The notes under the pieces were generated by a model that had not been told where the DNA came from, searched no databases, and saw only the letters and a list, made by a program, of their open reading frames with translations. A DNA stretch of 64,000 nt from Candidatus Gemmiger faecigallinarum (GTDB lineage: Bacteria; Bacillota; Clostridia; Oscillospirales; Ruminococcaceae). The translations under genes and the position numbers were made by a program. Shown piece by piece: positions 1 to 64,000 of this stretch. The DNA lies in NCBI GenBank assembly GCA_019120395.1, contig DWVD01000027.1:38205-102204 (forward strand), written 5' to 3'. Numbering within the stretch: the first letter of the stretch is position 1; the number at the start of each line of letters is the position of its first letter.

Positions 1-127
1 ACAGATGCCCGTTGTACCACATGGAAAAGCCCAGCGGCCGCACGCGGGGCAGGTAGCCGTCCACCGTGGCCAGGTAAAACACCGGGTTGTCCTTCAAAAA
101 CTGCATGATCTCGTTTGCTTCGCTCAT
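1..127 (-). CDS. pyridoxamine 5'-phosphate oxidase family protein (N-terminal part, truncated by window edge)
   Basis: Minus-strand translation MSEANEIMQFLKDNPVFYLATVDGYLPRVRPLGFSMWYNGHL is typical of the family N-terminus; SD-like sequence upstream. Confidence 0.6.
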   Translation of the reverse strand, partial: MSEANEIMQFLKDNPVFYLATVDGYLPRVRPLGFSMWYNGHL

Positions 128-163
128 GGTTCATTCCTCCCTGTCCTGTTGAAACACGCCGCC

Positions 164-1354
164 TTATTTCAGCTTCGCCAAGGCGTCCTTCACCCGCCGG
201 GCCGCCTCCTTGGTGCGGTCGGCATCGCCGAAGGCGGTCAGGCGGAAATACCCCTCGCCGCAGGGGCCGAAGCCGGAGCCGGGGGTGCCCACCACGTGGG
301 CGTTCTCCAGCAGCCAGTCAAAGAAGTCCCAGCTCTTCATGCCGGCGGGGCAGCGCAGCCAGACGTAGGGGCTGTTTTTGCCGCCGCAGTACCAGACGCC
401 GGCCTCGTCCAGCGCGGCGGCGATGACGGCGGCGTTTTTGCGGTAGTAGTCCAGGTTTGCCTGGATCTCTTTCATGCCCTCGTCGGTGAACACGGCCTCG
501 GCGCCGCGCTGCACGATGTAGGGCACGCCGTTGAACTTGGTGGTCTGGCGGCGCAGCCACATCTTGTTCAGGCTCATGCCGTCCTGCTTGATGCCGGCGG
601 GCACGATGGTGTAGCCGCAGCGGGTGCCGGTAAAGCCGGCGATCTTGGAGAAGCTGCACACCTCGACAGCCACTTCCTTGGCGCCCTCCACCTCAAAGAT
701 GCTGCGGGCGCAGCCAGGCTCGGTGACAAAGCACTCGTACGCCGCGTCGTACAGGATGACGGCGTGGTGCGCTTTGGCCCAGGCGACCCACTGTTCCAGC
801 TGGGCGGTGGTGTAGGCCGCGCCGGTGGGGTTGTTGGGGCTGCACAGGTAGACGATGTTGGCGTCGGTATCCGCGTCCGGCATAGGCAGGAAATGGTTTT
901 CCGCCGTGGCGGCCATGTACTTGACGGTGCGGCCGGCCATGACGTTGTCGTCCACATAGACGGGATAGACCGGGTCGGGCACCAGCACGGTGTTGGACAC
1001 ATCAAACAGGTCCAGCAGGTTGCCCAGGTCGCTCTTGGCGCCGTCCGAGACAAAGATCTCCTCCAGCTTCAGGTCGATGCCGCGGCCGGCGTAATACTTC
1101 TGGATGGCCTCGCGCAGGAAATCGTAGCCCTGCTCCGGGCCGTAGCCGCGGAAGGTGGCCTGGTCGCCCATCTCGTCCACCGCCTTGTGCAGCGCGGCGA
1201 TGACCGGCTTGGCCAGCGGCAGCGTCACGTCGCCGATGCCCAGGCGGATAACGTCCGCCTCCGGGTGGGCCGCCTGGTAGGCCGCCACCTTGTGTGCGAT
1301 GTCGCTGAACAGGTAGCTCTCGGCGACTTCGGAAAAATGTTTGTTCAGATACAT
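164..1354 (-). CDS. dapL: LL-diaminopimelate aminotransferase
   Basis: MYLNKHFSEVAESYLFSDIAHKVAAYQAAHPEADVIRLGIGDVTLPL... with PLP-aminotransferase motifs; start set at MYLNK rather than the ORF-track start. Confidence 0.95.
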   Translation of the reverse strand: MYLNKHFSEVAESYLFSDIAHKVAAYQAAHPEADVIRLGIGDVTLPLAKPVIAALHKAVDEMGDQATFRGYGPEQGYDFLREAIQKYYAGRGIDLKLEEIFVSDGAKSDLGNLLDLFDVSNTVLVPDPVYPVYVDDNVMAGRTVKYMAATAENHFLPMPDADTDANIVYLCSPNNPTGAAYTTAQLEQWVAWAKAHHAVILYDAAYECFVTEPGCARSIFEVEGAKEVAVEVCSFSKIAGFTGTRCGYTIVPAGIKQDGMSLNKMWLRRQTTKFNGVPYIVQRGAEAVFTDEGMKEIQANLDYYRKNAAVIAAALDEAGVWYCGGKNSPYVWLRCPAGMKSWDFFDWLLENAHVVGTPGSGFGPCGEGYFRLTAFGDADRTKEAARRVKDALAKLK

Positions 1355-1498
1355 ATTGCGTTCCCCTCCGGCGGCACAGGCCGCCAATTTACAGTTTATA
1401 CGGCAATTATACCACGATCGCGCGTTCAGGGAAAGCCCCGTTCCCGCAAAGTTCGCACATGCTTACCCCCTGCCCGCGCCAACCGGGCGGGCGCCCCG

Positions 1499-2554
1499 TC
1501 AAAACTGCGCCAGCAAGGCAAGCAGCGTGTCCAGCTTGCGCTCGGTCACCTGCAGGATCAGGATGTCGCAGCCGGGGGCCTCGGCAAACGCCGGGCTCAG
1601 GGCGTTCTCGTAAGTGTCCCGCCAGCTGGCGGCAAACCGCTGGGACAGATAGTCCATGTAATACTCGCTGAAGCTGTCCCCCAGCACGCCCACGGTGCGG
1701 GGGTCCTGTTCGTACAGGTCGGCGTAGTTGGCGGCGGCATAGTCCGTGTCGGCAGGCAGGATGGTATACAGCGCCGCCACGTTGGCCAGGTCGCCGGTCT
1801 GGGCGCCGTTTTCGGCAATGTGATAATCGCCAAAGGGCACCGTCTCCAGCCCGGCGGCGGCCAGCGCGCCGTCCAGCCCCATCAGTGCGCCGGCACGGTT
1901 CCAGTGGGTGTCGGTCTTAAAATACAGCGGCTGGGCCGGGTCGGTCAGCGCCCGGGCGCGGATGGCCGGGTACTGCCAGCTGACCGGCACGCCGGTGTTT
2001 GCCTGCAGGTAGGCCGCCAGCCGGTCGGTGCGGTTATCCTCGTTGACGATGGGATAGCCGTCGGGCATGTACTCCCGGTAGACCCGGTCCTTGGAAGGCG
2101 TCAGGTCCAAAACCAGCGTGCAGCCCTGTTCGGCCAGCGCGGCGGACAGCCTTTCCAGCGAGGCGGCGGCCGCGGCCAGTTCCTCCTCGGTGTCAAAGGT
2201 GTCGGGCAGGCCCTGGTAGTTGGCGACCGGGCGGGCGGCGTCAGGGCCGTCCTTGTAAAACAGCCAGCCGTCCTTGCCCGCCAGCACCTGATCGTTCTGT
2301 ACCTGGCCGAACAGCAGATAGTTGACGTTGGCGTTCAGCTCCACCAGCTGGTAGCGGAAGGGGGAGTTGTCGGCGATGAAGTTGTTCAGGTTGTCGAACA
2401 GCTCTCCCGGCGCGCTTTGCAGCACCTGGGGCAGGCCGGTGAGCAGGCGGTTTTCGTGGTTGTCGCCCGAAAGCTGTTTGCTGAAGATGTTGAAGATGAG
2501 AAAGCTCAGCCCCAGCACCCCGCAGAACAGGGCGGCCAGAATTTTTTTGCACAT
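1499..2554 (-). CDS. DHHW/AlgX-AlgJ-like SGNH acetyltransferase-associated protein
   Basis: Signal-anchor, 'AGKDGWLFYKDG', 'DTHWNRAGA', 'VLGDSFSEYY' motifs; adjacent to an MBOAT gene. Confidence 0.75.
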   Translation of the reverse strand: MCKKILAALFCGVLGLSFLIFNIFSKQLSGDNHENRLLTGLPQVLQSAPGELFDNLNNFIADNSPFRYQLVELNANVNYLLFGQVQNDQVLAGKDGWLFYKDGPDAARPVANYQGLPDTFDTEEELAAAAASLERLSAALAEQGCTLVLDLTPSKDRVYREYMPDGYPIVNEDNRTDRLAAYLQANTGVPVSWQYPAIRARALTDPAQPLYFKTDTHWNRAGALMGLDGALAAAGLETVPFGDYHIAENGAQTGDLANVAALYTILPADTDYAAANYADLYEQDPRTVGVLGDSFSEYYMDYLSQRFAASWRDTYENALSPAFAEAPGCDILILQVTERKLDTLLALLAQF

Positions 2555-2569
2555 GGCGACCTCCTGCTC

Positions 2570-3982
2570 TTAGAACTGCGCGTAGATAAAGCCCTGATAA
2601 TTGTTCGCGGTCACCAGCACGATGCTGCAAAACAGCAGCGCCAGCAGCAGCGCCGTGCCCAGGGGGCGCGGCTCGGTTTTCTCCCGCAGCCAGGCTTTGA
2701 AACGGGGAAACAGCGCCTGCGCCGGCCCGCAGAGGGCGATGGCCGTCACCAGCAGCAGCGCCTCCCGCACGCCGAAAAAGGCCGCCGCCGTCATGCCGGC
2801 CGCACCGGCCTGCCAGGTCAGGACGCCTGCCAGCTCGGCCAATGCCTGGCCAAGCCCCGGCGCGCCGAACAGCACAAAGCCCACCCAGGCCACAGCCAGC
2901 AGGTAAACATGGCTGACCCAGCGGGGCAGCCTGTCCAGCAGCCTGGCCAGGCCCAGGCGCTCGGCACAGATCCAGACGCCGTGCCAGACGCCGAAGGCCA
3001 CGAACTGCCAGGCCGCGCCGTGCCAGATGCCGGTGCACAGAAATACCACAAACAGGTTCAGGCAGGCGCGTGCGAGGCTGCACCGGCTGCCGCCCAGCGG
3101 AAAGTAGAGATACCGCCGGAACCAGGCCCCCAGCGTGATGTGCCACCGCCGCCAGAACTCGCCCACCGTGCGGGACAAAAACGGGTAGTCAAAGTTTTCC
3201 GGCATGGTCAGGCCGAACATCTCGCCCAGGCCCACCGCCATGTCGCTGTAACCCGAAAAGTCATAGTACAGCTGGAAGGCGTAGGCGACGGTCCCCAGCA
3301 GCAGCACCGGCGCGGGCACCTGCCCGGCCGGCACCGAGACGACCCGGTCATGCAGAAGCCCCAGCTGGTCGGCCAGCAGGGCTTTTTTGGCAAGCCCCAG
3401 CACAAACCGCTTGATTCCGTAGCAGAACCGGTCCAGCGTGACTTTGCGCGCCGGGCTTTTGGGGTCCAGCGCCGCGGCCTGGTCGCCGTAACGCATGATC
3501 GGCCCCGACGTGACGTGGGCAAAAAAGGCCATGTACAGGAAAAACCGGACGGGATTTTTCTCCGGCGGGGTCTCCCCTTTTGCCACGTCCACACAGTAGG
3601 AAATGCCCTGGAAGGTGTAAAAGCTCAGCCCCAGCGGCAGCGCGATGGAAAGCACCGGCACCGCGCCGGGCAGCAGCGCGTTGATGTTTTGGGCAGCAAA
3701 GCCCGCGTACTTGAAAAACCCCAGCACCGCCAGGTCAAGGACCACAGCGGCGGCCAGCAGCGGCTTTTTGGCTCTGCCCGCCCGCGCCAGCGCCAGCCCC
3801 GCCAGCCAGTTGAGGGCGCAAAACGCCAGCAGCAGCGCCGCGGCGCCGTACCCGCCCCAGACGCAGAACAGCAGGCTGACCGCCGCCAGCGCTGCGTTCC
3901 GCGCCCGCGCGGGCAGGACAAAATACACCAGCCAGGCCAGCGGCAGAAAAACAAACAAAAACTGTACGGTGGAAAAATTCAT
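2570..3982 (-). CDS. MBOAT family O-acyltransferase (AlgI-like)
   Basis: 'GLSFYTFQGISYCVDVAKGE', 'FWRRWHITLGAWFRRYLYFPLGG', 'GIWHGAAWQFVAFGVWHG'. Confidence 0.92.
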   Translation of the reverse strand: MNFSTVQFLFVFLPLAWLVYFVLPARARNAALAAVSLLFCVWGGYGAAALLLAFCALNWLAGLALARAGRAKKPLLAAAVVLDLAVLGFFKYAGFAAQNINALLPGAVPVLSIALPLGLSFYTFQGISYCVDVAKGETPPEKNPVRFFLYMAFFAHVTSGPIMRYGDQAAALDPKSPARKVTLDRFCYGIKRFVLGLAKKALLADQLGLLHDRVVSVPAGQVPAPVLLLGTVAYAFQLYYDFSGYSDMAVGLGEMFGLTMPENFDYPFLSRTVGEFWRRWHITLGAWFRRYLYFPLGGSRCSLARACLNLFVVFLCTGIWHGAAWQFVAFGVWHGVWICAERLGLARLLDRLPRWVSHVYLLAVAWVGFVLFGAPGLGQALAELAGVLTWQAGAAGMTAAAFFGVREALLLVTAIALCGPAQALFPRFKAWLREKTEPRPLGTALLLALLFCSIVLVTANNYQGFIYAQF

Positions 3983-3994
3983 TTCCGCGCCCTC

Positions 3995-4846
3995 TTACTC
4001 CACTTCCGCCGTGCCGGTAAAGGCGACTTGGGCCGGGCCGGCCATCAGCACGCGGTCGTCGTCCAGCACTGTGATCTGCAGGGTGCCGCCCAAAAGCTCC
4101 ACCGCCACGGGGGTCCCGCGCGGGCAGACGCCGCGCAGGACCAGCGCAGCCACCGTGGCGCAGGCGCCGGTGCCGCAGGCCAGCGTCTCGCCGCTGCCCC
4201 GCTCCCAGACGCGCATCTTGACCCGGTCGGGCGCGTAAACGTGGACGAACTCGGTGTTGGTGCGGTCAGGGAAAACGGGATGATGCTCAAACGCCGGGCC
4301 GATGGCCGCCAGCGCATTGCCGGTGGGCACCTCCCCGTCCGGCCACTGGATGACGCAGTGGGGGTTGCCCATGCTGACGCAGGCGGCGTCCCAGGTCTTG
4401 CCGGCGGCCTCCAGCGCCACATGCACCAGCGGGCCTTCGCCCACGTTTACCGCAGGCAGGTCGGCGGCCATGGCGGAAAACCGCCCCATGTCCGCCTGCC
4501 AAAGCCCTTCCCCCAGCCGGCGCAGCGTCTTGCGGCCGGCCCGCGTGTCGATCTCCAGCGTGTCTTTGGGCAGGCCGTGGGTGTACAAAAACTCGGCCAC
4601 GCAGCGCACGCCGTTGCCGCACATCAACCCCTCGCTGCCGTCGGCGTTGAACATGCGCATGGTGGCGTCTGCGCCGAGGGTCGCGGGCGGGCAGATACAG
4701 ATGATGCCGTCCGCCCCGACGGAAAAGTGCCGCCGGGACAGCCGCACCGACCATTCGGCCACCCGCTCCGGCAGGCCGGTCCCGCGGCAGTCCAGGTAGA
4801 TATAATCGTTGCCGGCGCCGTGCATTTTGGTAAAGGAAAGCTGCAT
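3995..4846 (-). CDS. dapF: diaminopimelate epimerase
   Basis: MQLSFTKMHGAGNDYIYLDCRG..., 'MCGNGVRCVAEF', 'ERGSGETLACGTGACA'. Confidence 0.95.
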   Translation of the reverse strand: MQLSFTKMHGAGNDYIYLDCRGTGLPERVAEWSVRLSRRHFSVGADGIICICPPATLGADATMRMFNADGSEGLMCGNGVRCVAEFLYTHGLPKDTLEIDTRAGRKTLRRLGEGLWQADMGRFSAMAADLPAVNVGEGPLVHVALEAAGKTWDAACVSMGNPHCVIQWPDGEVPTGNALAAIGPAFEHHPVFPDRTNTEFVHVYAPDRVKMRVWERGSGETLACGTGACATVAALVLRGVCPRGTPVAVELLGGTLQITVLDDDRVLMAGPAQVAFTGTAEVE

Positions 4847-5033
4847 ATAGGGTCCCCTCCTGGTTGGCTTGAGATGGTTTTTATTTTCGGGCGCGCTGTA
4901 TGCCGCCTGATCCGGCCTTTGCCGCGGGGCGGCGCGCCCGTTTTTTCTATTATATCGTCCCCGGCCCGCACATACAAGAAAAAGCTGTTTTATCCCCACG
5001 GCAAGGCCCCGCAGAAAAAGCCCCTTCCCCGCC

Positions 5034-5062
5034 TTGACAAGCGCAGGCGGATACGCTATATA
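5034..5062 (+). promoter_or_regulatory. sigma-A promoter for acyl carrier protein gene
   Basis: TTGACA - 17 nt - TATATA. Confidence 0.7.
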
Positions 5063-5125
5063 TTTTACTATAAACCATCATGCCGCGCCCGCTGCGGGGC
5101 GGACGGACAAAAGGAGAATGCACGA

Positions 5126-5362
5126 ATGGAATCCGAAGTTTTTGACCGTATCCGAGAGTATCTGGCCGACCAGCTGGACGTCGACCCCGACAAGATCACC
5201 CCGGACAGCGACATCGTGGAGGATTTCGGCGCAGACAGCCTGGACGTCGTGGACATGATCACCACCCTGTCCGACGAGTTCGGCGTCGACATCCCCGATG
5301 AGGAGATCGAAAATTTCCACACCGTGGGCGATGTTGTACAGTACGTCGAGGACCGGATGTGA
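5126..5362 (+). CDS. acpP: acyl carrier protein
   Basis: MESEVFDRIREYLADQLDVDPDKITPDSDIVEDFGADSLDVVDMI... DSL phosphopantetheine site; SD AAGGAG upstream. It is the 3' end of the spurious 1785-aa ORF. Confidence 0.93.
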   Translation: MESEVFDRIREYLADQLDVDPDKITPDSDIVEDFGADSLDVVDMITTLSDEFGVDIPDEEIENFHTVGDVVQYVEDRM

Positions 5363-5367
5363 CCCCC

Positions 5368-5404
5368 GATCCCCCTGCGGCCCACACGCAGGGGGATCTC
5401 TTTA
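5368..5404 (+). terminator. intrinsic terminator after acpP
   Basis: GATCCCCCTGCG-GCCCACA-CGCAGGGGGATC followed by T-rich tract. Confidence 0.85.
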
Positions 5405-5539
5405 TTTTAACGCCGGGAAAACGCCCCAAAAATTGCTGCCCGGCGGCATTGTGTGCTATAATGTGGTATACTGTGATGAAAACAGGCCGAAACGGACGCC
5501 GCCGCGCCCGTCCGGCCGGGAAAGCGTGAGGAGTTTATC

Positions 5540-6979
5540 ATGGCAAACGATAAGAAAAAACTGGTGGAGGCGATCACCGCGCAGGAGGTCGACTTTGCCC
5601 AGTGGTACACCGACATCTGCAAAAAGGCCGAGCTGGTGGAGTATTCCAGCGTCAAGGGCTTTGTGGTGCTGCGCCCCTACGGCTACGCCCTGTGGGAGAA
5701 CATCCAGAAAGACCTGGACGCCCGCTTCAAGGCCACCGGCCACGAGAACGTGGCCCTGCCCATGCTGATGCCCGAAAGCCTGCTGAAAAAGGAAGCCGAA
5801 CTGGTGGAGGGCTTTGCCCCCGAAGTAGCCTGGGTCACCTCCGGCGGCAGCGAGCCGCTGGAGGAGCGCCTGGCCGTGCGCCCCACCAGCGAGACGCTGT
5901 TCAGCGACCATTTTGCCCACGTGCTGCAAAGCTACCGCGACCTGCCCATGCTGTACAACCAGTGGTGCAGCGTGGTGCGCTGGGAAAAGACCACCCGTCC
6001 TTTCCTGCGCACCCGCGAGTTCTGGTGGCAGGAGGGCCACACCATCCACGAGACCGCCGAGGAAGCCCAGGCCGAAACGCTGCAGCAGCTGAACTGCTAC
6101 GCCGATTTCTGCGAACATGACCTGTGCATCCCGGTTTTGAAGGGCCGCAAGACCGACAAGGAGAAGTTTGCCGGCGCCGAGGCCACCTACACCATCGAGG
6201 CGATGATGAAGGACGGCAAGGCGCTGCAAAGCGGCACCAGCCATTATTTCGGCGATAAGTTCAGCCGCGCCTACGACGTGACCTTCACCGGCCGGGACAA
6301 CACGCTGCAGTATCCCTTCCAGACCAGCTGGGGCGCGTCCACCCGCCTGATCGGCGCCATCATCATGACCCACGGCGACGACGACGGCCTGATCCTGCCG
6401 CCGGCCATCGCCCACGTTCAGGTGGTCATCGTGCCCATCGCCGCCCACAAGCCCGGCGTGCTGGAAAAGGCGAAGGAGCTGGCCGAAAGCCTGAAGTCCG
6501 TCGCCCGCGTCAAGCTGGATGACAGCGACAAGGCCCCCGGCTGGAAGTTCAGCCAGTGGGAGATGAAGGGCGTGCCGCTGCGCATCGAGGTCGGCCCCCG
6601 CGACCTGGAGCAGGGCCAGTGCGTGCTGGTCCGCCGCGACAACCGTGAAAAGCAGTTTGTCAAGCTGGAGGACCTGCCCACCGCCATCCCCGCCGCGCTG
6701 GACGACCTGGCCAGGGCGCTGTACGACCGTGCTCTGGCCAACCGCGAAGCCCGCACCGCCACCGCCGCCACCCTGGACGAGGTGCTGGCCCTGACCCAAA
6801 AGCAGACCGGCTTTGTCAAGACCATGTGGTGCGGCGAGCTGGCCTGCGAGGAGGCCATGAAGGAGAAGGCCGGCCTTTCCAGCCGGTGCATGCCCTTTGA
6901 GCAGGAGCATATCTCCGACGTCTGCCCCATCTGCGGCAAGCCCGCCAAGACGATGGTCGTCTGGGGCGTGGCCTATTGA
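5540..6979 (+). CDS. proS: prolyl-tRNA synthetase (short, archaeal/eukaryote-like type)
   Basis: [56 protein letters not shown]..., class II aaRS motifs 'RPTSETL', '[15 protein letters not shown]'. Confidence 0.95.
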
Positions 6980-7008
6980 CCCGCATCCGGTATAACAAGA
7001 AAAACGGC

Positions 7009-7067
7009 TCCCCCGGCGGAGGTCCCCGGCACCTTCGCCGCGGCAGACCCCGCCGGGGGAGTTTTTT
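7009..7067 (+). terminator. intrinsic terminator after proS
   Basis: CTCCCCCGGCGG ... CCGCCGGGGGAG then TTTTTT. Confidence 0.8.
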
Positions 7068-7082
7068 GAGGGAAATCGCTAT

Positions 7083-8162
7083 ATGATCGTGCTGGTATCG
7101 CTTGTGCTGTTTGTGCTGGGCATGGTGCTGGCTGCCGTGGGCAGCCGGCTGGCCGGGCGCTGCGCCACCTGGTGCTTTGCGCTGTGCGGTTTTCCCTTGT
7201 GGGTGGTCAGCGGCACAGTGGCCAGCCTGTGCATCGCACTGCCCCAGCTGATGCTGGCGTTTCTGGCGTCGGGGCTTTCCATCACCTCGCTGGCGGTGGG
7301 CGCGGCGCTGGCCGGTGCGGTGGCGGACATCGGGCTGGTGCTGGCCGTCTGTGTTCTGCGGCGGCAGGTCACCGTGCTGCGGGGCGAGTTCATCCGCAAG
7401 TGCCTGCTGCTGCTGGCCGCCTGCCTGGTGCTTTTGCTGTTTGTGCGCGACGGCCTGCTCAGCTACACCGGCGTCGGCCTGCTGATGGCGCTGTTTGTGC
7501 TGTTCGTGCTGGAAAACATCGCCTGCCAGCACCGCTTTATCTATGGCGAGGGCCTGGAACGCGAAACGCCGCTCACCGTCCACGGCAAAGCCGCGTCGGA
7601 CGCAGCCGTGCCCGGCGCGGACGACGGCACGGTGCGCTTCCCGGCCATGAGCATCGCCAATTCGCTGCGCAATCTGGGCGGCGTGGTGCTGGGCGGCGCG
7701 CTGCTGGTGGCGGGGGCCTACGCGCTGGTGGTCGCCTCGGTGACGTTCGCCAATTTGACCGGTATCATCCAGGCGCTGTGGGCGGCCACCTTTTTGTCGC
7801 TGGGTTTCTCGCTGCCGCTGCTGGCCGAGGCGTTCCAGCACCCGCTGGGTTCGGTGTGGAAACGCTTTGCCGAGCGCTGCCGCATCTACCCGCCCGCCGC
7901 CTTTCCCAGCCACATCCTCAACGCGGCCATCCTTAACATCACGCTGGTTTTGCCCATTGCCAGCCTGATGTACCGCAAGCGCCTGCCGGTGGGCGAGCAG
8001 TTCCGCAGCTACGAGGTCCCCGCCTGTATCGCCATGGCGCTGGTCCTGCTCCTGCCCGCCGTGCTGAAGCGCAGGCTGTACCGCTGGCAGGGCGCCGCCT
8101 GCCTGGGCATCTACCTGATCTACCTGGCCGCCGTGATGCTGGCCCCCCGCGCCGGCGCATAA
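7083..8162 (+). CDS. polytopic membrane protein of unknown function
   Basis: Uninterrupted 359-aa ORF with about 10 hydrophobic segments, coding-like composition, flanked by terminators. Confidence 0.6.
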   Translation: MIVLVSLVLFVLGMVLAAVGSRLAGRCATWCFALCGFPLWVVSGTVASLCIALPQLMLAFLASGLSITSLAVGAALAGAVADIGLVLAVCVLRRQVTVLRGEFIRKCLLLLAACLVLLLFVRDGLLSYTGVGLLMALFVLFVLENIACQHRFIYGEGLERETPLTVHGKAASDAAVPGADDGTVRFPAMSIANSLRNLGGVVLGGALLVAGAYALVVASVTFANLTGIIQALWAATFLSLGFSLPLLAEAFQHPLGSVWKRFAERCRIYPPAAFPSHILNAAILNITLVLPIASLMYRKRLPVGEQFRSYEVPACIAMALVLLLPAVLKRRLYRWQGAACLGIYLIYLAAVMLAPRAGA

Positions 8163-8266
8163 GCGTCTGTTTCCCGCAAAAAGCGTCCCGCGCTGCCTTT
8201 TGACCGGAATTTCCGGCAAGGCAGCGCAGGGCGCTTATATTGTCGCTGTCGGCGCGGCGCGCAGGC

Positions 8267-10327
8267 TCAGCCGACGGCCGAAACGGCGATGCCGTCCACC
8301 TGCACCGGCGCATCGCCCAGCGTATGGATCTGCACCCGCCACCCGATGACCGGCTCGCCCACCGTAAACTGAAACACCATCCGGTCTGGCTCGCCGCTCA
8401 GGAAAACAACCTCCTGTTCCACCCACTGGCCATCCGCATTCCGGAAGCCACTGTGGATATAGCTGTTGTCCAAACCTGCTCCGGTCAGCGTCACTGTGTA
8501 CTGTCCCGGCTGCAGCGTCCACTCGTTGGTGGAAATCATCTCCCCAGGGGCAATGGATACCCCCGCCGCCGAAATAACTGTCGCGTTCCCCTCCTGGTCG
8601 GTCTCGCACCGGGAAAGGTCCGCCGCGACTGGCTGCACGTCCGCCTCCGGCAGCGGCAGTTCCACTACGCTGCCCAGCAGGACCCCGTCAACGCGGTAAA
8701 AGTGCAGCTGTCCTGCCAGACGGCTCTGCTGCAACTGACTTCCGTCCAGAAACACATAAAGCGCATCGGATTCCAGCTCGTTCAATTCCCCTTGAATGGT
8801 CCTCTGCAGCAGGTCGCCCTGCAAGTGAGCCAGGTAAAAGCCGTTGACCGTCCAGCCGTTTTCTGCCGCCCATGCCACCAACGGCCAGTATTCCGGCGCG
8901 TCGATGTCATAGCTTGCAAACATCAGGTGCGAAAACTGACCACTGTCGGCCAGCTGCTGCCATGCCTCGCTTTGCAGCGGCGTCTCGCTGCGGTACAGTG
9001 TATCGTCGCGGAAGGCTGCCGATTTATCTGTAAGAAACTCCGCACGCCATCCCACCTGTACAACGATGCAGGCCACCAGCCCCGCCAGCCCGACCGTGCG
9101 GCCAAACCTCAGCAGCAGCCCGCTGGCCACGACCAGAAGCAGGTACCCGGCCAACCAGGCCAGCCGCCCGCAGTTGGCAAATGTATGCCAGAAATTGTAC
9201 AGGAACGTTGGCAGCGGCAGTGTACCCAAGCTGATGCCGCCCACTACAAAAGTGTTGGAGCAAGCCGCCAGCAGACTGAGCAGACCGATCAGCGTACCGG
9301 AGACCAGCCAGGGCAAACGGCTGCGCAGCGCCACCAGCACTCCTGCCCTGCCGCGTAGACACTGCACAAGCCCTGCCGCCAGCGCCAGAAGCGCCGCCAG
9401 CAGGACGCCCCACCCCACAAAGATGTCCACCTCCCAGGTGGAATACAGGCCGGGGACCACAAGGTTGAGCGGATCGGCCCCCACAAACCAGCCGGACGGA
9501 TCGGTGTTTGCAAAGTTTCCGGAGAACGCCCCCAGCACAAACAGTTCTGCCAGCGCACATCCGCAAAAACTGGCAACTGGCAGAAGCGCCGGCGCAGGGC
9601 CGTCCCGGCGCATCAGCCGGACGACGGCATACCCCACCGCGCAGATGCCCACCATGGGCAGGTAATATTGGTGGACGCCCACGCACAAAATACCCGCCAG
9701 CCCCCACCAAAGGCAGGAGCGGACGGCGCTTCCGCGGCAACACAGCCAAAGCCACAGTCCCAACAGAATCAGCCAGTTCCCCGCCAGCGCGGTATGGGCA
9801 AACATTCGTACCGTCAAGACCGGGTAAAGCAGCGCCAAAATCGAAGTCGCCACTGTCCCCACACGTACGGCTGCACCGCGCTCCTCCGCGCCCGAGACCC
9901 TCCACGCAATTTTTTGGGCCAACAGCCCCTGCAAAGCAAAGCTGACAAGTCCCCACCAGCCCAGATACTGGAACCGCGCCGGCAAAAGCGTCGCCAGAGG
10001 TCGAAATAACAGCGCCAGCAGAGGGATTGAATCAGAATACAACACGCTGACCCGGTAGGGATAAACCGTGGCGTAAGACAGTCCCAGATAGGGCAGCCGG
10101 ATCTCACTGTTGCGGTACAGCGCCCAGCCCAAATAATGCTGCGAGGGGTCCGCCCCGCTGTTCAGGATCCAGTCCACGTTGGTGGGGTCCAGCACCTGAA
10201 CGCCGTACAGCACCAGGAAAAACGCCGCCCCCACCAGCGCGGCGGCCAATGCAAAGGCATTGCGGTACGCAGCACTGCGTACCGCACCGGCAGGCCGGCC
10301 TGCCGGTCGCGGATGGAAAAACTTCAT
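8267..10327 (-). CDS. large membrane protein resembling DUF6311/glycosyltransferase-type integral membrane proteins
   Basis: N-terminal many-TM region with 'DWILNSGADPSQHYLGWALYRNSE', C-terminal soluble beta-rich domain. Confidence 0.65.
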   Translation of the reverse strand: MKFFHPRPAGRPAGAVRSAAYRNAFALAAALVGAAFFLVLYGVQVLDPTNVDWILNSGADPSQHYLGWALYRNSEIRLPYLGLSYATVYPYRVSVLYSDSIPLLALLFRPLATLLPARFQYLGWWGLVSFALQGLLAQKIAWRVSGAEERGAAVRVGTVATSILALLYPVLTVRMFAHTALAGNWLILLGLWLWLCCRGSAVRSCLWWGLAGILCVGVHQYYLPMVGICAVGYAVVRLMRRDGPAPALLPVASFCGCALAELFVLGAFSGNFANTDPSGWFVGADPLNLVVPGLYSTWEVDIFVGWGVLLAALLALAAGLVQCLRGRAGVLVALRSRLPWLVSGTLIGLLSLLAACSNTFVVGGISLGTLPLPTFLYNFWHTFANCGRLAWLAGYLLLVVASGLLLRFGRTVGLAGLVACIVVQVGWRAEFLTDKSAAFRDDTLYRSETPLQSEAWQQLADSGQFSHLMFASYDIDAPEYWPLVAWAAENGWTVNGFYLAHLQGDLLQRTIQGELNELESDALYVFLDGSQLQQSRLAGQLHFYRVDGVLLGSVVELPLPEADVQPVAADLSRCETDQEGNATVISAAGVSIAPGEMISTNEWTLQPGQYTVTLTGAGLDNSYIHSGFRNADGQWVEQEVVFLSGEPDRMVFQFTVGEPVIGWRVQIHTLGDAPVQVDGIAVSAVG

Positions 10328-11208
10328 CGGTCAAACGTCGTCGAAAGGGTGGTGGACCAGCTTTCGCCCTGCTTCAGGCTGGCGGCGCAGGGGCGGTTTT
10401 CCCACTCCAGGGGGCCGTTCTCCTCGCCCGGCAGGCTGTGCCACGGCTCGATGCAGACAAAGCGGGCGGGCCAGTCCGGCTGCGACCAGATCAGCACATA
10501 GGGGTAGCCCTCGATGTCGCAGCTGACGCGCCGGCCGGTGTCCTTTTCCACAATGGCAAGCGACTTGGAACGCAGATTCAGCATGCAGTGGCTGTCGTTG
10601 GCAAACAGTTCCTTTGTCAGCGGCACACGGCGGGTGTTGCGCGCCAGATAGTAATATTTGGTACCGTTGAGCAGGCCGTTGGGCCGCGCGCTGACGCACA
10701 GCGGGCTTTCCAGCTCCTCAAAGCGGAACTCGTAATCCTCGGCGGTATGCTTGTCGTCAAAGGGGATGGCAAACGCGGGATGGAAGCCGATGCCAAACCG
10801 CAGCTGCGGCTCGACGGGGTTTTCCACCGTCAGCGTGTGGTGCACCGTGACGTCCTCCAGCACAAAGGTGGAGCGCAGCACAAAGGCGTAAGGCCAGCGG
10901 GGCAGCGTCTGGTTGTCGGCATGCAGCTCAAACTCCAGCGTATCCGCCGTCTGCCGGGTCAGCGTATGCTCCACATCGCGGGCAAAGCCGTGCTGCCCGC
11001 CGGTATACTCCAGCCCCTTGGCGATCATTTTGCCGCCGGTCAGCTTGCCGGTATAGGGGAACAGGATCGGCGCATGGCGGCCCCACACCGACGGGTCGCC
11101 GCACCAGAGCATCTCGACCCCGGTCCGCTTATTCACAACGCTGACCGCCTCGGCGCCCTTGCTGTCGACCGTCAGGCGGATCTGTTCGTTTTCGATCGTA
11201 TACTGCAT
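10324..11208 (-). CDS. aldose 1-epimerase family protein (galactose mutarotase-like)
   Basis: MQYTIENEQIRLTVDSKGAEAVSVVNKRTGVEMLWCGDPSVWGRHAPILFPYTGKL...; start set at MQYT. Confidence 0.85.
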   Translation of the reverse strand: MQYTIENEQIRLTVDSKGAEAVSVVNKRTGVEMLWCGDPSVWGRHAPILFPYTGKLTGGKMIAKGLEYTGGQHGFARDVEHTLTRQTADTLEFELHADNQTLPRWPYAFVLRSTFVLEDVTVHHTLTVENPVEPQLRFGIGFHPAFAIPFDDKHTAEDYEFRFEELESPLCVSARPNGLLNGTKYYYLARNTRRVPLTKELFANDSHCMLNLRSKSLAIVEKDTGRRVSCDIEGYPYVLIWSQPDWPARFVCIEPWHSLPGEENGPLEWENRPCAASLKQGESWSTTLSTTFDR

Positions 11209-11391
11209 AGTTTTTCCTCCCCGCCGGGTTCTCCGGCACTTCATTGCGGCCGCCTGCGCCCCGGCGCGCCAGGCGGACCGGACAGGCGGGATACCGGCTG
11301 TTTTTCAGCCGCACCCACAAAAATATTCCATTTTCAGTATACCGCAAAACACGTAAATTGCAATGGATTTTGGCTTTTTTGCGCAAAACGG

Positions 11392-11420
11392 TTGACAGAC
11401 CGGAAAGGTGTTGATATACT
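11392..11420 (+). promoter_or_regulatory. consensus sigma-A promoter for the met leader/metQNI
   Basis: TTGACA (11392-11397) - 17 nt - TATACT (11415-11420). Confidence 0.85.
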
Positions 11421-11471
11421 TTTATCCAACAAAACCGCCCGCCGGGCGTGTCAGGGAAGGAGATGCCGTCG

Positions 11472-11561
11472 ATGTACCGTCGTGATGGCATGATGATGTG
11501 CATGTACAGTATGCTGCGGCAGCCTGTGCTTGCTTCCCTGTGCGCGATTTCCGACGTGTGA
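11472..11561 (+). CDS. methionine-rich leader peptide MYRRDGMMMCMYSMLRQPVLASLCAISDV
   Basis: SD AAGGAG 9 nt upstream of ATG; 6 Met in first 14 codons incl. ATGATGATGTGCATG; ends just before an intrinsic terminator and metQ. Confidence 0.75.
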   Translation: MYRRDGMMMCMYSMLRQPVLASLCAISDV

Positions 11562-11576
11562 TCCAGGGACATTTCA

Positions 11577-11612
11577 AGGCAGGGCGCCGCAGGCGCCCTG
11601 CCTTTTTGTTTT
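11577..11612 (+). terminator. intrinsic terminator / putative attenuator between leader peptide and metQ
   Basis: AGGCAGGGCGCC-GCA-GGCGCCCTGCCT then TTTTGTTTTG. Confidence 0.9.
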
Positions 11613-11837
11613 GTCCGGCCCCGTTTTCAAAACGGGCCTGCGGTTTTGCCGCGGCGCAGCCGCCTTGCCCACACCACCAAGGGAGGAAACCAGCCATGCA
11701 AACCGGTCCCGCCTGCAAACAGCCCGGCGTGCGAATGTGCGCCAGGCGCCCCCTCTGCCCGATCGCCCGCCCCGCCTGGGCCGCGGCGTCCCAAACACCC
11801 AAAACACAGGAATAACAGCTATTTTGGAGGAAACACC

Positions 11838-12752
11838 ATGAAAAAACTGATCTCTTCCCTGCTGGCGGCTTCGCTGGCACTGAGCCTGGCCGCCTGCGGC
11901 GGCAGCGCTTCGTCCGCATCCGGCGCATCTTCCACCGGCAGCGCGTCCGGCGCTTCCGACGAGACCGGCGCCCTTACCGGCGACGGCTTTGACGAAAGCA
12001 TCGACTACGCCGCGCTGGACGGCACCACCATCCGGGTGGGCGCCTCCCCCACGCCCCACGCCGAGATCCTGGCCGTGGCCGGCGACATCCTGTCCCAGGC
12101 CGGCATCACGCTGGACGTCGTCGAGTTCACCGACTACATCCAGCCCAACACCGCCACCGAAAACGGGGACCTGGACGCCAACTACTTCCAGCACCAGGAT
12201 TACCTCAACACCTTCAACGAGGAAAACGGCACCCATCTGGTCTCGGTGGCCGAGATCCATTACGAGCCCCTGGGCCTGTACCCCGGCAAGACCCAGAGCA
12301 TCGACCAGCTGGCCGACGGCGCGCTGATCCTGGTCCCCAACGACACCAGCAACGAGGCGCGCGCCCTGCAGCTGCTGGCCGATCAGGGCCTGATCGAGCT
12401 GGACCCCGACGCCGGCCTGACCGCCACCCAGAACGACATCACCTCCAATCCCAAGAACCTGCAGATCCAGGAGATGGAGGCCGCCCAGCTGCCCCGCAAC
12501 CTGGCCAGCGCCGACATGGCCGTCATCAACGGCAACTACGCCACCCAGGCGGGCTTCTCCTCCGCCAGCGACGCTCTGGCAGCCGAGAGCGCCGACTCTG
12601 ACGCCGCGCAGATCTATCCCAACGTGCTGGTGGTCAAGGAAGGCCGCGAGACCGACCCCGCCATCCTGGCGCTGGCCGCCGCGCTGCAGAGCGACGCCGT
12701 GCGCGACTACATCAACGAGACCTACGGCGGCGCCGTGGTGCCGCTGTTCTGA
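11838..12752 (+). CDS. metQ: MetQ/NlpA-family methionine ABC transporter substrate-binding lipoprotein
   Basis: MKKLISSLLAASLALSLAACGG lipobox; 'PHAEIL', 'FTDYIQPNTATENGDLDANYFQHQDYL'; SD GGAGG; followed by metN and metI. Confidence 0.92.
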   Translation: MKKLISSLLAASLALSLAACGGSASSASGASSTGSASGASDETGALTGDGFDESIDYAALDGTTIRVGASPTPHAEILAVAGDILSQAGITLDVVEFTDYIQPNTATENGDLDANYFQHQDYLNTFNEENGTHLVSVAEIHYEPLGLYPGKTQSIDQLADGALILVPNDTSNEARALQLLADQGLIELDPDAGLTATQNDITSNPKNLQIQEMEAAQLPRNLASADMAVINGNYATQAGFSSASDALAAESADSDAAQIYPNVLVVKEGRETDPAILALAAALQSDAVRDYINETYGGAVVPLF

Positions 12753-12962
12753 CGTTTGCGCCCGCGCAAACGCCAGGCAAACCAGGAATGTGGGATCAGG
12801 CGGCTGGAACCGCGGCGGGGCGTTGACCGTCATGAAAAAGCGGGCGCCGCCTGCCGGCATTTTTGAGCGCGCGAATGCGTGCGGATACTTCTTAATTTCT
12901 CATTCCCGATTCCTCATGGATTATAATACGTGCCACCTCTAAACCCGAAGGGATGTCAGCGA

Positions 12963-13973
12963 ATGATCGAGCTTAAACATCTAACCAAGCATTTTGAGAC
13001 CAAAGCCGGCACCGTGGCCGCGCTGGAGGACATCAGCCTTTCCATCGCCGACGGCGACATCTTTGGCATTATCGGTATGTCGGGCGCGGGCAAGTCCACG
13101 CTGGTACGGTGCATCAACCTGTTGGAGCGGCCCGACTCGGGCAGCGTCACCGTCAACGGGCAGGACATGCAGAGCCTTTCCCCCACCGCCCTGCGGGCGG
13201 CGCGGCGGGACATCGCCATGATTTTCCAGCAGTTCAACCTGCTGATGCAGCGCACCTGCCTGAAAAACGTCTGCTTCCCGCTGGAGCTGGCAGGCCGTCC
13301 CCGGGCGGAGGCGGAGGCCCGCGCCCGGCAGCTGCTGGAACTGGTGGGCCTGCCGGACAAGGCCGACGCCTACCCGGCGCAGCTGTCCGGCGGGCAGAAA
13401 CAGCGCGTGGCCATTGCCCGCGCGCTGGCCACCGACCCCAAAGTCCTGCTGTGCGACGAAGCCACCAGCGCCCTGGACCCCAACACCACCCACTCGGTGC
13501 TGCAGCTGATCCAGCAGATCAACCGGGAACTGGGCATCACCGTTGTGGTCATCACCCACCAGATGAGCGTGGTGGAGGACATCTGCCGCCATGTGGCCAT
13601 CTTGGACGGCGGCCATGTGGTGGAGCAGGGCGACGTGGCCGAGATCTTCTCCAACCCCAAAACCGACGCCGCGCGACGTCTGGTGTTCCCCGCCGGCGCG
13701 CCCCGCGGCGAGGGCGAACTGCTGCCGGGCCGGCGGATGGTGCGGGTGGCCTTCAACGGCACCCAGACCACCGACAAGCCGCTGGTGGCCAGCCTGGCCA
13801 TCGAGTGCAACGCGCTGGTCTCCATCGTGGCCGCGGACACCCGCGTGGTCAACGGCCAGACGCTGGGCAGCATGCTGCTGGCCCTGCCGGAGGACGAGGC
13901 CGCGGCGCAGCGCGCCATTGATTACATCCGGGCTTACCCCGGCCTGAGTTTTGAGGAGGTGGAACAGGCATGA
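12963..13973 (+). CDS. metN: methionine ABC transporter ATP-binding protein
   Basis: MIELKHLTKHFETKAGTVAALEDISLSI...GMSGAGKSTLVR...LSGGQKQRVAIARAL, C-terminal NIL domain. Confidence 0.95.
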   Translation: MIELKHLTKHFETKAGTVAALEDISLSIADGDIFGIIGMSGAGKSTLVRCINLLERPDSGSVTVNGQDMQSLSPTALRAARRDIAMIFQQFNLLMQRTCLKNVCFPLELAGRPRAEAEARARQLLELVGLPDKADAYPAQLSGGQKQRVAIARALATDPKVLLCDEATSALDPNTTHSVLQLIQQINRELGITVVVITHQMSVVEDICRHVAILDGGHVVEQGDVAEIFSNPKTDAARRLVFPAGAPRGEGELLPGRRMVRVAFNGTQTTDKPLVASLAIECNALVSIVAADTRVVNGQTLGSMLLALPEDEAAAQRAIDYIRAYPGLSFEEVEQA

Positions 13974-14668
13974 GCGCGATCTTTGCATCGGACGAATGGC
14001 AGACGATGGTATCCATCCTGCCCGACCTTCCCTTTGCCACCTGGGAAAGCTTTTACGCCACCGTGGTCACCACGGTGCTGGCGCTGGTCATCGGCCTGCC
14101 GCTGGGCGTGCTGCTGGTGGTGGGCGACCGGGACGGCCTGCTTCCGCTGCCCCGCTGGCTGATGGCTGTGCTGAACGTGGTCATCAACCTGCTGCGCAGC
14201 GTACCGTTTTTGATCCTGATGATCATGGTGCAGCCGCTGGCCCAGGTGATCCTGGGCACCACCATCGGCACGGCGGCGTCCATCGTCCCGCTGGTGGCGG
14301 CGTCCTTTCCCTTTGTGGCGCGTCTGGTGGAGACCAGCCTGCGCGAGGTGGACGGCGGCGTGATCGAAGCCGCCGAGAGCATGGGCGCCAGCCCCTTCCA
14401 GATCATCGCCAAAGTCATGATCCCCGAAAGCCTGCCCAGCCTGATCGCCAACGTGACCATCGCGCTGACCACCATCCTGAGCTATTCCGCCATGGCCGGC
14501 ATCATCGGCGGCGGCGGCCTGGGGCAGATCGCCATCAACTACGGGTACTACCGTTACCGCTACCTGACCATGGTGGTGGCCACCGCGCTGCTGGTGGTCC
14601 TGGTGCAGCTGTTCCAGAGCATCGGCACCCGGCTTGCCGCCCGCTGTGACAAGCGGCTGCGCAAGTAA
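13970..14668 (+). CDS. metI: methionine ABC transporter permease
   Basis: 'SFYATVVTTVLALVIGLPLGVLLVV', 'EAAESMGASPFQIIAKVMIPESLPSLI'; overlaps metN by 4 nt. Confidence 0.95.
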   Translation: MSAIFASDEWQTMVSILPDLPFATWESFYATVVTTVLALVIGLPLGVLLVVGDRDGLLPLPRWLMAVLNVVINLLRSVPFLILMIMVQPLAQVILGTTIGTAASIVPLVAASFPFVARLVETSLREVDGGVIEAAESMGASPFQIIAKVMIPESLPSLIANVTIALTTILSYSAMAGIIGGGGLGQIAINYGYYRYRYLTMVVATALLVVLVQLFQSIGTRLAARCDKRLRK

Positions 14669-14687
14669 CGCCGGCATACGCCGCACG

Positions 14688-14737
14688 AACGCCCGGCTCC
14701 CCTGCATGCGTCCTGCAAAGGGGAACCGGGCGTTTTT
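14688..14737 (+). terminator. intrinsic terminator after metI
   Basis: AACGCCCGG..CCCCT / AGGGG..CCGGGCGTT then TTTT. Confidence 0.8.
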
Positions 14738-14852
14738 GGCATCCGGCAGGCTGTCCCGGCTTTCTGTTCAAAGAAACTTAAACCTTTTTTACCAGTTTCT
14801 TCAAAATGCTTTTATATCTTTTCCACATGATTCCGGTATGCTATAAATGCAA

Positions 14853-15030
14853 TCAAAAAACAGCCGGGTCCCCCCCTACCCGCTGAGTATGATTCTTCCA
14901 CTGGCCCTGCCGCCATGCGAGGGCAGCTGCCCGGCGCAGGCCAGACAACAAACAATGCCGAAAGGCTTTATATAGATCAACGCCCCCGCCGCGGTGATAC
15001 CAATCTCCGCGGCGGGGGCGTTCTGTTCGG
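14853..15030 (+). ncRNA. candidate small RNA with C-rich hairpin loop
   Basis: Extended -10 (TGCTATAAA, 14840-14847), 5' hairpin with CCCCCCCT loop, second stem CTGGCC/GGCCAG, ends at strong terminator CGCCCCCGCCGCGG...CCGCGGCGGGGGCG; no ORF. Confidence 0.35.
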
Positions 15031-15042
15031 CAGACGGCCGGC

Positions 15043-15420
15043 TTACTGACCGCCGTGTTTTTCCACATGCTCGCGCAGTCGGTCCATCGTCTCCTCGCTG
15101 ACCACATGCTCGATGCGGCAGGCGTCCTGGGCGGCGACCTTTTCGTCCACGCCCAGCATGGTCAGCACCCTGGTCAGCAGGCGGTGGCGGCCGTAGACAT
15201 GCTCGGCCACCGCGCGGCCTTCCTCGGTCAGGGTCAAAGCGCCGTCATGGGGGTCCATTTGGATCATTCCGGCGGTGCGCAGCAGGCTGATGGCACGGCT
15301 GACGCTGGGCTTGGTCACACCCAGCCGGTCTGCGACATCCACACTGCGGACGTAGGGTTTTTCCTGGCTCAGGACCAGGATGGTTTCCAGATAATCTTCG
15401 CGCGATTCCGTAGCACGCAT
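15043..15420 (-). CDS. mntR: DtxR/MntR-family metal-dependent transcriptional regulator
   Basis: MRATESREDYLETILVLSQEKPYVRSVDVADRLGVTKPSVSRAISLLR... 'HRLLTRVLTMLGVDEKVAAQDACRIEHVVSEET'; SD AAAGGAGG. Confidence 0.85.
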   Translation of the reverse strand: MRATESREDYLETILVLSQEKPYVRSVDVADRLGVTKPSVSRAISLLRTAGMIQMDPHDGALTLTEEGRAVAEHVYGRHRLLTRVLTMLGVDEKVAAQDACRIEHVVSEETMDRLREHVEKHGGQ

Positions 15421-15754
15421 GGCGGGTGAGCCTCCTTTCATGGGCAGAGCCGGTCTTGCAGCGCGGCGCTGCGCAAAACGCCGCTTTTCCGCCGCGCACG
15501 GCAGGGACAGGAAAAACGGCGTACCGTCAGAACAGCCGCAGCGCCCGCCGGGCGTCCCCGCCCCCAAAAGCGCTGCAGGCTGCGACACTATGCCTATTTT
15601 GTTTATTCTACCCCATTTTTAGGCATGTGTAAAGCATTTGTTCCCGCCGCCGCGGACAGAAAAGTCAATTTATGCAATTTGCAGGCCATTTTTCATGGTT
15701 TGTATCGTAAAAGTTTTGAACATTTTTTCCAGTACCGGGTCAGGCCGCCGGCCG

Positions 15755-16705
15755 TCACAGACTTTTCCCGCATTGCTGCAGCGCCGCGCCGGGCAGCAGC
15801 GCTTCCACCGCCGCAAGTTCGGGCGGACGGGTGCCCGGCGTGGTGCACGCCGCCGCCGAGGCCGCCATCCCCAGTTTCAGGCAGCCCTCCAGCGGCAGCC
15901 TGCGGTCCATGCCGCAGGCCACGCCGGCCAGCATGGCGTCCCCCGCCCCGACGGTGGACGCCGGCACAATGGGAAGCGCCGGCGCGTACCAGGCGGTTTG
16001 CCCCTGCACAAAACAGGCGCCCCGGCTCCCCATCGAGATACAGACCAGCCCCACGCCCTGTTCCGTCAGTGCGCGCCCCATGGCAGCCAGCTCGTCCACC
16101 GCGTCGGTGGTTTCCACGCCGAAATACTGGCACAGCTCAAAGGCGTTGGGCTTGACCACATCGGGCGCAGCCTGCACCGCCCGGGCAAACAGCGGGCCGT
16201 CGGCATCCGCCAGCACCCTTGCGCCGGCGGCGCGCAGGCGCAAGGTCAGCGTGCGGTAGATCTCTTCCGGCACGCCGGGGCCAATGCTGCCCGCCAGCAC
16301 AAACAACGTGCCGGGGCCGGCATGTCCCAGCAGCGTCCGGGTCAGCGTCTCCAGGTGAGCGGGGCTTGCGGCGGGGCCGGACTCGTTCAGCTCCGTCAGA
16401 GCGCCGTCCGGCTCCACCAGCTTCAGATTGGTGCGCGTCTCGCCGGGGATGGACACAAAATCGGGCGTGATATGCCCGCCCGGCCAGGCGCGCAGCGTTT
16501 CCACCACCTGCCGGCCGGCCTGGCCGGCGGCGAAGCCGCATGCGACGCTGTCCTGCCCCAGCGCGGCCAGCATTTTGGAAACATTGACTCCCTTTCCGCC
16601 CACATCCTGTTCCACCTGCCCCAGACGGTTCAGCCCGTGGGGGCACAGCGCGTCGATGCGTGCGGTTTTGTCGATGGCAGGGTTGAAGGTGACGGTAACG
16701 ATCAT
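15755..16705 (-). CDS. 1-phosphofructokinase family hexose kinase (PfkB superfamily)
   Basis: MIVTVTFNPAIDKTARIDALCPHGLNRLGQVEQDVGGKGVNVSKMLAALG... 'STVGAGDAMLAG'. Confidence 0.88.
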   Translation of the reverse strand: MIVTVTFNPAIDKTARIDALCPHGLNRLGQVEQDVGGKGVNVSKMLAALGQDSVACGFAAGQAGRQVVETLRAWPGGHITPDFVSIPGETRTNLKLVEPDGALTELNESGPAASPAHLETLTRTLLGHAGPGTLFVLAGSIGPGVPEEIYRTLTLRLRAAGARVLADADGPLFARAVQAAPDVVKPNAFELCQYFGVETTDAVDELAAMGRALTEQGVGLVCISMGSRGACFVQGQTAWYAPALPIVPASTVGAGDAMLAGVACGMDRRLPLEGCLKLGMAASAAACTTPGTRPPELAAVEALLPGAALQQCGKSL

Positions 16706-16804
16706 TTCGGTGCAGCGTCCTTTCTTTTCCGGCCGCGGCGTCCGGCCTTTTCCGGCATCGTAGCACGTCGGGGCGGGGTTGTCAACGGGCGGGGCGGCAG
16801 GGCG

Positions 16805-16853
16805 CCGCAAAACAGCCCCGCACCAGGGTTTTGGGTGCGGGGCTGTTTTGCGG
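16805..16853. terminator. bidirectional-type hairpin, 20-bp perfect stem
   Basis: CCGCAAAACAGCCCCGCACC-AGGGTTTTG-GGTGCGGGGCTGTTTTGCGG. Confidence 0.75.
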
Positions 16854-16876
16854 GGATGCGGGCGGGCGTTTGGGGG

Positions 16877-17638
16877 TCAGCGTCCGGCGGCAGTCTCCCC
16901 GGTGGCAGTTTCCGGGGTGGCGGGCCGGGCGTCCTCCGTGGTATCGGCGGATGCGTCGTCGCGCCGCCACAGCAGGTGCAGCTCTCCCGGCAGCTCATCC
17001 ATCGCCCAGACGCCGTTCTCCTTCTGCACGATGCCGGCGTCTACCAACTCCCGCTCCTGATTTTTGAAATAGTAGATCTCGGTCACATCCGGGTCCACAT
17101 CCTCGATGCGCCACTCGGTGCGGCCGTTGTGGAACAGTTCATTCCACCGGCTGACCTGCAGGCTGACGGCCAGCGCCTTTTTGCTGCCGTCGCCGTCCGG
17201 GATCTCAAAGGTGAACCAGTTGGCGCCGTCGCTGTAACAGCCGTCCTGCAGCGTAATGTCCACATAGACCGGCTGCTTCACCTCGACCGACTGGATCTCC
17301 TCCAGTTCCAGGCTGCGGGTTTCGGACTGCAGCGTATAGCGCACGCGGGAGAACACAAACAATGCCGCAAAGATCACCACAGCCACCGCCGCTGCCGGCA
17401 CCCACCGCTTTTTCCGCAGCGTGCCTTTGACCCTGCGCAGCGCGGCGGCGTCCGCCTGCCGCTGCTCGGCAGCCAAAGCCTGTTCGGCGCCGGCGTCGTC
17501 GTCCAGGGCGGTCAGGGCGGCGCGGCAGTCGGCGCAGGTCTCCAGATGGCCGCGCACATCGGCGGCTGTCTGCTCGCTCAGCACGCTGTCGTGGTACAGC
17601 GGCAGCAGATCGCGCACCAGGTAGCAAGGCAGTTTCAT
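16877..17638 (-). CDS. zf-HC2-type anti-sigma factor, single TM
   Basis: MKLPCYLVRDLLPLYHDSVLSEQTAADVRGHLETCADCRAAL (HxxxCxxC), TM 'WVPAAAVAVVIFAALFVFSRV'; overlaps sigma gene end. Confidence 0.78.
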   Translation of the reverse strand: MKLPCYLVRDLLPLYHDSVLSEQTAADVRGHLETCADCRAALTALDDDAGAEQALAAEQRQADAAALRRVKGTLRKKRWVPAAAVAVVIFAALFVFSRVRYTLQSETRSLELEEIQSVEVKQPVYVDITLQDGCYSDGANWFTFEIPDGDGSKKALAVSLQVSRWNELFHNGRTEWRIEDVDPDVTEIYYFKNQERELVDAGIVQKENGVWAMDELPGELHLLWRRDDASADTTEDARPATPETATGETAAGR

Positions 17639-18119
17639 TTCAATTCCTCCCTCAGTTTGTTTTTTGCCCGGTAATAGGTCACCCGGGCCCAGCTCTCGGT
17701 CTTTTCAAACAGGCGGGCGATGTCGGCATAGCTCAGCTCGCCGTAGACCCGCAGCCAGAACACCTCCCGGTAGGGGTCGGGCAGCCGGTGCAGCGCGCGG
17801 TGCACCCGCATCGCTTCGTCGCGGGTCTCGGTCTGCCTCGCCGGGCCGGCGGCCGGGTCGGGCGTGTCGGGAGCCGTGTTGGACAAAACGGTGCGGGCGG
17901 ACCGGCGCGCGGCGTCCGTCAGCGCATTTTTGCGATGCGGCACAGCCAGACGTTCACCGGGCATCTGCCGTCGAATTTGTCGATCGCTTTCAGCGCCTTG
18001 AAAAAGGTTTCCTGGGTCAGTTCCGCGGCCAGATGCTCGTCCCGGCAAAGCGAAACGAGATAGGCGTATACCGCGTGGTAATACCGGGTATAAAGCGCCT
18101 CAAACTCCGCATCCTGCAT
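17635..18119 (-). pseudogene. ECF RNA polymerase sigma factor, split by a single-nt frameshift at an A5 tract
   Basis: N-terminal frame MQDAEFEALYTRYYHAVYAYLVSLCRDEHLAAELTQETFFKALKAIDKFDGRCPVNVWLCRIAK then MR*; other frame continues KNALTDAARRS...REVFWLRVYGELSYADIARLFEKTESWARVTYYRAKNKLREELK. Confidence 0.8.
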
Positions 18120-18253
18120 GGCCGCACCTCCTCGTTTTTTATTTTGAAAGCCGCTTTCCCCCAATAGACGCACAAGCCCGCGTTTTGTTACAGCTTTTTT
18201 GCGCACGGCAGCGGGCCTGCCCGGATCGTCCGTCCGGAACAGGCGCGCAGTTC

Positions 18254-19294
18254 TCAGCGTTTCTTCCATTTTCCGGCCGCCCAATGCAGGGCTGCGCCGG
18301 CGGTCAGCGCCAGCCCAAACCAGCCGATCATTGGATACAGCATCCCCACCAGCCGGTCAAAGGGCAGCGCCGCGCAGGCAACCCCCGCAGCCGCCGTCAC
18401 CGCCGCGGCGGGGCGGCGCGGCAGCCGGGGCGGCAGCGCGCGGCACACGCTGAACAAAAGCGGCGCGGCCGTTGTGTACACGCCGGCCAGCAGCACCGGC
18501 ACGGCCAGCGCTGCCGCCCGGGGCCACAGCTCCCGCACCAGCGCCATGGCAGGGGCCTGGCTGGACAACGCCTCCGGCGCCAGACAAAACGCCAGATGCA
18601 GCAGCGCCAGCGCCGCGCCAAACGCCCCGCAGCCCGCCCACGCGGCCCGGCGTGCCGCGCTGCGCCCGGTCAGCCGGCCGCCCAGCGCGGTCAGGAAGGG
18701 CGCCATCAGGTACAGATTGTAACCCGCATAGACCAGCGCCGCCATCCACCAGCTGCCCGCCGGCGGCTGCGGCAGACCGGGCCATGGCCGTCCGGTGGGG
18801 CCGCGCAGCAGCGCCCCGGCCCCAGCCGCCAGCACAAAGGCGACGATCAGCGGCCCGGCCCGGCCCAAAATGTCGGTCATGCGTTCCTGCCCCGCCAGCA
18901 CCGTGGCCAGCGTGGCGGCCAGCATCCCGGCGCGTCCCGCCCATGCGGGCAGGCCTGTTCCCGTCTGCACCAGCGCGCCGGCCCCGGCCAGCATGACCGC
19001 ATACACCCCAAACAGCAGCAGCGGGCACAGCGCCCCCAGCGCCCGTCCGGCCAGCGGGCCGCAGCACCGGACAAACACATCCCCCTGACCGTCGTCCGCC
19101 ATCAGCAGGGCGCATCCCGTTCCCAGCACCGCGCAGGCCAGCGCCGCCCCCAGCAGCCCCGGCAGCGGGCCGTAAACCGTAAAAAACTGCAGTACCTCTT
19201 GCCCGCTGGCAAAGCCTGCGCCGATCAGGCAGGCGATGATCGCCCCCGCGGCCGACGCGACGCCGCGGCGTTTTGCCCGCTCCTGCATCCGCAT
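18254..19294 (-). CDS. YkvI-like integral membrane protein
   Basis: 'ASAAGAIIACLIGAGFASGQEVLQFFTVYG' N-terminus and about 10 TM segments. Confidence 0.7.
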   Translation of the reverse strand: MRMQERAKRRGVASAAGAIIACLIGAGFASGQEVLQFFTVYGPLPGLLGAALACAVLGTGCALLMADDGQGDVFVRCCGPLAGRALGALCPLLLFGVYAVMLAGAGALVQTGTGLPAWAGRAGMLAATLATVLAGQERMTDILGRAGPLIVAFVLAAGAGALLRGPTGRPWPGLPQPPAGSWWMAALVYAGYNLYLMAPFLTALGGRLTGRSAARRAAWAGCGAFGAALALLHLAFCLAPEALSSQAPAMALVRELWPRAAALAVPVLLAGVYTTAAPLLFSVCRALPPRLPRRPAAAVTAAAGVACAALPFDRLVGMLYPMIGWFGLALTAGAALHWAAGKWKKR

Positions 19295-19425
19295 CCCCCC
19301 TCGCCACAGGGTATGCGCCGGTGCAGGCCGGCAGAATCCCCCGGCGCGGCGCAGCCCCGCCCCTGCCGGATCGGCGGGGACGGGGCTGCCTGAAAGGACC
19401 GGCCGCGGTCCTTTTCCTGTTCTCT

Positions 19426-20782
<1,357 letters not shown>

Positions 20783-20796
<14 letters not shown>

Positions 20797-21478
20797 CCCC
20801 GGCCTCCGCATCCAGTTTATAGCCCACCTTGCGCACGGTGCGGATCACGTCGCCGGCGTCGCCCAGCTTCTGGCGCAGGGTGCGCACGTGCATGTCGATG
20901 GTGCGGGATTCCAGCAGATCGTCCGTATCCCAGACCGCCTTCATGATGCGCTCGCGGGCCAGCACCTCGCCGGGATGCTCCAGAAAATAATGCAGCAGCG
21001 AGTATTCTTTAAAGGTCAGTTCCACCGGGCTGCCGTCCGCCGTGACGGTGCGGGACAGGTCGTTCATGACAATGCCGCCAAAGCGCAGCACCCCTGCGGC
21101 CGCCGGGGCGTCGGCCGCCGCGCGGCGCAGCACCGCTTTGACCCGGCTGATAAACTCCAGCACGCCGAAAGGCTTTGTGATGTAATCGTCCGCGCCGTGG
21201 TCCAGCCCGCGCACCACGTCGATCTCGCTGGATTTGGCGGTGACCATGATGACCGGCACGCTGCGGGTGGCGGCGTCCTGGCGCATGCGGGACAGGATGG
21301 AATACCCGTCCTCGTCGGGCAGCATCACGTCCAGAATCACCAGCTCCGGCAGGCGGCTGTGCACCGCAGCCCAAAATGTTTTGCCGTCGGCAAAGCCCTG
21401 GACTTCGTAATCGTTGGTTTGCAAGGCGTACTGCTCCAGTTCCCGGATGCTGGCGTCGTCCTCGACAATGTAGATCAT
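20783..21478 (-). CDS. OmpR-family response regulator (PhoB-like)
   Basis: MIYIVEDDASIRELEQYALQ...LVILDVMLPDEDG... C-terminal winged helix. Confidence 0.93.
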
Positions 21479-21749
21479 GCAGATTCCTCTTTTCTGTTTT
21501 GTCGGCAGGCGGCCGCAAACCGGCCGCGGGCATCTCCCTGTGCGCCCAAAACGGGCACACTGCCGCATGATATGTATTTATTATACCGGATGCGCGCAAT
21601 TTGTCGATACCGCGCTCCGGTAAAGTCTTTGTAAATTCCCGGTAAAGCGCCGGTCCGGTTGCCATGCGGCCGGCATTGTGGTAAGGTTAGATGGGCGGGC
21701 GACCGCATTTTTTTGCCGGCCCGCATCCTGCTGAAACGGGGGACTCCCT

Positions 21750-22895
21750 ATGCGATCTTTTCTTGCGGCGGCCGCGGCCGCCCTTGCTCTGCTGACAGGC
21801 TGCGCGGCTTCGCCGGCGCTGGCCATCCGGGCGGCCGTGCCCACGCCCGCGCCTTCGGCCAGCCCCGCCCCCACCGCCGCACCCACGCCCACGCCTCTGC
21901 CCGAAAACTGGCACCTGCTGGACACCGCCGACGACGGCAGCGTGACGCTGGCATTCACCGGGGACGTCTGCTTTGCCGACAACTGGACCATCATGCAGCA
22001 GTATGCCGGGCGCGGCGGCGATTTTGCCGCCAATTTTTCCGCCGACCTGCTGGCGCAGATGCACAGCGCCGACCTGCTGGTCAGCAACAACGAGTTCTGC
22101 TTTTCCGACCGGGGCGAGCCGATGCCCGGCAAGGCCTACACCTTCCGCGCCGCGCCGGAACATGCGGCGCTGTGGGACGTGATGGGCGTCGACCTGGTCT
22201 CGCTGGCCAACAACCACTGCGGCGATTTCGGCCCGGACGCCTTCCTGGACACGCTGGACACGCTGCACGGCGCGGGGGTGCCCTATATCGGCGCGGGGCG
22301 CGACCTGGACGAGGCCATGCAGGCCCAGTATTACGTGGCAAACGGCATGACCTTTGCCTTTGTGGGCGCCACCCGGGCAGAAAAGTACATCATGACGCCA
22401 AAGGCAGCCGAAGACGCCCCCGGCGTGCTGTACACCTACGATCCGGCGGACACCCTGGAGGCCATCCGCACCGCCGAGAAAAACGCCGACTTTGTGGTGG
22501 TCTACGCCCATTGGGGGACCGAGCAGTCCACCGTGCTGGAACAGGCGCAGACCGACCTTGCCAGCCTGTACGCCGCGGCGGGGGCGGACCTGATCGTGGG
22601 CGCGCATCCCCATGTGCTGCAGGGGGCCGGCTGGCGGGGCGATGTGCCGGTGTTTTACAGCCTGGGCAATTTCTGGTTCAATATGGAGGACTGCGACACC
22701 GCGCTGCTTCTGGTGACGGTGGACGCCGACGGCGTCCCCTCCTGCCGGCTGCTGCCCTGCCGCCAGGCGGACGGCCGGACAACGCTGCTGCAGGGCGACG
22801 AGGCGTCCGCCGTGCTGGACAGCCTGAACGCCGTGATGGAAAGCGGCAGCTTTGCCCCCGACGGCACGCTGCTGAAGCCGGAGGCCGCCGGGTGA
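21750..22895 (+). CDS. CapA family (poly-gamma-glutamate capsule-type) lipoprotein
   Basis: Lipobox LLTGCAAS; 'VTLAFTGDVCFADNW', 'NNHCGDFG', 'GAHPHVLQGAGW'. Confidence 0.9.
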   Translation: MRSFLAAAAAALALLTGCAASPALAIRAAVPTPAPSASPAPTAAPTPTPLPENWHLLDTADDGSVTLAFTGDVCFADNWTIMQQYAGRGGDFAANFSADLLAQMHSADLLVSNNEFCFSDRGEPMPGKAYTFRAAPEHAALWDVMGVDLVSLANNHCGDFGPDAFLDTLDTLHGAGVPYIGAGRDLDEAMQAQYYVANGMTFAFVGATRAEKYIMTPKAAEDAPGVLYTYDPADTLEAIRTAEKNADFVVVYAHWGTEQSTVLEQAQTDLASLYAAAGADLIVGAHPHVLQGAGWRGDVPVFYSLGNFWFNMEDCDTALLLVTVDADGVPSCRLLPCRQADGRTTLLQGDEASAVLDSLNAVMESGSFAPDGTLLKPEAAG

Positions 22896-22954
22896 CTTCC
22901 CCGGCTCCGCCGTTTCGGCGCAAAACGCATCCGGTCCGCCCTTTTGGGCGCGGC

Positions 22955-22995
22955 AAAGACCGGGGACGGTCAAGGGTCCGCCCCCGGTCTTTTTT
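22955..22995 (+). terminator. intrinsic terminator after capA
   Basis: AAAGACCGGGG ... CCCCGGTCTTT TTTTC. Confidence 0.8.
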
Positions 22996-23016
22996 CTTAT
23001 GGCGCGGCGCGCAGGC

Positions 23017-23349
23017 TCAGCCGTAGGGCGCGTCCCGCCGCCAGCGCGCCAGGCGTTCGACAGTCTCGTCGTCCTCCACCCAGCCCTCCACCGTGCTGGC
23101 CTCGGCGTTCGGGGCATAGCTCTGCTGCACGCCGGGCGCGCTGCCGTTCAAAAAGGCCCGCGCCGCCTTCTGGCGGGACGGCATGGTGCGGGACAAAAAC
23201 GCCTGGTCGCCGGCGTCCTCCTGCCGGGCGTCCGGCGCGGGGCCTGCGCCTTGGGGCGGCACCGGCGTGGTGGGTCCGCGGGTCTCGCCGCGGGCGGAGT
23301 TCAGCGGCACATCCGGGGCGGGTGTGATCTGATGCTTTTGGTCGGACAT
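23017..23349 (-). CDS. hypothetical protein, Pro/Ala-rich
   Basis: 110-aa ORF MSDQKHQITPAPDVPLNSARGETRG... with SD GGAGG upstream. Confidence 0.5.
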   Translation of the reverse strand: MSDQKHQITPAPDVPLNSARGETRGPTTPVPPQGAGPAPDARQEDAGDQAFLSRTMPSRQKAARAFLNGSAPGVQQSYAPNAEASTVEGWVEDDETVERLARWRRDAPYG

Positions 23350-23530
23350 GGCAGACGCCTCCTTTGCTGGATCACAGGTTCCTATCTGCCAGTATACGGA
23401 GCCGCGGGCCGTTTTATGCGCCGCAGCCGGGCCGCCCCGCCTACCAAAAACCGCCAAACTATGCTATACTATTTTTATATACCCGCCATGCAGCGCGGGC
23501 TGTTTCATCACAGGGGTAAGGAGAATCCAC

Positions 23531-24535
23531 ATGGAGCTGAACGTCAAACGGGTCATATACCACATTCTGGACACCGGCGCGTCGGAGCCGCTGCTCTCGG
23601 ACCGGGAAGCCGACCTGGACGCCGACCTGACCGAATATTTTACCGTCTGCCTGGAAAAGGCCTTTTCCGCCGACGACAGCCGCCAGTGCGATTTTCTGCC
23701 TGACTCGGCCTTTGCACAGGAGCTGGCGGGCAATCAGGATTTCATCGACCTGTCCCGCCGCATTGCGGGCGTGATCTTTGAGCAGATGCTGCAATACCCG
23801 TCCATCCCCGCCGGCGACCTGGCGGTGGTGGATTTCCTGGCCGGCGGCGTGCCCTACCTGGGGGTGCTGAAACTGAGCTACAAGCCCGGCTATACCCACC
23901 AGACCCGCACGCTGGGCAACGCCCAGTATTCGGGCCTGACCCCCCAGCGGACGCTTTTGCCCGGCACGCCCAAAGCGGACGAAGCCGCGCTGATCGACCT
24001 GGCGACCAGGCGCATCCGCCTGATCGAGAAAAAGTACGAGATGGACGGCAAAAAGGACGTGTATCTGTCCACGCGGGTGTTCGGCTGCGCCCAGGCCCTG
24101 CCCGAAAAAGCCAAGCTGAAAGCGGTGTGCGAATCCGCCGCCGCTGCGGTGCGCCAGGCCTATCCGGAACCGGAAGCGCTGGACGACGTGCCACCCTTTG
24201 ACGGCGGCACCGAGACCGCCGTCGACCTGATGGTGCACAACCAGGCGGTGGACAACACCATTGCGGTGGAGGACGTGCGCGCCCGCATGCGGGAAAGCTA
24301 TCCCCTGGCCGCCCCCGCCTTTGAGCAGGCGCTGGCCGAGGCAGGCGTGGCCGAGGACGACCATGTGACCGTCAGCCCCGCCCGCATGCGCAGGATGGCC
24401 AGCCGCAGCTTCCGCACCGAGAGCGGCATCGAGATCAAGATCCCGGCCGAGCTGTGCAACAGCGACGAGGCGGTGGAGTTCATCCACAGCGCCACCGGCG
24501 GCCTCTCGCTGCTGATCAAGGACGTGTTGGTGTGA
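23531..24535 (+). CDS. nucleoid-associated protein (NdpA/NA37-like)
   Basis: MELNVKRVIYHILDTGASEPLLSDREADLDADLTEYF...; 'LSYKPGYTH', 'MASRSFRTESGIEIKIPAEL'. Confidence 0.8.
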   Translation: MELNVKRVIYHILDTGASEPLLSDREADLDADLTEYFTVCLEKAFSADDSRQCDFLPDSAFAQELAGNQDFIDLSRRIAGVIFEQMLQYPSIPAGDLAVVDFLAGGVPYLGVLKLSYKPGYTHQTRTLGNAQYSGLTPQRTLLPGTPKADEAALIDLATRRIRLIEKKYEMDGKKDVYLSTRVFGCAQALPEKAKLKAVCESAAAAVRQAYPEPEALDDVPPFDGGTETAVDLMVHNQAVDNTIAVEDVRARMRESYPLAAPAFEQALAEAGVAEDDHVTVSPARMRRMASRSFRTESGIEIKIPAELCNSDEAVEFIHSATGGLSLLIKDVLV

Positions 24536-24633
24536 AGCTCCCCGCGCCCCCTCCGGCGCAAGCCGTCCAGTGGTTGCGCACACATGAATGGTTCCCGGAC
24601 AATCACCGCCAAAGCCAATGAGCGCCGTCCCTC

Positions 24634-24783
24634 AAAAGCGGAGCAAGCGCAAAAAAACATTGGGTTTGCCGCGCGGGCGGCAAACCTGCGAAACCCCGAA
24701 AAATCGCAAAAAACAGGCCGTCGGCAAAGCCAACGGCCTGTTCTTGTTGGATTTTGCGGCAAAGGTTCCTTGTGCACGCTCCG
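24634..24783 (+). repeat. dispersed structured intergenic repeat, copy 1
   Basis: Similar to 44168-44363; contains GGTTTGCCGC-GCGG-GCGGCAAACC and AACAGGCCGTCGGC..GCCAACGGCCTGTT hairpins. Confidence 0.8.
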
Positions 24784-24839
24784 CGATGGACCGGCGCTCA
24801 TATCCTATCCAGTTTCAACCGGCAGGCGCGCCCCGGGCG

Positions 24840-25682
24840 TCACCCGTGCAGCGCGCTGCGCAGCGCGGCCAGCAGTTCCGCCTGATAGGCCGGGCGGAAG
24901 GTGCCGTGCAGCAGTTTGGGCAGGGCCTCCTCCTGCAGCCGCCGCCAGCTTTCGGCCTCCCGGCCGGGCAGGATGGGCACAAAGGCCACGCCGTTGGCCG
25001 CAGCGGCCTGGGCGTCGCCCATGGAATCCCCCACCATCATCACCTTGCGGCTCTCGTACCCGCAGGCCAGCATGGTGGCGATGCTGTTTGCCTTGCTGCC
25101 CACTTCCTGGCCAAAGATCACATCGGCGTGGCGGGCCAGCCCGTAGCGGGTCCACTCGCTGGCGATGGCGCTCTCGTTTGCCGCCGAGACCACCGCCACA
25201 TCCGCCACGGCGTGCAGCTGGCGCAGGCTGTTCTCCACGCCGGCAAAAGGTTCAAAAGTAGGTTCCAGCGCCTGGATGCGGCGGTTGCAGGTGGTGTTCC
25301 ACTGCTGCAGTTTCCGCAGCGCCAGGCTGCCGGTGCGCACCACCTCCTGCTTGAGGGTGGCAGTGCTCAGCTCATTGGCGGTGGCGACCCAGGCCGCGAT
25401 CTCCTCGCTGCCCTGCACATCCACGCCGTGGTTTTTCAGCCGATCAAAAATCAGCACCACGCTCTCGAACCGGGAAATGCCCCGGGTGATGCTGTGCAGA
25501 TTGATCTCCGCCCAGGCGTCGGTGATCAGGTCGGCGTGGGCGTCCAGCGCAAACGTGCGGATCAGCTCCGGGCAAAGCACATCCAGATGTTTGACGCGCA
25601 CGGTATCCATGACGCAGCCGTCAGAATCAATGCACGCCAGAAACTCGCGCTTTTTGGTAAAATCTTCCAAAACGTTTGCCAT
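24840..25682 (-). CDS. HAD family hydrolase
   Basis: 'REFLACIDSDGCVMDTV', 'VMMVGDSMGDAQAA'; start at MANVLEDF. Confidence 0.85.
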   Translation of the reverse strand: MANVLEDFTKKREFLACIDSDGCVMDTVRVKHLDVLCPELIRTFALDAHADLITDAWAEINLHSITRGISRFESVVLIFDRLKNHGVDVQGSEEIAAWVATANELSTATLKQEVVRTGSLALRKLQQWNTTCNRRIQALEPTFEPFAGVENSLRQLHAVADVAVVSAANESAIASEWTRYGLARHADVIFGQEVGSKANSIATMLACGYESRKVMMVGDSMGDAQAAAANGVAFVPILPGREAESWRRLQEEALPKLLHGTFRPAYQAELLAALRSALHG

Positions 25683-25892
25683 ATACTCTGATCCTCCTGT
25701 CCGCAACCATATACGCGCTCCAAACTGTATGCGCATACTCTCCCGTTCATAATCATACCAGAACACCGGGAAAAAATGCAATCGTTTTGGCCAAAAAAAG
25801 CAAAAATTGACAGAAAAATTCCGCAATTTTTCATAACCGATACGGCAAACCGGCAGTTATCCTTTGTAACCCCCAGGGCTGCGGGCGGTCCG

Positions 25893-26621
25893 TCACTCCT
25901 GCTCCGCCACAGGGTCGGGGCCAAGCGCCCTGCCGATGGGCATGTTCAAAACCAGGCTGGCATGCCGGTCGGCCGGGGTGGGCTGCTTGTTGATGACCAC
26001 CAGATTTCTGCCGTTGAAATACTGCAGCAGCCCCGCCGCCGGGTAGACCGCCAGGCTGGTCCCGCCCACGATCAGCAGGTCCGCCGCCGCAATCGCCCGG
26101 ACCGCGCCCTCCATGGTGTCGGGGTCCAGGCCCTCCTCGTACAGCACCACGTCCGGCTTGACGACGGCGCCGCACTCGGTGCAGCGGGGCACGCCGGGAG
26201 CATTTTCAACAAAATCCACATCATAAAATTTGCCGCATCGGGTGCAGAAATTGCGCAGGATGCTGCCATGCAGCTCAAACACCCGCTTGCTGCCCGCCGC
26301 CTGGTGCAGCCCGTCGATGTTCTGGGTCACCACCGCTTTCAATTTGCCCTGCTGTTCCAGCTTTGCCAGCCGGATGTGCGCGGCGTTGGGCCTGGCCCCG
26401 TGGACGATCAGCTTTTCGCGGTAAAAACGGAAGAATTCCTCGGTGTGCGTGACAAAAAAACTGTGGCTGAGCATGACTTCCGGCGGATAGTCAAATTTTT
26501 GATGGTACAGGCCGTCGACGCTGCGGAAATCCGGGATTCCGCTCTCGGTCGAAACGCCCGCCCCGCCAAAAAACACGATGTTGCCGCTCTGTTCGATCAG
26601 CCGTTCCAGCTTCGGTACCAT
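25893..26621 (-). CDS. cobB: Sir2-family NAD-dependent protein deacylase
   Basis: 'GAGVSTESGIPDFR', 'TQNIDGLHQAAG', 'CTRCGKFY...CTECG'. Confidence 0.93.
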   Translation of the reverse strand: MVPKLERLIEQSGNIVFFGGAGVSTESGIPDFRSVDGLYHQKFDYPPEVMLSHSFFVTHTEEFFRFYREKLIVHGARPNAAHIRLAKLEQQGKLKAVVTQNIDGLHQAAGSKRVFELHGSILRNFCTRCGKFYDVDFVENAPGVPRCTECGAVVKPDVVLYEEGLDPDTMEGAVRAIAAADLLIVGGTSLAVYPAAGLLQYFNGRNLVVINKQPTPADRHASLVLNMPIGRALGPDPVAEQE

Positions 26622-26797
26622 GGCGCAGTCCCCTTTCTTTTTGCGGAAAATACTTTTATAATACAATCATCCGGCCGGGGGCGCATCGGCCTGCCCGGCC
26701 CGCCTATCACCACTATAATACAAACCGCCGCAAAGTGCAAAGGCCCGCGCCGCGGCAGGCGCAGGCCAAAGGATATTTCTCAGGAGGACGAACCGCC

Positions 26798-27667
26798 ATG
26801 CAGGACATCACCAGAGAGTATGTGCTTTCCCGGCTGCCCCGCCGGGCAGCGGACACCAACAAAGGCAGCTTTGGCACGGTGGCAGTCTTTGCCGGAAGCG
26901 AGCGCTATCTGGGCGCGCCAGTACTGGCCGCCGAGGGCGCCCTGCGCTGCGGGGCGGGGCTGGTGTTTTTGGCCACCGTCCCGCAGGCCATGCAGCCGGC
27001 GCTGGCGCGCTGCCCGGAATGCTGCGCGCTTCCCTGCCGCACCGGCCCCGACGGCTTCCTGCTGCCTGCCGACGTCCAGGCGGCAGCAGGCAGCTTTGCC
27101 CCCGGCCGCGCCGTCCTTCTGGCCGGACCGGGCCTGGGCGCGGGCGCCGATCCCCTGCTGCGGACGCTGCTGGACGGACGCTCCTGGAAAGCCTGCGTGC
27201 TGGACGCCGACGCCCTGAACGCGCTGGCCGCCCGGAACAGCGCCCCCGTCCTGCCGCCCGCCGCCGTGCTGACGCCCCACCCTGGCGAGATGGCCCGCCT
27301 GACCGGCCTGACGGTGGAGCAGGTACAGGCGGACCGCGCCGGCGTCGCCGCGCGCTGCGCCCGCCAGCGCCGCTGCGTGCTGGTGCTGAAAGGCTCCGGC
27401 ACCATTGTCGCCGCGCCGGACGGCACGCTTTTGCGCAACACCACCGGCAACCCGGGGCTGGCCCGGGGCGGCAGCGGGGACATCCTGGCCGGCATGATCG
27501 CCGCGCTGCTGGCGCAGGGGCTTTCGCCCGCCGACGCGGCCGCCTGCGGTGTCTGGCTGCACGGCGCAGCGGCCGACCGCTGCGCCGCCCGTAAAAGCCA
27601 GCTTGCCATGCTTCCCCACGACATATTCGAGGACCTGGGCACGCTCCTGGCGGAAGCCGGCCGGTAA
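26798..27667 (+). CDS. nnrD: ADP-dependent NAD(P)H-hydrate dehydratase (YjeF C-terminal-like)
   Basis: 'RAADTNKGSFGTVAVFAGS', 'TPHPGEMARLTG', 'GNPGLARGGSGDILAG'. Confidence 0.93.
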   Translation: MQDITREYVLSRLPRRAADTNKGSFGTVAVFAGSERYLGAPVLAAEGALRCGAGLVFLATVPQAMQPALARCPECCALPCRTGPDGFLLPADVQAAAGSFAPGRAVLLAGPGLGAGADPLLRTLLDGRSWKACVLDADALNALAARNSAPVLPPAAVLTPHPGEMARLTGLTVEQVQADRAGVAARCARQRRCVLVLKGSGTIVAAPDGTLLRNTTGNPGLARGGSGDILAGMIAALLAQGLSPADAAACGVWLHGAAADRCAARKSQLAMLPHDIFEDLGTLLAEAGR

Positions 27668-27705
27668 GCGCCGCCGCGCGCCCGGCTCCTGTGCTTTTCC
27701 GCGTC

Positions 27706-27743
27706 AACGCCCCTGCCTTCCATACCGGGAAGCAGGGGCGTTT
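27706..27743. terminator. bidirectional terminator between convergent genes
   Basis: AACGCCCCTGC...GCAGGGGCGTTT. Confidence 0.75.
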
Positions 27744-27763
27744 CACTGGTCAGGCTGGGACGG

Positions 27764-29314
27764 TCATTCCACCACAAAGAAAACAGCGCTTTCGCCGGCC
27801 ATGGTCAGGGCGCCGTTTTCCAGCCGGGCGGACTGGCCCAAAGCGTACAGCACCCGGCTGGCGCGGTACGGGCACGGGCAGCTGACGCTGCGGGCCGCGG
27901 GATTGAGCGCCACCAGGATCCGCGTCTCGCCGTCGCTGCGCAGATAAACCAGCGGATAGCTCCCCTCGCCGCAGCCGACGAACTCGATGCCGGCCGAAGC
28001 GCACAGCGCCGGGGTCGCCTTGCGCAGGGCGGTCAGCTTTGCCACCTCGTGCCAGAGCGAGCTTTCGTCCGCCATCTGCGCCTCAACAGCGGGCGCATCG
28101 GCGGCGGGGTCCATTTTGGTGTAAAGCCGGTCGGCAGGCGCGGCCGAGAACCCGGCGTTGCCGCCCCGGCCCCACTGCATCGGGGTGCGGGAACAGGTGC
28201 GGTCGTAGCCGCCCTCCACCGAGGGCTGCTCCACATACCGCATGCCGATCTCGTCGCCATAATAAAGGAAGGGCGCGCCGGGCATGGACAGCAAAAAGGC
28301 AAACGCAATCTTCATCTCCTCCGGGTCCAGATACTTGCGCAGGCGCTCCATATCGTGGTTGCCGGAAGGGATGCACATCAGGCCCTTGCCGCCGGTCCGT
28401 TCCATGTTGGCCTGATAAGTCTTGACAAAGCAGGAAGCGTCGCCCTTTCCTTCCCGGCTGAAGAAGGGGTGCTCGCACCGGAACAGGTCCAGATAATGCG
28501 AGGTGCCAAACTGCAAAAGGAAGTCCATGTGGAACCCGCCCTTGAGGGACTTGTCCGGTTCGCCCCATTCAGAGATCAGCACGGCGTCGGGATACTTCTC
28601 GTCCAGGAAGGCGCGCATGTCCTGCCACAGTTTGATCGTTTCCACGCTGTTTTCGTCATCCTTGACCAGACTGCCGGCCATGTCTACCCGGAAGCCGTCG
28701 CAGCCGCGGCCCAGCCAGAAGGCCATCACGTCCTTCATGGCCTGGCGGGTGGCCAGCGCCTCGGGCGAGTCCACCGCGCTCTGCCAGGGCGCGGTGATTT
28801 TGGCAAAGCCGAAGTTCAGTGCCGGCTGCAGCGAATAAAAGTTCACCGCCACGCAGGCGTCCCGCTGCGAGATGCCCCGCAGCTGACCGTTGATGTTGCC
28901 GTAACCGGCCACGTTCTCCCAGGCGTGGTTGCTCCAGATATAACGGCCGGTATATTCGTTCTGTTCCGGCTGCATCGAAGCCTTGAACCAGGGGTGTTCG
29001 ATGGAGGTGTGCCCCGGCACCAGGTCCAAAAGCACGTGCATGCCGCGGCGGTGCGCCTCGTCAAACAGGCGCACCAGATCCTCGTTGGTGCCGTAGCGAG
29101 GCGCGACCCTGCAATAGTCGGACACGTCGTAGCCCGCGTCGCCAAAAGGCGACTCGAAACAGGGGTTCAGCCACAATGCGTTGCAGCCCAGCGCCTGGAT
29201 GTAGTCCAGCTTTTCCAGAATGCCGGGCAGGTCCCCGATGCCGTCGCCATTCGAGTCGCGGAAGCTCTGGGGGTAGATCTCGTAGAAAATGCTCTGTTCC
29301 AGCCAGTTCGTCAT
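27764..29314 (-). CDS. GH13 alpha-amylase-family glycoside hydrolase (alpha-glucosidase-like)
   Basis: 'FYEIYPQSFRDSNGDGIGDLPGI', 'GFRVDMAGSLV', 'SGNHDMERL'. Confidence 0.93.
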   Translation of the reverse strand: MTNWLEQSIFYEIYPQSFRDSNGDGIGDLPGILEKLDYIQALGCNALWLNPCFESPFGDAGYDVSDYCRVAPRYGTNEDLVRLFDEAHRRGMHVLLDLVPGHTSIEHPWFKASMQPEQNEYTGRYIWSNHAWENVAGYGNINGQLRGISQRDACVAVNFYSLQPALNFGFAKITAPWQSAVDSPEALATRQAMKDVMAFWLGRGCDGFRVDMAGSLVKDDENSVETIKLWQDMRAFLDEKYPDAVLISEWGEPDKSLKGGFHMDFLLQFGTSHYLDLFRCEHPFFSREGKGDASCFVKTYQANMERTGGKGLMCIPSGNHDMERLRKYLDPEEMKIAFAFLLSMPGAPFLYYGDEIGMRYVEQPSVEGGYDRTCSRTPMQWGRGGNAGFSAAPADRLYTKMDPAADAPAVEAQMADESSLWHEVAKLTALRKATPALCASAGIEFVGCGEGSYPLVYLRSDGETRILVALNPAARSVSCPCPYRASRVLYALGQSARLENGALTMAGESAVFFVVE

Positions 29315-29478
29315 AAAATACCGCTCCTTTCGCAGCGCTTCGGCGTGCCGCGCCGCTATGCTTTTTAATTGAAGTATATCCTGCCGGGCGCTGCAGGTGT
29401 TGCAGTATTTCCATCATTTATAGTACAATATCCACAAGATCGACATGCCCGGCCGGGCATGGGACAAAGGAGCAGATC

Positions 29479-30342
29479 ATGAAGCCGCAGCTGAAAGAGG
29501 TCAAGCAGCAGGGCACGCCGCTGCGCCCGCTGAAACTGTACCGGATGCAGAACGACACCGGCCCCATCGACGTCCCCACCCACTGGCAGGATACCGTGGA
29601 GGTCATCTGGGTTCGCAGCGGCCGCCTGGCGCTGCGCATTGGCGAGGCCAGCCACACCGGCCTGCCGGGGGACGTGTTTTACATCAATCCCTGCGACCTG
29701 CACGGCATGCAGTCGCAGGAGGCCGGCTGCCGGTATCTGGCCTTTCTGTTCCCGCTCTCCTGGCTGCAGTTCACCTATGCCGACGAGGCGGGCGAAAGCT
29801 GCCTTGCCCCGCTGGCCGAGGGCGGCGCCCGGGTGGTCAACCGCCTGCCCGAAGCCGTCGCCGCGGCGGCGGCCGGCCTTCTGGACGAGATCGTCGCCCT
29901 GTACGAAAGCACCGTCCCCGGCGCCTGGCTGGGCATCAAGGCGAATGTGCTGCGGCTGTATTACCTGCTGCACAGCGCCGGCCTGGTGGAGCGCAGCCCC
30001 GGCGGCAGCCGCCAGATGGACACCCTGCTGGCCATCGCCCACTACATCCAGGAGCACTATGCCGAGCCGCTCAGCCTGCAGGTCCTGGGGCGGCAGTTCC
30101 ACATGTCGCCCAAATATTTCAGCGCCTATTTCCAAAAGCATTTTTTCCGCAGCTTTACCGATTACCTGACCGCCGTGCGGCTGGAGCAGGCCAAAAAGCT
30201 GCTGCAGGAAACCGACGCGGACATCGAGCTGGTCGCCCAGCGGGCGGGCTTTTCCGCCAGCAGCTACTTTATCCGCACCTTCCGACAGTCGCTGGGCATG
30301 ACGCCGGGGCAGTACCGGCGCGCCCTGGAGCAGAAGGGCTGA
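29479..30342 (+). CDS. AraC-family transcriptional regulator
   Basis: C-terminal AraC HTH 'LGRQFHMSPKYFSAYFQKHF...AGFSASSYFIRTFRQSLGMTPGQYRR'. Confidence 0.92.
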   Translation: MKPQLKEVKQQGTPLRPLKLYRMQNDTGPIDVPTHWQDTVEVIWVRSGRLALRIGEASHTGLPGDVFYINPCDLHGMQSQEAGCRYLAFLFPLSWLQFTYADEAGESCLAPLAEGGARVVNRLPEAVAAAAAGLLDEIVALYESTVPGAWLGIKANVLRLYYLLHSAGLVERSPGGSRQMDTLLAIAHYIQEHYAEPLSLQVLGRQFHMSPKYFSAYFQKHFFRSFTDYLTAVRLEQAKKLLQETDADIELVAQRAGFSASSYFIRTFRQSLGMTPGQYRRALEQKG

Positions 30343-30354
30343 CCCCGCCGCGCC

Positions 30355-31113
30355 TCACATCCGATACAGCCTGCGGGCGGTCAGGCCCATCAGCGCCTGC
30401 ACCTCCGCCCCGTCCAGCGGCAGGCTCCGGGCAAAGCGCAGGTGCTCCCGCTGGCTGCAGGCAGCATAGTCGGAGCCGAACATCACCCGGTCCGGGGCGC
30501 GGCGCAGCAGTTCCAGCAGCGGGCGGCCCGCCTGTTCCGCCAGCTGCAGCGTATCCGCCAGCGACGAAATGTCGAAATACAGATTCGGGTATCGCAGCAG
30601 CGGCAGGCAGTTTTCCACATTCGGCGCAAAACAGTGGTAGCAGACAAGCGTCAGACCGGGATGCCGCTGCAAGACCGCGGCCGCTTCCTCCGGCGTGCCC
30701 CTGCCGGGGAAACGCCCGCCGGAAGAATGGAACAGCACCGGCACGGCGTACCGCTGCGCCAGCAGGTAGACGCGCTCCAGCGCCGGGTCTGTCAACGGGA
30801 AATCCTCGTGCCCGGGATAGAGTTTGATCCCTGAGCTGCGCTCTTCCTCCAGCCAGGCGGCAAGCGCCCCGCACTGCCGGTCAAAGTCCGCCAGAGGGCT
30901 GACGCCTGCCGCGACCGATACCTCCGGCGTGTCCGCAAACAGCACCAGGCATTCCTGGTTATTGCCAATGCCGCTCTGCTGCCAGGAATCCGCGATCAGC
31001 AGGCATTTTTCCACGCCGTTCTCCCGCATTTCCGCCAGCAGCCGCCGTTTTTGCTTTTGCCGCGTGTCCAGTTCGGGAGCCGTCGGCAGATGTACATGCG
31101 CGTCGATACTCAT
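30355..31113 (-). CDS. amidohydrolase (TIM-barrel metal-dependent hydrolase)
   Basis: MSIDAHVHLP..., 'GIKLYPGHEDFPLTD', 'VMFGSDYAA'. Confidence 0.85.
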   Translation of the reverse strand: MSIDAHVHLPTAPELDTRQKQKRRLLAEMRENGVEKCLLIADSWQQSGIGNNQECLVLFADTPEVSVAAGVSPLADFDRQCGALAAWLEEERSSGIKLYPGHEDFPLTDPALERVYLLAQRYAVPVLFHSSGGRFPGRGTPEEAAAVLQRHPGLTLVCYHCFAPNVENCLPLLRYPNLYFDISSLADTLQLAEQAGRPLLELLRRAPDRVMFGSDYAACSQREHLRFARSLPLDGAEVQALMGLTARRLYRM

Positions 31114-31616
31114 ATCCACATCACGTACAGCTGGCAGGGGTTGTGCGCATCCCACAGCGGCAGCACTTCCAGCTCGTGGAAGCCCATGGCGCGGTAAAAG
31201 GCGTTGGTCCTGTCGTATTCCGGGTAGTGCCCTTCGGCCACCGTTTTGACCTGCAGGTATTCAAATCCGTTTTGCGCGGCGTATTCCCGCGCGGCCTCAA
31301 ACAGGGCGCGCCCCAGCCCGCCCCGGTGGCGCCCGGGCAGCACGCCCATCACATACAGCTCGGCGGCGTACCGGCTGGTGGACCGCAGCGCCGCAAAGCC
31401 CACCGTGTCCGCTCCGTCCCGCGCCGCCCAAAAGGGCAGGTCCCGGCAGCCCTCGCCGTATTCCGCCACGCTGGCCGGGATGCCGAACCAGGCGGGCAGC
31501 GCGCGCAGGATCTCCAGGCAGACGGCCTGTTTTTCATCGGGCGATTCGATTTTGCAGATGTTCGGTTTCGTAAGGGTTCCTCCTCTCCCGTTCGGGCGGA
31601 GCAAACCGCCCGGCAT
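31110..31616 (-). CDS. GNAT family N-acetyltransferase (start uncertain)
   Basis: 'YVMGVLPGRHRGGLGRALFEAAREYA..., 'AFYRAMGFHELEVLPLWDAHNPCQLYVMWI'. Confidence 0.75.
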   Translation of the reverse strand: MPGGLLRPNGRGGTLTKPNICKIESPDEKQAVCLEILRALPAWFGIPASVAEYGEGCRDLPFWAARDGADTVGFAALRSTSRYAAELYVMGVLPGRHRGGLGRALFEAAREYAAQNGFEYLQVKTVAEGHYPEYDRTNAFYRAMGFHELEVLPLWDAHNPCQLYVMWI

Positions 31617-31697
31617 GCCGGTTTCCCGGGTGTGTCCGGCTCTTATTGTATCCTGCCGGGCGGCGCCGTGCAAGCCGCTGCCGCCCGCAGCCCAAAG

Positions 31698-31742
31698 AAA
31701 ACCAGCCGGAGACGTCCGAACAGGGACGCTCCGGCTGGTTTT
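31698..31742. terminator. terminator hairpin
   Basis: AAAACCAGCCGGAG...CTCCGGCTGGTTTT. Confidence 0.8.
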
Positions 31743-31771
31743 ATGATGCGTTTTTATCAGGGACGGACGGC

Positions 31772-32224
31772 TCAGTACAGCTTTGCGCCGGCGGGGATGC
31801 GGTCGTCCACCATCAGCAGGTTCAGCCGCTCCTCGCCTTCCTCGTGATGGACGGCGCTGATGATCATGCCGCAGGAGTCAATGCCCATCATCTTCCGCGG
31901 CGGCAGGTTGGTGATGGCGATCAGCGTCTTGCCAACCAGCTCTTCCGGCTCGTAATAGGCATGGATGCCGCTCAGGATGACCCGGTCGGTCCCGGTGCCG
32001 TCGTCCAGCACAAACTGGAGCAGCTTTTTGGACTTGGGCACGGCGGCACACTCCTTGACCTTGACCGCGCGGAAATCCGACTTGCTGAAGGTCTCGAAAT
32101 CCACAAAGTCGGCAAACAGCGGCTCGATCTCCACCTTGGAGAAGTCAATGGACGGCGCCGGCGCGGCCGCTTTCGGAGCCTGCTCCGCGGCGGCCTGGGG
32201 CTTGGGCGCGTCCAGCGGCTTCAT
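31772..32224 (-). CDS. tRNA-binding (EMAP/Trbp111, MetG C-terminal-like) domain, severed C-terminal part of interrupted lysS
   Basis: MKPLDAPKPQAAAEQ...FSKSDFRAVKVKECAAVPKSKKLLQFVLDDGTGTDRVILSGI...ITNLPPRKMMGIDSCGMIISA; its first residues MKPLD equal the LysS C-terminus MKPLDK. Confidence 0.85.
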   Translation of the reverse strand: MKPLDAPKPQAAAEQAPKAAAPAPSIDFSKVEIEPLFADFVDFETFSKSDFRAVKVKECAAVPKSKKLLQFVLDDGTGTDRVILSGIHAYYEPEELVGKTLIAITNLPPRKMMGIDSCGMIISAVHHEEGEERLNLLMVDDRIPAGAKLY

Positions 32225-32232
32225 GGTGGGGA
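32210..32232. repeat. element attachment site, left
   Basis: GTCCAGCGGCTTCAT + GGTGGGGA; 15-bp identity (21/23) with 41796-41818. Confidence 0.85.
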
Positions 32233-32348
32233 TTCCAAGTCAGAAATGACATATGCCTATATATTTCTACAAAGCTCTATGTCGCGTCTTTCTAATAATG
32301 TCGTCTGCCACATAAGCCTACGCATTCATACACAACTGTCTGCGAAGT

Positions 32349-32378
32349 TGGTGTAAAAATGGTGTAGTAGGTGGTGTA
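32349..32378 (+). repeat. integrase arm-type direct repeats (left)
   Basis: TGGTGTA x3 at 32349, 32360, 32372 (11-12 bp spacing). Confidence 0.65.
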
Positions 32379-32382
32379 GCCG

Positions 32383-33621
32383 TCAGATGGGGATGCCCAG
32401 TCTTCCGCTCAGTTTCGTCGCCGCATTGGCTTTTGCCTGCTGTGTCACCTCGGCGTAAATCTTCATGGTAGTGGAAATATCAGCGTGTCCCATGATGTCC
32501 TGAATGATTTTCAGATTCGTTTCGACCTCGCAAAGGCGAGTGCAGAAGGTATGGCGCAAGTTATGGCATGAAAAAGATGGCAAATAGAACGGCTCCCGCC
32601 TTTCCTTGGTGGCCCGTTCAAGTTCCTTGTCATTGTAGGCATCGACAATTCGACCGATTGCGCGGTTCACGGTCTGTGGATTCTGCGGGAAACCGTAACG
32701 GTTCAGGAAAACGAAATCGTGCAGCCCTTCAATTTCATACTGTGAGATCAGCCCAACTTCTCCCTGATGTTCCCTCTCTTGAAGCAGCGCCTCTCGCACT
32801 TCATCAACCAACGGTATTGTTCGTTTGCCTGCCGCCGTTTTAGGCGTGGAAAGCGTGAAATAGCATTTTCCTGCCTCATGCTGATGGTATACCAAGTTAT
32901 GCCTGATAAGAATTACATCATTTTCAAAATCAATATCTGACCAGCACAAGCCTACCGTTTCCGAAATACGGCACCCTGTTCCAAGCAAAAAGGTAAAGAT
33001 GGGCAACCAATGACAGTATTGCGGTGTATCTTTGATGAACCCCAGAAAAGCTTTTTCCTGCTGAATCGTCAGTGCATGGCGCTTGGGCGTTTCAAAGTGG
33101 AAAGCCACCTTGATGGAAGCGTACACCCCATCCGTCGGATTGTTGCGTATGTATTCATCATCGACTGCAACAGCAAGGACCTGATGCAGAACATTGTTGA
33201 TAGTATCGAGAGTATTTATCGCCATCCGTCGATTACGCAGAATGTCGCTATAAAAATGCCGTACATCCGACTTTCGCACATCCTTGACCCTCATGGTGCC
33301 GATAGAATTTCTGACGAAACGGTCATACATATACACATAGTTCACAAGTGTGTGTTCCTTGATGCCTAGCTTATCTTTGCGCCATAGTTCAAAGACATCG
33401 TTGACCGTCACGTTTTCGTCAACCGTCCGGATTCCATCTACCAGATCACGTCGTATCTTTTCTTCTTTGTCGCGCAACCCCTCCAAAGTTGCATCATAGA
33501 CCGCCTTTCTCTTTCCATTGCGGCTTGTCCAGCGGAACATATATAACCCGTCGGACTTGCGGTAGCTTTCACCTTCCTTGAGAACGCGACCTTTATTGTC
33601 CTTTCGTCTATTTGACGCCAT
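32383..33621 (-). CDS. int: tyrosine recombinase / integrase
   Basis: 'GTGCRISETVGLCWSDIDF', 'SCHNLRHTFCTRLCE', 'IMGHADISTTMKIYAEV'. Confidence 0.96.
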   Translation of the reverse strand: MASNRRKDNKGRVLKEGESYRKSDGLYMFRWTSRNGKRKAVYDATLEGLRDKEEKIRRDLVDGIRTVDENVTVNDVFELWRKDKLGIKEHTLVNYVYMYDRFVRNSIGTMRVKDVRKSDVRHFYSDILRNRRMAINTLDTINNVLHQVLAVAVDDEYIRNNPTDGVYASIKVAFHFETPKRHALTIQQEKAFLGFIKDTPQYCHWLPIFTFLLGTGCRISETVGLCWSDIDFENDVILIRHNLVYHQHEAGKCYFTLSTPKTAAGKRTIPLVDEVREALLQEREHQGEVGLISQYEIEGLHDFVFLNRYGFPQNPQTVNRAIGRIVDAYNDKELERATKERREPFYLPSFSCHNLRHTFCTRLCEVETNLKIIQDIMGHADISTTMKIYAEVTQQAKANAATKLSGRLGIPI

Positions 33622-33642
33622 TTCGCATTACTCCTTTACAAA

Positions 33643-33690
33643 AAAGGAGCCTTACACCATGAAGTATATCACGCTGCAAGGCTCCTGTCT
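33643..33690 (-). terminator. terminator between xis and int
   Basis: Minus-strand AGGAGCCTT...AAGGCTCCT followed by TTTTTT. Confidence 0.7.
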
Positions 33691-33706
33691 ATGGCTTCTT
33701 GTCTTG

Positions 33707-33916
33707 TCAGATTGAATATGCCTTATCGGTATACTCGTCCAGTTTGCGGCGTTTAATCAGTCGTTTTGTCCCGTTCCACAGAACAAAGTTGCAAGCTGGC
33801 TCATCGGTCATTTTTCGCAGTTTATTAATTCCGATGCCGGAATAGGCGGCGGCTTCCTCAAGTGTGAGATTACTCTTTTCCCACAGGGGCACGCTATAAT
33901 TACTGCACCTGCTCAT
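33707..33916 (-). CDS. xis: excisionase (Tn916 Xis-like)
   Basis: MSRCSNYSVPLWEKSNLTLEEAAAYSGIGINKLRKMTDEPACNFVLWNGTKRLIKRRKLDEYTD; adjacent to int. Confidence 0.82.
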   Translation of the reverse strand: MSRCSNYSVPLWEKSNLTLEEAAAYSGIGINKLRKMTDEPACNFVLWNGTKRLIKRRKLDEYTDKAYSI

Positions 33917-35825
33917 TCGGCGCGCCTCCGTCCGCATCAAATGGGCTACTCCCCTTCACCTCGACCCACTTATCTAGCCCCTGGGCAGGGGCCTGAGTGA
34001 AGATATGCTGCCTGCCGCCTGTCCCGTTTTGCACAGCAGAATGAGAAATGCCATCATAACGGTAGAGGTCATCTTCGAGCTTGGCAACCATCGACGACAA
34101 AGTTCGAGGAAGGCAGAGAATATGGCCGATATACTTGGTATTTTGCGCTACGCCGTTTAGGTCACTCATAGTTCCACGCCAAGTACCTTTTCCAATCGTC
34201 ACGGCTTCTCGAATAGCCTGCACGACCTCGTTGTTTTCATACTGGTCTTTCGCAAATTGCGCGTCTAAATCACCCGCGTTGCCTTCCATTTTCCATTTGC
34301 ACAAAGTCTTGTCAAAGCTTAGTGTATATTCATCGCTGACAATATCGCGCCCTGTGACGGAAAGACGAGTCTGGCCATCCATCCTCTTTTCACGTTCCAT
34401 AACCATTGTGGTGTCTGCCACACCTTGGATTCCAATTCCACCAGAAATTCTATTAAATGGGTCGCTTTCATCTGCCGTTTTGCGTGTATGGTGAATTGCC
34501 AACACACACAACTTGTGGCGGTCGGCAAATTCCTTCAAAATACGCATTTCCTTATAGTCGCGTGCGTATTCGTTATCCCGGCCATTGGAGATGCCGCGAA
34601 TCATCTGCAAAGTATCAATCACAATAAGTTTGAGTTCCGGCATCTGCAAAATCAGCTTATCTAAAGCACCAATCAAATCTTGCTGGAGTTCAGGGGCTTC
34701 TGTCAAAAAATTAAGGCCGTCTGGTATCGGTTCGCCCTGTGCCACAATTTTTAGCCGAGACTGTAACCGGGCCGGAGTATCTTCAAGCGCCATGTACATC
34801 GTTTGACCGGGATGAGTCGTAAAACCAAGAAAACTCCTACCAGAAGCAACAGAGTAACACAAATCCAAAGCAAGCCAAGATTTCCCATATTTCGGCGGGC
34901 TTGCCAAGATGGCAAAGCCAGTAGGCAAAAGTGCATTTACAACAAATTCTGTAGGGGCAATGTACTTTCCCATCAACTCTTTTGCCGAAAAAATTTTCAG
35001 TGAGTTCACAGCTTCTTGCTCAGGAGCAGCATGATCATGCCGCTCCTGAGCAGACCACACCGGCGTGTTGGCGGCAAGGGTTTCAACATTTTTGATGGCT
35101 TCGTCACCAAATTTTGCGACATAGTCAGAGATGTCGCCGTTCTCCGGCATTTCAACCCAGAGCTCGCGTAAATCCAGCACCCTAACAGAGTCAGCTACCG
35201 GCGCGATTTTGCTGGCTTCCTCCTCCATATACTGGCGGCCAATCTCATCGTTGTCGCCGAGAATGATGACCTGCCGGTCGCAGAACCATTTGATGTACTC
35301 GGCTCGAAATTTACCGGGACCTGCTCCATCTGGCGTACAAACGGCGGGATAATTCATCCTCACAAGGGTGTCCGCATCCTTTTCGCCCTCCACAAGGTAA
35401 ACGGGCTTATCTTTAGGATAATTCGCCAAAATGTGCAAATTATAAAGCAGACAGTCCCCCTGAGGTTTTTTCCAAACTATCTTACCGTTCTCGTCCCTAT
35501 AGCGCCAAGTAAACGATTTGTCGTCGTAGCGAAGCTTCTCAGCGCGTTTGCTGCCGTTGGCGTCATAGTAGTTGTACACTACCACAATGCTTTTGCGCGG
35601 CTTTATGCTCTGCGGTACCATAAGGTCTTGCATCGTCAATCCCACCCTTTCCAATACATCCTTTGTTGCACAACCTGCCATACATTTTACTAGCGTATTT
35701 CCGTTTTCGGCAGGCCGAATCATTAGGCTTGGCGTTTTGTCGTCATGTGCTGGGCATCGGCACCGATAACTTCCGCCACATTTTTTTACGTGGTCAAAAT
35801 GTGCAAGTATATCATGTACAGTCAT
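33900..35825 (-). CDS. replication protein: CHC2 zinc-finger/Toprim primase fused to RepA-type AAA ATPase
   Basis: 'CGGSYRCRCPAHDDKTPSLMI', 'VYLVEGEKDADTL', 'ILASPPKYGKSWLALDLCYSVASGRSFLG', 'LIVIDTLQMIRG'. Confidence 0.88.
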   Translation of the reverse strand: MTVHDILAHFDHVKKCGGSYRCRCPAHDDKTPSLMIRPAENGNTLVKCMAGCATKDVLERVGLTMQDLMVPQSIKPRKSIVVVYNYYDANGSKRAEKLRYDDKSFTWRYRDENGKIVWKKPQGDCLLYNLHILANYPKDKPVYLVEGEKDADTLVRMNYPAVCTPDGAGPGKFRAEYIKWFCDRQVIILGDNDEIGRQYMEEEASKIAPVADSVRVLDLRELWVEMPENGDISDYVAKFGDEAIKNVETLAANTPVWSAQERHDHAAPEQEAVNSLKIFSAKELMGKYIAPTEFVVNALLPTGFAILASPPKYGKSWLALDLCYSVASGRSFLGFTTHPGQTMYMALEDTPARLQSRLKIVAQGEPIPDGLNFLTEAPELQQDLIGALDKLILQMPELKLIVIDTLQMIRGISNGRDNEYARDYKEMRILKEFADRHKLCVLAIHHTRKTADESDPFNRISGGIGIQGVADTTMVMEREKRMDGQTRLSVTGRDIVSDEYTLSFDKTLCKWKMEGNAGDLDAQFAKDQYENNEVVQAIREAVTIGKGTWRGTMSDLNGVAQNTKYIGHILCLPRTLSSMVAKLEDDLYRYDGISHSAVQNGTGGRQHIFTQAPAQGLDKWVEVKGSSPFDADGGAPNEQVQ

Positions 35826-35940
35826 TTGTTTTTACCTTCACAAAATAAATTGATTTTCAGTTCTACGTTATGAAAAAGCAATCTGTGCACACACGCATTT
35901 TCACTCGTGGTTAGGAGATATCTTCTACGCTTTAATTATA

Positions 35941-36543
35941 TCAACCGCCTACCCTATATGTCAGAAATACGCTCATAGCGGATTTTCCGAGAGCTTTTAT
36001 CATTATAATTCTCAAACGAGAATTATAATGTTTGCATATGCTATGTACTATGCTATAGATATAAGTATCATAAGCATTCCGGTTCAATGCGGCTTTAGAC
36101 TCTTTCACATAGGTGTTTTGGATTGCGTTATCCAAAGTCGGGTACGCCACATTCTGGTTATTGTCGTTGCCAGATTTTTGTCCAACCGAGTACGGAGGAT
36201 TGCCGATAATCACCTGAATCGGTGTTTGCATTTGCTTGGTGGCACGGTCAGTGTTTGGTTGAAACAGACTAAAATCTGCCGCTCCATCACTTGTTCCTGC
36301 ACGCTCAGCCAGCTCGAAAGTATCCGTCAGCACGATTCCCTCAAACGGGACATAGTCCTGGCTATCGCTCAGTTCGTGATAGGTTTCCTCAATGTTGACC
36401 GCTGCAATGTAGTAGGCCAACAAAACGATTTCGTTGCAATGGATTTCGCGGGTGTACTTGTACAGAAGATCCTCCGGCTTGATGATGCCACTGCGCAGCA
36501 GCTGAACAATGAAGGTACCTGTACCAGTGAACGGGTCTATCAA
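35941..36543 (-). pseudogene. fragment of helicase-methyltransferase (type ISP-like restriction-modification protein)
   Basis: IDPFTGTGTFIVQLLRSGII...NEIVLLAYYIAAVNIEETYHEL...VIIGNPPYSVGQ; both the helicase N-terminus and the C-terminus are missing. Confidence 0.75.
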
Positions 36544-36562
36544 GACCTTATCTTTGATACAA

Positions 36563-36606
36563 AAGAAAAAGCCCTCTCCGGTGCAAAAACACCGAAAAAG
36601 GCTTGA
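36563..36606 (-). terminator. terminator downstream of the DUF262 operon
   Basis: AAGCC..CGGTG-TTTTTG-CACCG..GGGCTT then TTTTCTTTT (minus strand). Confidence 0.5.
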
Positions 36607-36762
36607 TTTTTGGGCTTTTACGACCGTTTGCCGTCCATGGAAGCCCAGCTTTTTATTTTATTGTTTGTGATTTTACCTGCCACGGACGGTGCCGGAAGTC
36701 ATCCCGACAGGCCCAGAATAGATAAAATTAAAAAGTATGCCAAAATTAAAATGTGTCACCCA

Positions 36763-38583
36763 TCACAAGCTATAGTAATATTCTTTGATTTTCTTTGCCA
36801 TCAATACACGGCGCTTACGCAAAAATTCTGGGTAGTCAGTAGCGGTCATATTAACCACTTCTTCCGGGATACAGTTTAATTCGAGATTGTTCCAGAAAGA
36901 GGCTTCGTTGGTGATGGTTCCCACCACAATATCTCCAGTCTTACATTGCTCAAGCGCTGTTGTAAAATAGTCGTTTGGTGCCTTCTTGCCGATAGAAATG
37001 TTTACACCGGTATCAAGATAGGCGTAGTTTGCCACTTGATTATACTGAGATTTATCTGTTATTCCACTCTGCTTCAAAAATTCCTTCGGGAAAATATGAT
37101 GCACATCACCAGCAACAGAAATCAAGTCGGTAACCTTGGAGCTGTTCGACAACAGTGACCTGTCACCCATAAATATCTGTGCCGCAACAAAAGTATTGAA
37201 AAACGGACTGGAAATGGATGAGGTTTCAAGATTTTGCGGCAAACGAACATTCCAAAAAGCGTCCGACAACATGGCCTGTTCGTTTTCTTCGAGAAATGCT
37301 CTAAATCCCTTTGCCGCAATCGTTCTCAGATCTCTATCCATCTGGGATTCTGGTGAGCCGATATATCTACTCGTGAGGGTAGAAAGGACAAACCATTTCT
37401 GAATGCAACGTTTAATCTCAATCTTTGGAATTTCATCAGTTTTTTGCAAAATCAAATAAAGTGTATAAGCAAAATCCAAGGTCATCTGAGAGTTGAGTAG
37501 TTTAGCCGAAATAAACCCCGCTGCCTTAATCGCTAAGACAAATTGTTCAAAGCTATATTGGTTCATGAAATTCAAAACACCGTCACTCAACTTTTCAAAA
37601 CTGTCCTTTGCAATTTCTTCCTTGAATGTACGCTCCTCGAAATCACGCCCTGAAAGCAAACTGACGAGGTCGCCTAATTTTGCTCTACCAAACATATGCA
37701 TAAAGGAAACACGAAGCATGTCATTATAATCAGGGTCATATATGTTTTCACGATCATCCTTTAACCACTTTAATTTTGGAGCATACTTGGAATTCATAAA
37801 CTCCACATCACCATTGGTCAGTTGATTAAAGAATGCTGAATCCACAGCCAAATGACAAAAATAATCTATCGCCTTACGCAACTCGTTGCCACCGTAGCGT
37901 TCATCAGCTGCAATCTTGGACATTGCAAAATCCGCCTCATTCAGACGCTTTCCCTGCGAATTAATGCGCACAAAGATTTCAGTAACTTCGCTAATATCCA
38001 ACTGTGGTACAAGGATAATAGCACCCAGCTGACAACTCTTTATAGAAAGAAGCTGCGAAATCGCCTTATCCACTAAATCTTCATCTGCTTCCGGATTGTC
38101 GTCCAGATACTTGTTAATAAATTTTCTGGTGGAAAAATTCGGTTTAAACAGCTCGGAAATATCCGAAATCCAGATAGTGCTGTTTATGTGGGCAGGTGTT
38201 GTTACAGCAAAACGTTCCTCATCATCTTTTGCCAATGGATTAAATGCAATTCGGATTGTTTTCTCTTCGTAGCTTTCGGTCAGGATGCTGTAACCAGCAA
38301 TTGCTGTCATTAAAGCCGTAATACGTTGCTGACCATCAATCAAGACCTTCTTTCCTACAGCACTTCCACCATCTTTCAGTTTTACATCCGGATTCTGCCA
38401 AATAATCAGGTATCCAGTTGGATAACCATTATAAAGAGAATCAATAAGGTCCCGGACCTGACGGCCCTTCCATACGAACGGACGCTGAATTTCCGGGATT
38501 GCAATATCCCCGGCCTCAATATAACCAAGAATAGAACTTACGGAATACTGAGTTACAGAATATTTATCATATGATGCGCTCAT
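36763..38583 (-). CDS. DUF262 domain protein with C-terminal HNH-type region (GmrSD/SspE/BrxU-like)
   Basis: 'AIPEIQRPFVWKGRQVRDLIDSLYNGYPTGYLIIWQ', 'LIDGQQRITAL', 'FVRINSQGKRLNEADFAMSKI', 'DVHHIFPKEFLKQ...YAYLDTGVNISIGKKAP'. Confidence 0.9.
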   Translation of the reverse strand: MSASYDKYSVTQYSVSSILGYIEAGDIAIPEIQRPFVWKGRQVRDLIDSLYNGYPTGYLIIWQNPDVKLKDGGSAVGKKVLIDGQQRITALMTAIAGYSILTESYEEKTIRIAFNPLAKDDEERFAVTTPAHINSTIWISDISELFKPNFSTRKFINKYLDDNPEADEDLVDKAISQLLSIKSCQLGAIILVPQLDISEVTEIFVRINSQGKRLNEADFAMSKIAADERYGGNELRKAIDYFCHLAVDSAFFNQLTNGDVEFMNSKYAPKLKWLKDDRENIYDPDYNDMLRVSFMHMFGRAKLGDLVSLLSGRDFEERTFKEEIAKDSFEKLSDGVLNFMNQYSFEQFVLAIKAAGFISAKLLNSQMTLDFAYTLYLILQKTDEIPKIEIKRCIQKWFVLSTLTSRYIGSPESQMDRDLRTIAAKGFRAFLEENEQAMLSDAFWNVRLPQNLETSSISSPFFNTFVAAQIFMGDRSLLSNSSKVTDLISVAGDVHHIFPKEFLKQSGITDKSQYNQVANYAYLDTGVNISIGKKAPNDYFTTALEQCKTGDIVVGTITNEASFWNNLELNCIPEEVVNMTATDYPEFLRKRRVLMAKKIKEYYYSL

Positions 38584-38594
38584 TGCTATCTCCT

Positions 38595-39302
38595 CTAATC
38601 ATTCAGTGAAATCGACAGTTCACCACCAAAGTTATTCATAGCAAATCTGCCGTCCGCCAGCAAAGTTTCTTTTTCCATTCTGTATTCAAACGGATACAGA
38701 TAGTTGGAGGAATTGATTTCTGTAAAAGTATAATATCCGCTATCATCAACCAGCATCATCGTGTAGACCATAAAGGATACCACCTTGGAATTGCTGATTC
38801 GATGTTTATTAACGTGATATTTTCCCGGTTTGTCACAGGCCAGTGCTTCCATAGCCTTGAGTGTCGCCATGAGCTTATCAATCGAATGATACAGCGTAGT
38901 GCGTTCACCCCATTCGTCGAACAACTTCAGCTTCAGCTGGGACAAAGTGATTTCATCCTGAAATTCTGCCATCTTGCCGATGAGCTTACACATATCTACA
39001 AATACGGGATATGCGGCAAGCATCATACACCAGTGAATCGGCATCGAGTATTCCGGGTAATTACGGATAAGCTCCAAAGCCGTCATCTTAGTCTTGCCGG
39101 AATAATTATTGTCATAAACCCAGATGTTCATCAGGATTTCTCTTGTCTTACGGATATTCGTAGGACTTTCAATTTCAAATCTGAGATATTCATTCAGCTG
39201 TTCTTTAATTTCTTCTTCTTTTAAGTCTTCCAAAACCAGCTCCACAACCTTGTTCAGCCATTGGAGCTTTAAGTTTCTCGATAATCCAACCATTTTAGCC
39301 AT
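38595..39302 (-). CDS. uncharacterised 235-aa protein co-encoded with PglZ and DUF262
   Basis: MAKMVGLSRNLKLQWLNKVVELVLEDLKEEEIKEQLNEYL...; start overlaps pglZ stop by 8 nt, ends 12 nt before the DUF262 start. Confidence 0.75.
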   Translation of the reverse strand: MAKMVGLSRNLKLQWLNKVVELVLEDLKEEEIKEQLNEYLRFEIESPTNIRKTREILMNIWVYDNNYSGKTKMTALELIRNYPEYSMPIHWCMMLAAYPVFVDMCKLIGKMAEFQDEITLSQLKLKLFDEWGERTTLYHSIDKLMATLKAMEALACDKPGKYHVNKHRISNSKVVSFMVYTMMLVDDSGYYTFTEINSSNYLYPFEYRMEKETLLADGRFAMNNFGGELSISLND

Positions 39303-40710
39303 TCTTCTGTACCGCCTTTATTTTGATAAAAGGTACAACCACCTCATCGAGTGTGATGCCGCCGTGCGTCATAACCTCGTCACCTTTGGCGTCAAAAGAA
39401 TCGCCAACATCACAAATCAGGTAATCATATTCCTTCGGGAGATAATACTTCGGATATTCTACAAGGCCGTGTTTTTCAATCAAACCAGCCTTATCAGCAA
39501 AATCCTTCAGCGCCAGCATACGTCGACTCTTCGTTTCCACTTCAACACCGGTACCCATTAGCTTTCCTAAGCCGGTGCATGGAGTGTTGCCGTGGTCAGC
39601 AGTAATGTAAACATCATATCCCGCTGCCATGAAGTGCTTAGTCATCTCCAGTAATTTTTTCTGATTGGCCAGCACGGTAATGTCATTAAACATACCAAGT
39701 CGGCCCTGAGTCTGTGCGTGGACCATATCGTCCACATCATTGATAATAACAGCTCCGCATCTTACGAAGGGGCCAAACTGCGCATCGTATCCTCGTTCAT
39801 ATCCGATTTGCGAATCAGTATAACCAAGATTTCTTGCACAGTCCACAAATTCCGTTTTTTCCTTACTCTGCTTCCAAGGCTCCAGCAGCTGACTCGGATA
39901 TTTGCCGGACAGCAAGCACTGGCGGGAAACAGATGTTGTACTCGGAATCATTGCAAACACGGAGGATTTCTCATAGGCCACTTCCTTAAAGGCCGTAGAT
40001 ATAATCTTCCAGTCAAATTCAGACATGCCGTCCATCACAACGATGATAAACTTTTCGCTATGCACACCCATATAATCCATTGCCTTGCTTACCAGCACTG
40101 GCGAGGACTTATCAATATTCTGCGAGAGCTTTCCAAAATGAGCCAGAGCATATTCCTGAAACATTCGGTTAATCGCCTGCGTATCAAGGTCGACATCGTA
40201 CTGAACAGCCATTACATCCAGCTGTGCTTTTTCCTCTGCCAAAGCAAACCAATCACTATACTTTTTGATATTTCCGGCCTTATCAACCAGTGCATCAAAG
40301 CTACGTTTCAAATACGCTTTGACATTCGCTCTGGAGTATACCTTCATTCTCAGGTACATCTCCGTATCTCGCTTCTGTCGAAAATCGTCGAAGTTTGTCC
40401 TGTATGCTGCACAGAGCAAGTCAAGGTCCGCTTTGCCTTTATCCTTCAGCAGTTCTGGATGCAATTTCGGGAACAAGTTCTCAAGCGCCACTTTATAAGC
40501 AGTTAACCTACGACGAACGTCATACGGGATATACTGACCGGAATTTGCAATTATTGCCAGTTTCTCTCCGGGTGTTTTCAACTTCTCTTCATACTCGATT
40601 CTAAAGGCAAGATCATCGGTATATCTTACGATTTCAAAACCATGTGCAGAGAATGCTGATATGTAATTAGTTCGGCCATTCAGATGTTTAAGGCCCCGGT
40701 CGAGAAGCAT
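39295..40710 (-). CDS. pglZ: PglZ-domain protein (BREX-type alkaline phosphatase superfamily), extreme N-terminus replaced
   Basis: 'HGFEIVRYTDDLAFRIEYEEKLK', 'EKFIIVVMDGMSEFDWKII', 'IPSTTSVSRQCLLSGKYPSQL', 'YITADHGNTPCTG', 'MTHGGITLDEVVVPFIKI'. Confidence 0.85.
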   Translation of the reverse strand: MLLDRGLKHLNGRTNYISAFSAHGFEIVRYTDDLAFRIEYEEKLKTPGEKLAIIANSGQYIPYDVRRRLTAYKVALENLFPKLHPELLKDKGKADLDLLCAAYRTNFDDFRQKRDTEMYLRMKVYSRANVKAYLKRSFDALVDKAGNIKKYSDWFALAEEKAQLDVMAVQYDVDLDTQAINRMFQEYALAHFGKLSQNIDKSSPVLVSKAMDYMGVHSEKFIIVVMDGMSEFDWKIISTAFKEVAYEKSSVFAMIPSTTSVSRQCLLSGKYPSQLLEPWKQSKEKTEFVDCARNLGYTDSQIGYERGYDAQFGPFVRCGAVIINDVDDMVHAQTQGRLGMFNDITVLANQKKLLEMTKHFMAAGYDVYITADHGNTPCTGLGKLMGTGVEVETKSRRMLALKDFADKAGLIEKHGLVEYPKYYLPKEYDYLICDVGDSFDAKGDEVMTHGGITLDEVVVPFIKIKAVQKNG

Positions 40711-41616
40711 GGCATCAATGGCCACCTGCGTCAAAAAGGCAAAATTGCTGAATTGGCGCTCGGCTACGGTGGCAGCGTCGGCGCACTCAAGGCAATGGGC
40801 GCTATTGAGATGGGCCTGACTGAAGATGAGCTTCCTTCGCTGGTGGATGCATGGCGACAGGCAAACCCGAAAATTGTCGAATTTTGGTGGGCCGTGGACC
40901 GTGCAGTTATGGAGGCTGTGAAGTATAAGCACACGACCAGCCTTTATGGACTGAACTTTAGTAGTTTTGTGGGGGCCAGCGAAAAAAACACCGCAGGCTG
41001 CAAACAGGCAGCGGACGATGCCATCAAGCTGTTTGCGATGAACGCCAAAATTAAAAATGCACTTCGTAAAGTACCGAAGCATGAAATGTCCATCAGCCCG
41101 GAAACGCTGGAACACAACAGCATCTATATCTATATTCCCGATGAAAAGCTTAAAATCTATGGCGACTTATTGCGCATCATCACGGCGCAGTCAATGGAAT
41201 ACTTTTCATCCCGACCTAAAGAGAACCGGCAAATGATTCTGTTCTGCCTGGACGAGTTTGCGTCCTTTGGCAAGCTGCAAATCACCGAGGCGCTGCGCAA
41301 ACTACGCAAGCGGCATATCCGCATCATGGTGCTGACCCAATCACTGGCCGACCTTGACATGATTTATGGCAAAGACGAACGCAAAGCCATGATGGGAAAC
41401 TTCAAGTTTACAATTTTACTTGGTTGCAAAGGCACCGAAACACAGGAATACTTTTCCAAAATGATTGGCGAGCGAAAGCCGTTGCTGAACACTGACCCAG
41501 ACAAAAAGAATGGCCCCATCATCAAGCCGGAAGACCTTGCGCATTTGGGGCAAGACCTGTTTGTGCTAAGTGATGATGGGGCCGTGCGAGTGAAAAAGAA
41601 TTTTTACTTCAAATAA
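40684..41616 (+). pseudogene. chimeric ORF: family-A DNA polymerase fragment joined in frame to VirD4/TraG coupling-protein C-terminus
   Basis: KHGINGHLRQKGKIAELALGYGGSVGALKAMG...ANPKIVEFWW (polA-like) followed by MILFCLDEFASFGKLQITEALRKLRKRHIRIMVLTQSLADLDMIYG...RKAMMGNFKFTILLGC (TraG-like). Confidence 0.8.
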
Positions 41617-41617
41617 A

Positions 41618-41650
41618 AATCAGCCTCAGATTAACAATCCGAGGCTGATT
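41618..41650. terminator. terminator hairpin after TraG fragment
   Basis: AATCAGCCTC...GAGGCTGATT. Confidence 0.65.
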
Positions 41651-41707
41651 AAAGCGGCACGCAGATTACACCAAAGTGTGTAAGGCTCCTTTTAGAAAAT
41701 CCAAAAA

Positions 41708-41733
41708 TGGTGTAACTGTGGTGTAATGGTGTT
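41708..41733 (+). repeat. integrase arm-type direct repeats (right)
   Basis: TGGTGTA at 41708 and 41719, TGGTGTT at 41727. Confidence 0.6.
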
Positions 41734-41789
41734 TAATGCCTATCACGCTAAGCGCGATAACTTGCGAATCACCGTTTGATTTTCGGCTG

Positions 41790-43307
41790 TTACTTGTCCA
41801 GCGGCTTCATCGTCGGGAACAGCAGCACGTCCCGGATGGACGCCGAATCGGTCAGCAGCATGACCAGGCGGTCCACGCCGAAGCCCAGGCCGCCCGTGGG
41901 GGGCAGGCCGTATTCCAGCGCGGTGACGTAGTCGTAATCCACCTGCGCCCTGCTGGCCGGGTCCAGCTGCTTGCGCTCCGCCACCTGCCGCTCAAAGCGG
42001 CCTTTCTGGTCGATGGGATCGTTCAGCTCGCTGAACGCGTTGCCAAACTCGGTGGCGTTGATGAAATACTCGAACCGTTCGGTGAACATCGGGTCGTCCG
42101 GCTTGCGCTTTGCCAGCGGGCTGACCTCCACCGGGTAGTCGTAGATGAAGGTGGGCTGGATCAGGTTTTCTTCCACATAAGCGTCAAAGAATTCGGCCAG
42201 GATCGCGCCCTTTGTGGGGATCTCGGGCAGCTCCACATTGTGCTGCTTGGCCAGGGCGATGGCTTCCTCATCGGACGCCACCGCGTCGAAGTTCACGCCG
42301 GAATACTTCCGGACCGCTTCCTTCATGGTCATGCGCTCCCAGTGGGACAGGTCGATCACCTGGCCCTGGTAGGACACCTGCAGCGTGCCGCAGACCTTTC
42401 CTGCCACCGTTTTCATCATCTCTTCCACCAGGTCCATCATGCCGTGGTAGTCGGTGTAGGCCTGGTACAGCTCGATGGTGGTGAACTCGGGGTTATGCTT
42501 GGGGTCCATGCCCTCGTTGCGGAAAATACGGCCGACTTCATACACGCGGTCAAATCCGCCCACCACCAGCCGCTTGAGATACAGCTCGGTCTCGATGCGC
42601 AGCACCATATCCATGTCCAGCGTGTTGTGGTGGGTCAAAAACGGCCGCGCCGACGCGCCGATCTCGAACGGGGTCAGGATGGGGGTCTCCACTTCCAGGA
42701 AGCCCTTGCCGTCCAGGTAGCTGCGCAGCTCCTGCAGGATGCGGCTGCGCTTGACAAACGTGTCCTTCACGTCCGGGTTGACCATCAGGTCCAGATACCG
42801 CTGGCGGTAGCGGGCCTCGCGGTCGGTCAGGCCGTGGAACTTCTCCGGCATGGGCAAAAGGCTCTTGGCCAGCAGCGTCACTTCGGTCACGCGGACGCTC
42901 AGTTCGCCGGCCTTGGTGCGGAACACCTCGCCCCGGCAGCCGATCACGTCGCCAATATCCAGTTTTTTGAACGCCGCATAAGGCTCGTCGCCCATCACGT
43001 CGCGGCGGGCAAACACCTGGATGTCCCCCTTGGCGTCCCGCAGGTGGGCAAAGCTGGCCTTGCCCATCACGCGCTTGGACATCATGCGCCCGGCCAGGCA
43101 GACGACGCGGCCGGTCTCGGCCTCGGCGGGCAGGTCGGCGTACTCCGCTTTCAAATCCTCCGAGAAGGCGTCCTGCGGGTAACGGGTGATGGCAAACGGG
43201 TCCTGCCCGGCGGCGCGCAGATCCGCCAGCTTCTGGCGGCGGACGGCGGCCTGCTGGCTGACGTCCTGCTCGGGCGCGCGGGCGGGGTTCTGGTTATTCT
43301 GTTCCAT
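41790..43307 (-). CDS. lysS: lysyl-tRNA synthetase class II, C-terminally truncated by element insertion
   Basis: Class II LysRS motifs 'RYRQRYLDLMVNPD', 'FLEVETPILTPFEIGASARPF', 'GGLGFGVDRLVMLLTDSASIRDVLLFPTMKPLDK'. Confidence 0.97.
   Translation of the reverse strand: MEQNNQNPARAPEQDVSQQAAVRRQKLADLRAAGQDPFAITRYPQDAFSEDLKAEYADLPAEAETGRVVCLAGRMMSKRVMGKASFAHLRDAKGDIQVFARRDVMGDEPYAAFKKLDIGDVIGCRGEVFRTKAGELSVRVTEVTLLAKSLLPMPEKFHGLTDREARYRQRYLDLMVNPDVKDTFVKRSRILQELRSYLDGKGFLEVETPILTPFEIGASARPFLTHHNTLDMDMVLRIETELYLKRLVVGGFDRVYEVGRIFRNEGMDPKHNPEFTTIELYQAYTDYHGMMDLVEEMMKTVAGKVCGTLQVSYQGQVIDLSHWERMTMKEAVRKYSGVNFDAVASDEEAIALAKQHNVELPEIPTKGAILAEFFDAYVEENLIQPTFIYDYPVEVSPLAKRKPDDPMFTERFEYFINATEFGNAFSELNDPIDQKGRFERQVAERKQLDPASRAQVDYDYVTALEYGLPPTGGLGFGVDRLVMLLTDSASIRDVLLFPTMKPLDK
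41796..41818. repeat. element attachment site, right (inside lysS 3' end)
   Basis: GTCCAGCGGCTTCAT + CGTCGGGA. Confidence 0.85.
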
Positions 43308-43373
43308 GCGGCATTTTCCTTTCCTCTCTATGCGGGGCGGGCGGCGCGCCCCTTTCCGTCAGTGCGCTTAAGC

Positions 43374-43862
43374 TCAGCGGCTGCGGCTGACGCCCAGCAC
43401 CCGGTACGTGACGATGTTGCCGTTGGGCAGCGTGACGTCCACGGTGTCGCCGGCCTTTTTGCCGATCAGCGCGGCGCCCACCGGGCTTTCGTCGCTGATG
43501 CGGTTTTCGTCCGCATCGGCCTCGGTGGAGCCGGTGATGTCGTACTCTTCCGCTTCGTCCTCGTCGTCGCCCTCGGCCAGGATGCGCACATGCATGCCGA
43601 TGGAGACGGTGTCGTGGGACAGCGCGCTGTCGTCGATGACGCGGGCGACCTTCAGGGTCGCTTCCAGGTCGGCAATGCGGGCTTCCACCATTGCCTGCTC
43701 TTCCTTGGCGGCGTCGTATTCGGCGTTCTCGGACAGGTCGCCGTAGCCGCGGGCGACCTTGATTTTATCTGCGACTTCCTTGCGCTTGACCGTGCGCAGG
43801 GTATTCAGCTCGTCTTCCAGCTTTTTCAGACCCTCGTGGGTGACAACGATTTCTTTTGCCAT
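43374..43862 (-). CDS. greA: transcription elongation factor GreA
   Basis: MAKEIVVTHEGLKKLEDELNTLRTVKRKEVADKIKVARGYGDLSENAEYDAAKEEQ... Confidence 0.96.
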   Translation of the reverse strand: MAKEIVVTHEGLKKLEDELNTLRTVKRKEVADKIKVARGYGDLSENAEYDAAKEEQAMVEARIADLEATLKVARVIDDSALSHDTVSIGMHVRILAEGDDEDEAEEYDITGSTEADADENRISDESPVGAALIGKKAGDTVDVTLPNGNIVTYRVLGVSRSR

Positions 43863-43922
43863 TGCCGGTTTTCTCCTTAACAGTAAAAGTTGTGCGGCCC
43901 GTCGGGCCGCACTGGTTTCTAT

Positions 43923-43951
43923 ATTATACTGATATAGTTTGGCGTTGTCAA
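43923..43951 (-). promoter_or_regulatory. sigma-A promoter for greA-lysS
   Basis: Minus strand TTGACA - 17 nt - TATAAT. Confidence 0.85.
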
Positions 43952-44167
43952 GTCATTTCCCGCCCCCGCTGGAACCTGGCGGCCCCCATCCGGCATATTC
44001 TGTCCTAGGGCAGATCCGACGCCGTCCCGCCGCCCATTAAGCCGGGAAGCCGCGCCGCCCGGCATGGCGTCCCCGCGGCCCATGCCGGGCCTGCGTTCCC
44101 GCAAAACAGCCGGCGCCGTTCAGGTTTTGCCCCCGGGGCCGTCCGGCAGGCGCCGGCCTGCCCCGGA

Positions 44168-44363
44168 AAGCGGAGTAAGCATAAGGAAGCTTTGGTTTTG
44201 CTGCGCGAGCAGCAAAACTGCGAAGCACCAAAAAACCGCAAAAACAGGTTGGCGGCAAGGCGCCGGAACGCCGGCGTCCTTTGTGGACGCCAAGCGACGG
44301 CAACGCAGCCAACGGCCTGTTTTGGTTAGATTTTGCGGCAAAGTTTCCTTGTGCGCGCTCCGC
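44168..44363 (+). repeat. dispersed structured intergenic repeat, copy 2
   Basis: Similar to 24634-24783; GTTTTGCTGC-GCGA-GCAGCAAAAC hairpin and near-identical 3' block ACGGCCTGTTTTGGTTAGATTTTGCGGCAAAGTTTCCTTGTGCGCGCTCCGC. Confidence 0.8.
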
Positions 44364-44405
44364 CAAACCACCCACCGACTTTTTTCCACAAGGAGAGGAT
44401 CTACC

Positions 44406-44726
44406 ATGAAACGATCTGTACGTCTGCTTGCTTCCGGCGCAGCGCTGGCGCTGTGCCTTTGCGCCGCCGCCGTTCCGGCCTTTGCCACCGGGACGGAATC
44501 CCCCAATGTGAGCGGCAGTTACCACCCCACCCGCGCCGAAGCCGAGCGGGACATCTCGGTGGAGGATTTTCTGCAACCGGATGTGACCATCAACCCCACC
44601 ACGCTGGCCATCTCGAACGTATACGACAGCCAGGGCAACCTGATCCCCGCCACGCTCAGCACCGACGGACACTTTTTCATCATTCCCACCACCACCGGGT
44701 TCCTGTATCTGAGTACCGGGCGGTAA
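44406..44726 (+). CDS. small secreted protein of unknown function
   Basis: Signal peptide MKRSVRLLASGAALALCLCAAAVPAFA; SD AAGGAGAGG upstream. Confidence 0.65.
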   Translation: MKRSVRLLASGAALALCLCAAAVPAFATGTESPNVSGSYHPTRAEAERDISVEDFLQPDVTINPTTLAISNVYDSQGNLIPATLSTDGHFFIIPTTTGFLYLSTGR

Positions 44727-44860
44727 GGCTTTCTCCCGCCGTTTCGGTTGCACCTGCCATATTTGTGTGCTATAATAAGCACGTTGTCAGGTGAAATGCC
44801 TGGCGGAATGCCGCGGCTGCGTGCAGCCGCGGCAAATTTGATGATTGGAGGGGCGCACGC

Positions 44861-46345
44861 ATGGGGCTTTCCAGCGTCGGCTTTTTTGTATTCCTGCCGG
44901 TGGTCGCTGCCGTCTACCTGCACCTGCCCCACAAGTTCCAGCCCGCCTTTCTGCTGGCCGCCAGCGCGGCGTTCTACCTGCTGGCCGCGCCGCGGATGTT
45001 TGTGGTCACGGCGGGCCTTGCGGTGCTGACCTACTGCCTGGCGCGGGGCGTCGGCACGCCGCGCCGCAAAGTCTGGCTGGCCGGCGGCGTCACGGCGCTG
45101 CTGGCGGTTTTGGCCTTTTTCAAATACGGCCCGGCGCTGAACGCCGCGCTGGATCTGGGCCTGCCGTCCTTCGCCATGCCGCTGGGGCTGAGCTTTTACA
45201 CCTTCGCGGCCATCTCCTACCTGGTGGACGCCGCCCGCGGCGACTGCCCGGTAGAGAAAAACTTTGTCATCCACGCGCTGTACATCCTGTTTTTCCCCAC
45301 CATCACCTCCGGCCCCATCTGCCGCGCCGGGCAGCTGATGCCCCAGCTGGCCGCCGAGCACCGCTTTGACGCGGCCCGCACGGCGGACGCGCTGCGGCTG
45401 TACGCGCTGGGCGCCTTCAAGGCGGTGGCGGTGGGCCGGACGCTGCATGTGCTGGTGCAGCAGGTCGTCCCCAACTACCGGGACTACGGCGGCTGGATGC
45501 TGATGCTGGCGGTGCTGGCCTACACCTTCTACCTCTATTTCGATTTCTCCGGCTACTCGGAGTCCGCCCGCGCCGCCGCGCTGATGATGGGCATCCAGCT
45601 GCCGGAAAACTTCAAGACGCCGTTTTTTGCCACCAACTTTTCCGGGTTCTGGAACCGGTGGCATATCAGTTTTTCCTCCTGGCTGCAGGACTATCTGTTC
45701 ATGCCGCTGGCCTGGGCCGACGTGTCCAAACTGACCCGCGGCCGCCGCGAGCGGCTGCCGGTGTGGCTCTGCCTGCTGTGCGTGTTCCTGGTGTCCGGCT
45801 TCTGGCACGGCAACACGCTGCCCTACGTGCTGTGGGGGCTGCTGCAGGCCGTTTACCGCATCGGCGAGGAGGTGCTGCACCGCAGGCTGGGCAAGCCCAA
45901 AAAGAAAGCCCCCGCGGCCCAGCAGTGGGGCAAGCGGGCGGTGGTGTTCGCGCTGTGGACCTTCAGCATGGTGTTTTTCTGCATCGGGGCGGACGGCACG
46001 CTGGGCACCGCCGACTGCTTCGGCTATCTGGCGGGCTGCGTGCAGGGGCTTTCCCCCGCGCGGTTTGCCGGGGAGCTGTACAGCGTCGTCTACGACGGCT
46101 TCTACCCCCACGCGGTGATGGTGGCCGGCTATTATGCGTTTCTGGCATTGGCGCTGGCGCTGGCCTTCCGGCTGGACTGGCACCGCAATTTCACCTGCAA
46201 AAACCGCCCGGCGGAGCAGGCTTTGGCCGCGCTGCCCCGGCGGCGGGCGGTGTATTACCTGCTGATCGTCTGCATTCTGGTGGGGCTGATTTTGTCCAAC
46301 GGCGGCTTCGGCAGCACCAATTTCAGCGCCTATGCAGGGTTCTGA
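44861..46345 (+). CDS. MBOAT family O-acyltransferase
   Basis: 'GLSFYTFAAISYLVDAARGDCP', 'FWNRWHISFSSWLQDYLFMPL', 'SGFWHGNTLPYVLWG'. Confidence 0.92.
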   Translation: MGLSSVGFFVFLPVVAAVYLHLPHKFQPAFLLAASAAFYLLAAPRMFVVTAGLAVLTYCLARGVGTPRRKVWLAGGVTALLAVLAFFKYGPALNAALDLGLPSFAMPLGLSFYTFAAISYLVDAARGDCPVEKNFVIHALYILFFPTITSGPICRAGQLMPQLAAEHRFDAARTADALRLYALGAFKAVAVGRTLHVLVQQVVPNYRDYGGWMLMLAVLAYTFYLYFDFSGYSESARAAALMMGIQLPENFKTPFFATNFSGFWNRWHISFSSWLQDYLFMPLAWADVSKLTRGRRERLPVWLCLLCVFLVSGFWHGNTLPYVLWGLLQAVYRIGEEVLHRRLGKPKKKAPAAQQWGKRAVVFALWTFSMVFFCIGADGTLGTADCFGYLAGCVQGLSPARFAGELYSVVYDGFYPHAVMVAGYYAFLALALALAFRLDWHRNFTCKNRPAEQALAALPRRRAVYYLLIVCILVGLILSNGGFGSTNFSAYAGF

Positions 46346-46403
46346 CCCGTCCGCGCCCTGCCTGCGGTCGAAACCGTTTTGATTTGGAAAGGGGGCTTTG
46401 CCC

Positions 46404-47354
46404 GTGAAAACCATTCTGCGCCGGGCGGCCCCGCTGTTTGTGCCGGTGCTGGTGTGGCTGGCGTTCTTTATCGCCTTTGAACCCAACAATTATTTCGGGC
46501 TGAAAGCGTCGGCCTCCTCCACCCAGCCGGTGGCGCGGGTGCGGGAGTATCAGGCCGACCCCGGCACGAACCTTCTGCTGGGCGACAGCCGCCTGGCCCA
46601 CATCGACATGGACCAGGCCGCGGCGGTCTCCGGCAAACAGTGGCAGAACCTGGCTTTCGGCGGCGCTTCGTTAAAAGAAACGCTGGACCTGGCGGAGTAT
46701 ATCCTCGACTCCGGCAACCCGGTGGAGGAGCTGGTGCTGAGCGTTTCTTTCTACACCCTCAACCAGAACTACAACACCGACCGGTTTGAGCAGCTGGAGA
46801 CCACGCTGGAGAACCCGGTGGCCTACTGCCTGAACCTGGAATACAACGTCAACGCCCTGACCGTTTTTCTGGACACGGTGCGGGGCACGCCCGACGCCGT
46901 CGAGACCGGCGAGTGGGGCCCCGACGACTATGTGGGCGACAACGGCGAAACGCTGCCCCTCCACTACAAGCTGTACACCTACCCCCAAAGCCTGATCCCC
47001 CGGTGCCGGAACTGGTCGCTGACCGACCAGTTTGACCGCATTGCCGAGCTGGCCGCCCGCTGCCAGGCCGAGGGCGTACGCCTGACGGTGGTGCTGCCGC
47101 CCATGGCGGACATCGTGCTGACCGAGGTGTGTGAGCCGTTTGGCATCGACACGGCCATGGAGCAGCAGGTGCTGCCCCGGCTGAACGCCTGGGCGGAGCA
47201 GTACGGCTTTGCCCTGCTGGACTACGAGTGGACCGACCGCCCCGATTTTGACGACGACACCCAGTTTTACGACGGCTTCCATCTGGACGAGGTCCACGGC
47301 CTGCCGGAATGGGTGGACATGCTGTTTGCGGCGCTGGCGCAGGCGCCCGCCTGA
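46404..47354 (+). CDS. SGNH/DHHW-like protein partner of MBOAT
   Basis: N-terminal signal anchor, 'LLLGDSRLAHID', 'FYDGFHLDEVHG'; GTG start with GGGGG SD. Confidence 0.65.
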   Translation: MKTILRRAAPLFVPVLVWLAFFIAFEPNNYFGLKASASSTQPVARVREYQADPGTNLLLGDSRLAHIDMDQAAAVSGKQWQNLAFGGASLKETLDLAEYILDSGNPVEELVLSVSFYTLNQNYNTDRFEQLETTLENPVAYCLNLEYNVNALTVFLDTVRGTPDAVETGEWGPDDYVGDNGETLPLHYKLYTYPQSLIPRCRNWSLTDQFDRIAELAARCQAEGVRLTVVLPPMADIVLTEVCEPFGIDTAMEQQVLPRLNAWAEQYGFALLDYEWTDRPDFDDDTQFYDGFHLDEVHGLPEWVDMLFAALAQAPA

Positions 47355-47368
47355 CAGGAGGCATCCCT

Positions 47369-48688
47369 TTGGCACTGGATTTTTTGATTCTGTACGAGCA
47401 TACCGTGCGCGAGTACGAGAGCGACCTGCTGCTCAAGCTGGAGCTGGAGCGCCGCGGCTATACCGTGGAGATCCGCCAGCTGCTGGACCCCAAGCACCTG
47501 CGGCTGTTTGGCCGCGACAAGCCCGAAGTGCTGGTGGCCAGCTGCATGTACGACAACGAGGCCATCAACAGCCACGTGTACAACAACATCGGCAAGTGCG
47601 ACAAGATCGTCAACCTGCACTGGGAGCAGATGCTCTCGGACACGCAGGAGGAGGGCGACTGGTTCAACATGAACGGCAACGCCAAACGCTGCGTGCAGAC
47701 CTGCTGGGGCAAGCGCACTGCCAAACGGCTGCAGGACCACGGCATGGACGCCAAAAACACCCCCGTGACCGGCGCCGTGATGATGGATTTTCTGCGCCCG
47801 GAGTTTGCCGGCTACTTTAAGGACAAGGCCGCGCTGTGCCGCGAGTTCGGCCTGGACCCGGACAAGCAGCTGCATCTGTATATCTCCAGCTTTGGCTATG
47901 CCAGCATGTCCGACGCCGAGGTGGCCGAGCTGTCCAAAATGGCGGGCACCGATTTCACCGGCTTTGCCCGCACCAACCGGGTCTCGATGACCGAAACGCT
48001 GGCCTGGTTTGACCGCTATCTGGGCGACCACCCGGAGGTGGAGCTGGTCTACCGCCGCCACCCCAGCGAGTGGAACAGCCCCGCGCTGGACGAGCTGGCC
48101 AAAAAGCGGCCCAACTTCCACGTGATCTTTGCCGACAGCGTCAAGCAGTGGATCGTGGCGGCGGACTCGATTTCCATCTGGATGAGCACCGCCATCGCCG
48201 AGGTCTACATGGCCGGCAAAAGCTGCCGCATCCTGCGCCCGGTGCCCATCGAGCACGAGTACGACCCGGTCATCTACAAGGGCGCGCAGTATGTGACAAG
48301 CTACGAGGAATTTGCCGCCGCCATGGCCGACCCGCAGCCGCCCTTCCCCATCGCGCGGGAGGTCATCGAGGGTTACTTTGACCCCAGCCCCCGCGCCGCC
48401 TACCTGCGCATGGCCGACCTGCTGGAGGAGGTGTACAAAAATCCGCCGCGGGACCACCCCATGGGCGAGGGCTTTGCCCCCCATTTCAACCTGCTCAAGT
48501 TCGTGGCGCTGGCGGGGGTGCATTTCCTTTACCGGCACGGCTGGCAGCCCAAAACGGTGTTCGCCTTCTGCCCGCCGCTGGCAAACTTTGCCCAGCGCAT
48601 CTACGGCTACGTGGACAAGGCCCACGTCACCCCCGAAGAGGTCGAGCGCATGACCGCCCGCATCCGCCCCTTTGTGCAGGGCGAGTGA
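47369..48688 (+). CDS. surface carbohydrate biosynthesis / glycosyl-glycerophosphotransferase-like protein (TTG start)
   Basis: MALDFLILYEHTVREYESDLLLKLELERRG...; 'YRRHPSEWNSPALDEL', 'ADSISIWMSTAIAEVYMAGKSC'; AGGAGG SD before TTG. Confidence 0.65.
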   Translation: MALDFLILYEHTVREYESDLLLKLELERRGYTVEIRQLLDPKHLRLFGRDKPEVLVASCMYDNEAINSHVYNNIGKCDKIVNLHWEQMLSDTQEEGDWFNMNGNAKRCVQTCWGKRTAKRLQDHGMDAKNTPVTGAVMMDFLRPEFAGYFKDKAALCREFGLDPDKQLHLYISSFGYASMSDAEVAELSKMAGTDFTGFARTNRVSMTETLAWFDRYLGDHPEVELVYRRHPSEWNSPALDELAKKRPNFHVIFADSVKQWIVAADSISIWMSTAIAEVYMAGKSCRILRPVPIEHEYDPVIYKGAQYVTSYEEFAAAMADPQPPFPIAREVIEGYFDPSPRAAYLRMADLLEEVYKNPPRDHPMGEGFAPHFNLLKFVALAGVHFLYRHGWQPKTVFAFCPPLANFAQRIYGYVDKAHVTPEEVERMTARIRPFVQGE

Positions 48689-48813
48689 CCGCGGCCGCCC
48701 GGCTTGCCGGGCAGCCCAAACGGTGCCCCTGCAAGGAAAGCCGCGAACCTGCGTGCCGCCAAAAGCTTCTTCTTCCCGCCCCTCATTCCTCACTGCAAAA
48801 GAGGTGACCCCCA

Positions 48814-50307
48814 TTGCCTGATACCCCGCAGCAGAAACCCGCCAAAACCGAGAGCTTTGTGGGCAACGTGATGAAATATTCCGTCGCCACCTACCTGGGC
48901 TTTCTCATCAGCGGCGCGGCGCTGATCATCAAGGGCATCCTGCCCGCCGACACCTACGCCGTGCCCGCCACCTTTATGGCCTACACCATGTCGCTGATGA
49001 ACCTGGGCATGCTGGGGCTGGACCAGGCGCTCTTGCGCTTTTACCGCGAGCCGCCGGAAGGCACCACCGGCCGCGGGATGTTTTTGGCCTGCGTGCGGCT
49101 TTCGCTTTTGGTGATGCTGGTGGTGGGGGCCGGGGCCAGCGTGTTCTTTGCCCCCACGCTGGCGGTGGCCTTCGGCCTGGGGCAGGGCAACACCGCGCTG
49201 GTGCCGTTTTTGTTTTTGAACGCCGCGCTCTACATGCTGGTGCGGTACGTCAACGTCCTGCTGCGGCTGGAAAACGACGTAAAGGCCTACACCGTGCAGA
49301 CGCTGTGGATGAACGCCTGCCTCAACCTGATCTACCTGCTGCCGGGCTTTTTCACCTCCAACGTCTGGGCCTTCATCGCGGCGGCGCTGGCAGGGTTCGG
49401 CGGCGTGGCCATCGCCTTCTGGTTCCGCTCCATGGGCACCGCCGGGGGCAGCGCCGCCCCCGCCCCCATGGGCCTCAAGGCGCTGAAAGCCGACAAGGGC
49501 ACCTACCGCCTGCTTTTGCCCTACGGCATGCTGCTGGCCCCGGCGGCAATTTTGACGCCGCTGTACCGGTCGGTCTGCCTGTCCTTTCTGGCGGCGGGGT
49601 CGGGCGCGACCTCCCAGGGCCTGTTTGAGTTTGCCTACACGCTGGCCCAGCTGGTCACCACGGTGCAGGCGGGCTTTTCCACCTACTGGGGCCCCTACGT
49701 CTACGCCAACTACCGCACCGAGCAGGCCCGCATCGGCCGCATCCACGATGTGCTGAACTTTCTGGTGTTCGGCTTTTTCTGCGCGCTGATCATGTTCGAG
49801 GACGTCATCTTTTTGATCTTCCCGGACAAGGTCGCCTGTATGCGGTTTTTCCCGGTGATGATGCTCTCCTCGGTGTTCGCCATCCTGATCGAGGGCACCG
49901 TCTACGGCAACGCCATCGCCCGCCGCCCCCACCACGACACCATCGGTGTGGCGCTGGGCGTGGCGGTCAACGTGGCGATGTGCGCCTGGCTGGTGCCGCT
50001 GTACAGCGTTACCGGCGCGGCGGTGGCGGTGACCGCCTCCAACGCGGCGATGTTTTTGTACCGCACCGTCACCGGGCAGTATTACTACCGCACCATCCCC
50101 AACATCGGGCGCACGGTGTCCGGCTTTCTGCTGGCGCTGGCCGCCGCCGCGGTGGGCGTGGTGTTCTACCAGCATTTCGTCATCAAGTTCGTTCTGGTCG
50201 GCGCCATCCTGTTCATCTACTGCACGCTCTACCGTCCCCAGCTGCAAAAGCTGTGGCAGATGGGCCTTGGCCTGCTGCGCAGGGTGCTGGGCCGCGGGCG
50301 GGCCTGA
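48814..50307 (+). CDS. oligosaccharide flippase (Wzx/MATE-like)
   Basis: About 12 TM polysaccharide-export protein, 'KTESFVGNVMKYSVATYLGFLISGAALIIKG'. Confidence 0.82.
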   Translation: MPDTPQQKPAKTESFVGNVMKYSVATYLGFLISGAALIIKGILPADTYAVPATFMAYTMSLMNLGMLGLDQALLRFYREPPEGTTGRGMFLACVRLSLLVMLVVGAGASVFFAPTLAVAFGLGQGNTALVPFLFLNAALYMLVRYVNVLLRLENDVKAYTVQTLWMNACLNLIYLLPGFFTSNVWAFIAAALAGFGGVAIAFWFRSMGTAGGSAAPAPMGLKALKADKGTYRLLLPYGMLLAPAAILTPLYRSVCLSFLAAGSGATSQGLFEFAYTLAQLVTTVQAGFSTYWGPYVYANYRTEQARIGRIHDVLNFLVFGFFCALIMFEDVIFLIFPDKVACMRFFPVMMLSSVFAILIEGTVYGNAIARRPHHDTIGVALGVAVNVAMCAWLVPLYSVTGAAVAVTASNAAMFLYRTVTGQYYYRTIPNIGRTVSGFLLALAAAAVGVVFYQHFVIKFVLVGAILFIYCTLYRPQLQKLWQMGLGLLRRVLGRGRA

Positions 50308-50377
50308 GCTTTGTTTTCCGCGGGGCCAATGTGCTCCGCGCCTTATAAGGACGTTGAAACGATTGAGGTGATCTTTC

Positions 50378-50965
50378 ATGCGCCATTGCGGCACGCAAAT
50401 CTTGCAGACCGGGCGGCTGACGCTGCGGCCGCTCTCCATCCACGACGCCGAGATGATGTTCGGCAACTGGGCCAGCGATCCCCGGGTCGCAAAATATCTG
50501 CGCTGGCAGCCCCACCGCAGCTGGGCCGAAACCGCCGAATACCTGAACGAAGTCTCCAAACACTATACCGAACCGGATTTTTACCAGTGGGGCATTGAGG
50601 AAAAGGTCAGCGGCGCGCTGATCGGCTCCATCAGCCTTGCCCGCGGCGAGGCCGACCCCGGCTGGCCGCCCGCCTGCGAGCGGCTGGGCGAGATCTGGGA
50701 GCCGGGCTATTGCCTGGGCCGCAAGTGGTGGGGCCGCGGCTACGCCACCGAGGCGCTCTGCGCCGTGCGGGACTTCTGGTTTGGCCCTGTGCACGGCAAA
50801 TGGCTGTGCTGCTGCCATGCCAACGAGAACGTCGCTTCCGGCGCGGTGATGCAGAAAGCCGGCTTCACCTACCATCACGACGCCACCTATCACAAATTTG
50901 ACGGCACGCCCGTCGCCTGCCGCGCCTATTTTCTGCTGCGCAGCCAGGTGGACCTTCCCCGGTAA
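50378..50965 (+). CDS. GNAT family N-acetyltransferase (RimJ/RimL type)
   Basis: 'LQTGRLTLRPLSIHDAEMMFGNWASDPRVAKYLRW', 'EPGYCLGRKWWGRGYATEAL'. Confidence 0.9.
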   Translation: MRHCGTQILQTGRLTLRPLSIHDAEMMFGNWASDPRVAKYLRWQPHRSWAETAEYLNEVSKHYTEPDFYQWGIEEKVSGALIGSISLARGEADPGWPPACERLGEIWEPGYCLGRKWWGRGYATEALCAVRDFWFGPVHGKWLCCCHANENVASGAVMQKAGFTYHHDATYHKFDGTPVACRAYFLLRSQVDLPR

Positions 50966-51010
50966 CGCCCGCCTGGGCAAGCCAAGAGAACTTTTTCAAA
51001 GGACTTATTT

Positions 51011-52348
51011 ATGAGTGAACTGATTCATCTGCCCGGCGTGGAACCCGCCGGGCAGCCCGCGCCTTCCCCCGACGCCGCCTTGCCGGAAGGCCCCGTCCCG
51101 GTGGTGCTGCTGGCGCTGGACCAGGGCAGGTTCGACGCCGCCCGCAGCCTGGACGAACTGGCCGCCCTGGCCGAGGCCAACGGTATGCAAGCGGTTGCTT
51201 CGGTGGTGCAGAAGCGCTCCACCCCGGAAGCCGCCACCATGCTGGGCGAAGGCAAAGTCGCTGAGGCCCGCCTGGTCTGCCTGAACGCGGGGGCCGCAGC
51301 CGCCATCTTTGACGGCGAGCTGACCGGCAGCCAGCTGCGCAACCTGAGCGCCGCCCTGCAGGTGGAGGTCATCGACCGCACCATGCTGATTTTGGAGATC
51401 TTCCGTTCCCGCGCCGTCACCAACGAAGGCAAACTGCAGACCGAGCTGGCGCTTTTGCGCTATCAGATGCCCCGCCTGCAGGGCCTGGGCGAAGCGCTCA
51501 GCCGCCAGGGCGGCGGCGGTGGCGGCGGAGCAGGCGCGCGCCGCGGTGCGGGCGAGACCCGGCTGGAGCTGGACCGCCGCCACATCCGCCGCCGTATCGA
51601 GATGCTGGAAAACCGCCTGAAAGAGATGGAAAAGCGCCGGGGCGAGACCCGGCGCGCCCGTCAGAAAAGCGGCGTGCCGGTGGTCGCCCTGGTGGGTTAC
51701 ACCAACGTGGGCAAATCCAGCCTGACCAACGCGCTTTGCGGCGCCGGCATCTTTGAGGCGGACATGCTGTTTGCCACGCTGGACCCCACCGCCCGCCGCC
51801 TGACGCTGCCCAGCGGCCTGGACGTGGTGCTGGTGGACACCGTCGGCTTTGTCAGCCGGCTGCCCCACCATCTGGTGGACGCCTTCAAGAGCACGCTGGA
51901 GGAGGCCGCCTTTGCCGACGTGCTGGTGCGGGTGGCCGACGCCAGCGACCCTGCCGCCGCCGAGCAGCTGGCCGTCACCGACCAGGTCCTGGACGAGCTT
52001 GGTTGCGGCGGCATCCCCCGCCTGACCGTCTACAACAAGTGCGACAAGTCCGGCGCGGTGCCCTTTGATCCTTCCGTCCTGCTGACCAGCGCCCGCACCG
52101 GCCGCGGCCTGGACGAGCTGAAAGCCCGCCTGGACGACATCCTGGCGGCCCGCGTCCGCCGCATTGAGGCGCTTTTGCCCTACGGCCAGCTGGCTTTGGC
52201 CGACATTCTGCGCAGCCGCGGCAGCGTCCAGGCGGAGGAGTACCGCCCCGAAGGCGTCTACTACGCCGCCACTGTCCGCATCGACGACCTTCACCGGTTC
52301 GAGCCCTATCTGCTGCCCCGCACGCCGGGTTCCCCCGCGCCCGAATGA
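51011..52348 (+). CDS. hflX: GTPase HflX
   Basis: 'GAGETRLELDRRHIRRRIEML', 'VALVGYTNVGKSSLTNAL', 'LVDTVGFVSRLPHHLVDAFKSTLEE'. Confidence 0.96.
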   Translation: MSELIHLPGVEPAGQPAPSPDAALPEGPVPVVLLALDQGRFDAARSLDELAALAEANGMQAVASVVQKRSTPEAATMLGEGKVAEARLVCLNAGAAAAIFDGELTGSQLRNLSAALQVEVIDRTMLILEIFRSRAVTNEGKLQTELALLRYQMPRLQGLGEALSRQGGGGGGGAGARRGAGETRLELDRRHIRRRIEMLENRLKEMEKRRGETRRARQKSGVPVVALVGYTNVGKSSLTNALCGAGIFEADMLFATLDPTARRLTLPSGLDVVLVDTVGFVSRLPHHLVDAFKSTLEEAAFADVLVRVADASDPAAAEQLAVTDQVLDELGCGGIPRLTVYNKCDKSGAVPFDPSVLLTSARTGRGLDELKARLDDILAARVRRIEALLPYGQLALADILRSRGSVQAEEYRPEGVYYAATVRIDDLHRFEPYLLPRTPGSPAPE

Positions 52349-52368
52349 CCTCGCCCCCTTTTCTGCAA

Positions 52369-52408
52369 AAAGCCTGCCGTCCCCTCTTATACGGGTACGG
52401 CAGGCTTT
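52369..52408. terminator. bidirectional terminator
   Basis: AAAGCCTGCCGT...ACGGCAGGCTTT. Confidence 0.8.
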
Positions 52409-52417
52409 CTCATTCTG

Positions 52418-53356
52418 TCACACCGGCGCGTCGCTCCCGGCATTTCCGTCAACATCGCCGCCTGCCGCATTGGCCTCGTACCACTGGCAGATTGCATTGT
52501 AATAAATTTCCGCCGCGGTGTGGCATCCCTCCTCGTCGCCAAAAGCCGCCACATCCGCCGGGCTCGTCACAAAGCATTGCTCAGCCAAAACCGCAGGACA
52601 TCCGCTTTCCTCCAGCAGCGTAAAACTCTGCTCCATATGGACCGAGTCGTCGCTGATCTCCGCAATCTGTTTCTGGCCGTCCGCATCATAATAGATGTAC
52701 CGCACACCGTCCTGCCCTCGCAGGGACGCCCCTGCCTCGCCAAACCCCGAAGCGATCAGCTCGGCAAATGCAAGGCTCTCGTCATGGCGCTCCCTTCCCG
52801 GCGGCACCGGATAGCACTCAAACCCGGCATAGGACGGATCATCGCCGGAATTTCCATGGATGGAGATCAGCAGCTGTGCCCCCGCCGCCCGGGCATTGGC
52901 GGCCCTTTCGCTTGGCTCCGAGTATTCCTCTCCGTCTGTTGTCAGAAAGGGAGAAAACCGTTCGTCCCCTTCCAGCAATTCCATCAGGTAGCCGGCCGTC
53001 CGCCAAGTCATCTCACACTCGTCAAAGCTGACGCCCACCGCGCCGCTGTCCCCACCGCCATGCCCCGGGTCCACTGCCACCACAAAGCCGGTTTCCTCCT
53101 GCAGCTCTCCCGGGCCGGCCGGCAGGGTCTCCTCCCCCTTTTGCCCGGTCAGCCAAAAAACAGCTCCCGCCAGCAGGGCGATCACCGCTGCCGCCCCCAG
53201 CATGCGCAGCCGGCGTCCGCGCCGCCGCCTTGCCGCGTAACGCCGGTAGTTTGGCGGCCTCCAGTCCTTTCTCCCGTTTTGCCGTCCGTTCCGGCTCGCC
53301 GCCGTTTCGGTATGTACAGTCCGTCCCGCATCTGTTCGATACACCATTTCTGTCAT
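52418..53356 (-). CDS. N-acetylmuramoyl-L-alanine amidase (Amidase_3, CwlD-like)
   Basis: 'VVAVDPGHGGGDSGAVG', 'SIHGNSGDDPSYAGFECY', 'CPAVLAEQCFVTSPADVA'. Confidence 0.88.
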   Translation of the reverse strand: MTEMVYRTDAGRTVHTETAASRNGRQNGRKDWRPPNYRRYAARRRRGRRLRMLGAAAVIALLAGAVFWLTGQKGEETLPAGPGELQEETGFVVAVDPGHGGGDSGAVGVSFDECEMTWRTAGYLMELLEGDERFSPFLTTDGEEYSEPSERAANARAAGAQLLISIHGNSGDDPSYAGFECYPVPPGRERHDESLAFAELIASGFGEAGASLRGQDGVRYIYYDADGQKQIAEISDDSVHMEQSFTLLEESGCPAVLAEQCFVTSPADVAAFGDEEGCHTAAEIYYNAICQWYEANAAGGDVDGNAGSDAPV

Positions 53357-53651
53357 CCTGTCTGTTTTTTCTATCTTTGTGTCATTTTACCCGGAAAATG
53401 TTACACCGTTTTTGTCAAACACATTGCCGCAGCCTTTCGCCGCCCTTCCCAAGCCCCACTGCCGACGCCGCGTTCCGCGCCGGTCGAGTTCTATATCAGG
53501 ATAACACCAAAATGTATCCACTTTGTCACACAGCTGAAAAATTTTTGTGTCGATTTTCCCCGTCCGTTCTCTTTATCGCCAGGAGCTTCTATTTTGTGCG
53601 TCTGTACGCCATTTCCATTTTCTCCCCACGTTTGGCGTCCCTCGCTTCCTG

Positions 53652-53903
53652 TCACACTTGTTTCCCCACGTCCACTCTGTCCGGGATGCCGTCGCCGTCG
53701 GCGTCGGGCAGCTCGGGCAGGCCGGCCACGCTGGTCAGCAGGCTCAGCAGGCCGGCCAGCACTGCCGCGCTGCCCACCATCACCCAGTCCACTTCGCCCA
53801 GCACTGCCGCCGTGCCGATGGTCGCCACCGCAGTCTGCGCCACCGTTTTGACGGCGCGGACGCCCGCTGCGTGCAGCCAGGCCAACACTTTCTCTTTCTT
53901 CAT
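53652..53903 (-). CDS. phage-type holin
   Basis: MKKEKVLAWLHAAGVRAVKTVAQTAVATIGTAAVLGEVDWVMVGSAAVLAGLLSLLTSVAGLPELPDADGDGIPD, two hydrophobic helices. Confidence 0.68.
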   Translation of the reverse strand: MKKEKVLAWLHAAGVRAVKTVAQTAVATIGTAAVLGEVDWVMVGSAAVLAGLLSLLTSVAGLPELPDADGDGIPDRVDVGKQV

Positions 53904-53918
53904 CGCCTTTTCCTCCCA

Positions 53919-54047
53919 TATATTTACTCAATGTTTCCCATATTCACGCCTTTGCAAGCTGCCTGCCGCCGTTATTTGGTCAATATTTCCAAATTATCAA
54001 CCCCGGCGCCGCGCTCCGGTTTCGTTATTTGCTCAACATTTCCAAAA
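53919..54047 (-). repeat. three imperfect ~25-bp direct repeats, period 51-53 bp
   Basis: Minus strand TTTTGGAAATGTTGAGCAAATAACG / ATTTGGAAATATTGACCAAATAACG / ATATGGGAAACATTGAGTAAATATAT. Confidence 0.7.
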
Positions 54048-54659
54048 TCATTCCCCGCTGCGGATGGGCAGGCGGCGGCAGGTCTGCATGATGTCGTGCG
54101 TGCTGCGGTCGCCGTCCCCCAGGTCCACGTAGGCGGTGTAGTAGTTTTCCAGGTTGTCCAGGCCGTAGGGCGGGATCTCGCCCTCCTTGATGTAATGCAG
54201 CCCCAGGTCGATGATCTGGCCGCGCAGCAGGCTCTCGCTCACCGCCCGCGCCGTCAGCGCGGCAAAATCATTTTCCTCCGCGATCTCCCGCCACCGTCTC
54301 TCCGCCTCTCCGTCGTCAAAGCGCAGCTTCTCCAGATCAGCCCGCACAATCCCCGCCAGCGCGTCCACCATCACGGCGGGCAGTCCGCTGTGCGCCTTGC
54401 GCAGGTTCTCGCTCTCCGGCGCGGCCGCCCAAAACCGCGCCCTGCTCACCGGGTCGTCCGCCAGCTGCCGGAACAGCTGGTCCAGCTCGCAGGCGTCGCC
54501 CCGGTACCAGACCCGGTTGCGCAGCACGTTGGCGGCATGGTCCACCGGTTCGCGCAGCGTCAGTCCCCGCCCCGGCGCGGGTTCGATCTCCAGCCAGCTC
54601 TGCAGCATCTTCCTCATCCTTTCCGTCCATCGCATCCTTGCTTTCCCGCCTTCCCTCAA
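54048..54659 (-). pseudogene. truncated phage portal protein fused to an unrelated C-terminal piece
   Basis: MRKMLQSWLEIEPAPGRGLTLREPVDHAANVLRNRVWYRGDACELDQLF...HSGLPAVMVDALAGIV portal-like N-terminus, then GLDNLENYYTAYVDLGDGDRSTHDIMQTCRRLPIR. Confidence 0.65.
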
Positions 54660-54677
54660 ACAAAATTGCCCGCCGCC

Positions 54678-56024
54678 TTACCCGATCTCCTCCAGGTACG
54701 CCATCCATGCGTACTGTTCGGCGTTGATGCAGTGGTCGTTGCCGTCCTCCGGCCGCCCCTCCTCCGTCCAGCTGTACCGCTCCATCTCCTCCAGCAGCGG
54801 CCCGCACCGTTCCCGCACAAACAAATGCTGCCCGTGCGCCAGCCAGCCGCTTTCCAGCCGGATGCGGTCCAAAACGGTCAGCCGTTTCCAGGCCGGCACA
54901 AAATCGTACAGCCCCCCGTTTTTGCGTTTGTATTTGCGGCACTCCATCAAGGTTGCCTGGTCTGCGCTGTCAATAAACGCCTTTCGACCAAATCCCCAGT
55001 CCGCCCGCTGCCGCTCCAAAAACGCTTCCAGCAGCGCCGGAATATCGCTGGGCGCCAGCGGCGCCAGTCCGGCCTCCGCCCGCCGCCGGTTCGAATACGT
55101 CTCCGCCGCCAGCGTCACTTTCCTGCGGTCGGCCAGGATCCCGTCAAACACAAAGGCAAAAGTGTCCTCGCTTCGCTGGCTGTAACTGGTATCCACCCCG
55201 CAGCAAAACCGCACAAACCGCACCTGTCCCGCCGCCATCTGGCGGCGCAGCTCCTTCTCGGCCACACAGCATCCCGGCGGCAGCTCAAACACCAGCCCTT
55301 CGCTCCGTCCCCGCAGCTCCAGGATCTTGCTCCGGTACAGCCTTGTTCCCGCCGGGGCCGTCTCCAGGATCTTCCGCCGTTTTTCCTCCGTCAGCGCCGC
55401 ATTGTCCTCAAATCCGAAAAACCAGTGCACCCACCCCGCCTTTTCGCTCCGGTTCAGCTGTTCCCGGATCGCCGCCGGCGTCCCGGCCGCCCACTCCGGC
55501 AGGGGCCTGGCATGGTCGATGAACTCTGCGTACACCTCCTTGCCCGGGTCGTCCGGGTTCAGCGTTGCCACCAGGTACTCGCTGCGCATCGCCGCCTCTC
55601 GCACATACTCCATGTCGGCGATGTTGATCTCGTCTATATAGACGCATCCATATTGTCCGCCCAGGGCCTTTTTCCACCGGTTCCGGTTCCCGTATCCCAG
55701 CACGTACAGGATCTTTTCCCCCGCGCTGGTCCTCAGCACCAGATGCGGCTCCGAGTTTTTCCCCCGCCCGGCCGGGTAATACTCCACCAGGCTGCCAAAA
55801 TCCTCCCGCACGCCAAATTCCTTGTTGATGATGTTTTTCTCCACCGTTCCCTGGTCCAGGCCCGACAAAATATGCAGCTTCCGGCTGCTCGCCGCGCATC
55901 GCAGCACAAATTTCAGCAGCGCCAGCGTCGTCTTTCCCGCATAGGTCGTCCCTTCCAAAAATTCGCGTCTGGCCCGGCACCGCAAAAAGGCCAGCCCTTT
56001 GTCCGAGAGCTTCAGCTCACCCAT
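54678..56024 (-). CDS. phage terminase large subunit (PBSX-like)
   Basis: 'FLEGTTYAGKTTLALLKFVLRC', 'LGGQYGCVYIDEINIADMEYVREAAMRS', 'FCCGVDTSYSQRSEDTFAFVFDG'; start at MGELKLSDKG. Confidence 0.9.
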   Translation of the reverse strand: MGELKLSDKGLAFLRCRARREFLEGTTYAGKTTLALLKFVLRCAASSRKLHILSGLDQGTVEKNIINKEFGVREDFGSLVEYYPAGRGKNSEPHLVLRTSAGEKILYVLGYGNRNRWKKALGGQYGCVYIDEINIADMEYVREAAMRSEYLVATLNPDDPGKEVYAEFIDHARPLPEWAAGTPAAIREQLNRSEKAGWVHWFFGFEDNAALTEEKRRKILETAPAGTRLYRSKILELRGRSEGLVFELPPGCCVAEKELRRQMAAGQVRFVRFCCGVDTSYSQRSEDTFAFVFDGILADRRKVTLAAETYSNRRRAEAGLAPLAPSDIPALLEAFLERQRADWGFGRKAFIDSADQATLMECRKYKRKNGGLYDFVPAWKRLTVLDRIRLESGWLAHGQHLFVRERCGPLLEEMERYSWTEEGRPEDGNDHCINAEQYAWMAYLEEIG

Positions 56025-56298
56025 CCCATTCACCTGCCCGGCAGCCCCACAGCGCCTGCAGCACCTCGTCCAGCCTTCCCGCCGCGGCGTCCCGGCCGGC
56101 CGTCTTTTCTTCCTGCCCTTCCTCCTTTGCCTCGATCGCTCTGGCACACAGTTCCGCCGCGTGCATCCGGTCTTTCGGCGCCGCCGTTTCGTCCCGCATC
56201 ACCGCCGCCCAAAGCGCTTCGATCTCCTCCCTTCCCACCGCTTTCGCCTTTCGCCGCCGGCGCGGCGCGGCCGGCCGTTCCTTTCCTTCTTCGTTCAC
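56017..56298 (-). CDS. putative small terminase subunit-like / phage-associated protein
   Basis: Short basic protein directly upstream of and overlapping terL. Confidence 0.5.
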   Translation of the reverse strand: MNEEGKERPAAPRRRRKAKAVGREEIEALWAAVMRDETAAPKDRMHAAELCARAIEAKEEGQEEKTAGRDAAAGRLDEVLQALWGCRAGEWDG

Positions 56299-56495
56299 GC
56301 TGCGCTTCCCTCCTTCGCCCGTTTTCCGCGCAAAAAGCGCCGGATCCCCGTCCGTTCTTCCGGTGGGTATCCCGCGCTTTTTCCATCTTAGTTATACCAC
56401 AGCCCCCACAGGGTCTCTAGGGCCGGTTTTCCCCCTTTTCATGGCAAAGGAGCTGTGCTTCGGTCCCCCGCAGCACAGCCCCGTCCCTCGTTTTC

Positions 56496-57002
56496 TCATG
56501 CCTCGCCGCCCAGTTCCTTCCGGATAAACGGCACGACCTCCTTCGGCTGGATCTCCAAAACCAGCGCAAACTCGGTATAAAGCATGTTTTCCGCTTCCCG
56601 CATGGCGTTCTCATCAAAGCCGGACAATCTCTTTCCCGCCGAGTGTCTCGCCTTTTTAAAGGCATAGATCGCCTTCACCATGCGCAGCAGCTCCCGGTGG
56701 TCGCCCTTTTTCAGCGTCTCGTTGTAATACTGCCTGCGTGCATCCGGGTTCGGATCGCAGCGCGCGTCCTCCTCCGGCAGCTCGCGGATCAGCTTCATCA
56801 GCTCCTCTTTCGTCATCACCGGGTGCATGCGGGCCACCAGCTGCTCGTTGCTTTCGGGCACACAGATGGTCATGCTCTTGTCAAACACCGGTTTCAGCAC
56901 AAAGCAGTTCTCCATCCTGTCCCCGTACCGCCGCGCTTCGTGAGAAGTGATCTGGCAGGCGCCCGTCGTACCGTAACAAACCATATCCCCAACCTGAAAC
57001 AT
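56496..57002 (-). CDS. CarD-family transcriptional regulator
   Basis: MFQVGDMVCYGTTGACQITSHEARRYGDRMENCFVLKPVFDKSMTICVPESNE... Confidence 0.88.
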   Translation of the reverse strand: MFQVGDMVCYGTTGACQITSHEARRYGDRMENCFVLKPVFDKSMTICVPESNEQLVARMHPVMTKEELMKLIRELPEEDARCDPNPDARRQYYNETLKKGDHRELLRMVKAIYAFKKARHSAGKRLSGFDENAMREAENMLYTEFALVLEIQPKEVVPFIRKELGGEA

Positions 57003-57264
57003 CTTTCTCTCCTTTTCCTGTCACATGCCGCACAGCCGCGCCCGCCCGGCAAACGCCGGCCGCAGCGCAGCTGCGCCCGCCTCAAAAACAACGCTGTTTC
57101 ACCTAATATATAGTATATCACTTTTCCCGGAAATATGTTATTGTCGTTTTGTACAAAAATGCATCCCTATAACAATATGTAAATTGCCCGGCGCATTGCA
57201 AAAGCCGTTCCACTGCGGTATACTGAAATCATTCATAACATCTTCCCGGAAAAGGAGCCTTCCC

Positions 57265-57624
57265 ATGACGGATCTTCTCACCGCCGCGCTGTTTCCTTCC
57301 ATGCGGCCGCAATACAAAAACCGGCAGGCGGACGGCGAGCTTCCCGCCGCCGTCGAGCACCTGTTCCCCCAGGGCACCATGATCGACCATTATTTCGTGA
57401 CCCTCACGCCGGACTTTGCCGCCGAACTTGCCGCCGTCCCCGGCTTTGCCCGTCTGGGCGGCCGGATCAGCGCGGTGGCCTTCTGCCAGCAGCCGGACGG
57501 CGCCCCCTGGAAGGTGCATTTTCAGGAACCCACCATGGTCGAGGATCTTTGCATCGACATGCCGGATTCCGAATTCCGCGCGCTGCTGGCCGCCAACCAG
57601 ATCACCCTCCCCGGCGAGGGCTGA
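57265..57624 (+). CDS. hypothetical protein
   Basis: MTDLLTAALFPSMRPQYKNRQADGELPAAVEHLFPQG..., SD AAAAGGAG upstream. Confidence 0.55.
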   Translation: MTDLLTAALFPSMRPQYKNRQADGELPAAVEHLFPQGTMIDHYFVTLTPDFAAELAAVPGFARLGGRISAVAFCQQPDGAPWKVHFQEPTMVEDLCIDMPDSEFRALLAANQITLPGEG

Positions 57625-57686
57625 GCGCCGTCCTTCCGGCGCGCTGCCGCCCGCCTCATCCACGCTTTTTTTCAAGGAGGTTCCCC

Positions 57687-58271
57687 ATGACGCCCCAGGA
57701 ATTCATGCAGTTTCTTTCCACCCGCCGCACCTACCGCCGCTTCACGCAGGATCCGGTCCCGGCCTGCGCCGTTGACGACCTGCTCGAGGCTGCCCGCATC
57801 GCCAGCTGCAGCGCCAACCGCCAGACGCTCCGCTATCTCGTCGTGCAGTCCCCCCGTATGGTTGCCGAGACCAACGCCCACGTCCACTGGGCGGCCTATC
57901 TCCCGCCCGAGCAGGGCGTCCCCGCTCCAAACGAGCGCCCCACCCTCTTTGTCGCCGTCTACCAGGACACCTCGCTGCCCGGCTGCTCCGACCTGGACCT
58001 GGGCCTCGCCCTCGGCAGCATGACGGCAGCCGCCTGGGCGCACGGCGTCGGCAGCTGCATCCTGGGTGCCATCGACCGCCCCGCCCTCGCGCAGCTTTAC
58101 GGCGCGCCCGATTCTCTTCGGCTCTGCAACCTGGTGGCCTTCGGCCGCCCCGCACACCACAGCCGCGTGGTCCCCATGCAGAACGGCGACGTCCGTTACT
58201 ATCTGGACGGGAACCGCGACTACTGCGTTCCCAAACGCCCGCTGGACCAGATCCTCGTCGGCCGCCTGTGA
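57687..58271 (+). CDS. nitroreductase family protein
   Basis: MTPQEFMQFLSTRRTYRRFTQDPVPACAVDDLLEAARIASCSANRQTLRYLVVQ..., SD AAGGAGG. Confidence 0.9.
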   Translation: MTPQEFMQFLSTRRTYRRFTQDPVPACAVDDLLEAARIASCSANRQTLRYLVVQSPRMVAETNAHVHWAAYLPPEQGVPAPNERPTLFVAVYQDTSLPGCSDLDLGLALGSMTAAAWAHGVGSCILGAIDRPALAQLYGAPDSLRLCNLVAFGRPAHHSRVVPMQNGDVRYYLDGNRDYCVPKRPLDQILVGRL

Positions 58272-58347
58272 CTCCCGATACGCAGCAGCGCGGACGGCGC
58301 GCCCTTTCCCTCCCGGGAAGCGGCGCGCTGTCCGCGCTTGTTTCGTA

Positions 58348-59616
58348 TTACGCCTTGTGCGGCACCAGTACCCGCAGGATAAACCAGTTGTCCTCGCAGT
58401 GCACCGTCACCGTCCCGCCGTACTTTTCCGCCGTGGCACGCACGCTGCGGATCCCGTACCCGTGGGGCGGCATGCCGTCGGCGTCCAGCGGCACCGGCTC
58501 CTCGCAGTAATTTTCAAAGCGCAGCATCACAAACCCGTGCTGCGCATAGATCGCCGTCCGGATCAGCCGCTTTTCCGGGTCGGCCAGCCGCTGCACGCTC
58601 TCGGTCGCGTTGTCCAGCGCTGTGCCCACCAGGGTGCAGATGTCTCCCGTCGGCATAAAATCCAGCAGATGCCCGTCCGCCACGCAGGTAAAATTGATGT
58701 CGTGCTGCTGGCAGAAAATGCTTTTCGCCGTCAACAGCGTATCCAGCACCGGATTGCCCGTCTTGTTCTGCGCCTCGTACATCTGGATCCCGGTCTCCAT
58801 TTTTTCCAGCGCTTCCGCCTTCCTGCCCGGATCCTTTTCCGCCCGGATCGCCGCGATCTGCAGCTTCAGGTCATGGCACTGCCGGTTGATCAGCCGTATG
58901 CTCTCGCGGCTCTGCTGGTACTGGGCGTACTGGCGGCGCAGCACGTTGTCCATCTCCTCCAGTTCCCGGTGCAGCCGGGTCTCCCGCAGCTGTTCCTGCT
59001 GTACCGAAAGCAGCAGCACCCCGGCAAAGTCCACCAGCGTCCTGGTATACAGCACGCTCATGGTCACATCCCCCTGCTGGGCAAAGGTAAAGTTGCTCAC
59101 GGCAAAAGCTGCCAGCGCCATGATCACCGCGCTGCTCAGCGCCCGTCCCGTGATCCCCAGCACCGGATTCTGGCGCACCCGCCGGAATTCATACCAGTAG
59201 AGAAACCCGTACACCGCCGCATAAACGGCCGCCATCAGCAGCAACGCAAGCGGCTGCCAGCCGCTCATTTCCGGCCACAGCATGCAGTGCAGCTGCCACT
59301 CCAGGCTGGCGGCAAACTCCGCCAGCAAAAACGCCCGCGCGCAGCAATACCCGGCATCCCGCGCCGAAATGTCACAGCAGGCATAAATGTACAAAAACAT
59401 CGCCGCCACGGCCGTCACCATGCAGGGGATCCACCACGCCAGCGGCACTTTGCCGGTCGCCTGCAAAAAAGCCCCCAGCCCCGCCAGCCACGCGGCCGAC
59501 ATCGCCGCCGTCGCGCCCCTGCCAAATCTTGGGCGCAGCGCCAGCAGATACAATGTGCAGGCCAGCCACTCCGCCAGCGCCGTATACAGTCTCGGTATAT
59601 CCGGCAGCCCCGTCAC
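58348..59616 (-). CDS. GHKL-domain sensor histidine kinase (AgrC/NatK-like)
   Basis: 6-TM N-terminus, 'RLINRQCHDLKLQIAAI', 'VGTALDNATESVQ'. Confidence 0.9.
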   Translation of the reverse strand: MTGLPDIPRLYTALAEWLACTLYLLALRPRFGRGATAAMSAAWLAGLGAFLQATGKVPLAWWIPCMVTAVAAMFLYIYACCDISARDAGYCCARAFLLAEFAASLEWQLHCMLWPEMSGWQPLALLLMAAVYAAVYGFLYWYEFRRVRQNPVLGITGRALSSAVIMALAAFAVSNFTFAQQGDVTMSVLYTRTLVDFAGVLLLSVQQEQLRETRLHRELEEMDNVLRRQYAQYQQSRESIRLINRQCHDLKLQIAAIRAEKDPGRKAEALEKMETGIQMYEAQNKTGNPVLDTLLTAKSIFCQQHDINFTCVADGHLLDFMPTGDICTLVGTALDNATESVQRLADPEKRLIRTAIYAQHGFVMLRFENYCEEPVPLDADGMPPHGYGIRSVRATAEKYGGTVTVHCEDNWFILRVLVPHKA

Positions 59617-60323
59617 TTGGTCTCACCCCCGATATAGTCGGTCAGCGCTTCCAAAAACGCTTTCTTCCGCGGCCGGCTGACCTGCAGCTCAAACGGCCCC
59701 ACCTGCACGGTGTTCTGCTGCAGGGCGATCACCTGCGCCAGATTCACCAGGTATCCGCTGTTGCATCGGGCAAACGGCTTGCCTGCCAGCTTTTCTTCAA
59801 ACGCCTTCAGGCTGCCGGGCGCCGTCAGCTTCCCGTCCTCCGTGTGGAAATGCACCCAATGCCCGTCGCTTTCCAGATAGTAGATGGTATCCACCGCCAC
59901 CCGCCGGAACCCGCCCTCGGCCGGCACCGTCAAAAAGGTCTGCTGCCGTTTCCGCAGCCGTCCCACCGCCTTCTGCAGCTGCTGCGAAAAGGCAAAGTAA
60001 GGCACCGGCTTCAGCACATAGTCCAGCGCGTCCACCGCATATCCCCGTATGGCGAACTGCGCCATGTTGGTGATAAAGATCAAAATCACATCCGGGTCCA
60101 CCTTGCGGATGGCCTCGGCGGCCGTCATGCCGTCCATCCGCGCCATCTGCACGTCCAGCAGGATAATATCGTACACCGCCCGGTAGTCCGATATGATCTC
60201 GTCCCCGTCGGCATAGGTCGTCAGTTCAAACATTCTGCCAAACTGCCGCTCGTACCGCCTGATGTACTCCACCAGCTGCTCCCGGACCTCTGCGTCGTCC
60301 TCCACAATGGCAATGCGGATCAT
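59613..60323 (-). CDS. LytTR-family response regulator
   Basis: MIRIAIVEDDAEVREQLVEYIRRYERQFG...DIILLDVQMARMDGMTAAEAIR... C-terminal LytTR 'IYYLESDGHWVHFHTEDG'. Confidence 0.94.
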   Translation of the reverse strand: MIRIAIVEDDAEVREQLVEYIRRYERQFGRMFELTTYADGDEIISDYRAVYDIILLDVQMARMDGMTAAEAIRKVDPDVILIFITNMAQFAIRGYAVDALDYVLKPVPYFAFSQQLQKAVGRLRKRQQTFLTVPAEGGFRRVAVDTIYYLESDGHWVHFHTEDGKLTAPGSLKAFEEKLAGKPFARCNSGYLVNLAQVIALQQNTVQVGPFELQVSRPRKKAFLEALTDYIGGETK

Positions 60324-60706
60324 GTCGCCGCCCCCTTTCGCTCTGTTTCGCTCTATTATACCATCCTGCCGGCGGCAGCGCAAACCGCCCGGCCCGCCGC
60401 AGGCCGCAGGCTTTTTTCCCGTTCCCGCGGCATTTCCCTGCCGTTTTTCCCGGCTCCCCTGCCGCCGGTCCGCCGTTTCCGCGCCCGCCTCCTTTCCGCG
60501 TTTCGCTCTGCACCCGTCGCCTGCGCAGTCCCCGTCCGCCTCTCTCCAGTTTTTTTGCAAAAATTCTTCCGGGAATCTTTGTAAAACCCGCGATCCATGC
60601 TACAATAGCAATATACGGTCCGGCTCCGCCCCGCGCGGCGGCCCGCCGTCTCTGTATGCCATTCGGCTGCATTTCAAATGTGTATATCCAAAGGAGGCTC
60701 TCTCCC

Positions 60707-61657
60707 ATGAAAGACGTTGTCGCCCTGGGCGAACTTCTGATCGACTTTGCTCCCGTCTCCACCGACGCCGCCGGCTACCCCACGGTGGCCGCCCAGCCGG
60801 GCGGCGCGCCGGGCAACTTCCTGGCCGCGCTGCAAGCCTACGGCTGCACCACCGCGCTGATCGGCAAGGTGGGCGCAGACAGCTTCGGCCGCCTGCTGAC
60901 GCGCACGCTGGCCGAAAAGGGCATCGAGACCCGCGGCGTCGTGGCCGATCCGAAGGTATTCACCACGCTGGCCTTTGTCACGCTGGACGCCACCGGCAAC
61001 CGGGAGTTCAGCTTTGCCCGCAAGCCCGGCGCCGACACCTGCCTGACCGCCGGCGAAGTGGATCTTTCCCTGATCGAAGAAGCAAAGGTGTTCCACTTCG
61101 GCACGCTCAGCCTGACCGACGAACCGGCCCGCACTGCCACGCAAAAGGCCGTGGCCTGCGCCAGGGCAAACGGCAAACTGGTCAGCTTTGACCCCAACCT
61201 GCGCAAACCGCTGTGGCCGGACGACAACGCCGCAAAAACGCAGATCGAGTGGGGCCTGCGCCAGGCGGACATCGTCAAGATCAGCGACGAGGAGATTGAT
61301 TTCCTGTGGGGGCTTTCTCCCGAGGAAGGCGCGCAGAAGCTGCTGTCCGAATACGGCGTCCAGCTGGTCTACGCCACACTCGGCCCCAAAGGCTGCCACT
61401 TTGCCAACCAAAACGGCTGCGGCGAGGTAGAAAGCCCCGCCGGCATCCATGTGGTGGACACCACCGGCGCCGGCGACATCTTCGGCGGCAGCGCCATGAG
61501 CCAGTTCCTCAAGACTGGCAAAGCCCCGTCGGCGCTGACCGTCAGCGAAATGCGCGCCATCACCCGCTTCGCCTGCTGCGCCGCCAGCCTTTCCACCCAG
61601 ACCCATGGCGGCATCAACAGCGTTCCCGCCGCAGACGCAGTCCTTGCCATCGTGTGA
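60707..61657 (+). CDS. PfkB-family carbohydrate kinase (fructokinase-like)
   Basis: MKDVVALGELLIDFAPVSTDAAGYPTVAAQPGGAPGNFLAAL... 'DTTGAGDIFGGSAM'. Confidence 0.92.
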   Translation: MKDVVALGELLIDFAPVSTDAAGYPTVAAQPGGAPGNFLAALQAYGCTTALIGKVGADSFGRLLTRTLAEKGIETRGVVADPKVFTTLAFVTLDATGNREFSFARKPGADTCLTAGEVDLSLIEEAKVFHFGTLSLTDEPARTATQKAVACARANGKLVSFDPNLRKPLWPDDNAAKTQIEWGLRQADIVKISDEEIDFLWGLSPEEGAQKLLSEYGVQLVYATLGPKGCHFANQNGCGEVESPAGIHVVDTTGAGDIFGGSAMSQFLKTGKAPSALTVSEMRAITRFACCAASLSTQTHGGINSVPAADAVLAIV

Positions 61658-61774
61658 GCCTTTTTTCTCTGCGCCTTTCCCGGCCGCGCGGCCCTTCCCG
61701 CCTCATCCGGCCTCCTTTTTCCCGCCGACGCCCCTCCCGCCGCATTTTTCTCCCCAATTCCCCGTTTTCCGCTC

Positions 61775-61803
61775 TTGCAATCCTCCTCCAGATTTGCTAT
61801 AAT
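61775..61803 (+). promoter_or_regulatory. promoter upstream of tRNA-Arg locus
   Basis: TTGCAA - 17 nt - TATAAT. Confidence 0.75.
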
Positions 61804-61885
61804 AGACTTTGTTACCCGCCTGTCTCCCCAACGGCAGCCCGGCGGTCTAACACCATACCGGATTCGCTTCCAGCGATTCCCCATA

Positions 61886-61925
61886 TGCGGTCGTAGCTCA
61901 GCTGGATAGAGCGTTGGACTCCGAC
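61886..61925 (+). repeat. partial tRNA-Arg copy (5' half to anticodon loop)
   Basis: TGCGGTCGTAGCTCAGCTGGATAGAGCGTTGGACTCCGAC, 40 bp identical to 62089-62128. Confidence 0.9.
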
Positions 61926-62089
61926 AACTGTGGCACGTTAGGCAACCGGCAAGAAATTGCTCGGCATAACGTGAAAAAGCAGGCACATCACCCGGTGGTT
62001 TGCGGTAGACTGACCACGAATTGACCACCAACCCGATTTTCACAATTTTATACGATGAATCTCGTCCCAGCGACGATTTTCATAAATGT

Positions 62090-62166
62090 GCGGTCGTAGC
62101 TCAGCTGGATAGAGCGTTGGACTCCGACTCCAAAGGCCAGAGGTTCGAATCCCCCCGGCCGCACCA
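62090..62166 (+). tRNA. tRNA-Arg (anticodon CCG), T-stem with two A-C mismatches
   Basis: GCGGTCG acceptor, D-arm, TTGGA-CTCCGAC-TCCAA anticodon arm, TTCGAAT T-loop, encoded CCA. Confidence 0.85.
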
Positions 62167-62203
62167 AGAGCAGTGCTTTTTAGGCACTGCTCTTTTTGTT
62201 TTG
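62167..62203 (+). terminator. terminator after tRNA-Arg
   Basis: AAGAGCAGTGC-TTTTTAG-GCACTGCTCTT TTTGTTTT. Confidence 0.85.
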
Positions 62204-62314
62204 TATGAAATTGAACGGGATGCTGCAAGGGGTGGATTCGAACAGCCTGTGCCCGCCGTCTGCGTCCCGGCGGGCAAAAACAGTCCTGCGGACTGTTTTT
62301 AAGGCGCGGCTCGG

Positions 62315-62335
62315 CGAATCCCCCCGGCCGCACCA
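62315..62335 (+). repeat. partial tRNA 3'-end copy
   Basis: CGAATCCCCCCGGCCGCACCA identical (21 bp) to 62146-62166. Confidence 0.9.
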
Positions 62336-62372
62336 AAAAAGGTCGCTGTATTGCAGTACAGCGACCTTTTTT
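62335..62372. terminator. bidirectional terminator
   Basis: AAAAAAGGTCGCTGTA-TTGCAG-TACAGCGACCTTTTTT. Confidence 0.85.
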
Positions 62373-62443
62373 ATTTTGTCACGGCTCAGTGCTTGTCAAT
62401 CCACTTTTGACGCTACACGGTAACATCGGCCATGACAGACACG

Positions 62444-62529
62444 AAAAAACTGATAAGATAGCTCATGGAATCTCCTTTCCGTGCTGGTTTTGTACATCGG
62501 GCAGCACGAGAGCTATTTTATCAGTTTTT
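62444..62529. other. long inverted repeat enclosing a small hydrophobic ORF start (minus strand)
   Basis: AAAAACTGATAAGATAGCTC ... GAGCTATTTTATCAGTTTTT (19/20) with inner CGTGCTG/CAGCACG; minus-strand AAGGAGATTCCATGAGCTATCTTATCAGTTTTTTC. Confidence 0.6.
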
Positions 62530-62557
62530 GTTTTTGTATCATCCTTGTCTTCAAAAT

Positions 62558-63499
62558 TCAGGCAAAAGTCCTTTCTTGTGAATCAGGCAACGCTTTTGAT
62601 TTCAGAAAACAGATGGTGAATGTCGTTTCGTGGTCCGGAAAACTTTGTACCTGAATGGTGCCGCCCATAGCAACGACCAGTTCCTTGGTTATGGAAAGGC
62701 CAAGGCCGTTTCCGGGGGCTGTTCGGGAAGGATCGCATTGATATAACCGGTCAAAAACATGAGGAAGATCGTCGGCAGAAATGCCTGTGCCATTGTCGGA
62801 GACACGGATCGTTGCCTGTCGGGCGTCAGGGATCAAACAGAAACGAAACTGCGTGCCGTGGCTGTGCCGGAGCACATTCTCACAAAGGTTGTTTACAATA
62901 CGCTTGTAGGCGTTTTTATCCAGATCTGCCAGCCAGGTTTCTTCCGGGATCTCAATCGCATAGGAAAAACCGCTGCTTTCCAGCGGGCCGATCCATTCGG
63001 CCACATATTGCCGTGAAATCTCACAGAGATCCAGCGGCTCTATCTGCAGTTTCTGTTCACCTGCATCCAGTTTGACCCATTCGAAGAGCTTTTCCACAAA
63101 GGAACGCAGGGCATCGGCCCGTTCATAGGCGGTCTGCAGATATTCTTCCTTCTCCTGGCCCACCACAAGTCCGTTTTCTACGGCTTCCAGATAACCTGTC
63201 AGGGAGGCAAGCGGTGTCTTGATGTCATGGGAAAGATTGGTGATCAGCTGTTTATAGGCCTGTTCGTGGTGCTTCTGTTGGATGGCGCTCTGCTGGCTTT
63301 GCTGTACGATCTTGTTGATGCCGTAGCCAATGGAACGAATCGCTTGCGGACCGCGGGTTACGATCCTGCGGTTCAGGTTTCCGGCTCCGATATCTTCCAA
63401 GGCTTTCTGGATTTCCAGAAGCTCCCGGTGCCAGAGAAAAAGCGTTGCAGCAAGCCAAAGAGCAAGCGCCGCACACAAAATACAAATGACGGATAGCAT
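62558..63499 (-). CDS. sensor histidine kinase
   Basis: 'QLITNLSHDIKTPLASLTGYLEAVENG', 'NNLCENVLRHSHG', 'GNGLGLSITKELVVAMGG'. Confidence 0.92.
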   Translation of the reverse strand: MLSVICILCAALALWLAATLFLWHRELLEIQKALEDIGAGNLNRRIVTRGPQAIRSIGYGINKIVQQSQQSAIQQKHHEQAYKQLITNLSHDIKTPLASLTGYLEAVENGLVVGQEKEEYLQTAYERADALRSFVEKLFEWVKLDAGEQKLQIEPLDLCEISRQYVAEWIGPLESSGFSYAIEIPEETWLADLDKNAYKRIVNNLCENVLRHSHGTQFRFCLIPDARQATIRVSDNGTGISADDLPHVFDRLYQCDPSRTAPGNGLGLSITKELVVAMGGTIQVQSFPDHETTFTICFLKSKALPDSQERTFA

Positions 63500-63511
63500 A
63501 GATCTTCTCCC

Positions 63512-64000
63512 TTATGCCTTTTCATTGAAGCGATACCCCACGCCATACACCGTCAGTACATAAAAGGGGTGCTCGGGGTCCGGCTCAATCTTTTTGCGCA
63601 GCTTGCTGATGATCGACATAATATTGCCGTCATCCTGGTAATAAGGCTCTTTCCAGATATTCTGATAGATTTGCTGTTTGGTAAAGATGCGCCCCTTGTG
63701 CTCGGCCAGAAAGAGGAGAATGTCAAATTCTCTGGCGGTCAGAGATACCAGCTTTCCCTTTACTTCCACCGAATGCGCCGACGGGTCGATGGTCATATCG
63801 TGAAACCGAAGGCGCTGATCCTCTTCATGGTGGGGATTGAACTTCGTATACCGGCGCACCAGGGAGTTCACGCGGGCCGTCAATTCTGCCAGGCCGAAGG
63901 GCTTTGTCAGATAGTCATCTGCACCGTTCTGCAGTCCGGCGACCTTATCTTCTTCCTGATCTTTGGCGGTAAGCATCAGGACCGGCACGTTGCTCACAGC
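63512..64000 (-). CDS. OmpR-family response regulator (N-terminus beyond window)
   Basis: VPVLMLTAKDQEEDKVAGLQNGADDYLTKPFGLAELTARVNSLVRRY... winged-helix C-terminus. Confidence 0.93.
   Translation of the reverse strand, partial: AVSNVPVLMLTAKDQEEDKVAGLQNGADDYLTKPFGLAELTARVNSLVRRYTKFNPHHEEDQRLRFHDMTIDPSAHSVEVKGKLVSLTAREFDILLFLAEHKGRIFTKQQIYQNIWKEPYYQDDGNIMSIISKLRKKIEPDPEHPFYVLTVYGVGYRFNEKA

Follow-up and report, generated by a model that had tools for sequence, protein, structure and literature searches.

The metQNI operon of Candidatus Gemmiger faecigallinarum, which encodes a methionine importer, is very probably controlled by a ribosome-mediated transcription attenuator that senses the supply of Met, and probably also that of Cys, through Met and Cys codons in a short leader peptide. 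Methionine control in Bacillota is usually put down to SAM riboswitches, Met T-boxes, or DNA-binding repressors, and the leader described here appears to be an example of a broad, largely unrecorded class of sulfur amino acid leaders. The window, i.e., the whole stretch of DNA that was analyzed, spans 64,000 nucleotides, and all positions refer to it. The parts of the putative attenuator, their conservation, the covariation of the terminator, and the mutually exclusive pairings predicted for the RNA are taken from sequence; translation of the leader, the identity of the sensed tRNA, and the response of readthrough to tRNA charging are all inferred.

The metQNI operon and its leader peptide

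A sigma-70-type promoter, TTGACA-17-TATACT, matching 11 of 12 consensus positions, was found at 11392 to 11420 (this and all features described below lie on the + strand), with TTGACA at 11392 to 11397, a 17-nt spacer in which TG precedes the -10 element, and TATACT ending at 11420. In the congeners whose upstream DNA was aligned, a TTGACA/TATACT-like pair occupied the equivalent position. Since the upstream neighbor gene (10324 to 11244) is divergent, this promoter serves the met operon. Pfam identified the downstream genes as metQ, encoding a methionine-binding lipoprotein (11838 to 12752; PF03180, NlpA lipoprotein, E 6.8e-87), metN, encoding an ATPase with a C-terminal NIL domain (12963 to 13973; PF00005 and PF09383), and metI, encoding a permease (13970 to 14668; PF00528, BPD permease).

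Ribosome-mediated attenuation calls for an ORF with its own start, Shine-Dalgarno (SD) sequence, and stop between promoter and operon, and for a conserved run of codons for the operon's own amino acid. Both were present. The SD AAGGAG (11457 to 11462), read directly from the sequence, is followed by the leader ORF, ORF1 (11472 to 11561), encoding MYRRDGMMMCMYSMLRQPVLASLCAISDV*, in which the putative control codons ATG ATG ATG TGC ATG (Met-Met-Met-Cys-Met, MMMCM) occupy 11490 to 11504. We located metQ in relatives of the same genus and counted the 21 genomes with readable sequence upstream of it: ORF1 was conserved and the MMMCM run invariant in all 21, and the SD was AAGGAG or AAGGGG in most. 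The residues preceding the run varied by clade (MYRRDG, MTCIERRDG, MNRSSRFG, MVRTHRIG, and MNAVCFG), as did the spacer between stop codon and terminator among congeners, while the run-to-stop distance was 23 codons in all but two genomes (24 and 20). This fixed length between shifting flanks indicates that the reading frame is kept. Even without counting conservation, five or more non-initiator Met residues in 28 codons would be expected with a p of ~6e-4 at a Met frequency of 2.5%. An NCBIfam search with eight leader or ORF2 peptides (ORF2 is described below) gave no match.

No known RNA regulator accounted for the leader. At gathering level, the Rfam search of the window gave no match except a tRNA at 62090, far from the leader, and with relaxed thresholds, the region 11300 to 11900 yielded no credible family, the best matches at E ≤5 being unrelated and below cut-off. 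By the Rfam covariance models, the leader is not a member of the S-box or other SAM riboswitch families, and the region upstream of metQ does not qualify as a T-box (RF00230); the identical search did detect T-boxes at two other Oscillospirales metN loci. The promoter, the SD, the Met-rich ORF, and the metQNI genes had all been described in an earlier note on this DNA, and each was borne out, as was its statement that neither an S-box nor a T-box could be seen. The note had proposed Met-sensing attenuation and named three findings that would refute it, two of which failed to do so: the Met run proved invariant across the genus, and no SAM riboswitch or T-box was present. Sensing of Met alone remains unsettled, as Met and Cys may both be sensed.

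Competing hairpins and the proposed mechanism

Folding predicted three hairpins, P1, P2, and P3, in all 21 sequences. P1 (11500 to 11533), the putative anti-antiterminator formed by strands 1a and 1b, was part of every minimum free energy fold, and its 5' arm starts within the control codons. P2 (11535 to 11569) covers the end of ORF1 and its stop codon. P3 (11576 to 11604) is an intrinsic terminator of 13 pairs followed by TTTGTTTTG, with a very strong predicted stability of -20 to -32 kcal/mol, and it stands between the leader ORF and the first gene as attenuation requires. The alternative antiterminator that is also required, one using the terminator left arm, was supported by folding and conservation: strand 1b (11517 to 11532; segments CGGC, CCTGT, and CTTG) is predicted to pair with strand 3a (11575 to 11589), the terminator left arm, which was defined by folding and pair counts. 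With the terminator right arm (3b) withheld and the segment that a ribosome stalled in the run would cover left out of the fold, 3a paired with 1b around an intact P2 in 21/21 folds, leaving P2 within the antiterminator loop. In the window, the predicted pairs are 11517-11520:11586-11589, 11523-11527:11579-11583, and 11529-11532:11575-11578.

Pairs were counted in a 17-row alignment. In the terminator stem, 98.8% of cells were paired, 6 of 10 pairs showed changes on both sides (22 such changes in total), and the covariation score exceeded that of all 500 shuffles. For P1, 98.9% of cells were paired compared to at most 45% when the strands were slid, and for the antiterminator (1b:3a), 90% compared to 28 to 64%. 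No two-sided covariation was observed in the antiterminator in this alignment, which is expected of strands that must satisfy three pairings, although the evidence is missing all the same. Column 58 of the alignment (in 3a) is A or G, each of which pairs with the U at column 36 (in 1b), and 3b changes in step; the A-to-G change thus turns the antiterminator pair into a wobble without breaking it, and 3b covaries. At 7 of 10 Gemmiger loci, the antiterminator failed to outperform shuffled versions of its GC-rich segment (threshold p ≤0.05), and the argument for Gemmiger therefore rests on conservation across genomes. Support for the predicted antiterminator consists of conservation and thermodynamics, and the pairing pattern is not independent proof of it. 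The perfect terminator of the earlier note was confirmed, and the competing helix it had drawn by hand was recovered by our independent fold with four more pairs (11517-11520:11586-11589). The covariation that the note had proposed to test in both structures was found in the terminator only, the antiterminator being conserved in 21/21 sequences without it.

In the mechanism we propose, transcription would start just past 11420 and ORF1 would be translated co-transcriptionally. With charged tRNA-Met plentiful, the ribosome would reach the stop codon and cover P2, P1 (1a:1b) would re-form behind it, and 3a would be free for 3b, so that the terminator at 11576 to 11604 halts transcription. With charged tRNA-Met or tRNA-Cys scarce, the ribosome would wait in the MMMCM run with its footprint masking 1a; the freed 1b could then pair with 3a around P2, no terminator would form, and metQNI would be transcribed.

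There are no expression, ribosome-profiling, or Term-seq data for this model, and thus no measurement of regulation. In addition, with 3b absent and no ribosome present, 1b:3a pairing was still predicted, at 0.57 to 0.92. The off state must therefore come about either because P1 folds first or because the strong terminator, once complete, prevails, and the default outcome depends on folding kinetics, which lie outside the thermodynamic folds used. Met starvation also lowers initiator fMet-tRNA, and severe starvation may leave the leader without ribosomes; this raises the question of how an attenuator can report Met scarcity although initiation itself requires Met.

Met/Cys leaders at other loci and alternative readings

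We collected 35 metN loci from other Oscillospirales genomes via the NIL domain, which avoided a motif-based choice, and scanned them for a short ORF followed by a terminator, in which a stretch of eight codons includes three or more Met and a Met plus Cys total of four or more. Such leaders were found on the sense strand at 10 of the 35 loci and at none on the antisense strand, which served as a control. One of the ten precedes metY and the others metN or metQ, for example MTICGFVMMMAMFMCGMMMM and MRKEETTMMMQCAMMCRMSAMMCG (both before metN) and MKKITAMMMEMCMCGRMCMAF (before metQ). The wording of the peptide varied among genera while its Met richness was kept. A strand of the ORF was complementary to the terminator left arm at p <0.05 in 6 of the 10 leaders tested, these being nine of the original ten and one relaxed match. 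The earlier note's proposal of leader attenuation before met transporters is thus supported by independent Met-rich leaders with terminators at metN and metQ in other families. T-boxes were present at 2 of the 35 metN loci and a SAM riboswitch at none; the Met/Cys leaders (10, one before metY) were the more common element.

The 70 metF loci gave two matches on both strands together, one of which was a genuine leader, MGRFGQNSNMMMCMCGMMMRSALFGVLRSRRV with a terminator before metF, in another genus of the family. A general metF element was rejected, as within the family a leader was found upstream of metF in that one genus only. Several ATGATGATGTGYATG matches in the family were dismissed as chance, lying inside genes or antisense to them. 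For the remaining genes of the Gemmiger genome, the search for leaders relied on pattern matching alone.

A wider scan of 85,462 species genomes for ATGATGATGTGYATGTGY (MMMCMC ORFs) gave at least 118 stretches, compared to ~31 expected by chance from simple arithmetic, and at least 80 loci. Among the matches listed, with Gemmiger excluded, a terminator followed the ORF in 37/63 cases compared to 20/854 random stop positions drawn from the same DNA (p 2e-34). Several loci are closely related, and the p-values therefore over-count independent events; about one-third of the 80 listed loci lacked a terminator and may be chance matches. The hosts among the matches listed belong to Bacteroidota, Synergistota, Chloroflexota, Bacillota, and other phyla, and include Flavobacterium, Marinilabiliales, Melioribacter, Fretibacterium, Anaerolineae, and Clostridia. 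Downstream genes, identified via Pfam, NCBIfam, or plain sequence similarity to genes so identified, were in the matches listed mostly sulfur amino acid genes (cysK, cysH/cysD, cysJ, a siroheme synthase domain, sulfite reductase, metY, metN, and cystine-type permeases), along with genes for an OsmC protein, a hydrolase, and a GNAT protein.

Several local patterns were seen in these matches. At four loci of Flavobacterium and relatives, an MMMCMCC leader and terminator precede a PAPS/APS reductase gene, and the ORF contains a strong antiterminator strand (p 0.005). At four Marinilabiliales loci, cysJ or siroheme synthase genes are preceded by a leader of the MMMCMCCxSFLQKERS type, and in two of them the terminator arm CCTTCTGCAA has a complement, TTGCAGAAGG, within the ORF. 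A cystine-type amino acid permease lies downstream at four Clostridia loci, three of which have the leader MTASKNTCMMMCMCGSCGRALVRYALKSC.

The reading that best withstood these data, apart from the one we favor, is that of a genuine attenuator whose signal is the joint supply of sulfur amino acids, or chiefly that of Cys (via tRNA-Cys), rather than Met. The Cys codon within the run is invariant in all Gemmiger leaders, the genes that follow MMMCMC leaders elsewhere include cysK, cysH/D, cysJ, and those for cystine-type permeases, and there is precedent for Cys leaders both in Actinobacteria (PMC1262725) and before cysS (PMC8632094). However, the genes regulated here encode a Met importer, the ratio of Met to Cys codons across the control runs in other Oscillospirales leaders is ~59 to 18, and Tyr replaces the second Cys in 5 of 20 distinct Gemmiger sequences. 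The motif of the wider scan was itself picked to hold both residues, and the set it selected is therefore uninformative on how often Met and Cys co-occur. We consider a joint or Cys-led sensor unlikely but still possible. Met dependence is inferred, and given the conserved Cys codon, sensing of Met only is not established; Met and Cys may both be sensed.

In a second reading, the hairpin terminates transcription constitutively or acts as an insulator, and the ORF is either noise or a functional microprotein, for instance, a metal-binding one. Met/Cys-rich peptides are able to bind metals, and the predicted terminator is very strong. The terminator nevertheless sits between the operon's own promoter and metQ, with the upstream gene divergent, and the ORF of every congener retains a strand complementary to the terminator left arm. 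Such a strand was also significant (p ≤0.05) in 22/38 distant loci among the matches listed, and the genes downstream are mostly for sulfur amino acids; we therefore regard this second reading as highly improbable. That the leader RNA is a metabolite-binding riboswitch (for SAM or Met) with an incidental Met run is scarcely credible, for although the 46 nt spanning the run and P1 show strong conservation and structure within Gemmiger, no Rfam SAM family was matched in the window, other genera have Met/Cys-rich peptides in common but differ in RNA sequence, and the three ATG codons 5' of P1 are invariant in Gemmiger though most folds leave them unpaired.

ORF2 and relation to known control systems

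Between the terminator and metQ lies a second mini-ORF, ORF2 (11696 to 11815; core MQTGPACKQPGVRM), recognized by sequence conservation. Its core reads M-(E/K)-(R/T)-(G/S)-P-x-x-(K/R)-Q-P-G-(V/I)-R-M, followed by UGA or a Cys codon, and was found upstream of metQ in 27 genomes of the genus; the strict pattern was absent from 196 family genomes of other genera. The codons for Gln, Pro, Gly, and Val show synonymous variation, but Arg is encoded by CGA throughout; although CGA was demanded by the search pattern, it is also present in all 20 congeners that had been collected independently of that pattern. Among the 21 aligned congeners, all of which keep the attenuator, a single genome has lost ORF2. 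At eight loci, ORF2 is directly followed by a hairpin with the conserved loop TTGAGGGA and a variable stem, into which the end of ORF2 pairs in several clades; in some clades, the 5' side of the hairpin includes a CGAATGTG motif, and in loci with this hairpin, a C-rich, G-poor stretch precedes the metQ SD. It is plausible that ORF2 encodes a second regulatory peptide, possibly an arrest peptide, but its function is untested. Gemmiger metQNI might then carry two consecutive sensors, the Met/Cys attenuator, of a class that recurs in several phyla and was earlier represented only by isolated examples, and then ORF2 (QPG[V/I]R-Met with its obligatory CGA) as a nascent-chain or codon-stalling peptide acting on the readthrough transcript; we put this forward tentatively, as a hypothesis that could well prove wrong.

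Neither NCBIfam nor Rfam holds a model that matches the leader element, and similar leaders stand at cysteine and methionine genes of several phyla among the matches listed. Annotation pipelines would need such an element to predict the genes it controls in many gut and environmental bacteria.

The earlier note had put the system forward as a candidate for an undescribed one, and this holds in part. The open-access literature yielded no account of Met leaders linked to terminators, or of how widely they occur, so that novelty is provisional, but a precedent for a Met leader exists and Cys leaders are known. In Streptomyces lividans TK24, a predicted Met leader peptide, metL, which contains ARCMCRRMCAF, was proposed upstream of metNIQ in 2021 without a clear terminator (PMC8079986). 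metL is a leaderless ORF that lacks an intrinsic terminator and, as far as the accessible part of that report goes, comparative support, unlike the leader described here with its terminator, predicted antiterminator, and conservation across genera. Actinobacterial Cys leader peptides have no obvious terminator, and a conserved structure was not seen at methionine operons there (PMC1262725), while the Cys leader uORFC-8-2 before cysS in Rhodobacterales ends in an intrinsic terminator (PMC8632094). These leaders share with ORF1 the placement of sulfur amino acid codons in a short upstream ORF, but contain Cys codons only and belong to different genes. The Bacteroid-trp leader RNA (RF01692) is an instance of leader-peptide regulation in Bacteroidota, home of many MMMCMC leaders, but it concerns tryptophan rather than Met/Cys, and its single match in the scanned loci lay elsewhere on the contig. 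The S-box (SAM-I) riboswitch and the Met T-box have the same target genes in Bacillota and the same transcription-termination output; they bind a ligand or a tRNA, however, whereas the Gemmiger element is a leader ORF, inferred to be translated, and neither of them is present here.

The closest counterparts are the classical attenuators, trpL, hisL, leuL, thrL, and ilv in Proteobacteria and the leucine-rich attenuator peptide of Staphylococcus aureus (PMC5794164). Like them, the Gemmiger leader combines an SD and a short ORF with repeated codons for the amino acid that the operon handles, and its predicted anti-antiterminator, antiterminator, and terminator are mutually exclusive. It differs in that the control codons are for Met and Cys, leaders of this kind occur in Bacillota, Bacteroidota, Synergistota, and Chloroflexota, a whole hairpin (P2) is nested in the antiterminator, and a second conserved mini-ORF follows the terminator. 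The proposed mechanism is classical, while the amino acid and the range are new.
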